A stretch of DNA of 64,000 bases from Diacronema lutheri (taxonomy: Eukaryota; Haptophyta; Pavlovophyceae; Pavlovales; Pavlovaceae). Positions 1 through 64,000 of this stretch are shown piece after piece. The stretch lies in contig JAGTXO010000027.1 in the NCBI GenBank assembly GCA_019448385.1, forward strand, positions 372,001 through 436,000, in the 5' to 3' direction. The notes below the pieces were generated by a model that ran no database searches, was not told the origin of the DNA, and worked only from the letters and a program-made list of their open reading frames with translations. Each line of letters begins with the position of its first letter. Position 1 is the stretch's first letter. The translations under genes and the position numbers were made by a program.

Positions 1-2
1 GC

Positions 3-242
3 TTCATCGACGAGAGCTACACGGCGCAGGACTGCAGCAAGTGCGACGGCAAGAGCTGCTGCGACTTCTTCACCAAGACGCGCCGGCAGGTCCGCGTGCG
101 CAAGCACGACCCGTCGAGCCCGATGACCAACCGCGTCGTCAAGACGCTCGTGCGCTGCGCGTGGTGCCGAACCATCTTTGACCGTGACTTCAACGCCGCG
201 CGCAACATCTACAAGAAGGCGCTCGAGCTGCGCGGGCCGTGA
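3..242 (+). CDS. Fanzor/TnpB-like RNA-guided nuclease, C-terminal end (partial)
   Basis: Frame 3 is open from the window edge to a TGA at 240-242, giving about 79 residues with no start in view. It carries a zinc-ribbon pattern: YTAQDCSKC early on, then VRCAWCR about 40 residues later, so two CxxC pairs. Directly after comes IFDRDFNAARNI. In TnpB and eukaryotic Fanzor proteins the target-nucleic-acid-binding zinc ribbon sits between RuvC-II and RuvC-III, and RuvC-III reads DRDxNAAxNI, so the third catalytic Asp appears present. The tail ends in KKALELRGP, a normal short C-terminus. RuvC-I and RuvC-II must lie upstream of the window. Known Fanzors cleave DNA guided by a noncoding RNA encoded next to the gene. 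An IS605-type bacterial OrfB is less likely given eukaryotic surroundings and codon use like the neighbours. Fanzor class (1 or 2) cannot be decided. Confidence 0.8.
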   Translation, partial: FIDESYTAQDCSKCDGKSCCDFFTKTRRQVRVRKHDPSSPMTNRVVKTLVRCAWCRTIFDRDFNAARNIYKKALELRGP

Positions 243-247
243 GCGAC

Positions 248-314
248 GGGGCTGCCGCCGGACACGAGCGCGCGCGCGCGCGCACCGCGCGCTCGTGTCC
301 GGCGGCGCAGCCCC
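248..314. repeat. Long inverted repeat just after the Fanzor-like stop codon
   Basis: Arms at about 248-271 and 289-314 pair over about 24 bp; the right arm has two extra bases. The loop is about 17 nt and GC-rich. It starts six bases after the stop codon. It could be a transcript-end structure, part of a guide RNA, or an element end. Confidence 0.7.
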
Positions 315-1456
315 CTCGCCGCTCGCTCGCGCCCGAGCTGACGCGCGCGGCCGCGCGCGTGGCGAGCTCCTCCGCTCGCCACGCACCGCGGTTGCCGACG
401 CGCGCTCGCGCAAGCACCACCACCACGCCGCAAGGCGCACAGACCTGCACGCTCCGTACGGCGGCGCTGCTGTCGGAGGCAAGTTGCTTGCCTTCAGCAG
501 CAGGCCGTCGGGCCGATCCGCCCCGTGCGTGTGCACGGGGCGGTCGGGCACTTGGGTACCCGCGTCCGCGGATCGCGCGCGCACAGGCGCGCGCGGCTGC
601 GTTCGCGCACAGGCCGCTACTAGGTGTGCGGTCCCCTCTGCTCGGAGTTTGCGCCGATGGCACAGGCCGCCGGCGTCACGCAAACGAGGTCACATCGTCT
701 GCCGCAGTTTGGGCGAGCCCAGTTTGGGCGAGCCCAGCTGTGGGCCCCCGACCGTGCTGGTCGGGGGCGCGTTGCTTTCTGGATGCGGCGGCCCCAGAGA
801 GCGCGCCCCTGCCCCTGTGGAGAGCGTGCGTGCGCGCGCCGACCGCAGGGGCCAGGGTTGCGATCATGTATGGGGCGCACAGGCGCCCTATATATGTCGA
901 CGCGCCGCATCCTCAAGCGCAGGTCCTCAAGGCCGGCATCGGCTCGAACGACTCGGCCGCAATGCCGCGCGCGCGCGGCTGCCGTCCGAAGGCAGCTAGC
1001 TTTCCAACGCACCCGCTCACGCTTGATCGCGGCCGTGGGAGCTGCTCGCCGACATGCTGCAGCGGGTCGCACGCGCGTCGCCGGAGCTCGAGACTCTCGA
1101 GCGCGGCGAGAAGCACGACCCATCTTTGCGAGCACGCACTCACGAGCCGTCGGCTTGCGCGCGTGCGCGCCGAATGTGCATGCACATGCGCTCGCACTTC
1201 CGAGGCCGGCCCTTCCGAATTCCGATGGATGACAAGTGACAAGGCGATTGCAAGCCAACGAAACGCACGAGCACAGAGGTGGGCAGGGAAATGGGAGAGG
1301 CGAGAGCGGGTGGAGGGCAAGTTACGCAGGCCGTGGCGCACATTTCAAGGTCTTCCCGAGCGACCGGCAACTCGCCGACAGGCGAGCCCCTGCGCGTGGG
1401 CGCGACGACGGTATGAGGCGGTGCGGACAAGCTTGGCCGTTGGCAGGGAACTATCA
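315..1456. other. Intergenic stretch with several hairpins and a TATA-like box
   Basis: No gene is supported here; the long open frames are a product of high GC. Visible structures are a 7-bp stem (AGGCAAG/CTTGCCT) near 478-494, an 11-bp stem with a GTGT loop at 518-543, two tandem copies of AGTTTGGGCGAGCCC near 706-735, and a 10-bp stem with a GTGCT loop at 744-768. CCTATATATG near 888-897 is TATA-like, but lies about 560 bp before the next start codon. Confidence 0.5.
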
Positions 1457-2246
1457 ATGGCGGCCGCTCCGAATGCGGCCCGCGGGAACAACGGCGAGGA
1501 GGACGACTTTGAGGATGTCGGTGCGCGCGCCGCACCTCACCGGCCGTCCATTCTGCGAGCTACGCGTGCGGCCTGCGCGCACCGTGCTCGCCGCCACCAC
1601 CGCCGACTTCGCGTCAGCATTGAGGCGCGTGCGCCTCACCGCCCTGCGCGCCGGCCCACCACCCTCCCGCCGCCGCCGCCGCCGCTGTGCAGTGCACGAC
1701 TCGGGCGAGCCGCTCGAGGGTGTGCTCGACGCGGAGGAGCTAGACTTTGATGGCCACGAGGACGTGATGCTCGCGTCGGCGCCCGCCGATGAGCTCGGCA
1801 TCGTGCTCGGCGCGCTCGAGGACGTGATCATGGACGATAGCTTCAATGAGCGAATCGACGCCTTCATGCGCGCGCACTGCTCCACGTTCGAGTCGGTCGA
1901 CGAGAACAAGCACGAGCACATGACGCTCTTCACCGAGTATACGGCGCTGCTCGAGCGGTACATCCAGGCGAAGATGGAGGCGGCGATCCCGGGATTTGAC
2001 ATGACCGCGCTCTGCGCGCTCATCAAGGCGCAGGGCGCGGACCTCAATATTGATCTCGAGGCGCTCGGCGCGTACGGCGACTTCCAGGCCTTCAAGGAGA
2101 TGATGGTGAGCTACCGGCAGGAGGTACGCCCTGATGCCGGCCTCAGCCTTACCGGCGCCGCGCTCCACCTGTGGCACGACGACGACGACGACGGCCTGCC
2201 AATGCCTGAGCTCGAGCTCTCCATCTCGTCGCCCGTGCGGCCATAA
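1457..2246 (+). CDS. ARL2BP: ARL2-binding protein homologue (BART domain)
   Basis: Two exons, 1457-1520 and 1693-2246, joined by a GTGCGC...GTGCAG intron, give 205 residues. Exon 1 supplies a short acidic N-terminus ending EEDDFEDV. From about residue 50 the protein matches the BART domain: LEDVIMDDSFNERIDAFMR, then a stretch with ENK, LLERYIQAKMEAAIPGFDM, and GDFQAFKEMMVSYRQE, each the counterpart of human ARL2BP blocks (EDIIMDDEF, IPEFNM, TDFLAFKEMFLDYR). Human ARL2BP is 163 residues; this one has a slightly longer N-terminus and an Asp-rich tail. The family binds GTP-loaded ARL2/ARL3 and acts at mitochondria and the ciliary base, so its presence fits a flagellated cell. Splicing was chosen because it removes an Arg/Pro-rich filler and keeps frame. 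Confidence 0.88.
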
Positions 2247-2325
2247 AAGTAGCTCGTGCATCTCATGCCCCTTCCTGTGACTGTCCAGCCTCCGGCGCAC
2301 CCGATGCCGCCCCCGCCGGACCGCA

Positions 2326-3258
2326 TCACGCGCTGCCGACCTCGAGCGCGCCCACGTGCCCGCGAGCGGCGAGCGCGCGCTCGAGCGGCGCGCTGAGCTC
2401 GATGGCAAAGGCAGTGCCGCGCGTGGGGATCGTGCGCACGAGCGCGGCGCGGCAGCCGTCGGCCTTGTCGTCGAACGAGACGACGCGCATCGTCCGCGCG
2501 CTCTCGGAGAGCAGCACGCCCGCCACGCCGACGTAGGCCGCGCAGCGCGAGCGTACGACGCGCATCGCTGCGCCGTGCAGCTCGAGCGCACGCACGCGCA
2601 TGCCGCATGCGAGCGCGCGCGCGAGTTGCGCGACGTCATCGCGGCCCATCGTGGCGACAACTGCCTCGGCGTGCGCGCACCAGCTCGCGTTCTGCTGCAG
2701 CACGTCCTGCTCGCGCGGCTCGCTGCCGCCGTCCGCGTCGGCGGCAAGCGCGCGCGCGGCGCGTCGGCCGAGGGCGAGACGGCCGGCGCGAGGCTTGGCG
2801 CGCCGCTTGGCCGCACGCTTGGCACGCAGCACCGCGCGCGGGTCGTCGAGCAGCACGGCCTTGCCCGCCAGCTTCGCCTCGGCGATCCGCGCGGCCTGCC
2901 TGTCCTCGTCGTTGCCGCGCCGCCCGTGCTCGCCGAGCAGCTGGGCGCGCACGTATGCGTCAATGTGCTCGCGCGCGGGGCCGCCCCGCGAGCGGCCTAC
3001 TAGGCGTGCGGAGCTCACGCGCTCGCCCAGCGCCGCGTACAGCGAGGACGAGTCGACCGCGCCGGCCGCGCCGGCCGCGCCGGCCGCGCCGGCCGCCGGC
3101 GCAGGCGGCGCGCGCCGCTCGTCGCGCGCTCCGTGCGCGGCGTCCAGGGCCTCGAGAGCGCGTGCGCGCCGCGCGCGCTGCTCTTCCACGGGGTCGGGCG
3201 GCAGCGCCTCCGCCGCCGGCGCTGGTTCGAAGGCGAGCAGGCGCACCATGCGCGTCAC
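2326..3258 (-). CDS. POP4: RNase P/MRP subunit p29 (POP4/Rpp29)
   Basis: A single exon of 310 residues. The N-terminal two thirds is Ala/Arg-rich with a basic stretch near residues 140-170, as expected for an RNA-binding extension. The C-terminal ~95 residues form the p29 Sm-like barrel: MRVRALELHGAAMRVVRSR, YVGVAGVLLSESARTMRVVS, then RAALVRTIPTRGTAFAIEL, matching the GIxGIVVxETxNTF...VIPKxxxVFxxEI pattern of Pop4. Members help process the 5' end of pre-tRNA and pre-rRNA in the nucleus. Met-1 is at 3258; Met-4 (3249) is an equally good start. It lies head-to-head with the Pol I subunit gene, with 72 bp between starts, and tail-to-tail with the ARL2BP gene. Confidence 0.85.
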   Translation of the reverse strand: MTRMVRLLAFEPAPAAEALPPDPVEEQRARRARALEALDAAHGARDERRAPPAPAAGAAGAAGAAGAVDSSSLYAALGERVSSARLVGRSRGGPAREHIDAYVRAQLLGEHGRRGNDEDRQAARIAEAKLAGKAVLLDDPRAVLRAKRAAKRRAKPRAGRLALGRRAARALAADADGGSEPREQDVLQQNASWCAHAEAVVATMGRDDVAQLARALACGMRVRALELHGAAMRVVRSRCAAYVGVAGVLLSESARTMRVVSFDDKADGCRAALVRTIPTRGTAFAIELSAPLERALAARGHVGALEVGSA

Positions 3259-3330
3259 AGGCCGACCGCCATCGCGGTAAGGTTACGCGTGCACCACGTC
3301 GACGGCCTCGCCGCCGACGGTGGCGCGGCC
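3259..3330. promoter_or_regulatory. Candidate bidirectional promoter, POP4/RPA43
   Basis: Only 72 bp separate the two divergent start codons. Both genes serve nucleolar RNA work, so a shared promoter is plausible. No TATA box is visible. If RPA43 has an undetected 5' exon the arrangement changes. Confidence 0.4.
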
Positions 3331-4187
3331 ATGTTCGAGCGCACGCGCGTGCGCCTGCGGATGCACGTCCTTCCGGGCGCGTTGAGCAATGTGGAGGGCG
3401 CGCTCCGCTCGCAGCTCAACCAGTCGATCCTGAAGTGCGCGCGCGCCCGACGCCGCGGCGGCCGCGTGCCGCGCGTGGCGGAGCGGCGCTCGCGCGTGGC
3501 GGGCATCGCGCGCGCCTACACACCGCGCGCGGGTCACGCGGCCGATCGCGCGCGCAGATACGTGCCCGCGCTCGAGGGTGTGCCGCTCGCCTTCACCAGC
3601 CTGCGCGCGCTCAAGGCGCACGCACGCATCCAGGACGAGCTCCCCGACCTTCACATGCCCGTCGAGGTCGTCGTCCTGCTCTTCCGGCCAAAGGTCGGCA
3701 CCGTCCTCGGTGCGGGCGCGCACGCGCGCGCTCTGCTGTTGCCGCGCCGGGCGACGTGCGTGTCCGCACCGCGTCGCCGCGTGGTGCTGTGCACGCGGCC
3801 GCTCAGCGGAGTGCTCTATTCGCACTCGCGCGCGCGGTGTACGCAGAGGGTATCGTGACGCGCAGCAGCCGCGACGTTGTGAGCGTGCTCGTGCTCAGCG
3901 TGTTCACCGCGTCCATCCGGCTCGGCGGCGCGTCCGGCGGCGCGCACGCGCGCGAGGGCGACCGCGTCCGCTTCTCGGTGAGCGGTGTCGGCGTCGCGAG
4001 TGATCTAATCACGCTGGCCGGCATCGAGCTCGTCGTAGTTGCGCACGCGGACGGTGGCGCGTCGCGCTCGATCTCGCGCTCCAAATCGCACAAGCGCGGC
4101 GCGGAGCGGGGTACCTGCGCCGAGCCGGCAACGCACGATGCGCACGCGGCAAAGCGGAGAAAGCGCATTGAGAAATCGCGGGCATGA
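3331..4187 (+). CDS. POLR1F: DNA-directed RNA polymerase I subunit RPA43
   Basis: Three exons (3331-3434, 3558-3709, 3847-4187) with GTGCG...GCAG introns sum to 198 residues in frame. The RPB7-N-like part reads LRMHVLPGALSNVEGALRSQ, LNQSILK joined to YVPALEGVPLAF, and then FRPKVGTVL joined to EGIVTRSSRDVVSVLV. In RPA43 the same order is LNxSLLKYxxxLxGVPLAY...FxPKxGxxLxGxVxxxSxxHIxxLV. Both splice junctions restore these motifs exactly, which is why they were chosen. The second half is the OB-like domain (SVFTASIRL, DRVRFSVSGVG) and a basic Arg/Lys tail. RPA43 pairs with RPA14 in the Pol I stalk and contacts the initiation factor Rrn3. The start Met may be internal if a 5' exon was missed. Confidence 0.82.
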
Positions 4188-4230
4188 CTTGCTGTGTCGC
4201 TTAACTCAGTTTTTCCTCTCTTTGAATTTT

Positions 4231-5480
4231 TTGTATTATCCCCATACAAGGCTTTTGAACAGCTGCGAGGCACCGTGGTCCCCGTCGGCGCGGCGCGCGC
4301 CGGCGCGGCCGTGCCGGCCGGCAGCTTCGAAACGCCGGCTGCCTTGACGACGCCTGCCTTTGCCATCCAGGCTGCGCCCTCGCGCTCTGCTGGCCGCGCT
4401 CCGCGCGCCCCGCCGCCCCTGCCCATCGACTGCGCCGGCACCGCGAACAACGTACTTTTCGCCCCGGTCGGTGGGTTTGGGGGTGGCGGGGCGCGCGCGC
4501 ACGGCCGCACGAGCGACGGCGGCGTGGCCTTCTCTACGACGAAACCTTCGCTTGCGACGGCTGCGCCCTCGCGCTCTGCTGGCCGCGCTCCGCGCGCCCC
4601 GCCGCCCCTGCCCATCGACTGCGCCGGCACCGCGAACAACGTACTTTTCGCCCCGGTCGGTGGGTTTGGGGGTGGCGGGGCGCGCGCGCACGGCCGCACG
4701 AGCGACGGCGGCGTGGCCTTCTCTACGACGAAACCTTCGCTTGCGACGGCTGCGCCCTCGCGCTCTGATGGCCGCGTTCCGCGCGCCCCGCCGCCCCTGC
4801 CCATCGACTGCGCCGGCACCGCGAACAACGTACTTTTCGCCCCGGTCGGTGGGTTTGGAGGTGGCGGGGCGCGCGCGCACGGCCGCACGAGCGACGGCGG
4901 CGTGGCCTTCTCTACGACGAAACCTTCGCTTGCGACGGCTGCGCCCTCGCGCTCTGATGGCCGCGCTCCGCGCGCCCCGCCGCCCCTGCCCATCGACTGC
5001 GCCGGCACCGCGAACAACGTACTTTTCGCCCCGGTCGGTGGGTTTGGGGGTGGCGGGGCGCGCGTGCGCGGCCACGCGGCCAGCATCGCGGCGCTTGCCA
5101 CGCTGGCGGCGGGTGGCGGTGCGCTTCGCCGCGGCGGCAGGGGGCTGCGACGCGGCGGGGAGGGCGGCGGCTCGCTGGCGGCGGGCGTCGCGCTCTGCAG
5201 CGGCGGCGGGCGGCTTGGCGACGTGGCAGGCGGCGGCTCGGGGGTGGCGGTCGTCGCCGACGATCTTCGGGCCTCGGCGTGCGCGTGCGCGTCGGCCGGT
5301 GGTGTGATTGACGGCGGCCACCGGTGCGGCGGCGCGCGGGCGGCGGCGCGCGGTGGCTAGGCGCGTGTGGGCCTTTGGGCCTGCTCCGCCTGGCGCCTCG
5401 CTGCGCACTTCCTGACCCCATCTGTTGACCCGTCGGAAAGCGTCGTTAGTATTATCCCCATACCCATACTAACGACTTGC
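4231..5480. repeat. Tandem 189-bp repeat locus
   Basis: Units begin at 4371, 4560, 4749 and 4938 (GCTGCGCCCTCGCGCTCT start) and are almost identical; the last fades at about 5065, so there are about 3.7 copies. 189 is a multiple of three and the array is open in several frames on both strands, so openness does not show coding. Flanks at 4250-4360 and 5060-5360 resemble parts of repeats at 35.9-36.2 kb and 51.4-51.9 kb (minus-strand reading RLGDVAGGG versus RYSGVAGGG, with RASACA nearby). The 15-mer GTATTATCCCCATAC occurs on both sides, near 4231 and 5450. I call it a dispersed repeat with an amplified core; a fast-evolving repeat protein is the alternative. Confidence 0.6.
5442..5476. repeat. 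Hairpin with 11-bp stem
   Basis: GTCGTTAGTAT at 5442-5452 pairs with ATACTAACGAC at 5466-5476 across a 13-nt loop that contains TATCCCCATACCC. It marks the right edge of the tandem-repeat locus. Confidence 0.6.
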
Positions 5481-5643
5481 ATCACAGGCGGGTCAGCAGG
5501 GGGGACAAACGGAGCGAGCGAAAGAGAGCGCGCAACGTCGGGCCGAAGTCAGGGCGTCGACCCTGTGCACGCCGGCAATTTTTTGTATCAGTCGATCGTA
5601 GGTGTGTGCGCTCCCGGCCTCCCGCGGAACAGCCCGCGCGCAC

Positions 5644-8081
5644 TCACGTGTTGCCGCCCGCGCCGACGCCAGACTCTCGCTCGCTCGCGCGCGCGCCTGC
5701 GAGCGCGCGTGTGCCAAGCGCGAGCGCGATTGCGCACAGGATACCGAGCTCAATTGCGAGCACGGTGACGATCGCGTTGCAGAGCGCGCGCAGCGCGGCG
5801 GACGCTCCGACGGCGAGCTCGCGCCTCGCGGCGGCGTGCAGGCAGAGGAGCGCGCTGACGAGCACTGTGTAGGCCGTGACGGCAAGGCTGAGTGTGGGCG
5901 AGTGCAGCACGGCGAGCGCGATCGCGGGCGGAGGCCGCGCGCAGCGCGGTGCGGCGCGCGCGAAGAGTGCGCCGCCCGCCGCGCCGGCCGCGCCGACCGC
6001 GCCGACCGCGCTGGCGGCGCTGCTCGCCACCCCAATCGTCGCGGCGTGGCCGCCGTCCGCTGCCGCACTCGCCGGTGCGCCGCCGCCGCCGTCGCGCCGC
6101 GCGAGCGCGCCGCGCGCGCGCGCCGCGCCGGGCGTCGCCGCGGCGAGCGCCGCTGCGCTTGCGCCCGCGCCGCCCGCGCGCACGTGCTCGAGGCGGAGCT
6201 CGGCGAGGCGCCCGGCCATGGGCACGGCGACGCCGAGCAGCGCGACGATCACGCCCACGTCGGCGAACGCGAATGCGGCGACGGACGTGCGCACGCGCGC
6301 CGAGCGCCAGTGGATGGACGACCACACGGCCGCCGCGGCAAGCACGAGCGTGGCGTGGACGGCGAGGAGGAGAACCCACAGCGGGAACGCGCGCGCGAGC
6401 GGCCGGAGCGCGCGCACGCACCGCAGGCCGTGCGTGCGCTGCTCTGCCTCGGCGCTGCCGTGTCGCGCCGCCGGCCGCGCCTCGCCGCCTTGGTCGCACG
6501 CGCCGCCGCCGCCGCCGCCGCCGGTCGCGCCGAGCGCGCGCGCCGGCGGGCCACGCGTGAGCGCGACGACGGCGACTGCAAGGCCGAGCGCAAGCGCGGC
6601 GGAGCAGACGTGGAGCGCGGTGCACGCGCTGACAAGCCGATGGAGGAACCAGTGCGACCACGGCCAGTCGGGCTCGTGCGGGTACGCGAGCGCGTCCGCG
6701 AGCCCGCGCCAGCTCCACGCCAGCCCCCACACCCACGCGACGAGCGCGAGCGGAAGGCGGCGGAGGGCGCCGCGGCTCGGCCGCACGCGCAGCAGCGCGA
6801 GCATGCGAAAGTCGAGCAGCGGCAGCGGCAGCAGCACGGGCACGGCGGGCGGTGCGCACTGCGCGCCTGCGCCCGACGCCGTGCGCGCGACCGCCGCCGT
6901 GTGCGCGAGCTGGTGCGCGTTGAACGCGCACGCGAGCGCGTTGGTCACGGCCGCGCCGAAGCACCAAAGTTGCAACCGGTCACCGCCCCATGCCTCTCCG
7001 TCGGGCGGCGCGCCGTCGGCGCCGTCGGCACCGCTGCCGAGCGCGCGCCCGCCGTCGATGCTCGCACCGTGCGCGAGGATCGCGATCAGCGGCACGCTGA
7101 GCGCGCACGCGCCCAGCCGCTCGCGGCGCGTGCGGCGCGCCTGGCGCGTCGGGGCGGGGTCGGTCGGTTGGGCGGTCGGTTGGGCGGTCAGGCGCGGCCG
7201 GATGGCGCGTGGACGGAACGAGGGGCGGGGCCGCTCGGAGCGGCGACGGACGCCAGCGCGGTGCGACGCGCGCGCGTCGCGCCCCTCACCTTGGCCGCGA
7301 GCGCCTGAAACTGGTCGCGCAGCTCGCCCTCGAGGCCGCCGCCGCGCGCCGGCGCGCCGCGCGCGCCGCCGCGCGCGCTGCCGGCGCGTGCCGCGAGCAG
7401 CGCGACGGCCCACGGCGGCGCGAAGGCGGGCAGCTCGTCGTCGTCCTCCTCCGCCCCCGCGCCACCCACCGCCGCCATCGTGGCCGAGCGCCCTGGCTCC
7501 TCCTCCTCGTCGTCCTCGCCGGAGAGCCGCGAGGCGCACGCGCCGAGCTCCGCGACCGCGTCGTCGTCGTCGGCGCCGCTCCAGTCGCCCGCCCAGCCGC
7601 CGGTCCAGCCGGCAAACCCGCCCTCGTCTCCGCCACGCGCCTCGGCCACCGCGTCGCGCGCCGCCGCCCGAGGCCGCCTCGAGGCGGCCGTGGATCGCCT
7701 GCCGCTGAAGTGTCCCGGCTCCGCGGTCTCGCGACGCGCGCGCGCGCTCGCCGCGCACTTGCCACGGCGGGCGTCCAACGGCAGCGCGACGAGCGGTGGC
7801 AACGGATCGAGCGCGCGCGTGGGCACCGGCGCGGCGGGCGCCGGCGGCGATGGCGCCTCGGCGTCGCCGCTGCGTTCGGCCGCCGCGGCGCGGCCGCTGC
7901 CGCCGCGGTGGTCGGCAGCGTCGATGTCCTCGTCCGAGTCGAGCGAGAGCGCGCTGTGCACCGAAGGTGCGCGCACCTCGCCGCGTGCGTCGGCCGACTC
8001 GGCTGGCATCATGGCGTTCAGCAGCGCGCGGAAACGCGAACCGAGCGCCTCACCGTCGGCAACGGACGACTCGTCCGCCAT
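5644..8081 (-). CDS. Multi-pass membrane protein of unknown function
   Basis: Two exons, 8081-7290 and 7140-5644, are joined by a 149-bp intron (GTGAGG...GCCAG) in phase 0, giving 762 residues. Exon 1 is soluble and low-complexity: an acidic N-terminus (MADESSVADG, LDSDEDIDAAD), a WTGGWAGDWSGADDDD stretch and a short helix EGELRDQFQALAAK just before the junction. Exon 2 has about eight hydrophobic segments, among them ALVAWVWGLAWSWRGL, ALALGLAVAVVAL, FPLWVLLLAVHATLVLA, VGVIVALLGVAVPM and a final pair near LVSALLCLH and VTVLAIELGILCAIALAL. An Ala/Gly-rich loop of about 90 residues separates the last two from the others. I recognise no family; transport or signalling roles are both open. The C-terminus ends ESGVGAGGNT. 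Confidence 0.65.
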
Positions 8082-8335
8082 CCTGGCGCACGTTTGGACG
8101 GGGACGACAACGACTGAGTCTGAGACCCCGTCCTCTACACCACACACGACAAGGAGCAGGCAGACATCACGCGCTACGCTGGATGGGCCGCCGCCTCGCG
8201 GCATGCCCTAAATGCGGGGCCACGCCAAGCTCTGCGCGCCCCGCCTGCCCCCAGAACGAGGACAGAATGAACCTGGGACAGCGTACGCGCCACAGCCTCG
8301 CGCCGCGATGTGCGCAACGCGCGCGCGCGCCGCGC

Positions 8336-11300
8336 CTAGATCTGCGTGCACGTCGTGCACGCCGTGTTGCTCTCGCAGAAGCCGAGCGTGCGGCTCGCGG
8401 TGATGCACGCCAGCCGCGCGCCCGGGCCGGTGATGAGCGCCGATGTCGCCGTGTCGAAGGCGACGTTACTTCTGAACGTGGAGACACCCGAGAGCTGCAC
8501 CGTGCCCGACACGCTCGCCGCGCCCATGACGGTGAGCGTGTTGGTACTCGCCGTCCACGTGAGCGCCGATCCGGCCGCGATGCCGTGCATGACGACCGTC
8601 CGGCCGTTGCTCGCGCTGCCGACGGTGAGCGTGTTCTGCACGCTCGTCGCGCCGCTCAGCGTGACCGCGCCAGTCACGCCGAGCGTGCTCGAGACGGTCG
8701 TCGCGGCGAGGCTCGAGCTACCCGTTACCGCGAGCCCGCCGTTCGCCGAGAGCACGCCCGCGACGCTCGCCGCGCCGCCAAGCGCGACGGCGCCCGTCAC
8801 CGCGGCCGTGCCGCCGACGGTGAGCGAATCGGCCGAATAGCGCAGGAAGCTGCTCGCGCTCGCGCCGTGCACGGTGAGGCGCACGCCCGCGCCGGACGCG
8901 CCGACGTCCACGTCGCCGCCCGTGATGGACGTTGCGCCGCCCGAGACGGCAAGGCCGAGCTGCGCGCGCAGCAGGCCGGAGACGGTCGCGGCGCCCGACA
9001 CGCTCGCGCTGCCAGTCACGGCGGCGGTGCCGACGACGCGGAATGTGTTCGACGCGGCGTTCCACTCGGCGTGGCTGCCGGCGAGCGTGCCGAAAAGGCG
9101 GAGCGTGTGGCCGCTCGCATCGGCGCCGGACGTGAGCGCGCCGTTCAGCTGGAGCGCGCCGCTCAGCGTCGCGCCGCCCATGGCGCTCAGCGCACCCGCG
9201 ACGTGCACCGCGCTGTCGAAGGCCGCGCCGCCCGTGACGGTGAGCGCGGCGTCCGCCGTGAGCGCGCCGGCCGCGAACGCGACGCTCGTCGTGTTGGTGC
9301 CAAAGACGCGCAGCTCCTGCGGCGCGCTCGCCGAGCCGACGGTCAGCGCGCCGCCAAGCACCGTCGCACCGCCGTGGAGACTCGCCGCGCCCGTCGCGCT
9401 CAGGCCGCCGTTGAGCGTCGTCGCGCCGGTCACGACGGCCGCGCCCGTGATTGTGTGCGTGCCTGTCACGGCCACCGACCCCGTGACGGCAAGCGCGTTT
9501 GTCGCGGACGTCCAGAGCAGCTGCGAGCCGCTCGACGCGCCGTGGAAGCGCACGTTGTGGCCCGCGCCGCTCGCGCCGACGGTGACGGCGCCGTTGGCCT
9601 GCACGGTGCCGACGAGCGCCGTCGCGCCCGTCACGGTGAGCGCGCCCGTCAGCGTCGTCGCGCCCGTCACGCTGAGCGGCGACGCGATCGACGTGGCCGT
9701 GGCGGTGACGGCGAGCGAGTTGGTCGCCGCCGTCCACCGCACCTGCCGCCCGCCCGTCGCGCCGTGCGCGACAAAATCAGCGCCGACGCCCGAGGCGCCG
9801 ACGGAGAGGAGCGCCGACGAGGTGAGCCCGCCGCTCACCTCGAGCGCGCCAAAGCTTGCGGTGCCGCCTGCGAGGGCGGTGCAAGAAGGCAGCGAATGGC
9901 GCGAGAACGGCGTGAGCGTGAGGCGAGGCGGAGTGGGCTGCAGCCGAGCGCACGCCCGTTGGCCACTGGTTCACCGCGGGCTGCGCGCTGCGCCTCGAGC
10001 ACAGCGAGGGCGAGGGCGCACCGCCTTGCCACCGAGCACAGCGAGGGCAAGGGCGCACCGCCTTCTTTGCGCACCGCCTTTCGCTGCGCGCCTCCGCGCC
10101 GCGCTCGGCAAGCGCGCAAAGAAGGAAAGGAAGGAGGGGGGGGTGGGGTGGGGGTGGGGATGGAACTTCGGTGCGCGGTGCGCGGTGCGCGTACCAACAT
10201 TGACGTTTGCGGTCGTTGTGATGTCACCCGTGGTGAGTAGCGTACCAGTTACGGTCACTGAGCCTGCGCGCGCGAGAAAGGAAGGGGGCGCGAAGCGCGA
10301 AGCGACAGCGCACGGGCGGTAGGGCGGGTGAGAGCCACTCGAGAGGAGCCACCGCAGCCCGGAGGCGGAAGGGCGGGTGAGAGCCGCACGAGAGGAGCCA
10401 CCGCAGCCCGGAGGCGGAAGGGCGGGTGAGAGCCGCACGAGAGGAGCCACCGCAGCCCGGAGGCGGTAGGGCGGGTGAGAGCCGCACGAGAGGAGCCACC
10501 GCAGCCCGGAGGCGGTAGGGCGGGTGAGAGCCGCACGAGAGGAGCCACCGCAGCCCGGAGGCGGTAGGGCGGGTGAGAGCCGCACGAGAGGAGCCACCGC
10601 AGCCCGGAGGCGGTAGGGCGGGTGAGAGCCACACGAGAAGAGCCACCGCAGCCCGGAGGCGGTAGGGCGGGTGAGAGCCGCACGAGAGGAGCCACCGCAG
10701 CCCGGAGGCGGTAGGGCGGGTGAGAGCCACTCGAGAGGAGCCACCGCAGCCCTGCACAGCGCAGCGTCATGCGCGCGCGCGAGCCGATCAGCGGCGCGCG
10801 TACCGGCGTTGGCGCCGACGCCGTAGACCTCGAGCGCGCCAAAGACCTTTTGCGTAGCGGCCACATGCAGCTCGGACACGTCGGACAGCCTGGCGGGCAC
10901 GCGAAAGCGGAATGCGGCCGCGGTCGCGCGCAGCACGCGTCGGCCAGGCGCACGTGCTGTGCGCGCGAGGCACGGGCCGGGCTCGAGGCGGCACGCATTC
11001 CACGCGCAGCAGGACGAGCGCGCGCGCGTGCTCGCTCGCAAGACGCACCACTCAACGTAGCGCGTCGAGCCGGGGACGGGCGTGCCATAGAAGCGCGCGT
11101 CCTGCGGGGTGCCCGGCGTGCCGACGTTGAAGCTGCACGGCGCCGCAGCGGTGGCGGAGGCGCGGCGCGGCGGCGCAGAGGAGCGGGGGCGCGGCGCGGA
11201 CGCGCGCGCGACACCGCGACGCGCGTCAGCACGCGCGGATGCTGCGCACCGCGGGCGCGGCGCAGGCGACCGCGGCGCCGCGCGCCGTGTTGCGGCCCAT

Positions 11301-14300
11301 TCGCGCGCGCGGCGCTGCGGTACGCACTCGCCCTCGACGACGAGGTCGTCATTGACGACGACCTCCCCAAAGATGGTCGTCGCGCCCTGGATCGAGACGG
11401 CGCTGCCAAACGCAGTGCTGCCATCGACCGAGAGCGTCGACGCGATCGACGTGGCGCCGGCCACGGCGAGCGTCGCGGCAAGCGTCGCCGCGCCGCTCAT
11501 GGCGACCGTCCCGTTGAGCGTGAGTGCGGCCGAGATGATCGCCGTGGACGTTGAGACCGAGAGCGACGTGCCGCTCACGCTGATCGTGGGGGAGGCGAGC
11601 GTTGTCGACGGCGCGGCGAGCGCGATGGTCTGGCTCGCGGCCACCTGCAGCGCGCGGCCGTTGAGCGAGAGCGTGCTCGCGCCCTCGTCCCACGCGAGGT
11701 ATGAGCCGGGCTCGCCGCCGTAGAAGGTCACGTCGTGGCCCAAGTCGTCGACGCCGACGGTGAGCGGGCCACGCAGCGCCGCGCCGGCCGAGAGCGTCGC
11801 GGCGCCCGTCACCGCGAGCGTGCCACCGACAGTGACGGCGCTTGCGAGGAGGGCGGCCGAGGTGACGGTCACGCCGCCCGTCACGAAGAGCGTCGAGCCC
11901 GAGAAGGCGAGCGAGTTGCCGCCCGAGCCAAAGATGGTGAGCGACGAAGCGCTCGAAGCGGAGCCGAGCGTGAGCGCGCCCGTTACGACCGCCTGCCCGG
12001 CGAGCGCCAGGTTGCCCGTGAGCGTCGTCGCGCCCGTCACGCTGAGCGAGCCGCCGACCGACAGCGCGTTGCTCAACGACGCCGGCTGCGAGACGAGGAG
12101 CCTACCGCGGATGTCGAGCGTGTTGACGTCCTCGTCCCAGAGCAGGTAGCTGCCGGCCGTGCCGCCGTACAGCCGCACGTCGTGGCCCACGTCGTTCGCG
12201 CCGACGGTGAGCGCGCCCGTGAGCTGCACCGCGCCCGTCACGCTCGCCGCGCCTGTGATCGACATTGCGCCCGAGACGGCGAGCGGCCCGGCCACGCTCG
12301 TGCTCGGCGCCGTGAGCTCGATGCTCGCCGCGTTGACGGCGAGCGTGTTGGACGAGGCGACCCAGCGCAGCTGGCTGCCCGCGCTCGCGCCAAAGGCGCG
12401 CAGGCCCTGGCCCGCGCCGTTCGTGCCGACGGTGAGCTCGCCGCCGAGCGCGAGCGCGCCGCCGACCGTTGCCGCGCCGACCACGCCGAGCGTGCTCGAG
12501 AGCGTCGTCGCGCCCGTCGCCGAAAGCGTGCCGACGAGCGCCGTGTTGCCCGTCACGCTCAGCGCGCCCGTCAGCGCGGTCGCGCCCGTCACCGCGACCG
12601 AGCCGGCGACGGCGAGCGAGTTGGTCGAGCCCGTCCACAAGAGCGCCGAGCCTGCGCCCGAGCCGAATGCGCGCAGCGTCTGGCCCGAGCCGGACGCGCC
12701 GACGGTGAGCGCGCCGCCGACGGCGAGCGTGCCCGAGATGGACGCCGCGCCGGTAAGCGTCGTCGCGCCAACGACCGCGAGCGGCGCGCTGAGCGTGAGC
12801 GACGCGGCCGTGAGCGTTGCGGCGCCCGTGGCCGCGAGCGCGAACGCGCCCGCGCTGACGGAGGCGGTGGGCGCAGAGACGGTGAGCGCACCCGTCAGCG
12901 CGGTCGCACCGTTCACGGTGAGCGTCGTGCCCTGCCAGCGCACGAGGCTGCCCGTGGACGAGCCGTGCACGGTGAGGGTCTGGCCCGTACCAGCCTGACC
13001 GATCGTCGTGGCACCGAAGAGGCTCGTCGCGCCGCTCACCGAGAGGGTGCTGCCGATGGTCACCGTCGATGAGAGCGTCGTCGCGGCCGAGACGCTCGCG
13101 GGGCCCGTCACTCGCAGCGTGCCCGCGAGCGCGAGCCTGTTGTTGCCCGCGTCCCACAGGGCCGACGAGCCCGCCGCCGCGCCGTAAAAGGCCGCGTTAA
13201 TCGACTCGCCGCCCGCCGGGTTGCCCACGGCCACGTTCGCGTGGAAGGTCGCACCGCCGTCAAAGGTGGCCGCGCCGTCGACGTTGAGCGCGCCACCGAG
13301 CGCGAGCGTGCCACCGACTGCCGCGCCGCCGCTCACCTCGAGGCCGCCCACAACGTCGAGCACGTTGTTGGACCACGCGGCAAACGAGCCGGCGCTCGAG
13401 CCGAAAAGTGTCACGTCTCGCCCAGCGCCGTTGGCGCCGACGGTCAGCGCGCCGCTGAGCGCGGTTGCGCCGCCGACGGCGAGCGTCGCGGTGAGCGTCG
13501 TCGCGCCCGTCACGCCGAGCGAGCCGCCCAGCTGCGTGGCGCCGGTGAGCTCGGCAGGGCCCTGGACGAGGAGCCTACCGCGGATGTCGAGCGTGTTGAC
13601 GTCCTCGTCCCAGAGCAGGTAGCTGCCAGCCGTGCCGCCGTACAGCCGCACGTCGTGGCCAACGTCGTTCGCGCCGACGGTGAGCGCGCCCGTGAGCTGC
13701 ACCGCGCCCGTCACGCTCGCCGCGCCTGTGATCGACATTGCGCCCGAGACGGCGAGCGGCCCGGCCACGCTCGTGCTCGGCGCCGTGAGCTCGATGCTCG
13801 CCGCGTTGACGGCCAGCGTGTTGGACGAGGCGACCCAGCGCAGCTGGCTGCCCGCGCTCGCGCCAAAGGCGCGCAGGCCCTGGCCCGCGCCGTTCGTGCC
13901 GACGGTGAGCTCGCCGCCGAGCGCGAGCGCGCCGCCGACCGTTGCCGCGCCGACCACGCCGAGCGTGCTCGAGAGCGTCGTCGCGCCCGTCGCCGAAAGC
14001 GTGCCGACGAGCGCCGTGTTGCCCGTCACGCTCAGCGCGCCCGTCAGCGCGGTCGCGCCCGTCACCGCGACCGAGCCGGCAACGGCGAGCCGGTTCGTGC
14101 CAGCGGTCCATTGAAGAGCTGAGCCCTGCGCGGCGCCATAGACAAGCACGTTGGTGCCGGCCGCAGCGGTGCCGACGGTGAGCGCGCCGCCGACGGCGAG
14201 CGTGCCGCCAAGCGTCGCAGCGCCGCTCACGCCGAGCGTGCCCGCGACCGCGAGCGGCGCGGTTAGCGCCACCGACGATCCCGTGACGCTGAGCGTGCCG

Positions 14301-17300
14301 CTCACGGCGAGGTCGCCCGTCAGGCCGACCGCGCCGCGCAGGTCCGCTGCGCCGCGCAGGGTGAGCGTGTCCGATGCGAAGCGGACGAAGCTGCCTGCGC
14401 TCGCGCCGTGCAGCAGCGTCGCGTGGCCGCTCCCCGAGCTGCCAACGGTGAGCGCGCCGTTGGCGACGGTGGCGCCCGTCACCGACACGCCGCCGCGCGC
14501 GCTAAGCGCGCCGTCTACCGTCGCGCCGCTGGCGAGGCGCACGGCGCCGCTCGCGTCAAGGCTGCCCGTCAGCTGCAGCGAGCCCGACGCGCCGTCCCAT
14601 TTGAGCGCGGAGCCGGCGGGCGAGCCCCACAGCGTCACGTCGACGCCGACGCCGGTCGAGTTGCCCGCCGTCAGCGCGGCGTGCAGCGCGACCGGCCCGC
14701 TGAACGAGGCGGCGCCGCTCACGCCGAGCGCACCGCCGATCGACGCGCCCTTGGCCATCGCCACGGCCTCGCCGGCGCTGAGCGCGCCCTCGACGTGGAG
14801 CACGTCGGCCGCCCACGATACATGCGAGCCGGCGGATGCGCCCCAGAGCCGCACAGCCTCACCGGCGGCCGAGGCGCCGACGGTGAGCGGCGCGCGCACC
14901 GCCGTGGCGGCGCCGACGAGCAGCTGGCCCATGGGTGTCACCTCGAGCGCGCTGCCGCCGCCGGCGCCAAGCAGCCGAATCGCACCACCGCCCGCACGGC
15001 CTGTGCCCGGCCGGAGAATGACGGAACCGCCGGCGAGCGCGTCCACGTCGGCGGGCGCGTTGGCCGCCTCCGAGCCGCCGACGATCTCGACGGCGCCCGC
15101 GGCGACCGTGCCGGCAGCTGCGCCCGTCAGCGTGTCGGCCGCCGACGTCTGCCCGCGGATGACGAGTGCGGGCGCGGCCGTCGCGGCCGTCGCGCCGACC
15201 GCGCCCGACGGCGGCAGGCCAATGGTCGCTCCGCCCGCCGCCGAGCCGAGCTGCACAAGCCCCGACGCGGGCGCGAGAAGCAGGCCGCCCGCGGCCGTGC
15301 GCAGCGCGGCAGCCGCGCTGGCGGTGCCGCCGCCCGACAGCCACAACCCGTCCGTCGCGCTCGCGTCGAGCCGGCTCGCGCGCAGCCGCAGCGCGCCGCC
15401 GGCGCTCGCGGCGAGCGCATCGAGCTGCGACGCGACGATCGTGCCGTCGGTGCCGAGCGCGATGCCGCCCGAGCCCATCGCGAGCGGCACGTTCAGCACG
15501 GCCCGGCCGCGCGTGAAATCGGCGATGAGCTCGTCCGCGCCCGCTGTGCCGTTGCCCGGCGGCGCGGTCAGCCGGAGGAGCGGGTCAGACGAGTCGGCGG
15601 CTGCACCGCCCGCACCGGCGCGCACGACGACCGAGCCGCCCGAGCCGCCCGGGTCGGGCGCGTCGCCGCCCGAGATGATGACGATGCCGCCGGCGAGTGC
15701 AAACGAGCCGTCGGCGCGCTGGCCGGCGATGCGCAGCGTGCCGCCGTCGGACGAGCCGTCGCTGATCGGCGTGCGCGCGAGCACGAACGGCCGCGCGTCC
15801 GCGCCCGAGCCGAGGTGCACCGTCGAGTCGGCGGAGCGAAGGGTGAGCGCGCTTGCCGTCGTGCGCACGCGGCCCGAGCCGACGAGCGCGACGCCGCCGC
15901 CGTTGCCCATCGAGAGGGCAAGGTCCGCCTCGGCGCCGATTTGCGTTGCGCCCGCCGCAACGAGCGCCGCGCTCGGCGCGAGCACAGCCGCGAGGATTGC
16001 CGACGACGCCGAGAGGGTGCGCGCGGACACGCCTTCGGAGAGCACGGCGCTCGTCGCGCCAAGCGAGCCGCCCGCGCTGATGTCACCGCCGACGGCGAGA
16101 GCCTCGGTGATGGCGACCGAGTCAGCGGCCGTCGAGCCGCCCGCCGCAAAGAGCTCAAGCGCGAGCGCGCCGCTTGGGTCGAGCAGCCGGCGGCCACCGA
16201 GCGTGAGGTCACCGCCAACCGAGAGCGCGCCCGTCGCGCGCAGCGGGCCGCCAACCGTGACCGTGCCGGCGGACGCGTCGGCCTCGAGCAGGACGTCGCC
16301 GTCCTGCAGCCGCCGGCCGCGGCGCGACGGGATCGTTGCGCCGCTCGCGTACACGGCGAGGCCCGAGACGACGCCGAGCTGCTCTACCGTCGCGCTCGTC
16401 GCGACCTCGATCGTAGAGACGACGACGGCAGAACCCGCGTCGCCCTCGAGCGACGTGACGCCGACGAGCCGCGCGTTGCGCAGCACCGCGTTGCCCAGCT
16501 CGAAGCCAGCAACGTCCAGGTTGGCCGCGAGCGCCGCCGCGGACAACGTGCCGCCGGTCGGCAACTGGAGCGAGCCCGCCTGCAGCCGCACGCCCTCGAC
16601 GAGCACACCGCCATCGTCCGCGCTGATCGTCAGGTCGCCCGCGCTCTGCCTGCGCACGGTCGCGCCCGCGTCACCCGCGCCGTCGAGAACGATCGCACCG
16701 CGCGAGACGAGCGACTGGAAAGCGCCCGCCGCGCGCGCCGTCGCGCCGATCGGCGCGCCGTCGATGGAGCCGCCGACGATGGCCGCGGCCGTAAGCGCAA
16801 AGCCGCGCGCGTCGAGGTCGGCGGCGAGGCCCACGTCGAGCCGCAGCGTGCTCGCGCCGAGCTCGGTGAAGTTGCCGGCCGCGGCGGCCATCGCGCCGAT
16901 GCGCACGCCGTCGAGCGCGCCGCCGCGCAGCGTCGCGCCGCTCACCGTCGCCGCGGACGCGTCGACGTCGCCGGCGAGCGTGGCTGCGCGCAGCATGGAG
17001 AAGGCGGCGGGCGCTCGCTCGCTCGCGCCGATCGTGCAGCCGTCGAGCGCGCCACCGCGCAGCGCCGCGCCGCGCACGGTCGCGGCGGACGCGTTGATCA
17101 TGCCGACGAGCGCCGCGGTCGCGAGTGACGTGAGGCCGAAGAGCGTGCCGTCGCTCAGCCCGACGCCTGAGCCGTCGTCGAGCTCGAGCGACGTGAGCCC
17201 CTTGATCGTCGAACCGCGCACGACGAGGCCTTCAATCTGCACGCCCGCGCCGCCCGTCGTGCGGATGACAAAGGGCGGCGGTGCGGGCGGCGGCGCGTTG

Positions 17301-20300
17301 AGGCCAAGGCCCGAGCCGGGCTCCGGTATCGGATCGTGCACGAGCTCCGCTCCAAAGGCGTGCAGCGTGAGCGAGCCGCGCGCTGAGACCTCGCCCGTCG
17401 CGGCCACGACGCGCAGCCCGTTCACGTCGACGGCCGAGCCGGCGGCGGCGCTCGACACGCGCAGGTCGCCCGCGGCGGCGACGAGCGTCGCGGCGTCGTC
17501 GCCATCGCCGCCGAGCAGCTGGAAGCGGGCGCGCGCGATGATGGTCTCGAGCCCGTAGAGCGTCGGGCCGTCGAAGGACGCCTGGCCGACGTTCACCCGG
17601 TCGTCCTTGCCGTTGAGCGAGAGCGTCGCGTTCTCCGCCACGTACGACTCGCCGCCCTTGAGCTCGAGGTCGCCCTGCACGACGAACTTGCCCTGCAGCT
17701 CCATGAAGCCAAAAATCTTGAGCGACGGCTCTTCCTCCGCCGACGCCGAGCCGTCCTGCAGCCGCCGCCGTCGCCGCCGGCCGGCCTGCGCGGGCGGCGC
17801 GAATGCGAGCACGGGCGTGCCATCGCCGTGCGAGATGACAAGGTCGCCCGCCTCGCCGCTCGCGCCGGCGGTGTGCGCGATCTGCCACTTGGCCGTCGAC
17901 GCGTTGCCGCCGTTGGTCGCGTGCAGCACGAGCGCCGCTTTCTGCGGGCCGAGCACGTCGACGGACGCAAAGCCCGTCTCGGAGGTGGCCCTCACGCTCA
18001 CGGACGCGCGCTCGGCGCCCGAGACGGCGAGGCTGCCCGCGCCGACGGTCGCGCCCGCAGCGAAGGTGGCGGGCGCGGCGAAGCTGGCGACGCCCTGCGC
18101 GAGCAGCTCGCCCGCGACCGTCGTGCTGCCGCCGCCCGCGCCGCCGAGCACGACGCCGAGCGCCTCGCCCGCGCGGAGCGGCGCATCCGCCGGCCCGGCC
18201 GTACCGTCGAGCCCGCCCTCGAGCGAGCCGACGCACGCGCCGTTGAAGATGCGCACCGACGAGGAGGCGCGGCCGACGATGACCGCGCCGGACGTGGCCG
18301 TGCCCTCGCCCGCACCGTCGCCGCCATCGAGCGTGAGCGCGCCGCCCGCGCCCGCGCCGCCCGCGTCGCCGCCGCGCAGCGCGAGCGTGCCGCCGATCGC
18401 CGCGCCCGCGCTCGGCTGCGCGAGGAGCTCGGTGCGCTGCGGCGTCAGGCTGGCCGCGCCGCTCGCGATCCGCACCGAGTCGACGGTCCTCTGCACGGTG
18501 AGCGCGCCGCCGACGAGCGAGAGCGCCTCTGCCGCACCGCCAAGCCCAATTGGGCCGCTGCCCGCCGCCGCGAAGATGCCGCCGTCGCGCAGGCTGAGCC
18601 CGCCCGCGCGCACGCCGTCCGCGCGCGAGAGGACGAGCGGGTACTCGTACCCGCCGCCCGCGGCCTGGATGCCGAGCGCGATGACCGACGAGCGCGCGGC
18701 GAGCTGGTCCGTGAACAGCGCCGGCGTCGTGAGCGAGAAGTCGTCGCCGACGACCACGTCACCACCCGCCTCGATGGGCGCGCAGCCGGTCTCGTTGCAT
18801 CCGGGCAGCAGCACCAGCGGTCGGCCCGCGCCTGACGCGAGCGCGAGCGGGTGGCCGTCGGGCGCGCCGATCGCCGCGGCGACGATCGCGTCGGCGCGCA
18901 GCACCGCGTCCGAGTCGGCCACGCCGGCCGCGATTGCCGCCGCGTCGAGCGAGCTGCTCGACGAGCTTACGGTCGCGGCCGAGCCGACGGGCCGGAGGAG
19001 GATGCCGCCGTCGAGCAGCACCGCGCGCGAGCCGGGCAGCAGCCGGATCGCCGCATCGTCGCCCGACGTGACGGTCAGCACCGAGCCCGAGCCGATGGTC
19101 GACGCCGTGATCCCCGCGCCGGATCCCTTGAGGACCAGGTCGCCGCTCGCCACTTGCACGCTGCCGCCGGAGCCCGGCTCGAGGGAGACGTGCGCGCCGT
19201 CCGAGACCGCCTGCAGCGTCAGGCTGTCGCCGTCGGCGGCGGGCTGTAGGGTTGACGAGCGGATGAGGCCGTCGACGGTGAGCGATGTCATCACCTCGAC
19301 GAAACCGCCGCCCGCTGGCGCGAGCACAATCGATGCGTCCGTGCCGGCCTCGCTGCCGGACGCGAGCGTGAGCGGCCCAGAGAGGCTGGACAGCCTTGGC
19401 GTGTTGAGGAACTGCACCGTCTTGACCGCGGCCGTCTCGAAGCCGCCGCCCGGGATGGGCGTGAGCCCGAAGATAGACTCGACGGCGAGCGCGCCGAAGA
19501 CGACAAGCAGCACGTCGTTTAGCAGCAGCAGCAGGACCATCGCGCAGACAACCAGGCCGCACCCGCGCGGCGCGCCGCCGGCCGCAAAGTCGCCGCCAAA
19601 CAGCGTGGCACCCAGCCCGCCGCGCGCGCCCGGCGCGCCGGCCAGCGCGCCGCCGCCGCCGGAGAGCTGCGGTCGCACAAGCTGGGCGCTCGGGCCTTGC
19701 AACGCCCCATATTCGCCCGCCGCCGCGTCACCGTTCATCGACGTGGGCGTGATCGTGCCGCGCCCGCCGCGCGCACAGCCGCCCGCTGCGCCGCTACCGC
19801 CGCCGCCGCCGTCAGCGATGCCGTCCGCGCCGCCGGTCCCGGCCGAGCGGAAGCCGCGCGCGCCACGCGGCGCAGCGCCCTGCTGGTATGCGTCGCCTTC
19901 GATGCCGCCGCCGCCCGAGCGGAAGCCGCGTGCGCCGCGCGGCGGTCCTTGCGCGCCCGCCGGCATCTCGGTCGGCGCGACCGCGTCGACTTGCTTAAAG
20001 CCGCGCGCCTGCCGGCCCTGCAGCGGCGCGGAAGCGCCGCTCGGCCCTGCGCCGCCCGCGCCGCCACGAAAGCCGCGCGCGCCCGCGCCACCGCGCGGCA
20101 CGGGCGCGGCCGTAGCCGCGCCGCCAGCTGGCGGCTCGGCGGCCGTGCCGCCCGCGGCCGTCTCGACCGCCGCGCCCAAGCAGCCGTCGGCGCCGCGGCT
20201 GGGCGAGCGGTAGCGGCTGCCGCCGCGCGCAAGCGGCGCACCGCCATCGGCCGGCGTGGGCGCGGCAGGCGGACTTTCCTCCCCGCCCGGCGAGTTGGAG

Positions 20301-20329
20301 CGGTAGCGCTGCCCGCCGCGCGCGGCCAT
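8336..20329 (-). CDS. Giant repetitive membrane-anchored protein, 3,590 residues
   Basis: Five exons (20329-11328, 11132-11049, 10889-10804, 10263-10195, 9867-8336) join in frame with GT/AG introns and total 3,590 residues. Residues 1-255 are Gly/Ala/Arg-rich with recurrent ARGFRS and RYRSPS motifs. Residues about 259-283 (LVVCAMVLLLLLNDVLLVVF) form one membrane span, so type II topology with a huge outside part is likely. The rest is beta-prone: first degenerate LxGDVxASxATVSG-type units, then about 25 or more units of 55-65 residues with VTGATTLTGALSVTG and LTVGxxGxGxxVxxxG, AGSxxxW, NxLxVxG. Exons 2 and 3 rebuild such a unit across two introns, which supports the splicing. The extreme C-terminus has four Cys (ITASRTLGFCESNTACTTC). 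Such repeats recall phage tail fibres and algal surface proteins; role unknown, adhesion or cell cover is a guess. Confidence 0.8.
10321..10755. repeat. 49-bp minisatellite, about 9 copies
   Basis: AGGGCGGGTGAGAGCC recurs every 49 bp from 10321 to 10713 with few changes. It lies in the third intron (10264-10803) of the giant gene. 49 is not a multiple of three, which agrees with a noncoding place. Confidence 0.9.
12092..12616. repeat. Internal segmental duplication, copy 1 (giant gene)
   Basis: About 525 bp match 13566-14090 in the same direction, offset 1,474 bp, with only a few mismatches seen. Neighbouring units are far more diverged, so the event is recent or the copies are kept alike by gene conversion. 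It encodes about 175 residues, roughly three repeat units. Confidence 0.88.
13566..14090. repeat. Internal segmental duplication, copy 2 (giant gene)
   Basis: Partner of 12092-12616. Both copies begin at GACGAGGAGCCTACCGCGGA and lose similarity just after CACCGCGACCGAGCCGGC. Confidence 0.88.
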
Positions 20330-20509
20330 CTCCCGCGCGGAGAGCGAAACGACGACGGCAACTTTTTACTTGTTCTTACTTATTACGTATGGGGGTATTC
20401 TATTTTTTAAAAAGACGACATTGGTGGCTACTCGATTCCCCCGCAGCTGGTGCTGACCCCGCTGTCCTGACGTAAGCGCCGTTAGTATTTTTTAAAAAGG
20501 ACGCGCGCG
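20330..20509. other. AT-rich spacer
   Basis: This holds the 5' side of the giant gene and the 3' side of the oxygenase gene. TATTTTTTAAAAAG occurs twice, near 20401 and 20489. TATGGGGGTATTC near 20389 resembles the reverse of GTATTATCCCCATAC seen at 4231 and 5450. No gene is visible. Confidence 0.5.
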
Positions 20510-22414
20510 CTAAGAAAAAACCGTACGGCCGAGCACCTCGTCGTCGATCGCCTGCGCGCTCGGCAGGAACCACTTGCCGAAGAAGCGCACCTCGCCGAGG
20601 GCGTCGGCCGGCAGCGCGGGCCCGCCGGCGAGCTGCTCGGCGGTTGGCGCGTCCGCGCCGGCGCGCGCGTCGGCGGGCGGCGGCATCTCGCCCTCGCTCG
20701 GCGCCTCGTCGTCTCCCGTGCCGGAGGTGGACGCGGCTAGGCGCGGGCGCGGGCCCGCCTGCGCGGGCACGCGCACCCACGCGGGCGAGACCGGCAGCAG
20801 CGGCACGCGCACGGGCATGGGCCCGGGCGGCAGGCCGACCGACGCGTCAAGCGGCGCAAGGAGCTGCGCCGGCCATTGCACGAGCGGCGACGGCGCCACC
20901 GGCTCGCGCATGCACGGCGCAAACGGCGGGCCGTTACTGCGCGCCGCGCGCGGCGGCTTGTGCGCCGCTGGCCACCAGCCGATCATCAAGGTCAATCGGC
21001 GGCAGCAGCCGTCCGCCGGCGCAGCTGCGGCACCGGGCGCGCCGGGCATCACGCCGTGCAGCAGGCCGCCGTCGAAGAGGCACAGTCGGCCGCCCTCCAC
21101 CCCCTCCGCGCGCACGAGCCACGCGCGCTCCGCCAGCTTGCCGTCGCCCAGCCGCTGTTCGAGGATGGCGGTCGGGCCGCCCACCTCGCGCGCGCCGCCG
21201 CCATCGCTGCACGGCATGAGGTAGAGGATCGAGCTCACGATCGGCGAGCGCGGCGCAGCCCGCCGCGCGCCGCGGAGGCTGCTCTCGTCCAGGTCGTAGT
21301 GCAGCTGGTGGCCGCCGTCGCGCGCGCGCGAGTGGCACCACCATTCCGCCCAGCCGAGCACGTCGCCACCACCGTCGACGGCGCCGCGCGAGCCGTGCGC
21401 GCCGCGCGCACAGCCCGCGGCGCGCGCGAGCCCGCGCGCGTGAGCCTCGGCGAACGGCCGCACCGCGTCGATGAGCGCATCCATCAGGCTGCCGCCGTGG
21501 CCGGCGCCGCGGCCGGCGGCTTCGCGCCCGACGGCCGCACCGGTCGCAGGGAGCTGGCGCAAGTATGAGAAGAAGCGGGGCGTGGGGTAGCCGTGCTCGC
21601 GCCAAAACGGCGCGTCGGGCGAGAACACGCCGAACAGAGCGCGCGCGAGCTGCAGCGGGAGCACGCCGTCGAGGATCGCGACTGGCTCGGCGTCGCGCGG
21701 CTCTGCGCTGCCGGAGCTGCAGATTTCGGCAACGTCGAGCGGCCGCTTCTGCCCCGCGAGGGCGGAGACCGTGGCCGCGTCGAGCTCGATGCGCTCGCAC
21801 GCGTCGCCACCACCGCTGCCGCCGCGCGCGCCGCACGCGCCCGGCGGCGGCGGGCGCGCCCACTCGAGGAGGGCGGGCGAGAGCTTATGCCGCATGCACA
21901 GCTGCGCGAGATGCGCGTCCGCCTCCGCGTGCCGGCCGAGCTGCGAGAGAAGAAGGGCGAGCTCGTGCTGCGCGATAAGGCCGCCGCACACCTGCGCGCG
22001 GCACACCGGGTCCTCCTGCCAGATCTCGCCCTCCTCCTCCTCGGCATCGTCCGCATAGTCGGCGACTGCGACGCGCGCCTGCTGGAGCGCACTGCGCCAG
22101 TCGGCCTCCGCGAGCTCGAGCTCGCCGCGCGCGCGGCGCAGCGCTCCGCGTAGCACGAGCGCGTCCGCGTTCTCCGGCAGTGACGCAAGCGCGCGGTTGC
22201 ACGCGGCCAGCGCCTCGTCCGCGTGGCCGTCGCGGTCCGCACGCCGGGCGACCTCGACGCGCACGTCGGCGAGAAGCATGACCGATGTGGGCTCCTCCAG
22301 CCGCTCGATTGCAGCATCAAGCCGCGCCCATTCGTCCGCCGTCGACTCCGCCCGCTCAGCGAGCGACGAGAACGCCTCAGCGCAGCCCTCGAGCGTCGAC
22401 ACGTTGCCGCTCAT
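20510..22414 (-). CDS. TPR-like and 2-oxoglutarate/Fe(II) oxygenase-like protein
   Basis: A single exon of 634 residues. Residues about 45-125 look like TPR helices (ALAACNRALASLPENADALV). The central part has FFSYLRQLP, then GHQLHYDLDESSL near residue 375, in which H-x-D is the iron-binding pair, a distal H in LLHGVMPG near 453, and an Arg in RRLTLMIGWW near 470 that would hold 2-oxoglutarate. This order and spacing fit the prolyl-hydroxylase-like double-stranded beta-helix. Two WW/WC motifs (LGWAEWWCHSRARDG) precede the HxD. The last 130 residues are Pro/Gly-rich and end near VRFFGKWFLPSAQAIDD. Substrate unknown. It is head-to-head with the small membrane-protein gene. Confidence 0.72.
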   Translation of the reverse strand: MSGNVSTLEGCAEAFSSLAERAESTADEWARLDAAIERLEEPTSVMLLADVRVEVARRADRDGHADEALAACNRALASLPENADALVLRGALRRARGELELAEADWRSALQQARVAVADYADDAEEEEGEIWQEDPVCRAQVCGGLIAQHELALLLSQLGRHAEADAHLAQLCMRHKLSPALLEWARPPPPGACGARGGSGGGDACERIELDAATVSALAGQKRPLDVAEICSSGSAEPRDAEPVAILDGVLPLQLARALFGVFSPDAPFWREHGYPTPRFFSYLRQLPATGAAVGREAAGRGAGHGGSLMDALIDAVRPFAEAHARGLARAAGCARGAHGSRGAVDGGGDVLGWAEWWCHSRARDGGHQLHYDLDESSLRGARRAAPRSPIVSSILYLMPCSDGGGAREVGGPTAILEQRLGDGKLAERAWLVRAEGVEGGRLCLFDGGLLHGVMPGAPGAAAAPADGCCRRLTLMIGWWPAAHKPPRAARSNGPPFAPCMREPVAPSPLVQWPAQLLAPLDASVGLPPGPMPVRVPLLPVSPAWVRVPAQAGPRPRLAASTSGTGDDEAPSEGEMPPPADARAGADAPTAEQLAGGPALPADALGEVRFFGKWFLPSAQAIDDEVLGRTVFS

Positions 22415-22453
22415 CGGCCGACGCCGCGGCCATTTAATTTGGTTTGGAGCCGG
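22415..22453. promoter_or_regulatory. Very short divergent promoter
   Basis: 39 bp lie between two divergent starts, including CCATTTAATTTGG, an AT-rich island in GC-rich DNA. The 5' UTRs probably overlap the opposite gene. Confidence 0.4.
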
Positions 22454-22804
22454 ATGTTCATGGCGCGAGTCCTCGCCCTAGTCGCGATTTTCGCCGCCGG
22501 TGCCGAGGCGCTGCACTCGTCGCACCCGGCGCCGCGCGCCCCGATCAGCCAGCGGGTCACGCTTCGCGCGCGCGCGGCCGTGCGCGCCGCCGACGACAAG
22601 AAGGAGGAGGCTCTCTACGAGGACGATGCGCCGCCCAAGCTCCCGCCCAAGCCGCCTGTGAGCAAATCGATGCGCGACCGCTTGATCAAGGAGAACCGCG
22701 CGCTGGGCGGCGACCCGGATGCATCGAACGGGAACCCCATCCTTGTCGTTTCGGTCGTAATTGCCGTCCTCGCGATCCTCGTTGTGGGAGGCGGCATGGC
22801 GTGA
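22454..22804 (+). CDS. Small signal-peptide protein with one C-terminal membrane span, probably plastid
   Basis: 116 residues. MFMARVLALVAIFAAGAEAL is a classical signal peptide, followed by a Ser/Arg/Ala-rich stretch (SQRVTLRARAAVRA) like a transit peptide, so a bipartite plastid-targeting leader of a secondary plastid is likely. Mature part: DDKKEEALYEDDAPPKLPPK, then SKSMRDRLIKENRALGGDPD, NGNP, and one hydrophobic span ILVVSVVIAVLAILVVGGGMA at the very end. The KENxxLGGDPxxxxxNP block before a single span looks like a conserved thylakoid tail-anchor type protein, but I cannot name it. Start chosen at 22454; a second Met lies at 22460. Confidence 0.72.
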   Translation: MFMARVLALVAIFAAGAEALHSSHPAPRAPISQRVTLRARAAVRAADDKKEEALYEDDAPPKLPPKPPVSKSMRDRLIKENRALGGDPDASNGNPILVVSVVIAVLAILVVGGGMA

Positions 22805-22909
22805 GACGGGGTGGGCCCCCCTCCATGGTGCGGTGTAATTAGCGAGGCTGACATTTCTGAGCGAGCTCTGCGCCACGGTTGGCCAGCGTCACGGCCGTGG
22901 CGGCGGGCG

Positions 22910-24469
22910 TCACCGTGAAGCGCGCGCCTGCTGCACGATGGAATGCGTCAGCGGGTCGATGTCATAGCTTGGCGCGAGGAAGACGCGGCACGCGCCTCGA
23001 CGGAATGTGACGACGCCTCGGTAGCCGGTGCGTGGCACGCCGGCCTTGAGCTCGGGCATCAGGCCGAGCTGCTTGGCGATGCGCGCAAATTCCTTGTGCG
23101 ACGAGTACGAGATGCGCTGGTCGCCACAGTCGTCCGCGCCGCGCGCGGCGAGCGCGTGCGGCGCGACCTCGGCCGCGGCCGCGAGCTGCGCGTCGAAGAT
23201 GCGGTCGTACGCGTCGCGCTGCAGCCAGCGCACGTCGGTGGCCGCCCAATCAACGCCGCCCTGCGCGAGCTGCATCGAGCGCAAGAAGTTCGAGAACTGG
23301 CCGCTGCTTACGCCCTTCACGCCATACGTGTACGTGCGCGAGATCTCGGGCCGGATCGACACGCGCCCCTTGCGGTTGGCCGGCTCGCGCAGCCAGTCGT
23401 CCCAGAATGAGTGCGGCCACTTGGGGCCAAGCTCGGCCCACAGCTTGCGCGTCATCAGCCAGCCAAGACCGGGGAAGAAGTCGGAGCGGTAGACCGCGGC
23501 TGGGTCGTGCACGTGCTGCGGCTGGCCGTTGTCCGAGAACGCCTGTGCGCTCGGACGGCAGGGCGCGTCGGCGGAGCGCGGCGCGCGCGCGGGGCACGCG
23601 CGGCGCAGGCTGGGCCCGCACGGCGTGCCGCGCGCGGTGCGGCGCACCGAAATAGTAAGGATTGTCGGGTCCTCTTCGAGCAGCGGCGCCATCGCCTTGA
23701 AGTAGTCGAAAAAGTCGGGCGCCACCTCGATGTCGTCCTCGAGGATTATGACAGACTCGAAGCGGCGCGTGCCGAGCAGCTCGGACAGAGCCCAGCCATA
23801 ATGCTGAGCGAGGCAGTAGTAACCGAGGAAGCGGCGCTGTTTGGGCTCGAGAACTACCTCCGCGCGCGCGTGCCGCAAGTGCAGCACCTTGCCGTTGCCC
23901 TCCCTCGCCACGACCGCCGCGACCTGCGGGTCGTCGCCGTCCTGCGAAACCGCGACCGTGTAGCCGCCTTCGGCCGGCAGCCGGCTGAGCACGGAGCGCA
24001 GCGCGCGCTCGAGGTAGGCTGGTCGGTTGTACGCGAAAATGACGACCGCGTGCGGCGTCGGCGGCGTGGGCGGGCTCATCGCCGCGCTCGCCTCGCCGTG
24101 CGACGCGGCGGGCACGGCCACCGCGTCGGCAGGCGCTGCGCCACCGGACGCGCCGCGCGCAACGCTCTCGGCGCGAGCAAGGCCTGCTAGTGCGTGCGAC
24201 CGCGCCATGCCATCGAGGCGCCGCGCGAGGCTCGCGATCATCCGGCCCTGCTCGGCGATGTGCGCATTCAGGCGCCGCAGCGCCTCCTCGTCCGTCAGCC
24301 CGTCCACGCTCGACACGACGACGGGCGGCGCGACACCATCCGCACCGTCACCATCGTCAACTCGCCGCCGGTGCTCGCGAAGGGACCCGTTGAGCAGGCC
24401 AAGCGAGAGGAGGAAGAGGCAGCTGACCGCGAAGATGAGCGCGAATAGATAGAGCTGCAGGCGCCTCAT
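22910..24469 (-). CDS. MGAT1: Alpha-1,3-mannosyl-glycoprotein 2-beta-N-acetylglucosaminyltransferase (GnT I, GT13)
   Basis: Exons 24469-23648 and 23542-22910 flank a 105-bp intron without stops; spliced product 484 residues. Type II Golgi anchor LQLYLFALIFAVSCLFLLSL at the start, then a stem with a short coiled segment. The GT13 domain begins at HAVVIFAYNRPAYLERALRS, continues with YTVAVSQDGDD and VIILEDDIEVAPDFFDYF (the EDD metal and UDP-GlcNAc motif), and after the splice reads ILTISAFSDNGQPQHVHD, the counterpart of WCxSAWNDNG. FFPGLGWLMTRKLW, FWDDWLR, RPEISRTYTYGVKGVSSGQF follow as in animal and plant enzymes. It adds the first GlcNAc in complex N-glycan formation. Removing the intron restores the family alignment, so retention would insert 35 residues beside the active site. 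Confidence 0.9.
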   Translation of the reverse strand: MRRLQLYLFALIFAVSCLFLLSLGLLNGSLREHRRRVDDGDGADGVAPPVVVSSVDGLTDEEALRRLNAHIAEQGRMIASLARRLDGMARSHALAGLARAESVARGASGGAAPADAVAVPAASHGEASAAMSPPTPPTPHAVVIFAYNRPAYLERALRSVLSRLPAEGGYTVAVSQDGDDPQVAAVVAREGNGKVLHLRHARAEVVLEPKQRRFLGYYCLAQHYGWALSELLGTRRFESVIILEDDIEVAPDFFDYFKAMAPLLEEDPTILTISVRRTARGTPCGPSLRRACPARAPRSADAPCRPSAQAFSDNGQPQHVHDPAAVYRSDFFPGLGWLMTRKLWAELGPKWPHSFWDDWLREPANRKGRVSIRPEISRTYTYGVKGVSSGQFSNFLRSMQLAQGGVDWAATDVRWLQRDAYDRIFDAQLAAAAEVAPHALAARGADDCGDQRISYSSHKEFARIAKQLGLMPELKAGVPRTGYRGVVTFRRGACRVFLAPSYDIDPLTHSIVQQARASR

Positions 24470-24550
24470 CCGCCATTGCTTGCAGTCAGTTTACCAAAAA
24501 AATCCAAAAAATCGGACGTCTTGTCAGTTGGTTGACCAGCAAGAGTCAAG

Positions 24551-25870
24551 TCACACGTGAAAGTCGCGGTCGGGCAAGAGCGCAGGCGCGATGAGCGACC
24601 ACGCGTAGAGCAGAACCGTCGCGACGAGCGATGCGACCTGGATCCAGACCGACGCCCAGCTGAATGAGTAGGGAAGCCGGGCGTCGTACGCGGCCGCGAT
24701 CTCGCTGTCGGGCGCCTTGTTGAAGTCGATAACGGCCGCGCGCCAGCCGGTGAGCAGCGTCGCCGCATAGCACGAAACCGCAAGCATGATCACCTGGAAC
24801 GCGCACACGCCGCGCACACCCTGCTCGTCCTCCGCCATCGCCGTGTTGACGCCGCGGCCGGGCGCCTCGGCGGGCGCACGCGTGCCGTGCGCGAGCGTGG
24901 TAAATGGGTCGGCGAGGCCAGCAGGCGCGGCGCGCGTGAGCCGCGCCTCAGGCTTGGCCGGCTCGCGCTCGCCGACGGACGCGCCGTACGCCCACGCGCA
25001 GTAGGCGACGGAGACGGCGGCAAACACGAGGCCGACGGCAAGGCGTAGGTCGTCATACTGCTGCTGCACGAGCGGGTTGCACGCCGCGTCGGGCACCCCC
25101 GTCAGCGCCGAGTAAACCAAAAAGAAAAGCCAAGAGGTGACGACCGCCGACGTGAGGATTGCGCCGTGCTCGGCGACGGGCGAGACGGACAGCGCGCTGA
25201 GGCCGACGCTGCAGACGAGCGTGCACGAGATGAGCGCCGTGTTGAACACGCACCCCTCTGCCGTAAGAAACTGCAGCATCAGCGCGCACGCCGCCAGCGA
25301 GAGCGCGTACAGGGCCGCAGAGACCGCGAGGATCGCGCCGCGCCACCGCCACTCGCCCGCCAGCTCGTCGTCTTGCGCGAGCCACGCCGCGTTCCAGCCA
25401 TAAGCAAGGTCGATGAGCATCACGATCTGAAAGAGGAGGAAGAGCATTGCCACCCAGCGGCACAGCTCGCCGAAGACGAGCAGCCCGCGCAGCGGCAGGA
25501 AGGCGCCCGCCGCGAGCAGCCCGCCGAGGAGGAGCAGCTTTGCCGCCCAAAAGCCCGTGTGCACGCGCGCACCAAAGCGCGTGTCGCCGAGCGTGAGCAG
25601 AACGAGTACGGCAAACGTGCACGCGAGCCCAAAGCAGACGCGCAGCACGCCCTCGTCGCCGCAGTAGGCGCAGCCCTCGCCCGCGACGAGCGTGTCGCCC
25701 CAGTACTTGAGCGCGACCGCCACGGCCGTCGCGACAAAGATGGTCGCAGTGTAGGCGGCACGAGCAGCTGGCAACGACAAAAAACAGTTGCACGAGCAGC
25801 ACGCCGCGAAGCTCGCGCACGCGGCCGCGCCGAAGCACGAGCCCACGCACGACGCGAGCATCGCCCCCAT
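24551..25870 (-). CDS. SERINC/TMS family membrane protein
   Basis: A single exon of 439 residues with about ten spans. The N-terminus MGAMLASCVGSCFGAAACAS then CCSCNCF is the Cys-rich start typical of SERINC/TDE1/TMS1. VHTGFWAAKLLLLGGLLAAG, then FLPLRG, and MLFLLFQIVMLIDLAYGWN, AAWL are the family hallmarks. The last part has YAATLLTGW and LPYSFSWASVWIQVASLVAT. SERINCs are five-plus-five helix membrane proteins thought to scramble or carry phospholipid. A cytoplasmic loop near residues 290-345 is Pro/Ala-rich as in other members. The next gene starts divergently about 120 bp away. Confidence 0.9.
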   Translation of the reverse strand: MGAMLASCVGSCFGAAACASFAACCSCNCFLSLPAARAAYTATIFVATAVAVALKYWGDTLVAGEGCAYCGDEGVLRVCFGLACTFAVLVLLTLGDTRFGARVHTGFWAAKLLLLGGLLAAGAFLPLRGLLVFGELCRWVAMLFLLFQIVMLIDLAYGWNAAWLAQDDELAGEWRWRGAILAVSAALYALSLAACALMLQFLTAEGCVFNTALISCTLVCSVGLSALSVSPVAEHGAILTSAVVTSWLFFLVYSALTGVPDAACNPLVQQQYDDLRLAVGLVFAAVSVAYCAWAYGASVGEREPAKPEARLTRAAPAGLADPFTTLAHGTRAPAEAPGRGVNTAMAEDEQGVRGVCAFQVIMLAVSCYAATLLTGWRAAVIDFNKAPDSEIAAAYDARLPYSFSWASVWIQVASLVATVLLYAWSLIAPALLPDRDFHV

Positions 25871-25988
25871 GCCGGGGAGGCGGACGTGGAGATGGGCCCT
25901 ACAACCCTTCCGCCCCCGGCAGTTTTAATAATATTTTACTTCAGCGCGAAAGTTGCGGGTGGGAGGCGCCAACGGCGCGATCAGCGAC

Positions 25989-26738
25989 ATGAACGGCTCG
26001 CGCGGGAGCCTCGGAGGGCGACTCAGCGGAGCCGCGCGCAGCCGCGTGTCGGCTGCGCGAACGCTACCTGTTCGGGTCACTAAGAACGCGCAGCCGCCGC
26101 GAGGCACTCCGTCCGCAGGCGACGCCGCGGTCGCGTTTGCGGTGCGCGCGTTCGCCGGCGTGAGCGCGCGGCTATCGGAGGAGATAAAGGAGATGCGGGC
26201 GCAATTGGCAGACTTGAAGGAGCAGAATGCAAAATTGGCATGCCGGCTCAATGACGAGGACCGGCGACATGCCTCCGTCGAGCCGCTGCAACTTCGGTCC
26301 AACCTCCCATCTCTACGTCGACGGGCCCGTCGCGGCGCGATCGCTCGGCAGCGGCGCCGCCCTGCGTGATCGGCCGCACGCCGGAGGATCGCGCGGCTCG
26401 AAGCTGACGCACAGCTCGCTCATATTGAACGACATCCACAAGGATCAGGACCGCTACCCGGTGCCGTACGGCACGATGCGCGAGTGGATGAAAGTCGATG
26501 ACGATGGCATTGCGAAATGGGTGCATGCGAGGGACAAGGAGGCCGCACGGAGCTGCCGTGCTCGGGCGGAGTCCAGGGCGGCGGCACGATGCTTGGCGGC
26601 CTGGCCGAGAAGCAGTTGATGGTCGACATGGCGCACGCGGCTGCTGCGCACTGCCCGTACACGTACGACGAGGTCGAGGACATGCTGCGCAAAGGTGAGG
26701 AAGACGGTGCACCGATGCTGGCGTGGACTTTCTTGTGA
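25989..26738 (+). pseudogene. Unrecognised gene, split over three frames (introns or decay)
   Basis: A possible start at 25989 (MNGSRGSLGGRLSGAAR) leads to a coiled-coil stretch (VSARLSEEIKEMRAQLADLK) in one frame up to about 26290. A second frame then looks protein-like (SRCNFGPTSHLYVDGPVAAR, LNDIHKDQDRYPVPYGTMRE, WMKVDDDGIAKW) to about 26545. A third carries GGTMLGGLAEKQLMVDMAHA and CPYTYDEVEDMLRKGEEDGA to a stop at 26738. Clear GT/AG sites joining the three were not found, so frameshifts are as likely as introns. No family recognised. It converges on the aminotransferase exon with a 67-bp gap. Confidence 0.4.
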
Positions 26739-26805
26739 AGCGCGGTCGCATGCTCGGGCTGCAGGGACACAGCAACCAGGACCACGCGCTCGAGGAGGCG
26801 CTCAT

Positions 26806-27478
26806 TCACCGACGAGTGTCGCGCGCGCACTCGGCAAGGCCGCGCAGCAGCGCCTCGACGTCAGCATCATCGCTAAAATAGTGCGCGCTCACGCGCAGCA
26901 GAGTGGGTAGCCGCCGTCGCGACGCGTCGAGCGCCGTCGAGCCCGGTGGGCTCGTGCCCACCAAGACACGCGCGCGTGCGAGCGCGGCGTGGACGGCGCT
27001 CGCGCCGCCGAGTGCCTCAACGTCGAGCGCGACGATACCCGACAGGCCGCATGCGCCATCGCCGTCCGCCGCCGGGTCGGCAAGTCGCACGCCGCGCACG
27101 CGACACGCGGCGTCGCGCACGCGCGCCGCGCGCTCGCGTACTGCCCGTTCAATACGCTCCGTGCCGAGGGCGAGCGCGTAGTCGACGGCCGCACCGAGGC
27201 CGAGGCGCGCGCCGACGCTCGCCTCCCAAAACTGAAAGCGCCGCGCGTCCTGCCGGACCGCGTACGCGCCGAGCCCGCCAAGGCAAAGCGCGCCGCGCAC
27301 GCCGTCCGCGCCGCTGTCGCGGCCGCCGCGCGCTTCGGGCGCCGCGCCGGCGGGCGCAAGCCACTCGGCGGAGGCGTGATCGAGCATTGGCGGCTCGGCA
27401 AGCAGTTGGCATCCTGGCGCAAGCAGCGCGCCGCGCGCGTACAGCAGTCCGGTCCCGCGCGGCGCGCGCAGCCACTTC
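26806..27478 (-). CDS. Class V (PLP-dependent) aminotransferase, last exon only
   Basis: An acceptor (TCTGCGCGCAG) at 27479-27481 opens an exon of 224 residues. It begins RKWLRAPRGTGLLYARGALL, where in cysteine-desulfurase-like class V enzymes this reads xxKWLRGPRGTGFLYV and its Lys binds PLP. FQFWEASVGARLGLGAAVDY matches FExGTPNxxxxxGLGxAxxY, and the C-terminal subdomain continues with GIVALDVEALGGASAVHAAL, STALDASRRRLPTLLRVSAH and YFSDDADVEALLRGL. Relatives include isopenicillin-N-epimerase-like and ergothioneine-pathway lyases. The upstream exons with the cofactor-binding half are missing: a 39-base G tract and then repeat element copy A lie where they should be. Either they lie beyond an insertion in the intron, or the gene is truncated. 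Confidence 0.75.
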
Positions 27479-27533
27479 CTGCGCGCAGAGCAGGTGAGCG
27501 ATTGGGCGACGACGCGCGCAGGGAGGAGTGGAT

Positions 27534-27572
<39 letters not shown>
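27534..27572. repeat. Poly-G tract, 39 G
   Basis: Uninterrupted G on the + strand, 55 bp upstream of the aminotransferase acceptor, so probably intronic. Confidence 0.9.
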
Positions 27573-27574
<2 letters not shown>

Positions 27575-27719
27575 GGGGGGACGGGGCATGCCGACCGTCG
27601 TGGTATCCGGGAGTGCTGGCTCTCCCGGCCAAATGCACTCAGGCCTACGGCCACGACTAGCTCTCCCCGCCCGCGGACATCAAAGTCGGGGCGCAGCGGG
27701 CTTTGGGCGCGCAGGGCGC

Positions 27720-29395
27720 GTGCGGCTTGGGCGCAAGAGCGCCTCGTCGCGCCCGCCGTCTCCGTGCCTTGTGCGCGAGGCCACACGCGGTGCATTCGCG
27801 CGCAGCATCGTCGTCGTGCCGAACGGCATGCCCAGTGTCCTCGCACAACGTGTACTTCAAAGACTTCTCCAAGCTGCTGCCCGCCGAGATCGTCGGCGAC
27901 GACCTGCTCGTCGCCCGGCACTACCGCGTGCGCGTCCTGCGGCGCATCGCACGCCGCCGCGATGCGGTCGGGGCCGAGTTTTGGCACGACGGCGGGCCCG
28001 CCGACTCGGTCGTCGGCGCGTGCATGTGCGGCCGGGTCTACGCGCTTAAGTGCGTGGGCCGGCTCGTGCGCGGCGCCCGGATCATCACGCTGCTGCGCAA
28101 GAATGTCGCGCTCGGCACGTGCCGCGCACACCTCATGGGCCACATGCTCCAGCGCATCGTCGGCGACGGTGGCGTCGCGCGGCTGCTGCAGCTGGTTGCA
28201 GCTCGTTCGCGTGGATCACGACACGCTCAACGCCGAGCTCCAGGCCTTGGAAGCACAGCATGACACCGGCCAAATCATGCGACGGCATGTGCGCGCGCGC
28301 CGATGCGCTCTCCAAGGACCTCGCACGGGCGCACGTGCACGCTTACAAGCTCGATGGCTTTCTGGTGTGGTGCAGCGAGGGCCTCCGAGAGAATGCCTTT
28401 TTCAACGGAGCGCTCAAGAACCGGATCACGCAAATGCAGCACGAGATCTGCTGGCTCCACGCCGAGATATCGTCGCTCGTTGCGAGTTCGCCCGAGGTTT
28501 ACGCGAACGACAGCGGGGCCACCGACTACAAGGACCACGGCGTGTGCGTCGAGATCGATGTCTTCAACCGCGACGAGGTCGAGGGCGCGCCCGTGCCCGC
28601 GACCGCGCCCACGAAGGCAGAGCCGGGCATCGAGTCCAAGTGCACGGCGCCCGCACAGGCAGAGCCGGGCAGCGACTCCGAGAACGTCGCGCCCGCGCCC
28701 GTGCCCGCGCCGGCAGAGCCGCGCACCGAGCCCAAGTGCGCCAACGTGCCGCCGAACTCGCCCAAGCTCTCGTCGGTCGACAGCCAGGCCACCGAGTACA
28801 AGACCTACTACGAACTCACGTGCTCGCCACCTGCAAACGCCTCGCATACACGCACGCGTTCGAGTCTGCGTAGGCCGAGGTCGCCAAGTCAAGGCGCGCC
28901 AAGGTTCCGGCCACCGGCGCTGACAGTCGCTGGCTGCGCAACACGGCCGTGCGCAACACCCGCAGCTCGGCCAAGGGCAAGTAGCGCGCCGGCGCAGCGC
29001 ACGGCATGCCGCGGCGAGACGCGCACTTGGCGCGGTCAGGTCAGTCAGAGCGCCTCAGCTTGCGCGATGCCAGTTGCGACCCCCCCGGAATCCGCCATTC
29101 AATTTTATTGGGCGTCAATCACTCGAGCCCTTCCCGTCGCCCGCATTCCGGGGTCGGACCGTTCGTCGGCCCGGCTCGGGCCCTTCTCCGCGCTCGCTCA
29201 ACCCCGAGTTCTGCTCAAAAACGACCGGTCATGGGGGGGTTGGGGGGGGGAAGGGGGGGTCCCAGTCCTGGACTCGTCCTAGACCTCGCCTTGGCCCCTC
29301 GAGCGCTCATTGGCTGGCTTTTAACCCTTGATTGTACGACCCGGGTCGTACTCTCAGCTCCCTACTGGCCGGACCAGCCCCAAAAGCCGCCCTAT
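27720..29395 (+). mobile_element. Unclassified two-frame repeat element, copy A
   Basis: About 1.7 kb is clearly related to copy B at 54465-56200 in the opposite direction, through coding-like and noncoding parts. First frame: LLPAEIVGDDLLVARHYRVR, GGPADSVVGACMCGR, YALKC, LLRKNVALGTCRAHLMGHML, ending at 28263. Second frame begins in an overlapping ATGA at 28260 with MTPAKSCDGMCARADALSKD and runs into Pro/Ala/Glu repeats (AQAEPGSDSE type) and a basic end RSSAKGK. The right part holds an 18-bp perfect palindrome at 29334-29351 and CCCTATATAGG near 29392. The left edge is unclear. I recognise no transposase, integrase or polymerase. Both copies look decayed with a few breaks each. Confidence 0.6.
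28260..28985 (+). pseudogene. Second reading frame of element copy A
   Basis: Opens with MTPAKSCDGMCARADALSKD, overlapping the stop of the first frame by ATGA; the same overlap exists in copy B. A helical, Trp- and Cys-containing stretch (WCSEGLRENAFFNGALKNRI, MQHEICWLHAEISSLVASS) leads to acidic YANDSGATDYKDHGVCVEID and then Glu/Pro/Ala repeats. The C-terminal part is basic. Comparison of copies shows this frame has been kept alike at protein level, so it once coded. Function unknown; the present copy looks broken. Confidence 0.5.
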
Positions 29396-29470
29396 ATAGG
29401 CTGAGTGTGCATGGCATGCGCGCCCCCTTGCGCGTGTCTGGGAGAGTATGCGCGAAGGGCAGTGTTGAAT

Positions 29471-30460
29471 CCAGACGACATCTTTACTAAAATCTAGGCA
29501 AACCTAGATTCAACGCTAAGCCGTGCTGTCGCGTTGATCAAACACACAAAGTTGGACCCTTAGGCGAAAGGCGTGGAGCATGCGCAGTCGCGCCATCTTA
29601 CGTTTGTGCAATCTGCATGTTGTTCGCATGTTGTCACGCTGACGTCCCATGCATCTCACGTGTGCGGTTCCGGTTTACGTCGGCAGTAGCATTGGTCTGC
29701 AGTAATTTCTAGTTTGTCTGATACCGTTCGCCGCCCAAATACGCAGCAGACAGCTTCAAGCTGTGCGTGAATGTTGACGTGTGCACCACAGAGGTGCATA
29801 GGAATACACGATGCATGAGCTCGTAAACATTCTTCGCATCACGCCATGAGCTGCGCGCTCAGCTCCCCCGCCGCTGCGCAGCAAGACTACCTTGATTTGG
29901 ATGACCTGGCCAGCGATGAGGACAACGACGCGCCGCAGGTCGCCGAGCCGATCGCCAACACCAAGTCTGCCGCTGCGCGTTGCGAGCTCGAAGATTTTCT
30001 TAATACGTCGCACATGAAGGTGTCCCTTGACGAGTTCTTTAAGGACGCCGTCAAGGCCAAGTACCCACACCTGCGGCTTGTCGTTCTCGCCGTGTTGGGC
30101 GCCTTCCTAACCTCTGTCGAGTCCAAGCGCGAGTTCTCGACGGCAGGAAAAGATGCGACGGCTGCACGCTCCGCACTGCGCCCGGAGATCATGCGCAACC
30201 TAACCTACCTTGCTCTCAATGCGGAGCGCCTGCGCGATTTCACCGAGGACGACGAGCGGTGCAAGAAGATCACCGCGCCAGAAGGAGCGTCGTCAGGTGC
30301 TCCTTGAGATCGAGAACTTCTAAGCCGAAGACGACGATGACGAGGCCGCAGCTAAGGCCCCGCGCGACGAGAGCCAGGAGCCAGGGGGCTCGTGCTCGGC
30401 GACTGCTTCTGCTGGTGTCGAGCTGGATTAAGATTGCCAGATTGTGTTGATACAACACGC
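29471..30460 (+). mobile_element. hAT-type DNA transposon remnant
   Basis: The only coding part is the transposase end at 29846-30307. The 5' side (29540-29790) has a diverged second copy at 32700-33020 in the same direction, sharing GGAGCATGCGCAGTC, CTGCATGTTGT and TGACGTGTG. AATCTAGG/CCTAGATT near 29490-29510 forms a small hairpin. True terminal inverted repeats and an 8-bp target duplication were not identified. Confidence 0.55.
29846..30307 (+). pseudogene. hAT transposase C-terminal dimerisation domain
   Basis: 153 residues from an in-frame ATG. DEFFKDAVKAKYPHLRLVVL, LGAFLTSVESKREFSTAGKD then RSALRPEIMRNLTYLALN match the hAT dimerisation domain, whose signature is PxxSVxSERxFSxAGxxxxxxRxxLxPExxxxLxxLxxN. 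The acidic N-terminal 50 residues look like the interdomain linker. The zinc-finger BED and DDE catalytic parts are absent, so this is a fragment. No intron seen. Codon use has a slightly lower GC than the host genes around it. Confidence 0.75.
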
Positions 30461-30834
30461 CGTATTGGAGCGCTGAAAGAGCACAAAGCCGGACGCCGTA
30501 GGCGCCCGGAGCTCTGCGACAGTGGCCAGCTGCAAGGCGCGCTTGACAGGTGGCTTGACTGACTTGAGTCAGTAGTCAAGTCCGTTGTCGATGGCGAGTA
30601 AGTTCCGTACAGGCGCCGCTGCGCGGCTCGGCGGGCGAGTCCGTACCGTGCACCAAATCGCTTCGCGAGTCGGTTGACGGACTCGCGTCTACGGACTCGT
30701 TTTAGTGACATCGAGAGCTCACATAAAAAGCCATTGGCAGTGTGAATTGCGAATTTGCAAATGGACAACGTCACTCGGGGCAGCGCGCTCCAAATCATCT
30801 CGAGCAGCATGCGTACCCAGACGAAACCATGCTT

Positions 30835-30891
30835 CCCCCCAGCCCCCCCCCCCCCCCCCCCCCCCCCTCCCCCCCCCCACAACCCCCCCTA

Positions 30892-30923
<32 letters not shown>
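30835..30923. repeat. Broken poly-C tract
   Basis: Mostly C, interrupted by short ACAA, CTAT and T changes. It separates the hAT remnant from the next AT-richer stretch. Confidence 0.9.
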
Positions 30924-31381
30924 ACTCCCTCCCCCGCCCTCCTTGCGTCTACCTTTTCCATACGACGACAAGCCCAATGCCGAGCCCCAACGCGACGGCG
31001 AGGGCCCACTGGCACACCAAGACGCCACAACTCGCACACGCGATAACCGCGGATCTTCTCAAAGTCAGCATGCCCCCCGATGAGTGCACTTGCGGCAACA
31101 CACGCGCGTCGCTCGGTGCCGCGCTGGCGTTCGCGGCGGCATTAACGGGCCGGCACGCGACGATGGTCCCGCGCCGCCTAACGCGGCCGCGTCAGCTGGC
31201 ACGTAGCTAAAAGGAACGCGTACCTGGCATGGCCGCAGCTACCTTGACCCCAAAAGCGCACGCAGCAGTTCACGCAAATTGCCCGGCGGAATCACATGCT
31301 CGACCGCAAACTGCCCGCCGTCGGCGCCGATCAAAGACTAAAAGTTGCGCAAGTGAGCGCTCGCTCGCGTGGCGACCGCCC

Positions 31382-31479
31382 GCCCCTGTTGGTGCCGTCA
31401 ACGCCGCCGTGCGCTGCTGGTGAAGTGCGCGCCCCTGTTGGTGCCGTCAACGCCACCATGCGCTGCTGGCGAAGTGACG
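31382..31479. repeat. 49-bp tandem duplication
   Basis: GCCCCTGTTGGTGCCGTCAA starts at 31382 and again at 31431; the two units differ at a few positions. No gene seen around it. Confidence 0.8.
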
Positions 31480-31639
31480 GGCGCGCTCGCTGCTGGAGGA
31501 GTGAAATTGCCGCTTCCTCGCCCGCGCCCGCGCGAGCGTTGCGCCCGCTATGTCGTCCGCCTCTCACGCCGCCCCGCATGCCAGCGGAAGCCGCCGCTTT
31601 TCGCTCTCGCGCCGTCCCGTTCATCGCGGCCTCGTCGTG

Positions 31640-32475
31640 CGCAACCGCAACCGTCTTCTTCACGCCGACGTTGCTCAGCAGCTCTCGCTCGGTACACGAC
31701 ATTGCGCGTGACGCCTTCCTGGCTGAGCTTGAATCGGATGCGCGAGGGATAGCCCATGCACGAGTTGGCGACGTACACCTGGCCGTGCGTGCAGCACGAA
31801 TTGATTAGCAATACGCTTGCGCACTCGAGCGTCTGCCTGTGGGCTTTGTTGAACGTCATCGCAAGAAACGCTGGCCGGACGGGGAACTAGCGGCGCATTC
31901 GGATGAAGCCGAACGTGTTGTCGTCCGGCGAGACGTTGTCTACGCGCGGGATGAGCACCGTGCAGCCCTCACTTGCGTCCGCGCCGCGCCGCACGCACTG
32001 TTGTAGCCGTCCGCCTGCGCGCACTCGCCGCACAATCAGCCGCGTTCCGTTGCACAGCCCATCGCCAGGCGCGAGATTGCGCAGCAGCATCATGATCAAT
32101 TCTGGCTGGGATTCGTGAGCGTAAGGGGGCACCATGGCGTGCTTGAGCGAGTTGGGGACTTCGACGGACGCCCCCGAGGTCTGGTCGTGCACCACCTCCT
32201 ACCGCAGGTCGTACACCGACTCGCAATGCATGACCTCGCCTGGAAAGCATAATCCGCGCCAAGTGCGTGTGCTATGCCGTCGCGATGGGGTCGCGGATAG
32301 CGGCTGACCGCTCAGCATCGTCGCGCAGCATGCCGCGGGCCGCGCAGGCCGCCTTGACCATCGGGTATCCAATGTAACTGTACGTGCGCAGAGTTGCGTT
32401 ACACGTCGCTCCGCGCGTGGTGCGGTAGCACGCGCAGAAAGAAGCGCTCACCCTTGCTCCAAAAAATTGCGCCAA
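31640..32475 (-). pseudogene. Helitron/Pif1-type helicase remnant
   Basis: On the minus strand, reading downwards, the stretch starts with a part like YPMVKAACAARGMLRDDAER (compare FxEACLALGLLEDDxEW of Helitron helicases), then ELIMMLLRNLAPGDGLCNGT and RLIVRRVRAGGRLQQC, IPRVDNVSPDD, and the last motifs MTFNKAHRQTLECA, HGQVYVA and GVTRNVVYR. In Pif1/Helitron helicases the same order is DLKxGxPVxLLRNLxPxxGLCNGTRL, MTINKxQGQ(T/S)L, HGQLYVAxSR. The Walker A half is absent. It resembles the gene at 57.9-60.3 kb over its last 250 residues at about half identity by eye. It is not intact. Confidence 0.7.
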
Positions 32476-32579
32476 TTGATATGCTGCTGCGAAAGCCCTT
32501 TTCTTGATGCGCTTGTTTTATCGAGATCGAGACTTTCTTTCTTCCTTGCCCCTTTTCCTCCTCCCCTCCTTCCACTCTG

Positions 32580-32605
32580 CCCCCCCCCCCCCCCCCCCCC
32601 CCCCC
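32580..32605. repeat. Poly-C tract
   Basis: 26 C in a row after a pyrimidine-rich stretch. Confidence 0.9.
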
Positions 32606-32699
32606 ACCCTCATCCGCCCTGAGCCCTTTCCCTTCCCAGACCGCACACACGACAATGAAACGAAAGCCGCAAAAGAAATGTTCCTGTATTGGCAAGCAT

Positions 32700-33020
32700 T
32701 GAGCAAACACACGGATTTTGGCCGTTAGACAAAAGGATGGAGCATGCGCAGTCACGCCGTATCACAATTTAAGCACTCTGCATGTTGTGCGCACGTTGTT
32801 TAGCTAATGTTCAATGCATCTTTGTTGCACGGACGCGTACGGCTTTGTTCGCGTCGACAGTAGCGTTGGCTTCTAGTATTGATGACGGATAACGTTCGCC
32901 GCAGCGCCACGATTTACCGTTTGCCGCCAGCGTTCGCAGGATCCGTGGTCGACAAGCAAAACCAACATTTTGTGCGCAAAGCACTCAGCAGAACAACCCA
33001 AGTTGTGCGCGAATGATGAC
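32700..33020. repeat. Second copy of the hAT-associated 5' region
   Basis: Diverged match to 29540-29790, same direction (GGATGGAGCATGCGCAGTCA, CTGCATGTTGTGCGC, GCGAATGATGACGTGTG). No transposase frame follows, so it may be a solo end or a nonautonomous copy. Confidence 0.6.
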
Positions 33021-33281
33021 GTGTGTAGATATATTGGAACGTGCAGTGTGTAGATATGTACACGATGGCCGCGCGCGGCCATGCGCAGCTCATTTTCACG
33101 CGCCTGCGCTTCATCGCTCCGCTCGCCGCGCAGCGCGCGTCCAGTCGCGCGCCCGCGCGCAGTGTCTTCTCCCTGCGCTCGCTTGAGGTGGCGCTCATGG
33201 CGCAGGGGGCCGGCGGGCGCTGTTTTGGTGGTGCGGTGGCGGCGTAGGGGGGTTTCGGCTCTCGTGCGGCTTTCAGGCGGT

Positions 33282-33480
33282 GGCGCGACACGTGATACCA
33301 TGCCGTCCTCACGATCTCAGACTGCACGTTCCAATATACGATCTCAGACTGCACGTTCCAATATATGCACGTTCCAATACATATTGGAACATGCAGTCTG
33401 AGACCGCATGGTATCACGTGTCGCGCCATCATCTTTTGGCACGTGCAGTCTGAGATCGTGAGGACGGCATATACATACAG
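33282..33480. repeat. Inverted-repeat cluster with TATTGGAACGTGCAG units
   Basis: A ~58-bp unit (TATTGGAACGTGCAGTCTGA, then GATCGTGAGGACGGCATG, then ATCACGTGTCGCG) occurs in minus direction at 33282-33341 and in plus direction at 33383-33430, with shorter pieces at 33342-33362 and 33440-33475. More partial copies lie at 33025-33045, 33655-33700, 34950-34989 and 51958-52005. The two main copies could fold into a long hairpin. It looks like a small nonautonomous (MITE-like) family. Confidence 0.65.
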
Positions 33481-35960
33481 CTTGTGCACATCAATTGCAT
33501 TGCGCCATATGGCTTTTGAGTTGTTCAACAACCGACCGCTGCTTGGACGGCTCATCTCCGCGATTCCAGCTTTCAACACTAAAATGTTTCAAACAGAGCT
33601 TACATTATTAAGCCATATCAAACGGCAAGAAGGGTCGAATGTAAATAGAGTGTGAGATCGTGAGGATGGCATGATATCACGTGTCGCGCCTAAAACAATC
33701 ATGCGCGACCGCAATATGCTCGAGTATCAAGCCTTGATGCACATGCTCCAGGTATTTCGTATCACGTCGTGCAAGGTTTCAACGTGAGTCAGATAAGGTG
33801 CACTGTGTTCTTCTTTCGCCCCGCGCTCTACGCTTACCGCGCAGCGCGCCTCGAGTCGCGCGCGCTCCAATATGTCTAAAAGGGCTGCGGCAAGAGGGGC
33901 CATGGCGTACGACAGGAAATAATAGCGACTTTCGATTGGTGATTATATGCAAAGGCAGCAGCGCAGGCGAGTGCGGTGAGACAGAGCGCACCCAGACATT
34001 TCTCACTTTGCTCCTTTCCGCCATTTATGGGGATATGCCTCCGCGACGCGTCTCTCTTCGCTTCGACCCCACACGCGCGCTTTAAATGCAACGCTTGATT
34101 CCGCGTTTGAAATTTTATTGCGTTTCGAGACGTCTCAACGACTCTCCGCTGGATCAGCAGATGCCGAGGCACAGATTTGAGGGTTGCTTCAAATCCGCGT
34201 ATGGTTTGCGCGCAAAATCGACCGCGAGCTGGATCGGGAGTGCCTCGCGCTTGAATTCATCTGCACACTGCCAATCGTTGGGTCCAAGATTGGCCTGGAT
34301 CTACAATTTCTGCCCGCAGATCCAAATCGCTTCGGATCTAGGACGGCTTTCGTTCATTTTTGTTGTTTTGTGTCCCTTCCTTCTCCTTAGAGAAGTTTAC
34401 GCTGCTCGGCAAAATGCGACGGAGCACTTAGTCTTCGGCTTCCATCTTACCAATATCCCCATATGCGTGCGTACATCCCCCCCTCACGTGCGCACATTAC
34501 GAGACCAGCGGTCGTTCCAGGTAATCGTTCCAAAACACAGGTGCGACTCTGGTTTGGCCTTGTGTCACACGACACAAGAATCATTGGCGAGACGCGAGCG
34601 TTTACAAGACGACGCATCTGCATTTTGCGACCTTGCGTCCTAAAGCCTACGCTTCCCTGCACGCGTTAGCATTGGCCTGCACAGTGGACGAGCTTCCTGA
34701 GGCGACGTCTGGTTCGGCGCTGCATTTTCCAACGCGCCTCTTCCGCATGCCAGCCTGTCCCCAATGAGCAAGAGGCAGGCCTGGCGCGGCAAGGCGACAA
34801 ACAGCCAGGCCGTAAATCGTTCATTCGCAATTGCGAAACGTGGTTGCTAGGCATTTCGAAGCTCATTTAATTTGTAAGCCAGGCACAAAGTTGTCGTGCT
34901 ACCGCCGAAGTGCTATGGCCGAAGAGCCATGCTACCGTCGAGGAGACAATATGCCGTCCTCACGATCTCAGACTTCACGTTCCAATATATAAGCTGCCCA
35001 CCTTGCTGCCTTACTGCGACAAAACTGCAATGTGCCAACGGCCTGTGCCGTCGGCGCAAGCCCTACGAACAGGGAAGGCTGACTTGGCTCCGCACGTGCT
35101 TGTGTGCGCACGGCGCTGCCAGGCCACCAAGGTGCCCGACTCGCCGCACGCGCCCGCGCGCGGCGAGCCGGCCGACACGAATGCAGGTTCGGCTTGCCTA
35201 CGTGCGCTTCTCGGCGCGTACGAGGGAAGCCAGCAAATTGAAGCGCGAGGGAGGAGAGCGGTCTGCGCAAGCATCTTTTTATGATCTACAAACCGCTCCT
35301 TCTTGAACCTGCGCCTAATTTCGCTACTTTCGTCACGGCTCTCGCACGCCAACCATGTGCTTGCCCCTTCTCCACGTCGAGATGCCCATTTTCCAGCTTC
35401 AGCGCAACGGCGAGGGCCCGCTGGCACACCCTGCACTCCGCAACAGGCACCGGTGTTCGTCCGGCCATCGCGCGCCGCGACGTGGTCTCCGTGGTCCTTG
35501 CCGCACGCCCCGTACCTCCACCTGGACTGGGGACCGTTGTTCAGCCACCAGCCGTCGATCTTGCCCAACGTGCGCGCAGCTCGATGATCTCATTCGAGCC
35601 CTTGGGCGTCAAGCGCTGGCCCCCATATGCCGGCGTGCACAGCGTCGTCGCCCTGACCGCTGCTGCACTCTTTCGCGGGGTGCCGGCGCGGGGTGGCTAG
35701 GCGTCTGTGGGTGTCCGCCCATCCCGCGTCCTGCCGCGCCCTTGCCGTCCCGGCCGGGGCAAAAGCCTGCCAGAGCGCAGCTAGCATTGTAGTCGATGAG
35801 CACGCTCACCTCACATGGCGCTGCCTGCGCATCGCAGCGCCGGTGCAGAAGGACGCGGCGGCGACGCGGGAGGCGACGGCGACACCGAGAGCACGGAGGT
35901 CAAGGTCGCACTACGCGGCGCCGTCGTCGGACAGGGAGACGCGGCAACCCAACGGCCCCC
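33480..35960. other. AT-richer stretch without a supported gene
   Basis: Several frames are open for up to 185 codons (e.g. 34086-34643 plus) but none shows family motifs or splice structure. A minus-strand peptide near 35470-35390 (CRVCQRALAVALKLENGHLD) resembles one near 31040-30950, so both may be scraps of one old repeat. 35690-35720 (GGGGTGGCTAGGCG) echoes 5350-5370. Confidence 0.4.
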
Positions 35961-35961
35961 T

Positions 35962-36157
35962 CGCGCCTAGCCGCCGCGCGCCGCACACGCAGAGGCCCGA
36001 AGGCGGCCGGCAACTGCCGCCGCCCCCGCACCGCCACCGGCCACGCCACTGTACCGCCCGCCGCCGCCGAAAAGCGAGCCGCCTGGCACCAGTAAGTTGC
36101 CGCCCTCCGCGCCGCCGTGCAGCCCGACGCCGCCAACGAGCGCGCCATTAGCGAGCC
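35962..36157 (-). repeat. Dispersed repeat, copy 2
   Basis: Nearly collinear with 51420-51600, same direction. On the minus strand both read GGSLFGxGGRYSGVAGGGAG then RASACAARGG, also seen in diverged form next to the 189-bp array at 5.2-5.3 kb. Confidence 0.7.
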
Positions 36158-36172
36158 GCCGCCTTGAGGAGA

Positions 36173-36224
36173 GGGGGGGGGGGGGGGGGGGAAGGGGGAG
36201 GGGGGGGGGGGGGGGCGGGGGGGG
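36173..36224. repeat. Poly-G tract with few interruptions
   Basis: Mostly G with AA, A and C breaks, 160 bp before the Rieske oxygenase start. Confidence 0.9.
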
Positions 36225-36385
36225 AGGTCGTCCGAACACTGCCCCAACATGAGCATCAGCCGCCACCCCACACCGCCATCCCGCGCGGCGACCTCCATAC
36301 TGTCGAGCTCGGTCGCTTCGCAGACGTTCCTCACGACAGCGGCTTTGGCGTGGACGTCCTCACCCCTCATCTCGGCCAAAAAAAA

Positions 36386-38131
36386 ATGGCGGCATGGGCG
36401 ATGGTCGCGCTCCTCGCAACGTCGTCACGCGTGACGGGTTTCCGCGCGCACGCGCGCCGCGCTTCGAGGCGCGCTGCCGCGGGTGCGTTGCACGCGTCGC
36501 CAACGATGCTCGCGACGGGCGCGTGGCTGCCAGTCGGGTCCGTCGACGCGCTCTCGACGCTCGGCCCGACCCGCGTCGAGATTGCCGGCCAAAAGTACGC
36601 GGTGTGGGAGCACGAGGGTGTTTGGTCTGTGCTCGCCGATGCCTGCCCTCACCGGCTCGCCCCATTGTCGCAGGGTCATGTCGACAGGAAGACGGGCTGC
36701 CTCGAGTGCCCCTACCACGGCTGGTGCGATTGTTGGCCGCGGCGCGGCGCCCATCATGCCCGTGCGCTCGCGTGTGGTCTGCTCGCGTCGTGCGGCCGAC
36801 GAGCGCCGATGGCCGATGCCGCGCGCTCGATTTGCCGCGCAGGCAATTTGACGCATCGGGCGAGTGCACAAAGGTTCCGCAGTCAGACCGCGGCGCGTCC
36901 GTCGGGACGCGTGCGGGCGGCGTGCGCACCAAAGTGCTCGGCGACATCTTGTGGGCACAGCTCGACGGCCTGGGCGACGCGCTCGCAGCGTGGGACGGCG
37001 CGGAGGGCACGTCCGCGGAGTCGCCCGAGCAGCTGTGGCCTGTCCTTGCAAACCTGAGCTCGACGACGGTGCGCGAGCTGCCCTACTCGCTCGAGTTCCT
37101 CGTCGAGAACTTCATGGACCCGGCGCACGTCCCATTTGCGCACCACGGCTTGCAGGGCGTGCGCTCGGACGGCTCGCCAGTGCCCATGGCGCTCGTTGCG
37201 TCGACGCCGTCCGTGCTTGAGGTCTCGTTTGCCGACACGATCCGCGGCAAGCGCCGCACGGGCATCGCGTCCTTCCGGCTGCCGTGCATCTACCACTTCC
37301 GAACGCAGGATGAGGGCGGCGAATTCAAAGTGCGCCTCGTCATCCTCTGCACGCCCGTCCGGGTGCGCGCGACGGCGCGCACGGTGGCACTCCGCGCCGG
37401 CGTCCATCGTGCGCTCGCACTCGCGCGCCTGACAAGGCGATCGCGCCGCGCGTGGCGACGTGCCGCCCCATGACGCGCGCGTGCCCTCGTCCCCGCGCGC
37501 GTCCTCTCGCCAGCCGGGCGTCTCGCGCGCGTTCGTGTCGGTGATGGGCCGGGCGGCGCCGGGCTGGTTCCCAAAGTGGCTCTCGCACAGCCTCTCGAAC
37601 CGCTTCCTTGACACGGACGTCTGGCTGCACGACGCCGAGCGATGGGCGCGCGGCACGGCGACGACGGCGCCGCTCTCGGGCAGCGCGGGCGGCGCCGACG
37701 CCGCCGCGCCGGGCGCCACTGGCCTTGGCGGCCTGCCGTACGCGCTGCCGACCAGCTCGGACGCGGGCACGCGCCTCTTTCGCCAGTGGTGGGCGAGGAA
37801 CGCAGTGGCCGACTGCGTCGGGTTTGGCGCCGCGCAGCCGGCGCAGCTGCAGTGGGAGTCGCGCATGGCGCAGTTCGACCGCTTCCACGCGCACACCGCC
37901 TCCTGCCAGCACTGCCAGCGCGCGCTCCGCCGATGGAAGCGCGTGCGCACGGCGGCTCCTCTCGCGGCAATCCTGCCGAGCGCCCTTGGCCTGCCCGTCG
38001 CCGTGCGGCTTGGTGGCGTGCTGCTGTGGCTTGCGCTGCACGCACTCTCGACCAAGGCGATCCCCGCGCTCGAGGGCCCGGGCACGCCTGGCGAGCTCGG
38101 CGCGAGAGTCCTCGTCGCGGACGACGAGTAG
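36386..38131 (+). CDS. Rieske non-haem oxygenase of the PAO/Tic55/CAO type
   Basis: Three exons (36386-36723, 36843-37362, 37514-38131) make 491 residues. The N-terminus MAAWAMVALLATSSRVTGFR is a signal-peptide-like leader with a GF near the cleavage site, fitting secondary-plastid import. Rieske motif: CPHRLA near residue 86 and CPYHGW near 108; the first splice completes the W and gives HGWQFDASGECTKVPQ as in pheophorbide a oxygenase. The mononuclear iron site is in NFMDPAHVPFAHHGLQG. The second splice yields CTPVRPGVSRAFVSVMG. The C-terminal part has FLDTDVWL, PTSSDAGTRLFRQWW, a CQHC motif near the end like the CxxC of PAO and Tic55, and two hydrophobic spans. PAO opens the chlorophyll ring in chlorophyll breakdown; a PTC52 or Tic55 role is the alternative. 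Confidence 0.88.
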
Positions 38132-38293
38132 ATCCACGGCCTGTCGGGGGCCTCTCGTCGGGGGGCTCTCCTTTGCCCCGTGGAGCGACTGCCACGGTTT
38201 GCGGTGCGCCTCGACACGCTTTGTCGTTTTTCACTCGAAATCGAATGCCACAGCGCGCCGCGCGACTAGGCCACACGTCCAGTTTCAATTGGC

Positions 38294-39658
38294 CTAGACC
38301 GCGCCACGATCGTCGCTCCGCTCGCCCCTCCCAGCGTCGGCGAGGAGCCGCGCGCCGCGCACTCTGGCCGCGCGCCGGCCGTCGGGCGATCGGTCGTCGG
38401 CTGGCGGCTCCCCGCTCGCGCGCGCGGCGTCGGCCTCGCGCTCGTGCTCGTCGCGCCCGGCTGCACGCCCGCCTGGTTGCCGGTCCGCGCCGTGCTCGTC
38501 GTGCGACGCGTGCGGCGAGCGCGAGAGCGGCGCGGCCATTTCGACGCTCTCGTGCGCGCCGCCCTCGTCCAGGCGGCTCGACGTCACGTGCGGCTCGGCG
38601 CCGGGGGCGCGCGGCGGGATGTGCGACCAGCGCGTGGCGATAAACGCATCAACGAAGATCTGCAGGATGTGCGAGACGATGCACGGCACGGCGATCAGAC
38701 CAGGCTCGCCAAACTCAGCGGGCATCGCCGCGAGCACGGCCATCGCCATTGGCAGTGTCTTCTGACTCGCCATGATCACGACGGCGCGCCGCTCGTCGTC
38801 GGGCAGTCGAAGGAGCGCGCAACCCAGCGCGTTGAACGCGAGGTAGAGCGCGTGGATCGCGAAGGCGAGGAGCACGACGAGGAGTAGGGAGAGGCCGCGC
38901 GCAGAGCGCAGCTCCGCTGCCGAGTCGCTCAGCTTCATCCAAGGGATCAGCACGAGCGCACCGTTGGAGCAGAGCGAGAGGAGCTGCTTGTGCGTCGCGG
39001 CAAAGGCGCGCGCGCCGCTCGAGAGCTCGCGCGTCCCCTTGCCCACCACGAGCGGCGCGAGGATGAGCACGAGCAGCTTGAGCAGCAGCCGGACCGCGTC
39101 GATCCGCACGGCCGTGAGCTGCAGCACGGCCGAGAGGAAAAAGGGGACGGTGAAGACGGCGAGCAGGTTGGTCACCACCGTGATCACGAGCGCGAGCGCG
39201 AACGAGCCCTTCGCCTGCGTCGTGAGCGCCACGCCCGTGTTGATCGTCGTCGGCATCGCGCAGAAGATCGCAAAGCCGAGCGCAAACTCGGCCGGGAATG
39301 GCGGCGGCAGCCGCGACGCGAGCGGCGCGACGAGCGGCGTGGCGCCGAGGATGGAGAAGATGGCCCACGCAAGCGCGCGCCGCGCGCCGAGCGCCTTGAT
39401 CGCGTCTTCCGTCTTGAGCGTCAGCCCCGAGACAAAGAAGATGAACCAGACACAGAGCGTGTCGACGACGCCAACCCCCGCGAGCCGCGCGGACGCGGCC
39501 GCCTGCCCGACGATCGGCGCGGTGAGGCCAAGCACGATGGCAAACGCGAGCCCGATGGGCAGGCACTGCTTCACCATCCCCGACTTCACATCGGCGACCA
39601 CATCGTGCAGGTGCTCGATGTCGGACGGCGACAGTAGGATCGTCGGCAAGGACGGCAT
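38294..39658 (-). CDS. Bile acid:sodium symporter-like transporter (SLC10A7/SBF-like)
   Basis: 454 residues from Met at 39658; an in-frame Met at 39703 would add 15. About ten spans: QCLPIGLAFAIVLGLTAPIV, VVDTLCVWFIFFVSGLTLKT (the FFxSGLxLxT pattern), FALGFAIFCAMPTTINTGVA (the CxPTTxxSGVxLT pattern), LALVITVVTNLLAVFTVPFF, LLVVLLAFAIHALYLAFNAL, ASQKTLPMAMAVLAAMP (the GSxKTLxxG motif) and GLIAVPCIVSHILQIFVDAF. These fix the SLC10A7/YfeH clade. Human SLC10A7 affects calcium and Golgi function; plant relatives are plastid pyruvate or bile-acid-like carriers. The last 110 residues are hydrophilic and His/Asp/Arg-rich. The tail faces that of the Rieske gene. Confidence 0.87.
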   Translation of the reverse strand: MPSLPTILLSPSDIEHLHDVVADVKSGMVKQCLPIGLAFAIVLGLTAPIVGQAAASARLAGVGVVDTLCVWFIFFVSGLTLKTEDAIKALGARRALAWAIFSILGATPLVAPLASRLPPPFPAEFALGFAIFCAMPTTINTGVALTTQAKGSFALALVITVVTNLLAVFTVPFFLSAVLQLTAVRIDAVRLLLKLLVLILAPLVVGKGTRELSSGARAFAATHKQLLSLCSNGALVLIPWMKLSDSAAELRSARGLSLLLVVLLAFAIHALYLAFNALGCALLRLPDDERRAVVIMASQKTLPMAMAVLAAMPAEFGEPGLIAVPCIVSHILQIFVDAFIATRWSHIPPRAPGAEPHVTSSRLDEGGAHESVEMAAPLSRSPHASHDEHGADRQPGGRAAGRDEHEREADAARASGEPPADDRSPDGRRAARVRGARLLADAGRGERSDDRGAV

Positions 39659-39740
39659 GATGCCGCGGATTCGATGAAGTCTACGGACCCCGAACTCGGA
39701 CAACTCGCGGGCTCCGAGCCTCCGACCACCGCTACGGGCG

Positions 39741-40976
39741 CTACCGCACCGCCACGAGCCGTTTCCGAAAGTAGGCCTGCGCCGGGCTGCGCGGCTCGCT
39801 CGCGTTGGCCAGCGCGCGCAGCGTCGACGGCAACACGCTCACGGCGCTCACGTTGAGCCGGTAGATTGTGTCGCCCGCCAGTCGCACGGCCTCGCGCTGG
39901 ATCGCGTCGCGGAAGTCGGCGGTGCGCCAGTGCAGGGTGCCGCCCTTGGCGGCGCGGCAGACCGGGTCGGCCTCGCGCGCCGCCACGCTCGGCGGGCTGA
40001 CGGCCGCGAGCCCGTCCGCGAGCTCCGTCGAGCCCGTGCAGCAGAGGTCCGTCACCTGGCTCGCGTGCGCCGCGACGTGCACGGGCGGCAGCCCGCGCGC
40101 GGCTGCGAAGATGACGGAGAGCGAGATGTCTTCGGCGGTGGTGTGCCGGTCCACCTGCTCGACCAGCTGCGAGAATCGCGGCTGCCAGAGCAGCGCGTAG
40201 TCGTCGCGATGCAAAAAGGCGCCCTTGGTCGCGAAGAGCGTGTTCTTGCGGAAGGGTGCGCGGAACGAGGCCATCCAATTGTACCCGCCGCTCGGCCGGA
40301 GTAGCCGCGGGGCGAAGCCGACCATCGGCCCCGCGCCCGTCGACGCGCCCTCGCCCGTTGCCGCGCGGTGCGGCGTGGGCCCGCCGCGCGCGCCCGTGCG
40401 CAGCGCTGCCCAGCGCGCGTGCGCCTCGGCCGCGAGCTCGCACGCAAAGAAAACGTCGTCGTCGACGCTGAAGAGCGCGTCGGACGGCGCGGCGGGGAGC
40501 GGGCGGAATCGGTTGCTTAGCCGGTTGAAGTGGTACACGTCCACGACGAACCGGTCGGGCTCCGCCGCCGCGCAGGCTTGCAGCCACGTCGGCGGCGGCC
40601 GCGCGATGTCCGACCAGCTCACGCGCACCTGCCGCACGGCGTCGCAACGCGCCCAATGCTCGAAAGCAAGGCGCAGGCACGCGTTGCGCCGGAACGTGTT
40701 GAGGACCACCGTGAACCCGCCCGGTGCCGCGGACACGTTGCGCACGCGGCACTCATCGAGCGCAAGCGCGCGCACCGGCGCGCCCGCGGCCGCGCCGCGA
40801 GGCGCGAGCCGTGCGGCGAGCGGCACGAGCGCGACAACGCCAAGCAGGCCAACGCAGGCGGTCCAGCGGGAGCGGCGGGCAGAGCGCGACCCCGTGGGGC
40901 CCGCCGGCGCGCTCCCGTCCTCCTCCTCGCTCGCGTGCGAGCGGAGGAGCGGCGCTCTTTCGTGCTCGGACGCCAT
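39741..40976 (-). CDS. Exostosin-like glycosyltransferase (GT64)
   Basis: Start taken at 40976 (MASEHERAPLLRSH), giving 411 residues; a Met at 41069 would add 31 but crowds the next gene's stop. One span, WTACVGLLGVVALVPLAARL, near residues 37-57 gives a type II Golgi/ER topology. The GT64 domain: FTVVLNTFRRNACLRLAFEH, VYHFNRLSNRFRPLP (NSLNNRF-like), DALFSVDDDVFF (the DDD metal motif), GPMVGFAPRLL, YNWMASFRAPFRKNTLFATK, GAFLHRDDYALL and EDISLSVIFA (compare CEDIxMN). EXTL2-type enzymes transfer GlcNAc or GalNAc to linkage sugars; algal members probably act on surface glycans. Together with GnT I this is a second Golgi transferase in the window. Confidence 0.85.
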   Translation of the reverse strand: MASEHERAPLLRSHASEEEDGSAPAGPTGSRSARRSRWTACVGLLGVVALVPLAARLAPRGAAAGAPVRALALDECRVRNVSAAPGGFTVVLNTFRRNACLRLAFEHWARCDAVRQVRVSWSDIARPPPTWLQACAAAEPDRFVVDVYHFNRLSNRFRPLPAAPSDALFSVDDDVFFACELAAEAHARWAALRTGARGGPTPHRAATGEGASTGAGPMVGFAPRLLRPSGGYNWMASFRAPFRKNTLFATKGAFLHRDDYALLWQPRFSQLVEQVDRHTTAEDISLSVIFAAARGLPPVHVAAHASQVTDLCCTGSTELADGLAAVSPPSVAAREADPVCRAAKGGTLHWRTADFRDAIQREAVRLAGDTIYRLNVSAVSVLPSTLRALANASEPRSPAQAYFRKRLVAVR

Positions 40977-41065
40977 GCCCGCACGGACGGAGCGCGGAAC
41001 GGCGCTTCTCTTAAAATGCTGCCGACAGCCGACCTCTATGCGATGCCGGCCTCCGCGGTCTGCGC

Positions 41066-44000
41066 TCACGCGTTGCTCAGGTGCGCGCGCAGCGATCTGT
41101 ACAGCTCGTGAAAAGCAGCGTGCGCGCCTTGCAACCGCTCAAAGGAGATGCGAAAATTGCCCGGCCGGGCCGTGGGCAGCACGAGTGCGCGACAGCGCAG
41201 GCCATCGCCTGCGCGGGCGCGCGGCGCGTGGCGGCACGCGCGCGTCACGCGCGAGCCGGTCCTCGCGCGCCGCGCGCCGCGCCCGCCCGCTCGCGCGCAG
41301 GTGCGCACCCGCGTTGGCGTTGACGGTGATGATCTCCGCGTCGCTCCCGTCGTGCACGTCGAGGCTGTACTCGACGCCCGCGGCGGCGAAGGCGTCCTGT
41401 CGCGGTGAGAGACGGGCCGTGGGTGGGCCCAATGAGGCGCGGCGCCGCGACGCTTCAGGCAACGCTTCAGGCGCGACTGCCTCGCGCCGCGCGCGCGGCC
41501 CGGCAGCGCCGCGCGCATTGCGCCGTGGCGCACCTGCACCCACAGCGCGAGGTACTCGGCATCCCGGTTGGTCGCCTCCCAGCCCAATCGGCGCACGTAG
41601 AGGTTGACCGCGTGCCAGCTCGGGTCCACGCCGTTCGGCGCCGCGCACCCGACCGTGCCGTCCGCGTTGTCCTCGACGATGATGCGCACGGGGTGCGCGG
41701 GCAGCGACGAGAGCAGCGGGCGCCGCGCCTCATAGCTGCGCGACAGCTTGAAGAACTGCGACGGGCGCAGCTTGACCATCGGCGCGAGCATGGAGGAGTA
41801 ATCCTGCGCGCCGCGGTCAGCGCACGCGATGAGCTCGGCACCACGCCCGCTTGTCCCGTCTCGTCCCCTCGCCTGCCCCCCCCCCCCCCCCCCCCCTTCC
41901 CCGCCACGGCCCGGTCCGGTCCGGCCCGGCCCGCCACGCCCCACTCGCCCTGCCCCGCCCTGCCCCGCCCCGCCTCGTCTCGGCGCGCACCTTGAGGATG
42001 CCTTTAAAGAGGACGGTTCGCCCCTGGTACTCGATGGGCGAGACGTGCAGCACGTTCCAGAAGCGCTCGCCGCCCTTGCGGTAGTTGAGAAGCTGCACCT
42101 TGCATGCACGCCCGTCGCGCACGGCCGCGCCGAGCGCGCGTATGCACTCACGATCCGTCTGCTCGCCCTGCGTGAGGCGCGGGTTCTGCCCGACCGCCTC
42201 GCTGCGCGCGTAGCCGCACATGGTCGACCACGCCGCCGTCACGGCGATGATCGGGTTGGCCGCGCGCGTCGCGTCGGTCAGCACGACCGAGTCGGCGTCG
42301 TCGTCGAGTGAGCTCATCACCCAGCGTGCGATCTCAGCCTTCTTCTGCTCGAGGTGCGCCGCCTCTTTCGGCGTGGAGGAGAGCGCGCCATCTCGGCCAT
42401 CGCAGCCACCGCCGCCACGCCGCTCGCCGCCGTCGCCGCCGCCGCCGCCGCCGCCACCACCACCGCCGTGCGGCGGCGCACCGCACGCCGGCACCGCTTC
42501 GTCGCGCCGCACGCGCTTGGCGGTGCGCTCGCCGCTCGCACTCGCCTCGCCGAGCGCGCGCGCATCGCCCGCGCCCGCCGCCCCCACCGCCAGCCGCGCG
42601 TCCGCGCCCGCTTCGCTCGGCGGCTGCGCGGCGGCGCTCGCGCGCGGCGGCAGCGACGGTGGCTGCAGCGGCGGTGGGAGCCGCAGCGGCGGCTCCGCAG
42701 GCGGCAGCGCTGCGCGCGGCTCGCCCGCCAGCCCGTGCGCGAGCGGCGAGCCATGCTGCGCGAGCCGCGCGAGCCGTGCGGCGACGTGCGACGAGATGCA
42801 CGACGAGAAGGAGGAGGATGATCGGCCCTTGCGCATCGCGCAGCCGAGCGCGTCACCACCGGTCGCGCCGACGGTGACGACGCCGCCGCCGAGTTCGGCG
42901 CCACCGCCACCGCCGCCACCCACCGCCACCACGCCGCCGCACGCCACGAACGGCGCCGCCGGCTGCCGGCCGCACGGCGCGAGAGAAGCGGCGAGCGACG
43001 GTGTCGCAAACGCGACGGACGATGGCGGGTGCGCGCGGCGCTCCGAGGGCCGCGCCGTCTCGCGAACCAGCGCCTCGCCCATGCGCGCGAGGCCGCCAAC
43101 AACCGCGGCCGCCGCGAGCGGCGGCTCGAGCTCGAGGGTCGTGTGCGTCTCGAATGAACGAAACCCAACGGCGGCGAGCATCGGCGTGCCCGATGGCGTG
43201 GGCGTGCTGCCCGCTTCGAGCTGCGCGGCCGGTTGGTGTGGCGGCGACAGCAGCAGCGCAGCCGCAGCCGCCTCGCACGCCCCGCCGAGCGCGCCCTCGA
43301 GCCGCGCGGACGCGCGTGCCTGCCACGGCACGGCGGCCCCGCGCGCAAGCGGCACGCCCGCCGCTTCGGCGGTGGCCACGCACGCCGGCACGAGCGGCGC
43401 GAACGCGGAGCTGCCCGCCGCGGCCGCGGCCGAAGCCTCCGCGCGCGGCACGACGCGCGGCGCGGCGCGCGCGACCTCGCACCCGCCCGCGCTGCCGCGC
43501 GAGACAAAGCACGCGTCGGCCGCTGCGTCGTCGCCGGCGGGAGGCGCGCTGCACGCGCCGCCCTCGAGCCAGCCGTGCGCGAGGAGCGCGGCCATGCTCG
43601 GCCGGCGCAGCGGATCGATCACGAGCGTGCGTTGGAGGAAGGCGACGAGCGCTTCGCTCATTCGGTCGGTCGGCACGCGCTCGAGCAGCGGCGCGTGCGC
43701 GCCGCTCGCCGGCGCGGCGGCGGGCGGGTGCGCGGGCGCGGTGGCGGGTGGTGGCGCGTCGGGCGGCAGCTCGCCGTACGCGAGCACGAGCGCGAGCATG
43801 CCGACGGTCCACGCCATCGCCTGCGCGGTGAGCGACACGGCAACGACGCTCGTTGAGTCCGCTGCGCTCGCGTCGGCGAGCCGCGCGCGCGCGCGCAGAC
43901 GCGCTTCGGCGATCGCCGCCGCGCGCTCGGTGGCGGTCGCGATCGCGCCGATGCGGCCGAGCTCGGGCGGCGCGAAGGCGCCAGCGTCCTGCGCGCCGAG

Positions 44001-44839
44001 CGCCGCCTGCTCGTCCGCCGCCGCGTCCTCCGCCAGCCCGACGCAGCCGACGACCGACAGCTTTGCGCGCCCACTGCCATCAAGGAGCACCTTGCTCGGC
44101 AGCACGCGCGTGTGCGAGAGGCCACGCGCGTGCAAATACGAGAGGGCCGACGCGATGCGCTGCGCGTGCGCACGGGCGAGTGGCGACGCGAGGAGGCGCA
44201 TGGGCGCGCCGCATAGGCGTGAGTCGCCGCGCTCGGCATGCTCGCATTCGGCACGCTCGCGGCGCGCCCATGCGCTTCCATGCTCGGCATGCTCGCGCTC
44301 GGCGCGGTGCGGCGCGTACCCGCACGTGGCGCGCGGCCTCAGCCTCCGGCAGGCCGCCGCCGTTCTCGACGAGCGCGTCGAGCAGCTCGCCGCCCGTGCA
44401 AAGCTCCATCACGTAGACGCGCAGCGCGCCATCGTCAGAGTCCCAGATGCCCACCGTCTGCACGATGGCCGAGTGTTGCACGCTAGCAACCTCGTCGTCG
44501 ATGCGCGCGGTCTGCGAGTGTCGCCGCGCCGCGCGGGCAGCAGTCGGGCCTCACGCGGCGCGCGTGAGCGCATGGACCATGTCGGTCGCGCCGAAAAACA
44601 GCGCGTCGCGTGCGCGCTCGGACGCGCGCGCGCGCGCGAGCGCGGACCGAGTGGCCGAGTTGCCGTCGCAACACCTTCGCGGCGTACTGCGTCCCGGTGC
44701 CAACCTCCTCGGCCACGCGCACCTCGGCGGTGGCGGAGAAGTGCAGGAGCCCGCGGCACGACAAGTCGATCTCAAAGATGCGAGCGCCCAGGCGTACCTC
44801 GCGCAGCCCGGCGGAGAAGAAGCCCCAGCACGGGCGCAT
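41066..44839 (-). CDS. Pseudokinase fused to a LOV/PAS domain
   Basis: Six exons (44839-44648, 44511-44326, 44159-41991, 41803-41534, 41396-41309, 41208-41066) join in frame to 1,015 residues. Kinase part: GTGTQYAAKVLRR (VAIK Lys), DDEVASVQHSAIVQTVGIWD, VYVMELCTGGELLDALV, ALSYLHARGLSHTRVLPSKV, KLSVVGCVG, FAPPEL, MAWTVGMLALVLAYGELPPD, DPLRRPSMAALLAHGWL. The HRD motif is HTR and DFG is VVG, so catalytic and metal Asp are gone. A long Ala/Gly/Pro linker of about 500 residues follows. LOV part near residues 750-849: VVLTDATRAANPII, GYARSEAVGQNPRLTQG, VQLLNYRKGGERFWN, VLHVSPIEYQG. The flavin-binding Asn and Gln are kept but the reactive Cys of NCRFLQ is Pro. C-terminal ~165 residues (PVRIIVEDNADGTVG, YSLDVHDGSDAEIITVN) are unrecognised. 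A 5' exon could be missing. Confidence 0.8.
41876..41896. repeat. Poly-C tract in an intron
   Basis: 21 C on the + strand, so poly-G in the transcript, in the intron after the LOV exon. Confidence 0.9.
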
Positions 44840-44847
44840 GCCGCAGC

Positions 44848-44898
44848 CCCCCGATTTGGGGGCAAGGCCGGGGTCCATCATTCCCCCAATTTGGGGGC
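44848..44898. promoter_or_regulatory. Two CCCCC(G/A)ATTTGGGGG dyads
   Basis: Near-palindromes at 44848-44862 and 44883-44897, both followed by CAAG, spaced 35 bp. The second has perfect 7-bp arms. They sit just upstream of the pseudokinase-LOV start and about 300 bp before the divergent coiled-coil gene. A bound dimeric regulator is possible; nothing shows it directly. Confidence 0.4.
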
Positions 44899-45182
44899 AA
44901 GAATTTTGCGAATCTTTCGACTCCGAAACGGCGTTTGTAACAGGACGTTCAGGTTGCGACTCGGAGTCGAACGCAACGGCAGCGAGCGGCTGCGCGGTGC
45001 CCGGCTGAAGCGGTGCCACCGAGAGGAAGGGTGGGCATCTCGTCTTGCCGCTGCGGTTCAAGTCCTCCACCGTCCACACGTTCATGCGCGCGAGACGCGA
45101 TGCCCAACACATGCAAGTGGCAACTGACTGGCAAGTCAAGAAGGGGGACTTTTTGCGGCGAGGCGTTTCGGCAGCCAGGAAA

Positions 45183-45752
45183 ATGCACGGGTCGAGCCGC
45201 GGCTCGATCCTGCTGCGCCCGGTGCGGCCGAGCGCCGGGCGGGTAAACGACGAGTCGCTCGACAAGCAGTGGGCGCAGGATCAGCGACTCTTGGCCGAAA
45301 AGGTGGCCGAGCGCACGGCCGCCGAGCGCGAGCGCGAGCGGTGGCACCACCAGCACGAGTTTGACCGCGAGGAGATGCAAACCCGGCTGAGCACCGAGCG
45401 CGACACGCACCTTGCGCTCAAGGCGCAGACGGCGGCCGCCGAGCGCCAGCTCGAGCGCGAGCTAGGCAACCTCCCCGGTCATTTTGCCAAGGACTTTGAG
45501 GCGAGCGAGAGTACGAGCGCCGCGCGTCGCGAGGAGACGCGCCGTGCGATGGCGGAGAACGCGCGGCTCATGCGCGAGAGGCTCGACATGGCGCGCGCGG
45601 CAAAGCTCACGGAAATCGCGAGCGAGGCGGCGCAGGGGGACGACTTCAACGAGCGCTTCACCAAGCCCTCGTGGCGCGAGCAGGCCAAGTACGCTCAGAC
45701 TGCGTCGTCGCTCGCCGGACTCCTCCCAACGGCTGACGCCACAGCCCCATGA
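45183..45752 (+). CDS. Coiled-coil protein, function unknown
   Basis: Start taken at MHGSSRGSILLRPVRPSAGR (45183), giving 189 residues; the frame is open from a Met at 45045 but that extension is Arg/Cys-poor filler. From about residue 22 the protein is almost one charged helix: LDKQWAQDQRLLAEKVAERT, HEFDREEMQTRLSTERDTHL, ALKAQTAAAERQLERELGN, then ARREETRRAMAENARLMRER and a tail FNERFTKPSWREQAKYAQTA. The N-terminal basic GSILLRPVRP and the Trp-containing tail may be small docking motifs. It looks like a basal-body or flagellar-associated coiled coil, given the SHIPPO gene next door, but that is inference only. Confidence 0.65.
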   Translation: MHGSSRGSILLRPVRPSAGRVNDESLDKQWAQDQRLLAEKVAERTAAERERERWHHQHEFDREEMQTRLSTERDTHLALKAQTAAAERQLERELGNLPGHFAKDFEASESTSAARREETRRAMAENARLMRERLDMARAAKLTEIASEAAQGDDFNERFTKPSWREQAKYAQTASSLAGLLPTADATAP

Positions 45753-45808
45753 CGGCATGGGTCTGGCTTTGACGGCCCCCGTGAGGCTGCCTTTGATGGG
45801 CCAACCCC

Positions 45809-47350
45809 TCACGCCGGTGTCCACCTCTTCAGCGCATTGAAGTGGAACGAGCGCTTCTCGGCCGTGGATCGGTGTGACGGCTTGTAGTAGGCTGGGCCAG
45901 GCGCTCGCGGGCCTGGCGCCGAGAGAGGGGTGGGTACATGCGAGGGCCGCGTGTCATGCGCGGCATCGGTGCGCATGTCCCGTGCGCGCGCGCGCGCACA
46001 CACGGCGCGCGGCGCACACCGCGCAGCGCGCGGCGGCGGCGCGCGCGCACCATCGCTCTGCCGCTCCCTGCGCGTGGCGCTCATGAAGGCGGAGGAGGAG
46101 ATGGGCGCGCCCTCCTCGGCGGGCGCGAACGTACGCTTGCCCTGCCTGTCGGGTGCGCTGCGCACGTCGTACGCACCGGGGCCAGGGATGTCGACGGCCG
46201 CGCGCGAGAGCCGTTCCGTCGGTCTTCCGAATCGGTCCTGCGCCCGCCACGGCGCGTGGCGCGCGCGGTCCGCGGAGGGGGCTTGCAGTCGGTTGCTTGG
46301 GCGCGGGCGGCATCGGCGCTGTGGGCGCGCATGCCTCGCGCTTCGCGCGGCGCGCACGGTGATTCCCGCGCGGAAGGCGGGCGATGGCCCTCCGATGACG
46401 GCGCGCGCATTTGCCTCGGGCGGCGAGTAGTGGCCAGGCCCAGGCGTGCCCTGTGCGCCGTGCGACGCACGCGCGCCGGCGCAGGCGCCCGCGCCCGCGC
46501 CGGCGCCAGGCGCGCGATGGATGCCGAGCGCCTCCTCGGGTGGTGGCGCGCGCGCCGCGGCATTGCGTGGCGACGTGCGCGAAACGCCTGAGCGGAACGC
46601 CGAAGTCGGCATCCCCCCGCCCGACCGCGCGCCGAGAGAGCCGGACGTAGGCGAGGCATCGTAAGCGCCGGGCCCCGGGCGCACGTCGGACGCAGCGGCA
46701 TTGGCAAAGCGTGGCGCCATGCTCGCGAAGACCGATCGATGGCCGGCGTGCCCATCGCCCGCATCGACCCGCCCGGCGATCGTCGGCGCGGCGTACCCAT
46801 CCCGCATGCTGTGCGAGTCAAGGTGCCGGCCGAGGTTGTACGCGCCTGGCCCGGGCGTCTGCTCGTCCGCGTCCGTCGCGCCGTCCGGGCGAAGGGCGCG
46901 GCCGCCCTTGGGCTGCGCGAACGGCCGCGAGATGGCGCGCACGTCCGAGCCGACCGCCCTGTACGTGTGTACGTCATAGTTGCCTGGGCCAGGCGTACGT
47001 GCCGCGCTGGGTGCCGACGAGCGCTTCGTGCGCGACGCGAAGCCGTTGCCATACCCGCGCTTCCCGATCGACGGCGCATCGCGCAGCACGGTTGACGCGT
47101 GCATGGCGTACGTGCCCGGTCCGGGGTTGTCGTTCACCGTTTCGCCGCCGAAGCGGCTCGCCTGCGAGCCGAAGCCCTCGCGCTCCTTCTTCGGCCCGAA
47201 GAGGACGGTCTCGTACTTGGACGGGATCGTCGCGCTCGGCGGCGGCGGCGCGGCCGGGTGCGTGCGGCCGAGCTGCCCCGACGTGCGTGTGCGCAGGATT
47301 TGCCCTCGGTTGAGTGAGCGCCCCGCTTGCCGGTAGTTGATCTCCTCCAT
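45809..47350 (-). CDS. SHIPPO/STPGR-repeat protein, probably flagellar
   Basis: Three exons (47350-46358, 46237-46051, 45912-45809) give 427 residues; both introns (120 and 138 bp) are multiples of three. Repeats of the sperm-tail PG-rich type recur: NPGPGTYAMH, TPGPGNYDVHTY, TPGPGAYNLGRH, RPGPGAYDASPT, TPGPGHYSPP, IPGPGAYDVRSAP and, across the second splice, PRAPGPAYYKPSHR. Between them are basic segments such as RDAPSIGKRGYGNGF. STPGR proteins such as ODF3 and CIMAP lie along doublet microtubules or the flagellar accessory structures. The N-terminus MEEINYRQAGRSLNRGQ may be a microtubule-end or cap-like motif. Its start faces that of RPA1 with 112 bp between. Confidence 0.85.
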   Translation of the reverse strand: MEEINYRQAGRSLNRGQILRTRTSGQLGRTHPAAPPPPSATIPSKYETVLFGPKKEREGFGSQASRFGGETVNDNPGPGTYAMHASTVLRDAPSIGKRGYGNGFASRTKRSSAPSAARTPGPGNYDVHTYRAVGSDVRAISRPFAQPKGGRALRPDGATDADEQTPGPGAYNLGRHLDSHSMRDGYAAPTIAGRVDAGDGHAGHRSVFASMAPRFANAAASDVRPGPGAYDASPTSGSLGARSGGGMPTSAFRSGVSRTSPRNAAARAPPPEEALGIHRAPGAGAGAGACAGARASHGAQGTPGPGHYSPPEANARAVIGGPSPAFRAGITVRAARSARHARPQRRCRPRPSNRLQAPSADRARHAPWRAQDRFGRPTERLSRAAVDIPGPGAYDVRSAPDRQGKRTFAPAEEGAPISSSAFMSATRRERQSDGARAPPPRAARCAPRAVCARARARDMRTDAAHDTRPSHVPTPLSAPGPRAPGPAYYKPSHRSTAEKRSFHFNALKRWTPA

Positions 47351-47462
47351 CCCGTTCGCGTCGACGGTGGTATGGGGTACTGTAACGGCCGCGGCTTTAC
47401 AGCCTGTAGCCCTGTACAGTAGGCCGGTGGCCGCGAAGGCGCGAACTACGCCCCTGAGCGGA
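47351..47462. promoter_or_regulatory. Divergent promoter, SHIPPO gene/RPA1
   Basis: 112 bp between starts, holding an imperfect palindrome around TACAGCCTGTAGCCCTGTACA near 47398-47418 and GGTATGGGGTACTGTAACGG. No TATA box. Confidence 0.4.
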
Positions 47463-48947
47463 ATGTCGGTCGCGCTCACGAGCGGCGCCGCGCGCAGCCT
47501 CTTCGCCTCGCTGAACGACGCCAAGGCGGTGGAGGCCGATCTCGCGCATGGGCTGATCGTACAGCTCGTCGACTTCAAGCCGCTGGCCGAGGGCACGCCC
47601 AAGGAGAAGTACCGGTGCGGCGGCGCGCGTCTCGCGTGTGCGCGGCGGTACGCGCGCCCGCGTGCGCCGCGTACGGCGGCCGACGCGCGCGAGCCGCGCA
47701 CTCCGCGCGCCGCACCGCAGCGTGACGCTGTCGGACGGAGTCGCTAGCGCGCGTGCGATGCTGGCGCCCAAGTTCAACGAGCTGTGCAAGGACGGCTCGC
47801 TGCGCGAGAAGGCCGTGGTCAAGGTCACGGGCGCATCCTGCGTTCTGCTCTCGACCGAGGCGCGGTGCGTGCGCGCGCGCGCGATTGCGGCGCGCATGAG
47901 TGCCAGGCGGCCGTCAGGAGCCTTTTAGCCGCGGCGGAGGTTGCACTCGCGCTAGCTCACGCGCCCGCTCGTGCGCGCGGCGGCTCGCTGCGCAGCATCA
48001 TCGTCATCAGTCAGCTCGAAATCATCTCGCCGGGCGGCGAGTCCTACGAGCAGATTGGCTCGCCGACATTGATCACTTCGCTCGCCGAGGACGCTTCCAC
48101 GCCGGCCGCCGCGGTCGACCCACAGCCGCCAGCGCCCGTCGCGCAGCCCACGGCCGCTGTCGACTCGCCGGCCGGCGGAGCGGCCGACGTGCCGATGCCC
48201 AACGCGCAGGGCTGTGCCGAGGCGAACGCTGGTGCGCGCGAGGCTGCCTTCGAGCCTTCGCCCGAGCCTGTGCCCACGTCCGAGCCCGCCGCCGTGCCGC
48301 GTCCGAGCGTGCCAGCGCCCGCATGCGCGTTGGTTGACGGCATCGCGATGCCGGGCGCGACGGTGGACGCGGCGGACGCCGAGCCGAAGATCGAACCGAA
48401 GGCCGAGCCGACGGCCGAGCCGACGGCCGAGCCGAAGGTCGAGCCGAAGGCCGAGCCAACGGCCGAGCCGGTCACCGAGCCGGTGGCCGAGCCTACGGCC
48501 GAGGTAGCGACCGGGGCGGTGGCCGAGGCGGCGGGCTGCGCGGAGGCTGGGCTGAAGCGCGAGGCGGTCGCCGCGACGGCGCCGGAGGCGGGCGCTGCGC
48601 CTGCCGAGCCCGCCCCGCCGCCCACACCCTCGCAGCCCGCTGCGACGCCAATGGACGTGGACGATGGCCGCGCGACGTGCGCGGAGTCGCCCCCAAAGGC
48701 GGCAGCGCCGATCGACGCGGTGGCGGGCACGCTCGACGCGACGCCCGTGCAGAAGCGGCCGCGCGAGTCTGACGCGGCAGGCGAGCTCCTGAGTGGCGGC
48801 GTCGTGCACGAGCTGTACACGGGCGCAGGCAACGCGTCCGCCATCTCTGCCGTCCTCGCCAAGAAGCCCACTGTGCAGATCATCGAGATGCGCCGCATCG
48901 ACGGTACCACAGAGAAATACAGGTGAGGGCGCGGCTCGCGGGCAGCT

Positions 48948-48985
<38 letters not shown>

Positions 48986-49935
48986 GGGTGGGTGGGCGAA
49001 CGGGCGTCTGCGCGCGCCCGTAGCACGCGCCAGCCGGCGCGGGCGCGCCTGCGCTACACGACCCACTGGTAACGACCCACTGGTTGCGACCCACTCGTAA
49101 CGACCCACTGGTTGACCGAGCACGCGCGCCGCGCACGCCCGCCCCACGCCGCGCACGCGCATCCCGCCCCGCCCCAGGCTGACGCTCTCCGACGGCACTC
49201 ACCACATGAACGCCCTCGTGCACCCGCGCTTGAACGCCGAGCTCAAGGGCGTGCAGACACTCGGCACTATCAAGGTCCTCTCGGGCGTGTGCAACATCGT
49301 CTCCGGACGCCGGTGCGCGCGCGGCGCTGCGCACAACTGAGCAGCCCCCTCCCTCCTCCTCCCCTCTTCCCCGACCCGAGCTGCTGCGCGCGCCTGTCCA
49401 CACTATCGCCGACGCGTCGCAACGCCCTCGTGCGCCGCCCGTCGGCGCGCGCGCCGCGCGCGCAGCGTGGTGATCATCAACAAGATCGAGGTCCTCTCCG
49501 CCGCGCCGCTCGCGGCCGGCCGGCTGGGTAGCTCGGTCGACGTCGAGCGCGCGGCGTGCGGGCTCGGTGAGATGAAGACACCGTCGCCGCACGGCGCGGC
49601 CGGCGGCGGGCCGCTCGGCGCCGACCGCGCGCTCGCGGCGGGTCGTGTGAAGCCCATCTCTACGCTCAACCCGTACGGCACGGGGTGGGCGATCAAGGGC
49701 CGGCTCACGCTGCTCGAGGAGCCGCGCTCCTTCTCACGCGGCGACCGCGCAGGCCGCGTGATGACTGTCCAGATCGCGGACGAGGTGCGCGCGCGCCCGC
49801 ACGCGGCCGTGGGCGCGGCTGCGGCCGTGGGCGCGGCTGCGGCCGCGGCCGCGGCGCGGAGCTGCGCCGCGCTGCGCGCGCGCGCACGTGCTCTCGCGTG
49901 CTGGGATGGCACGCGCGCCGCCGCGCTGAGCCGTA

Positions 49936-49988
<53 letters not shown>

Positions 49989-51359
49989 CGGCGCCCCGCC
50001 GCGCCCGATTCACCCGACCCGCGCGCGCCCGACCCGCCCGGGCACGCCCCGCTCCGGCCCCGCGCCGCGCCGCGCGTGCGCGTGCGTGCGCAGTCGGACG
50101 AGATTCGCGCGACGCTGTGGGCAGAGGCGGTGGATGCGTACCTGCCGATCCTGCAGGAGGGCGGCGTCTACCTCATTGCCTCGCCCAAGGCGTCAGCGAT
50201 CAAGATCGCCAACAAGCGCTTCTCGAGCCTCAAGAACCCCTACGAGCTTTCGCTCGGCGCCGACGCGCGCATCGTGCGCTTCGAGGAGGAGGAGGGCGGC
50301 GCGCGGGGGCGGGCGAGCGTGCAGGCGCTGCTCGATATCGTGCCGATCGCGCAGCTCGGCGCCAAGCCGGCGCAAGCCGCGGTCGACGTCGTCGGCGTCG
50401 TGCTCGAGGTTGGCGCGCTGCAGAGGATCACGCGCAAGAACGGCGACGAGCTTACCAAGCGCACGCTCCTCCTCGCCGACGAGTCGGGCGCGAGCGTCGA
50501 GCTGTCGCTGTGGGACGCGCACGCGTCCAAGGTGGACGAGGCGATGGCGCCGGGCGGCAGCGCTGCCGGCGCCGACGGCGTGACGGTCGTGTGCGTCAAG
50601 GGCGCGCGAGTGTCCGAGTGGAACACAAAATCGCTCGCAACCGGCCGCTCGTCGCAGCTCGGCGTCAACCCTGAGCGCGCGGAGGCGGACGCGGTGCGCG
50701 CGTGGTGGGCGGCACGCGGCGGTGCGGGCGCCGCCGGCCTCTCCGCCCTCTCCGTCAACGAGCGCGCGGGCGGCGCTGGCGGGCCCGGTGGCGCTGGCGG
50801 CCTCCCGTCCGAGCGGCTCGAGCTTGCGCAGATCACACTCGACGCGCCGCAGATGCTCCTCGCGTCGGGCGCGGGCAAGCCGCTGTACGCGACGTGCCGG
50901 CTCTGGGTGCAGAAGCTGCAGACCGGCGAGAACCGGCCGCTCTGGTACGCCGCGTGCCCAAAGTGCAGCCGCAAGCTGCACGGCGACGAGGCTGCCGGCT
51001 GGTCGTGCGAGGCGTGCTCGACCTCCATGGCCGACGCCGACTTCCGGTTCATCCTCTCGGCGGTTGCGTGTGACCGCTCGGGCAGGCAATGGCTCTCGCT
51101 CTTCAACGAGACGGGCATCAAGCTGCTCGGTCAGAAGGCCGCCGACCTCAAGGCGCTGCGCGAGGTAGACGAGCACGGCTTTGACGCCGCGCTCGCCGCG
51201 CGCAACTGGGCGGGGCCTTTCTGCGCGCGCTTGCGCGCAAAGAGCGAGGTGTGGAACGGCGAGGCCAAGCTACGCATCAACGCGCTTGACCTGGCGCCGT
51301 GCGATTTTGCCGCCGAGGCGGCTGCCATGCTCGCCGACATCAAGCGCGTCCAGCTGTGA
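47463..51359 (+). CDS. RPA1: Replication protein A large subunit with two N-terminal OB domains
   Basis: Six exons (47463-47614, 47721-47864, 47996-48922, 49178-49312, 49466-49784, 50094-51359) give 980 residues; human RPA1 has 616. OB-F copy 1 (1 to ~120): MSVALTSGAARSLFASLND, EKYR/VTLSDGVASARAML, TEAR/IIVISQLEII. A Pro/Glu/Ala linker with PKxEPxAEPT repeats follows. OB-F copy 2 (~367-470): GVVHELYTGAGNASAISAVL, EKYR/LTLSDGTHHMNALV, SGRR/VVIINKIEVL. Then DBD-A (PISTLNPYGTGWAIKGRLTL, FFS-like KRFSSLKNPYEL), DBD-B (VDVVGVVLEVGALQRITRKN) and DBD-C with a zinc finger, CPKC near 847 and CEAC near 864, ending ADIKRVQL. RPA1 binds single-stranded DNA in replication and repair; OB-F recruits checkpoint partners. 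The two OB-F copies share both intron positions and phases, so they arose by exon duplication. Confidence 0.92.
48949..48984. repeat. Poly-G tract in RPA1 intron 3
   Basis: 36 G starting 26 bp after the donor site. Confidence 0.9.
49937..49987. repeat. Poly-C tract in RPA1 intron 5
   Basis: 51 C in the middle of a 309-bp stop-free intron; if retained it would encode polyproline. Confidence 0.9.
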
Positions 51360-51419
51360 CGGAGCGCACGTGGTGCGGCGCGGCGAGGCATGTATGGGTG
51401 CGCAGCCTGCCCGGCGCTA

Positions 51420-51930
51420 AGCCGCCGCGCGCCGCACACGCAGAGGCACGGAGGCAGCCGGCATCCACAGCCGCCCCCGCGCCGCCGCCGGCAACGCCAC
51501 TGTACCGCCCGCCGTCGCCGAAAAGTGAGCCGCCCGCCACCCGCGAGCCGTCACCCTCCACGCCGCCATGCAGCCCGACGCCGCCGAAGAGCGCGTAACA
51601 AGCTGCCGCCCCAACCGCCACCCCGCAAGCAGCCGCAACTCCGACCACAAACCCCATCCCAACCCAGTTAGGCGCCGCCGCGCGGCCCGTCGTCGCCGCA
51701 GAGCGCGCCGCAGCCCGCCGCCAGCGTGCCAACCCCCACAAGCGGCAGGCGCGCGCGCGCGCCTCGCCGTCCCCAAACCGCCGACCGAAGCGAAAAGCAC
51801 GCTTCGTTGTGCTGGTGATGCAGCCGTCACCATCAAATTCGGCGTCGTTGAAGCAGTCATCGTCCCGAAGCTGCCGGCCGGCGCGGCCGCGCGGCGCGCA
51901 GGCGCGTGCCGCCCGTCGCAGCAGTTGCGA
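51420..51930 (-). repeat. Dispersed repeat, copy 3
   Basis: 51420-51600 matches 35962-36157 closely. The plus-strand stretch 51775-51920 (KPPTEAKSTL, VPKLPAGAAA) resembles one unit plus flank of the 4.2-5.1 kb locus read on its minus strand (NPPTGAKSTL, VSKLPAGTAA). So this copy carries both halves of the family. Confidence 0.65.
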
Positions 51931-51957
51931 AGAAGAACGGGGCGTAGGGGAAAATAA

Positions 51958-52005
51958 ACATATTGGAACGTGGGCAGTCTGAATGAATATATTGGAACAT
52001 GCATT
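51958..52005 (+). repeat. TATTGGAAC-type short repeat
   Basis: ATATTGGAACGTGGGCAGTCTG, in two pieces, and ATATTGGAACATGCA lie about 100 bp before the FkbM gene. Related to the cluster at 33.3 kb. Confidence 0.55.
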
Positions 52006-52097
52006 AATCATATTAATGACCTAAAAATTGTATGGGAGCGGAAGCCTATTTTAGGACTGCCTTTTCTCCCATCTCCCCTACCCCCCCCCCCCTCGCC

Positions 52098-53021
52098 ATG
52101 AAGGCCTCATGGGGCGTCGCCCTCGTCCTTCTCCGCGCGGCGAGCGGTGATAGCGCAAGAGCGTGGGACGCGTGGCTTGCGGCCGTGCCGCTTTCGCGCG
52201 ACCCGCTCGTCGTCGAAGTGGGCGCAAACGACCACGGCGACGAAAACCGCGACCCCGGCAAAGACGCGGTGCGTGCAGGCTGGCGTGCTCTCCTCTACGA
52301 GCCGCTGCCGCCCACATTTGCGCGCCTCGCGGCGAGATACGCGGACAATCAGCGCGTTCGCGTTGTCAACGGGCTTGTGTGCGACGACAGGCGCATTCAA
52401 CCGGGCTCCTTGTGCCCAGTCGGGGAGCAGGAATTCTACTCCATCGACATAAACAACACGCGCGGCACGCACGGCAGCGCGACGGCTGACACGCGGTGTG
52501 CGCAGGGCCTCTTCGGCCAGTGGGATTCCAAGTGGCTCTCCCACTTGGCCAGCCTGGACCGAGCGCACCTGCTTCGCCATGCGGGCATCTTCGTCGGCAA
52601 ACGAAAACTGTGCGCAGCGTGCGCGCGCCGGCTCGGCAAGCCCGGCGCGCTGCGCAGCGGTTGCATGCGCGACGTCATAGCGCGCAACATGGTTGCCACG
52701 CGCGTCGCGTGCGTGTGCCTCGCCGAAGCGCTCGCGGCCGAGCAGCACGTCGACCTGCTCACCGTGGACGCGGAAGGGCACGATGAGATGGTTTTGAATC
52801 AATTCCCGTTTGAGCGGATCGTGCCCGCAGGCATTGTGTACTCGGCGCACATGAGCAAGCCGGCGATTGCGCGCACGGCTAAAATGCTCAGCGCGCTTGG
52901 CTACAAATGCCGAAGCCCGCACAACCGCAGGCAGGGCGCCGAGCATGTCTTCTGGACGGCAGGACGCAACGCGAGCGAGCAGGCAGCGGGAACGGCCGCC
53001 GCGCGCGTGATCACTTCGTAG
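52098..53021 (+). CDS. FkbM-family methyltransferase with signal peptide
   Basis: 307 residues from MKASWGVALVLLRAASG, a likely secretory leader; an in-frame Met at 52032 would add 22. DPLVVEVGANDHGDENRD is the SAM-binding motif I of FkbM proteins, GWRALLYEPLPPTFARLAAR the motif with the acidic ribose-binding residue, VRVVNGLVCD the next strand, and VDLLTVDAEGHDEMVLNQFP the typical xDxEGxExxVL block. Two Cys-rich parts (KLCAACARRLGKPGALRSGC) are unusual for the family. FkbM enzymes O-methylate varied small molecules or sugars; in algae many are secretory and their substrates are unknown. A 12-base C run and AT-rich DNA precede it. It is followed by the RanBP1 gene after about 315 bp. Confidence 0.83.
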   Translation: MKASWGVALVLLRAASGDSARAWDAWLAAVPLSRDPLVVEVGANDHGDENRDPGKDAVRAGWRALLYEPLPPTFARLAARYADNQRVRVVNGLVCDDRRIQPGSLCPVGEQEFYSIDINNTRGTHGSATADTRCAQGLFGQWDSKWLSHLASLDRAHLLRHAGIFVGKRKLCAACARRLGKPGALRSGCMRDVIARNMVATRVACVCLAEALAAEQHVDLLTVDAEGHDEMVLNQFPFERIVPAGIVYSAHMSKPAIARTAKMLSALGYKCRSPHNRRQGAEHVFWTAGRNASEQAAGTAAARVITS

Positions 53022-53335
53022 CTCACGGGCTGCGGGGGAGCCGGTCGTAAAAAGAAAACGCCGGGGTCGACTGTTCGGCAGCCTGGCGGCTGGCGCCCCT
53101 TGCTGTGAGGCGCTGACAACTCCACAGACGGCCAGACCCCAGTCCCCACTCCCCGCTCCTTTTGAAAGCGAGGTCGAGAGCGGTCTTTCAGAGAGGCGCT
53201 CCAACAGCGCGTGGTGTGCGCGCAGCCCGACGCGTACGCGCGTCGCGTGGCGCGGTGCGGGCGCTTTCGGCGTCGCGTGGTTCACGTTCGGCCGGGCGGT
53301 TTCGCCGGCGCGCGCTCGCTCGCGTGCAGGCGACC

Positions 53336-54261
53336 ATGGCCGAGGAGGAGCCCAAGAAGGCGCCGGCGGATGGCGACGAGGGCGGCGACGACGACGCGAA
53401 CGAGCTCGCGCCCGAGGAGGAGACGGGGGGCGAGTGGGCGCCGCTCGTGCAGCTCGAGGAAGTGAAGGTGAAGACGCACGAGGAGGAGGAGGATGTTGTA
53501 TTCAAGATGTGCGACGCCGCTCGCCCGACGCCGGCCGCGTTCGCCGTCCCGGTCGCCGCGTGTGGCGCGCGTAGCGACGCGCGCCACCCTTACGCGTTGC
53601 GCGCGCCGCGCGACGCGCAGGCGGGCCAAGCTGTTCCGCTTCGACAAGCCGAACAACCAGTGGAAGGAGCGCGGCACGGGCGACGTGCGCTTCCTCCAGC
53701 ACAAGGAGACCAAAAAGGTCCGCCTTCTCATGCGCCGCGAGAAGACGCTCAAGATCTGCGCAAACCACGCGCTCTCGCCCGCGATGGCGCTGCGTGAGAA
53801 CGCCGGCTCGGACCGGAGCTGGGTGTGGTTTGCGCAGGACTACGCGGAGGGCGAATTGTCCAATGACATGCTCGCGATCCGGTTTGCCAACAGCGAGAGT
53901 GCGCGCGTCGCCGAGCGCAGCGGCCCAGCGCGCGCCGCCGGCTGGTCGGCCGCACCGCTGGCGAGCGCACATGCGCGCACAGGGAGGCCCGAACGACGCG
54001 CCGCTGCGCGCGGCGCGCGCTCTCGGCGACGCGCCACCAACTCCTGCACCCCACCGCCCGCAACGGCGCGCAGACGCGCTCAAATTCAAAGACGAGTTCG
54101 AAAAGTACAAAACGCATAACGGGACGCTCCCGTCCAGCGCTGACGCGCCGGGCGCGGGCGCGGGCACGGGCGCGAGTGAGGCGGAGGCGAAGCCTTCCGC
54201 CGATTTAGCGCCGGCGGCGCCGGCAGCGCCGACCGTCGCCGCGCCCGCCACGGCCGAATAA
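53336..54261 (+). CDS. RANBP1: Ran-binding protein 1 (RanBD1 domain)
   Basis: Exons 53336-53508, 53621-53898 and 54074-54261 give 212 residues. Acidic N-terminus, then the RanBD core: [39 protein letters not shown] (first splice restores FKxRAKLFRF), [67 protein letters not shown] (second splice). These match RanBP1 of animals and plants nearly block by block. The tail is Ala/Pro-rich, without the nuclear export signal of vertebrate RanBP1 that I could recognise. It co-activates RanGAP and helps release export complexes in the cytoplasm. Confidence 0.92.
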
Positions 54262-54464
54262 GCGGCGGCTGCTTGGCGAGGGCGGCGAAGTGCGCCGCGC
54301 GCCTCGCGCCGCACGTGCTTTGTGTCCACATCACTTTGGCGCGGAGCCGCATGCCAATGACGATGCGGGCTGGCGATGTCGGGAGAAGCCGGAAGGCGGG
54401 CCGGCGTTGCGTCGCTCAGTGCGTGTGGGCGCGCGGGCAGCGTGGGCGCAGCCCGACGGCTATA

Positions 54465-55178
54465 TACGGCGCGGTCCGGGCTGGTCCGGCCAGTGTAAGG
54501 CTGAGAGTACGACCCGGGTCGTACAATCAAGGGTTAAAAGCCAGCCAATGAGCGCTCGAGGGGTCGGGGCGAGGCTTATGACGAGCCTAGGACCGAGACA
54601 CCCTCCTGACCGGCCGATTTGGAGTAGAATTCGGGGTCGAGCGGGCGCGGCGGACGGAGGGCCCGAGCCGGGCCGACGGAGGGTCCGACCCCGGAATGCG
54701 GGCGACCGGAAGGGCTTGGGTGATTTACGCCTAGTAGAATAGAATGGCGGATTCCGGGGGGGCTCGCAACTGGCATCGCGCAAGCTGAGGCCCCCTGACT
54801 GACCGGACCGCGCCGAGTGCGCGTGCACCCCGTGGAGGGCGCGGCCAGTCGGACACTCTTCGCGACTGAGCTCGCCGCGGCATACCGTGCGCTGCGCCGG
54901 CGCGCTACTTGCCGTTGGCCGAGCTGCGGGTGTTGCGCACCGCCGTGTTGCGCAGCCAGCGGCTGGATGCGCCGGTGGCCGGAACCTTGGCGCGCTTTGG
55001 CTAAGCGACCTCGGCCTGCACAGACTCGAACGCGTGCGTAAACTCGAGGCGTTGCAGGTGGCGAGCACGTGAGTTCGCGTAGGAGGTCTTGTACTCGGTG
55101 GCCTGACTGTCGACCGACGAGAGCTTGGGCGAGTTCGGCGGCACGTTGGCTCACTTGGGCTCGGTGCGCGGCTCTGCC

Positions 55179-55211
<33 letters not shown>

Positions 55212-56200
55212 CTTCGGACTCGCTGCCCGGCTCTGCCTGTGCGGGCGCGATGCACTCGGACTCGATGCCCGGCTCTGCCTTCGTGGGCGCGGTCGCGGGC
55301 ACGGGCGCGCCCTCGACCCCGTCGCGGTTGAAGACATCGAACTCGACGCACACGCCGTGGTCCTTGAAGTCGGTGGCCTCGCTGTCGTTCGCGTAAGCCT
55401 CGGGCGAACTCGCAACGAGCGACGACATCTCGGCGTGGAGCCAGCACATCTCATGCTGCACCGCGTGTTCAGGTTCTCGAGCGCTCCGTTGAAAGAGTCA
55501 CTCTCACCGAGGCGCTCGCTGCACCACACCAGATAGCCATCGAGCTTGTGAGCGTGCTCGTGCGCCCGTGCGAGGTCCTTGGAGAGCGCGTCGGCGCGCG
55601 CGCACATGCCGTCGCATGACTTGGCCGGTGTCATGCTGTGCTTCCAAGGCCTGGTGCTCGGCGTTGAGCGTGTCGTGATCCTCGCGAACGAGCTGCAACC
55701 AGCTGCAGCAGCCGCGCGACGCCGCTGTCGCCGACGATGCGCTGGAGCATGTGGCCCATGAGGTGTGCGCGGCACGTGGCGAGCGCCACATTTTTGCGCA
55801 GCAGCGCGAGGATCCGGGCGCCGCGGACGAGCCGGCCCATGCACTTGAGCGCGTAGATTCGGCCGCACATGCACGCGCCGACGACCGAGTCGGCGGGCCC
55901 GCCGTCGAGCCAAACGTTGGCCTCGGCCGCATCGCGGCGGCGGGCGACGCGCTGAAGGATGCGCACGCGGTAGTGCCGGTCGACGAGCAGCTCGTCGCCG
56001 AAGATCTCGTCGGGCAGCAGCTCGGAGACGTTCTGGGGGTACATGCTGTGCGAGCGTGCACGCGACGAGATCTCGTCGGGCGTGCCGTCCGTTCGTTCAG
56101 AGCAGAGCGCGTCGGACCGGCAGACAGACGATGCAGCGCGCGAAGGCACCTGCGGCGCGCGGCGTGGCCTCGCGTGCCGTCACGAAGCCGCCTGCGCGCA
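54465..56200 (-). mobile_element. Unclassified two-frame repeat element, copy B
   Basis: Reverse-direction relative of copy A. First frame on the minus strand: ELLPDEIFGDELLVDRHYRV, GGPADSVVGACMCGRIYALK, LLRKNVALATCRAHLMGHML to a stop just inside 55631. The second frame opens in the same ATGA overlap (55631-55634) and has MQHEMCWLHAEMSSLVASSP and VCVEFDVFNRDGVEGAP. The 18-bp palindrome is at 54507-54524 and a TATATA box near 54462. The copy looks broken in a few places. Its left side abuts the palindrome at 56.47 kb. Confidence 0.6.
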
Positions 56201-56473
56201 CTGCGGAGGCGGCGAGCGCGACGAGGGCGGGCGCGGACGAGGTGCTGAGCGGCGTCACGTACGCGCCCTCGCTCGCCGAGCTCGACGCCGCGGCGCTGAC
56301 GATGCGCGCGGCGTACCACACCGACCGCCCCTGAGACGATGCGCGGCGCCCGCGGAGGACTGGTCCGTTGGCGCGCAAACCGTGGGCGAAAGGGCGCGAA
56401 GCCAACGGCCGTCCGCGCACGTTCAAACGCGCGCATACGGGTGGCATCCTCCCACCTTCGGCGCCGCTTTCTA

Positions 56474-57325
56474 AAAGGGTGTAGGGTGTAGGGTGTAGGA
56501 TGCAAAACAAGCCCTCCCCACATTTGGGCCCGACGTCATTCCTTCTTCGAAGCCGTGACGTTACTCACATACGAGTACTTTTACTTAGTGTAGGATGTAT
56601 CTATTCTCTAGGTATTTGCATAGTGTAGGGTGTAGGATACGTACGGTTACGAAAGTCCTACAGGGAGTGAAGGAATGACGCTGTGACGAAAGAAGGAATG
56701 ACGTCGGGCCCAGATGTGGGGAGGGCTTGTTTTGCATCCTACACCCTACACCCTACACCCTTTTGGAAAGCGGCGGCGCCTCAGAGCATGGCGGCTCGAC
56801 AGCATGGCGCCTATACAGCATGGCGTCGTCCAGCGTGGCGTCCAGGATGGCGACTGCGCCCGGGCCGTGACGCCGCGACGTCGTTCGGCTGCGTCACGGA
56901 GGAGCGCCATCCGTGCGCCACGGAGGAGCGGCAGGACCACGACGCGGCGTGACGCTGGACGACGCCATGCTGTATAGGCGCCATGCTGTCGAGCCGCCAT
57001 GCTCTGAGGCGCCGCCGCTTTTCAAAAGGGTGTAGGGTGTAGGGTGTAGGATGCAAAACAAGCCCTCCCCACATCTGGGCCCGACGTCATTCCTTCTTTC
57101 GTCACAGCGTCATTCCTTCACTCCCTGTAGGACTTTCGTAACCGTACGTATCCTACACCCTACACTATGCAAATACTTAGAGAATAGATACATCCTACAC
57201 TAAGTAAAAGTACTCGTATGTGAGTAACGTCACGGCTTCGAAGAAGGAATGACGTCGGGCCCAAATGTGGGGAGGGCTTGTTTTGCATCCTACACCCTAC
57301 ACCCTACACCCTTTTAGAAAGCGGC
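56474..57325. repeat. ~850-bp palindrome of two inverted MITE-like units
   Basis: A ~290-bp unit at 56474-56764 recurs as an almost exact reverse complement at 57027-57320. Each unit has its own ~75-bp terminal inverted repeats (AAAGGGTGTAGGGTGTAGGG, GATGCAAAACAAGCCCTCC, and the reverse at the other end). The 260-bp spacer is itself palindromic (GAAAGCGGCGGCGCC outer, ACAGCATGGCGTCGTCCAGC inner) except for about 100 bp in its middle. GAAAGCGGCGGCGCC also flanks the right unit outside. So the whole is a nested fold-back structure. No coding potential. Confidence 0.9.
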
Positions 57326-57425
57326 GGCGCCTCAGAGCATGGCGCCCGCCCGCTCGAGCCGGACCTCCGCGCAGCCGGACTCGCCCCGCCCCGGGCTGCT
57401 CTGGCTGGGCGACGTCGTGCGCGCC

Positions 57426-57732
57426 TCAGAACGCCGCGCTCGCCACGCGCACGTAGCCCTCGTCCGGGTCCGGCTCGGGCGCCGCGTCGCGCACCGAGCG
57501 CGACGCGGCCTCGACGCCCGGCGTTTCGGCACGCGAGGCGACGGATGCCTCGTCCGGCCGGCCCCACGGCAGCTGCAGCTCGAGCTGGCGCTGGATGATG
57601 CGCGGCGTCGCCACGCGCCCGTGCTGCACCTCGCGACGTCGCGCGCGCACGTAGAGCACGATCGCCACCGAGCCGCTGAGGCCCATCATCGCGCCGAGCA
57701 GCACCGAGATTGTGGTCTCATTGTCTGCTTGG
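57426..57732 (-). CDS. Orphan last exon of a single-span membrane protein
   Basis: On the minus strand an acceptor-like CGCCCAAGCAG precedes an exon of about 100 residues: DNETTISVLLGAMMGLSGSV, AIVLYVRARRREVQHGR, PRIIQRQLELQLPWGRPDEA, EPDPDEGYVRVASAAF and stop. One span followed by basic stop-transfer residues and a cytoplasmic tail. No start of its own is convincing (a Met at 57896 is upstream in frame but in a stretch without protein character). The rest of the gene should lie to the right, where the Pif1-like gene now starts at 57902. Family not recognised; many algal surface proteins end this way. Confidence 0.5.
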
Positions 57733-57901
57733 GCGCGAACGGAAAACGCGCGAAGGGTGGCGACGAAGATCGTTGGGTTGGGTTGGGCCACCGGCTCCCG
57801 AGGATTGCTTGTGGCGCTCGACTGACCGTTGGCCCAGCTTTTTTTTTTCTCGAACCTACTGTGGAGCCCGCCTGCAGCGTGATCTCCCGCGCACAACGAC
57901 C

Positions 57902-60290
57902 ATGGCCGCCATCGACCTGCGCGCCTTCGACGCGGCGCTCGTCAACTGCGAGATCGTGAGCACGCGGCCGGTCAAGCCGAGCGAGCAGGCGCGCACGGTC
58001 GACAAGCTGAGCTACGGGCCGTCGCGCCGCGCGCTCGCCTTCGTCTCGCCGCCCTGCGTCGTCGACTGGCCCGAGCTCACGGGCGACGGCAACTTTGGCA
58101 CCATGTACGGGCCGACGGACGTCGACAAGGCGGCGTACACGGCCGGCGTGACCGACAAGGAGCTGCCGATTGAAGGCGCGCCGCTCGCGCAGATGGACGC
58201 CTACTTTGGCGCCCTGCGCGCCATCGACGATCAGCGCGTCGAGACGGTGCACGCGCGCCAGAAGGAGCTGCTCAACACGCGCGGCCTCTCGAAGGAGGAG
58301 GTGCGCGGCAAGCTCTCGCCCGCCGTCAAGCCCAAGTACGAGGACGACACGCTCGCGCACACGCGGCTGAACATGTCGACGCGCACGTTCACGTGGGCGG
58401 GCTCCGAGCGCGTCGTGCCGCTCGTCGACGCGCGGCGCGAACCGGTCGACGAGATCCGGCACGAGGACGTCTGCGCCATCGCCACGCAGCTCGACCGCGT
58501 CTACACGGGGCTCACGGGCTCGATGTTTGGCACCAAGTGGAACGTGTGCGGGGTCATGCTCCTGAAGCGCGCCGAGCAGCGGCCGCAGCCCGGCTCGGAC
58601 GCCTTCGCCTCGTACGGCGTGCCCGCCTGGGCCGACACGTTCGACTCCACGGGGCTGTACGTGCCCGACGAGCGCGAGCGCGCGGCGGCGCTCGCGGCGG
58701 TGGCCGGTCTGCGCACGGCGCGCGCGCCGGCCGGGCCGGGCGGGCGCGAGCTCGCGCGCGCGCAGGGCTACCATCGCGCCGAGCGGGCTGCGAGCGCGGC
58801 GGCGGCGCGCGCGGCGATGGCCGAGGGCGGCCAGCAGTGCGCGCTCCACGGCGCGGTCGTCAAATCGGCGCTGCGCGGCGTGGGCAACCGGCTGCAACTT
58901 TGCGACGCGCCGGGCGGAACGGGCAAGACGTTCGTCGAGCGCGCCATTATCGCCGCCGTGCGCGCGGATGGGCACGCGGTCGTCGTGGGCGCGTCCTCGG
59001 GCGTCGCCGCCACGCTGCTGCCCGACGGCCGCACCTTCCACTCGACCTTCAAGGTGCCCGGCGGTGCCGACTCCGACGGGCAAGCCGTTCAATGGCGTGC
59101 CGCGCTCCGAGCGCGGGCGCTCCCTGGCCGCCGCGGCGGCTGGTCGTGTGGGACGAGGCGCCGATGCAGACGCGGTGCCACCTCGACTCGCCTGATCGGT
59201 GTTTGCGCGACGTGACGGGCGTCGACGAGCGCTTCGGCGGCGAGACGCTGCTGCTCGCCGGCGACTTTCGCCAGTGCTTGCCGGTGGTGCGGCGCGGCTC
59301 GCGCGCGCAGATCGTGCGCTCCTGCCTCAAGTACTCGGCGCCGTGGCAGCACGATCGGCAGCACGCCTTGGTCGAGAACGTTCGCGCCTCGAGCGCGGCG
59401 CGCGACACGGGCGACGCGCTCGGCGCGGGCGAGTGGGCGGAGCTGCTGCGCAGCCCCGGCGACGGCGCCGTTCCCGCGGCGGTGCCGGCGGCCGGGGCCA
59501 TGCCCGGCGCATTCCCGCTCGATCCCGTGCAGCTGCCCGAGGCCGTCGGCGGCGTCCCCATCCGCGTGGGCTCGGCCTACCCGACGGAGCTCGTGACGAC
59601 TTTGTCCACGGCGCGACGTGTTGGACCGACGACGGCTCGCTGTGCGACCGCGCGGTGCTCTGCGCCAAGCAGACGGACGTGGCGCGGATCAACTGGCTGG
59701 CGATCGGCCGCTTCCCGGGCGCGGCGGCGAGGTGCGCGTCGGCGGACGAGCTGGCGCGACGACGGGGCGGGCAAGCAGATTGCGCGGGCGTCGGTCGAAT
59801 TCCTCGACTCGCTCGAGCACGCGCAGATGCCGCACCGCGTCCTCGACCTGAAGCCCGGGATGGTGGTGATGCTGCCGCGCAACCTCTCGCCCGGCGAGGG
59901 GCTGTGCGGCGGCACGCGGCTGATCGTGCGCGGCGTGCGCGCCGGCGGCCGGCTGCTCGAGTGCGCACGCCCCGGCGCGGCCGCCGGGCGCGACAGCACC
60001 GTGCTCGTCGCGCGTGTCGACCACCACTCGCCCGACGACGGCACGTTCGCGCTTGTGCGGATGCGCCGCCAGTTCCCCGGTGCGGCCGGCGTAACGAGGC
60101 GCAGGGGCAAGCGCTCGGGTGCGCGGGCGTGTGGCTCGCCGAGCCGTGCTTCACGCACGGCCAGCTCCACGTGGCCGCTTCGCGCGTCGGGCACACGTCG
60201 CGCGTCCGCTTTGCGCTCGGCGCGGACCTCGTGACGCGCAGCGTCGTCTTCAAAGAGGTGCTCCGCGCGGTCAGCGGTGGCGAGGCGGCG
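57902..60290 (+). pseudogene. Pif1/Helitron-type helicase with an extra N-terminal domain
   Basis: N-terminal ~260 residues from MAAIDLRAFDAALVNCEIVS include LAFVSPPCVVDWPELTGDGN, YEDDTLAHTRLNMSTRTF and GLTGSMFGTKWNVCGVMLLK, a layout that reminds me of the single-strand-binding domain of large DNA viruses; this is a weak, by-eye likeness. The helicase follows: CDAPGGTGKTFVERAI (Walker A), VGASSGVAATLLPDGRTFHS, VVWDEAPM (Walker B), LLLAGDFRQCLPVV, LDLKPGMVVMLPRNLSPGEG, LCGGTRLIVRGVRAGG and THGQLHVAASRVGHTSR near the end. These are the Pif1 superfamily motifs in order. Reading continues in more than one frame, so it seems interrupted at several places. The last part resembles the remnant at 31.6-32.5 kb, so this is a multicopy, probably mobile, family. 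Confidence 0.7.
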
Positions 60291-61808
60291 GCGGCGGCGC
60301 TCGCCGCGGCCGCCGTCGCCGCCGCGCGCGAATGCGCGGCGGCGGCGCGCGGTGGCGGCGGGCGCGGACGGCGCGCGCGGCGCCGGCGGCGGGCGGCGCG
60401 CTGGCGGCGGGCGCGCCGCCGGCGCGCGGTGCTGGCCAGCACCCGCCGGCGCGACGCCCGCCGCGCCGCTCGCGCCGACGCGCAGCCGTCGGGTGCTCGC
60501 CAGCACCGCGCGCCGCGCGACCGGCCCGCGTACCTGCGCGCCCTTCTAGGGCGCGCAGGGCGGCGCCAATGCGGCCGGCGCGCAGGGGCCTCACGCTGGC
60601 GCGCTGCCCGCCGCCGCGTGGGTCGCCGCTGCGCGCGTGCCGTCGGCGCTGCCGCCGCCCGGCGTCGCGCTCGCGCCGCAGCCGCAGCCGCCGCCGCCGC
60701 CGTCGCCGCCGCCTGCCGCCTGCCGGCAAGCTGGGCAAGTGCGCAGCGGCGGCGACGGCGGTGCGCGACCCGGCGAGCAGGCGGCGCGCCGCCGAGCCGG
60801 GGGCGGGCTCCGTGGGCGACGAGGCTCGCCCGCCACTCGCACTACTCGCGCGCCAAGTGCGCACAACGCGCCCCCCCCCCCCCCCCCCCCCCACCCCACC
60901 CCCCGATGAAATTATTGCTCATACCATGGCGTCGCGCCACGGCAGTACGCCCGTGGCCCCGGCGGCCAGCCTCGCGCCGCTACGCCGTGTCGTCGCGGCC
61001 GGCGCACACAGCGAACTGTGTTTCCGCGGCACATGCCCGGCTGCTCGCGCGCTGCAAGCTTGCCGAACTGCTCGCGCTGGAATGGCGCGTTGCGGGCGTG
61101 CCCGCGCACCGCGCGTGTGCCATGCGCGTTCCGGGAGCGCCGCGCCGCGCGCCAAAGCGGCGCGCGGCGGACGTGCGGCCTCGGGCCGAAGAGGGGCCGG
61201 CGCGACCGGCCGCGAGGCGGGCGCAGACGCTCGGCGTGCCGGTCGATGCGTCGTCCAAATCCGCGTCGGGCGGATGCGCGCCTGGGCCGGCGCTGCGTGC
61301 AGTCGGCGGGGCCCGGCCACGCGCTCGGGCGTAACGTTCGCGCCTGTTCGGCCGAGGCGCACTCGCCGTCCCCTCGCGCCGGCAACGTGCGTGCGGGCCA
61401 GCACGCAGGCAGCGTACGATGCCACGGCAGCGGCGAGCGCGTCCCCGCCGGTGTGCCGCTCGGCGCCCCGTCACGCGCAACGTGCGCGCCGCCCGCTGCA
61501 TGCGCACGCATACGCGCGCTGGCAGCGTGCGCAAAATTGCCCGGGCAAGATCGTCCCGCGCTCGCGCCGCCGACGCATCATTCCATGTGTCCGTTTCGGC
61601 ATCTGCCACCATCCACCAGCCCTCGAAAGCCGGCTTGCGCGTGGGCGCCCGTCCGGTGCGAGAAGCGGCTCGCGTCCTCGCGCGGGGCGCCTCCGCGCCA
61701 GGCGCCCGGCGCGCGCTCGTCTTGCCGCGCCACCACGCTGATCTGCGCCCAACCCTCGCTCGCCAATTCCCCCGTCGTCCCTGCTGCGCAGCCCGCAACA
61801 GCGCGCGC
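60291..61808. other. GC-rich stretch without a clear gene
   Basis: 60300-60860 is Ala/Arg/Pro filler in all frames. A plus-strand frame near 61000-61110 (SAAHARLLARCKLAELLALE) looks protein-like and could be a 5' exon of the USP gene; a minus-strand piece near 61630-61560 (FEGWWMVADAETDTWND) also does. I could not place either. Confidence 0.3.
60871..60892. repeat. Poly-C tract
   Basis: 22 C in a row, extended by CCACCCCACCCCCC. Confidence 0.9.
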
Positions 61809-63232
61809 ATGGCGCGTGCACGGCGCGGCGCCTTGAGCAAGTTTTACGTCGTCGGTCGGCAGCCTGTGGAAGACGCGTTTGACGGCCCGATGTGGCCGGT
61901 GAGAGTGCCCGGCGTGCCGCGTGGTGAGCGCCTGCACGGCTTGCCGGGCTCGGCGCGCGCCCAGCCAGCCTCCCTCCATCCCGCCGCAAACCGTGCGTGC
62001 GCACCCCGCACACCCGGCGCTGCGCGGCGCGGCGCAGGCGCGAAAAACGAGGGCAGCGCGTGCTACACGACCGTCCTTATGCAATCGCTCTTCGCCCTGA
62101 ACATGCTCCGTGCGATGCTTCGCTCCGCTTCGCGCCGTGCCAACAGCGTCGAGAGGGCGCGTTTTCGGGACTTTGGCACGCTGATCGAGGACACCAGGGC
62201 GCCGACACGGCTGTGTCTTGTGTCCGTCATCGACGTCATCTCGGGCCGTGGCGCGCGAAGGACGCCGCAGGATGCCGCTGAGTTCTTCCGGTTGCTGCTC
62301 GGCCGAGTGCCCGGGCTCGCTGCGGCCTTTGAAGCCGACACACGCGTCGGGCCAGTGCTCGAGCAGATCGCCGTGCCTTCAGAGGCCGGCGAGGGCATCG
62401 CCGTACTCGTCAGCGTCGGCGGCGATGCGGCGCGCGCGCTTGCACACGCTCTGGGGGGCGCCGCTGGGCCGCCGCGGGATCGCCACACGAACGCGGGCCA
62501 CTCGGGCGTGCTCACGCCAGCCAGCATTGCTGTCGAGGCGCCGCGCACGACGCGCGGCAATGGCTCGCAGTGCAAGAACAACCGCGCGCTCGTGTGCGCG
62601 CCGCGGCTGCTGCTCGGCGGGCGCGACCACCTCCCCGTCGCCGGCGTGGTGCACGTGGGCGAGGGGCCGATGAGCGGGCACCTTGTCGCCATCGTGCTCC
62701 GCAACGAGGCTTGGTTTCCGTGCGACGACTACAACGTGCGGCGGCGCGCACGGTCGCTCGGTGCCGCGACCGGCGGTCGAGCGCAGCCGCGACCGCCCCG
62801 TCCTCCCGCGCGGCACGCGCGCGTGGCCTGAAAGCTCGCGCGCGCGCCTGCCGCACGCACGCGCGTTGCCCGCGCAGATCCACAACGTGCCTGAGTCCGA
62901 CGCGCTGGCGTGGGCAAGTGGTGCGAGCATGCTCGTTCACAGCCGGCTCGACGTGGAGCCGTTGGACCCGGCGCTGGGCTCAGCGTCACCGCCGTCGGCC
63001 GCATCGCCTGCGTGGCCGAGCTCGGAGCCCGACGCGCCGACCTTGCCGGCAGCCTGGCCGCGGGTGCGGCAGATGGCAGCGGTGCCAACAGATGCGACGA
63101 TCGGCATCGCGGAGACGGCTGCAGACATCTCTACGGCGGCGATCGGCCCAGCTGCGTGCGAGGCCCGCCAAGTTGTCTCCGTGACGCGCGCATTGCCAAC
63201 AGCGGTGAGTGCGTCCTCGTCTCCGGCGGCCG

Positions 63233-63277
<45 letters not shown>

Positions 63278-63482
63278 AACTCTCCCTACCTTCTTCCTCC
63301 TTTCGCACCTCGCACGCGCACGCCGTCCGCTGTCCGCTGTCCGCGGCCCAAATTGCCTTGCGGAAGCCGAGCAGGCAGAGCCCTGCTTGGATGGCTCCAG
63401 CGCGCATCTTGTGGATGGCGACGCTGTGGGCGAGCACGGACGCTCAAATGTGACCAGTGGCGCGCACGTGCACGTGCGCTAA
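61809..63482 (+). CDS. USP-family deubiquitinase (peptidase C19)
   Basis: Exons 61809-62735, 62878-63204 and 63375-63482 join in phase 0 to 453 residues. Cys box near residue 84: KNEGSACYTTVLMQSLF, a variant of GLxNLGNTCYMNSxLQxLF with the catalytic Cys kept. RTPQDAAEFFRLLLG matches QQDAxEFxxxLL. His box: VVHVGEGPMSGHLVAIVLRN, then EAWFPCDDYN, spliced to IHNVPESDALAWASGASMLV, HSRL, as in the WxxFDDxxVxxVxxxxxxxxxAYxLxYxR end of USPs. The fingers region is short, so this is a small USP. Start and last exon are less sure; 5' exons may lie at 60.9-61.8 kb. A C tract and CA repeat sit in the second intron. Confidence 0.72.
63238..63279. repeat. Poly-C and CA repeat in a USP intron
   Basis: 26 C (63238-63263) followed by a short (CA)n. 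Confidence 0.9.
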
Positions 63483-63658
63483 CTGGACGTCGAGCGTGTG
63501 CGCCTTGTCCGCACGTGTGCACTCACGTGCGTCTGCGGCGATCTGCCCGGCGTAGTAGTCCGCGCGCGCGGGAGCCGCGTCGGCAGTAGGAGCAGGATAA
63601 CGTACTTGCGCCTGACGAGGACGGCGAGAAGTGCGGCTTTTCGCTCGGGGTCTACCAT
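63479..63658 (-). CDS. Possible first exon of an unknown gene
   Basis: On the minus strand a Met at 63658 opens MVDPERKAALLAVLVRRKY, a helical protein-like start, with candidate donors soon after. A second frame nearby reads DYYAGQIAADARECTRADKA, also protein-like. This overlaps the end of the USP gene on the other strand, so both cannot be fully right as drawn. Confidence 0.25.
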   Translation of the reverse strand: MVDPERKAALLAVLVRRKYVILLLLPTRLPRARTTTPGRSPQTHVSAHVRTRRTRSTSS

Positions 63659-63820
63659 GCCGCCGAGGTTGGCGCTGGCGCGCGTGAGGCAGTCGGAGCG
63701 CGCTGGGCCCGGGTTGAAGGCCTCACCCCGGGGGACGGGAGGATTCAAGGCGCCGAGCCGCTGCGGGTGCGGCGGGAGGCCCCGGGCGGGTGTGCTAATG
63801 CGGCTCGATGGCCGCCTGCC

Positions 63821-63868
63821 GGGGGGGGGGGGGGGGGGGGGGAGGGGGGGGGGGGGGGGGGGGGGGGG
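63821..63868. repeat. Poly-G tract with one A
   Basis: 21 G, then GGA-type break, then 25 G. The stretch 63483-64000 otherwise shows no supported gene on the plus strand. Confidence 0.9.
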
Positions 63869-64000
63869 CGTTGGGCCGCCCGCGGAAACGGAGGTGAGCG
63901 TGTGGGAGCGGCGCGCGTCGGCGCGCGCGGCTGGCGTGCAGCACGGATAAGTCTTGTGTGGACTTCGCGGGGCGGATCCCGGTGCAGGGATTGCCGACGT

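Follow-up and report, generated by a model that had tools for sequence, protein, structure and literature searches.

Does a single RPA1 gene encode two copies of OB-F, the partner-docking domain that is usually present once per RPA1? The question is raised by a stretch of 64,000 nucleotides from the alga Diacronema lutheri (hereafter the window; contig JAGTXO010000027.1, positions 372,001 to 436,000), in which an earlier note, made from the sequence alone, had read two N-terminal OB-F domains within one RPA1 and attributed them to an old exon duplication. The portion of PMC8379373 consulted gives the published assembly of this species as 43.503 Mb in 103 contigs with 73.25% GC, and the GC content of the window runs from 0.563 to 0.801 in 2-kb steps. 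As developed below, the locus quite probably encodes an RPA large subunit whose single chain carries a pair of OB-F domains for partner docking, with a conventional RPA1 encoded on another contig (C46) alongside. This reading builds on an open reading frame, its domains, its intron sites and a second RPA1 gene, all of which are present in the DNA.

A predicted six-exon RPA1 gene with two OB-F domains

The whole gene model was predicted from DNA, with splice sites set by hand and homology in view. It consists of the following parts:

47463..51359, + strand: RPA1 gene with the layout F1-linker-F2-A-B-C, six exons, 980 aa
47463..47614, + strand: exon 1, ATG and N-terminal portion of OB-F copy 1, up to EKYR, phase 2
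47615..47720, + strand: intron 1, 106 nt, phase 2, counterpart of intron 3
47721..47864, + strand: exon 2, central portion of OB-F copy 1, VTLSDG...STEAR
47865..47995, + strand: intron 2, 131 nt, phase 2, counterpart of intron 4
47996..48922, + strand: exon 3, final strands of copy 1, linker and start of copy 2 (to EKYR)
48923..49177, + strand: intron 3, 255 nt, phase 2
49178..49312, + strand: exon 4, central portion of OB-F copy 2, LTLSDG...SGRR
49313..49465, + strand: intron 4, 153 nt, phase 2
49466..49784, + strand: exon 5, final strands of copy 2, short linker and first half of DBD-A
49785..50093, + strand: intron 5, 309 nt, phase 0, within DBD-A
50094..51359, + strand: exon 6, remaining DBD-A, DBD-B and DBD-C, stop TGA

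All five introns are of the GT-AG type, with phases 2, 2, 2, 2 and 0. Upstream of the ATG at 47463, the nearest in-frame stop is located at 47334 and no in-frame ATG occurs in between. Retention of any of introns 1–4 would result in an early stop, and retention of intron 5 would leave the frame open. The range 47463..49490 proposed earlier for this feature closes within the final strands of copy 2, short of the gene's end at 51359. An EKYR/xTLSDG junction had been described for each copy and is found as EKYR/VTLSDG in copy 1 and EKYR/LTLSDG in copy 2; the intron phases are likewise the same in both copies, all four OB-F introns being phase 2. The other junction motif put forward, (A/R)R/xxIIxxxEx, describes copy 2 (GRR/VVIINKIEV) and requires amendment for copy 1 (EAR/IIVISQLEI), where VI stands for II.

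Two long homopolymer runs lie within introns, 36 G at 48949-48984 in intron 3 and 51 C at 49937-49987 in intron 5; G-quadruplexes are possible on one strand at these sites, and splicing or assembly may be affected. The RPA1 gene is arranged head to head with a gene for a SHIPPO (sperm-tail PG-rich) repeat protein (45812-47350, - strand), whose likely ATG at 47350 is positioned 112 bases from the RPA1 ATG, making a shared promoter possible.

Pfam identifies Rep-A_N twice in the six-exon frame, confirming the presence of two N-terminal OB-F domains in one RPA1. The following domains and regions were delimited in addition to those covered in the text:

47463..48074 (introns included), + strand: OB-F copy 1, residues 1-125, Rep-A_N E 3.3e-15, human RPA70N E 2.8e-6
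48075..48779, + strand: linker between the OB-F copies, residues 126-360 (235 aa)
48780..49541 (introns included), + strand: OB-F copy 2, residues 361-478, Rep-A_N E 4.3e-14, human RPA70N E 2.2e-5
50886..51326, + strand: DBD-C, residues 824-970, Rep_fac-A_C E 1.9e-29, zinc-ribbon cysteines 847, 850, 864 and 867

Scanned singly, copies 1 and 2 score 30 and 26 bits above the Rep-A_N cut-off, respectively. The A-B-C core that was expected to follow the OB-Fs is borne out by Pfam and by matches to RPA70: DBD-B appears as REPA_OB_2 at residues 644-751, over cut-off, and DBD-A as tRNA_anti-codon at residues 529-587, barely over cut-off (27.1 vs 27 bits), while the core as a whole matches RPA70 of Ustilago with E 2.1e-61 (211 bits) and of human with E 1.5e-52 (182 bits). 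The four zinc-ribbon cysteines of DBD-C (C4) are invariant in a four-sequence alignment. In that alignment, the predicted protein reads W, F, W and W where human DBD-A and DBD-B carry F238, F269, W361 and F386, the aromatics that stack on DNA. The A-B-C core, the C4 zinc ribbon and the Rep-A_N N-terminus that mark an RPA1 are thus all found, the last of them twice. The usual F-A-B-C layout with a single F, which is not strictly defining, gives way here to F-F-A-B-C; certain RPA1 of plants and algae have lost F, according to the sections of PMC4731521 drawn on here. Judged by the sequence of its core, the window gene is an RPA1, with an unusual F-F-A-B-C layout. An identity as RADX was considered and discarded, the RADX profile reaching 16.5 bits compared with a cut-off of 33.4.

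A conventional RPA1 is encoded elsewhere in the genome

A second, more conventional RPA1 was identified on contig C46 (L003:2948-8140, + strand), with F-A-B-C layout, zinc ribbon and one OB-F. The gene comprises 8 exons, the whole OB-F being contained in a single exon, and, in a model built by hand like that of the window gene, six of its 7 introns begin with GT and one with GC, so that the splice sites of both genes are of matching type. None of these 7 intron sites is shared with the 5 of the two-OB-F gene. The two cores are 31% identical over 482 columns. Against human and Ustilago RPA70, the C46 protein scores 213 and 237 bits, compared with 182 and 211 bits for the two-OB-F protein; C46 is therefore nearer to both, and the two-OB-F gene is the more diverged of the two RPA1 genes. 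The C46 gene further displays a glutamine-rich linker from OB-F to DBD-A, a first intron that is likely GC-AG, and, separating exon 3 from exon 4, an intron of ~1.5 kb that is largely a G-rich minisatellite.

Further RPA components were looked for by six-frame genome searches, which miss intron-split genes and yield counts that are lower bounds; the search with PF04057 missed both OB-F copies of the window. DBD-C (PF08646) returned at least two matches, the window gene and C46, and REPA_OB_2 likewise two. One match each was obtained for RPA3 (PF08661, E 9.8e-5) and for the RPA2 C-terminus (PF08784, E 6.8e-8). When the same profiles were applied to 14 named control genomes, PF08784 matched 7 (2 over cut-off), PF08646 matched 2 and PF16900 matched 1, with no match for PF08661 or PF04057 in any of the 14. 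The RPA2 call is consequently the least certain, since its profile also matches half of the controls. Among possible OB-F clients, Rad9 is found at C82:952938-953927 (- strand), with two TGA inside the match that are perhaps introns, and matches in 2/14 control genomes; RMI1 is also found in the genome and in 0/14 controls. A second Rad9-family match at C37:449450-449926 (+ strand) is weak, at 25.3 bits with neighbours vs a cut-off of 25.

A frame of 825 aa in C6 (L004:4067-6544, - strand) contains a Rep-A_N stretch of 22 bits, under cut-off, which in the genome search reached 25.9 bits (27.3 with neighbours). It was rejected as a third RPA1, as Pfam reports no RPA1 core in it at E up to 0.1. 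The frame displays a weak RADX match (E 1.8e-4) and a match to a solved RADX chain (E 0.005), and it is possible from these similarities that it represents a distant RADX-like protein in the alga.

Shared intron sites point to one intron-bearing OB-F

How did one gene come to hold two OB-F domains? The intron-bearing arginines 51 and 99 of copy 1 align to residues 408 and 453 of copy 2, at the same site and in the same phase. The chance of two out of two intron sites coinciding is about 1.8e-5 for an even draw over 336 aligned nucleotides, or 1.6e-5 with gap-containing alignment columns, a figure that is flattered by splice sites having been set with homology in view. Introns evidently turn over in the RPA1 family, given that C46 has none in common with the two-OB-F gene, and this makes the sharing between the copies informative. 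The introns thus support the origin of the two copies from a single OB-F that carried them. DNA similarity between the equivalent introns was looked for and none was detected.

On whether one copy descends from the other, sequence similarity alone is ambiguous. Copy 1 and copy 2 align with a Smith-Waterman score of 139 (z 23.6; shuffle maximum 46, n=1000), the top one of the 10 pairwise full-fragment scores among five OB-Fs (copy 1, copy 2, C46, C6 and human), followed by copy 2 and C46 with 116 (z 18.6). Identities over the full fragments amount to 34/119 (29%) for the two copies and 33/105 (31%) for copy 2 and C46, and once all are trimmed to a span of 78-84 residues common to them, C46 outscores copy 1 as the partner of copy 2 (113 vs 104). 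The best scorer of copy 1 is copy 2 over full fragments and common span alike. Judged by these scores, copy 2 is as near to C46 as to copy 1, and a designation of the copies as each other's closest kin was dropped because the common span ranks C46 above copy 1 for copy 2. Genome searches with each copy returned its own exons, and with copy 2 also C46; the other copy's exons were not among the matches listed in either search (E up to 1). A maximum-likelihood tree of five rows (copy 1, copy 2, C46, human and yeast) puts copy 1 with the long yeast branch at a support of only 44/5. The test rejects neither a tree constrained to unite the two copies (p 0.513, with a likelihood 0.05 higher) nor any of four further pairings (p 0.16 to 0.26).

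The strong divergence claimed for the two domains is evident in these identities; the age derived from it is not, as neither identity nor tree provides a date and the viral and bacterial/archaeal contigs scanned yielded no confirmed relative beyond this genome. In the same way, duplication is upheld by the shared intron sites, but the exon route proposed for it is not distinguished by them, since a fusion of gene copies fits equally. Copy 1 could stem from a tandem copy of the whole RPA1, or from an older paralog sharing these introns, either of which would have been fused to this gene after loss of its core, a scenario that we regard as a serious contender while considering it the less likely course. 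Such a fusion would account for the long linker, and it would deliver the shared introns just as well; the preference of copy 2 for C46 on the trimmed span and in percentage identity leans in the same direction. The top score of the two copies over full fragments, the lack of any core-domain remnant reported by Pfam in the linker, and the absence of the shared introns from C46 argue against it. The present-day protein would be identical under either route, and the two-OB-F product proposed here is the same for both.

Most basic cleft residues are kept in the two OB-F copies

In human RPA70N, clients are bound via R31, R41, R43 and R91, and mutating these residues cuts binding, as described in the available part of PMC10479964. 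The equivalent positions read K/K/R/A in copy 1 (3/4 basic), R/K/R/R in copy 2 (4/4 basic) and R/R/R/R in the OB-F of C46. The groove positions 33, 57, 87, 93 and 95 are hydrophobic in both window copies, and position 88, a K in human, is S in copy 1, copy 2 and C46. From these residues we infer two usable docking surfaces with differing preferences, that of copy 1 being perhaps weak because the R91 equivalent is missing.

The replacement of R91 by A, together with the strong divergence of the copies, would also suit a copy 1 that has degenerated into a spacer devoid of binding function. We consider this unlikely: the R31, R41 and R43 equivalents of copy 1 remain basic, its groove is still hydrophobic at all five positions, and its Rep-A_N score exceeds that of copy 2.

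The reading frame is continuous between the OB-F copies

The linker is of low complexity, abounds in A, P and E, and contains AEP(K/T) repeats; its charged residues number 37 acidic and 13 basic. It also includes an in-frame Met318 (MDVDDG) and a KRPR stretch at residue 352. The OB-F copies meet within exon 3 (927 nt), which comprises 308 codons without a stop. Taken alone, this lack of stops is modest evidence for one reading frame, as 24/2000 base shuffles of the exon, and one of its antisense frames, are likewise stop-free. All six frames were compared by a coding score, for which a position-specific base model had been trained with exon 6. The sense frame of exon 3 ranks top of six in 5/5 segments, three of which are linker, while the score is negative in all six frames for 5/5 introns. 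In two weaker linker segments, the lead of the sense frame is narrow (0.058 vs -0.086 and 0.131 vs 0.010 bits per codon).

These linker features bear on an alternative in which translation begins at an internal start, such as Met318, yielding a conventional RPA1 of 663 residues with copy 2, the long form being rare or absent. Met318 is indeed in frame ahead of copy 2, with the basic KRPR stretch downstream of it, and the 663-residue product would be near the 616 aa of human RPA1. Exons 1 and 2, however, retain coding periodicity, a good OB-F and their splice sites, and an idle pair of exons should have decayed, rendering this alternative improbable. It is still less credible, to the point of being very remote, that assembly or gene modelling has artificially fused two loci in this GC-rich and homopolymer-rich DNA with its runs of 36 G in intron 3 and 51 C in intron 5, because the junction lies within a single uninterrupted coding exon, the published assembly is, by the extract of PMC8379373 at hand, PacBio polished with Illumina, and the genome searches by copy list no second place for these exons.

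The intron phases also permit other transcripts of the two-OB-F gene. Because introns 1–4 share phase 2 and occupy equivalent OB-F sites, exon skipping keeps the frame: joining exon 1 to exon 4 would result in an RPA1 of 623 residues, and joining exon 2 to exon 5 in one of 626 residues, each with one hybrid OB-F and each near human RPA1 (616 aa) in length. The hybrids are still recognized as Rep-A_N, with 49 bits (exon 1 joined to 4) and 56 bits (exon 2 joined to 5), and the cleft of the exon 1-to-4 hybrid would read K, K, R, R, with all four positions basic. A join of exon 2 to exon 4 is in frame as well, yet it duplicates the middle of the domain. It is conceivable, though doubtful, that the locus functions as a splice-switchable hub whose product alternates between the double-hub form and single-hub forms of other specificity, which, if true, would tune the number of clients recruited per RPA on ssDNA. 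The geometry results from duplication alone and is thus no evidence that such splicing occurs.

Proposed function of an RPA with two docking hubs

Splicing, expression, binding and division of labour are all inferences in what follows. The A-B-C core would bind ssDNA and assemble with RPA2 and RPA3 as usual, to judge from its homology. Through their basic clefts, both OB-Fs, held on an acidic tether of 235 residues, would dock acidic helical motifs of clients, as the cleft residues suggest; the clients would be repair and checkpoint proteins. This would allow one RPA to hold two clients, or a single client with two motifs, for which an ordinary RPA needs two neighbouring molecules. In copy 1, where no equivalent of R91 is present, the range of clients is probably shifted or weaker. 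The C46 RPA1 with its one OB-F would serve alongside the double-hub protein, and a division of labour between them is likely, by analogy with the plant RPA1 groups outlined in the consulted portion of PMC4731521. That the second hub could alter partner load, as had been suggested for this locus, is plausible.

In crystals, peptides of BLM and RMI1 link pairs of human RPA70N domains, and the sections of PMC10479964 used here put forward the idea that recruitment benefits from multivalent contacts when many RPAs occupy ssDNA. Two OB-Fs on a long tether would give that valency from one RPA. The two-OB-F RPA1 would part valency from clustering and would make the multivalency idea directly testable. 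This protein may be a naturally occurring example of a docking hub in duplicate, and it would show that a docking domain, usually present once per RPA1, can multiply while a conventional paralog stays.

Comparison with known systems

No second species with the F-F-A-B-C layout was found in viral and bacterial/archaeal contigs, scans that say little about algae: searching by the RPA1 core gave 11 pattern matches in viral contigs, and the four-sequence alignment gave 40 in viral and 157 in bacterial/archaeal contigs, 0 of which were confirmed in either case. An RPA1 with two OB-F is not described among the literature matches listed, in the parts of these texts that were available, and domain databases may have it.

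Human RPA1 (RPA70) resembles the window gene in its OB-F, A, B and zinc-ribbon C; human RPA70N is the best solved relative of both OB-F copies, and human ranks second best for the core. It differs in having a single OB-F and a length of 616 aa vs 980. The RPA1A, B and C groups of plants and green algae, insofar as they are covered by the consulted part of PMC4731521, comprise several RPA1 per genome with a variable DBD-F, as is the case here; in that account DBD-F occurs singly, has an altered cleft or has been lost, two in one protein not being described in that part. Pot1 of Ustilago maydis, a telomere DNA-binding protein, has also gained an N-terminal OB fold, as far as the extract of PMC9119445 relates, but it belongs to another protein family and its extra fold is not a second RPA1 OB-F.
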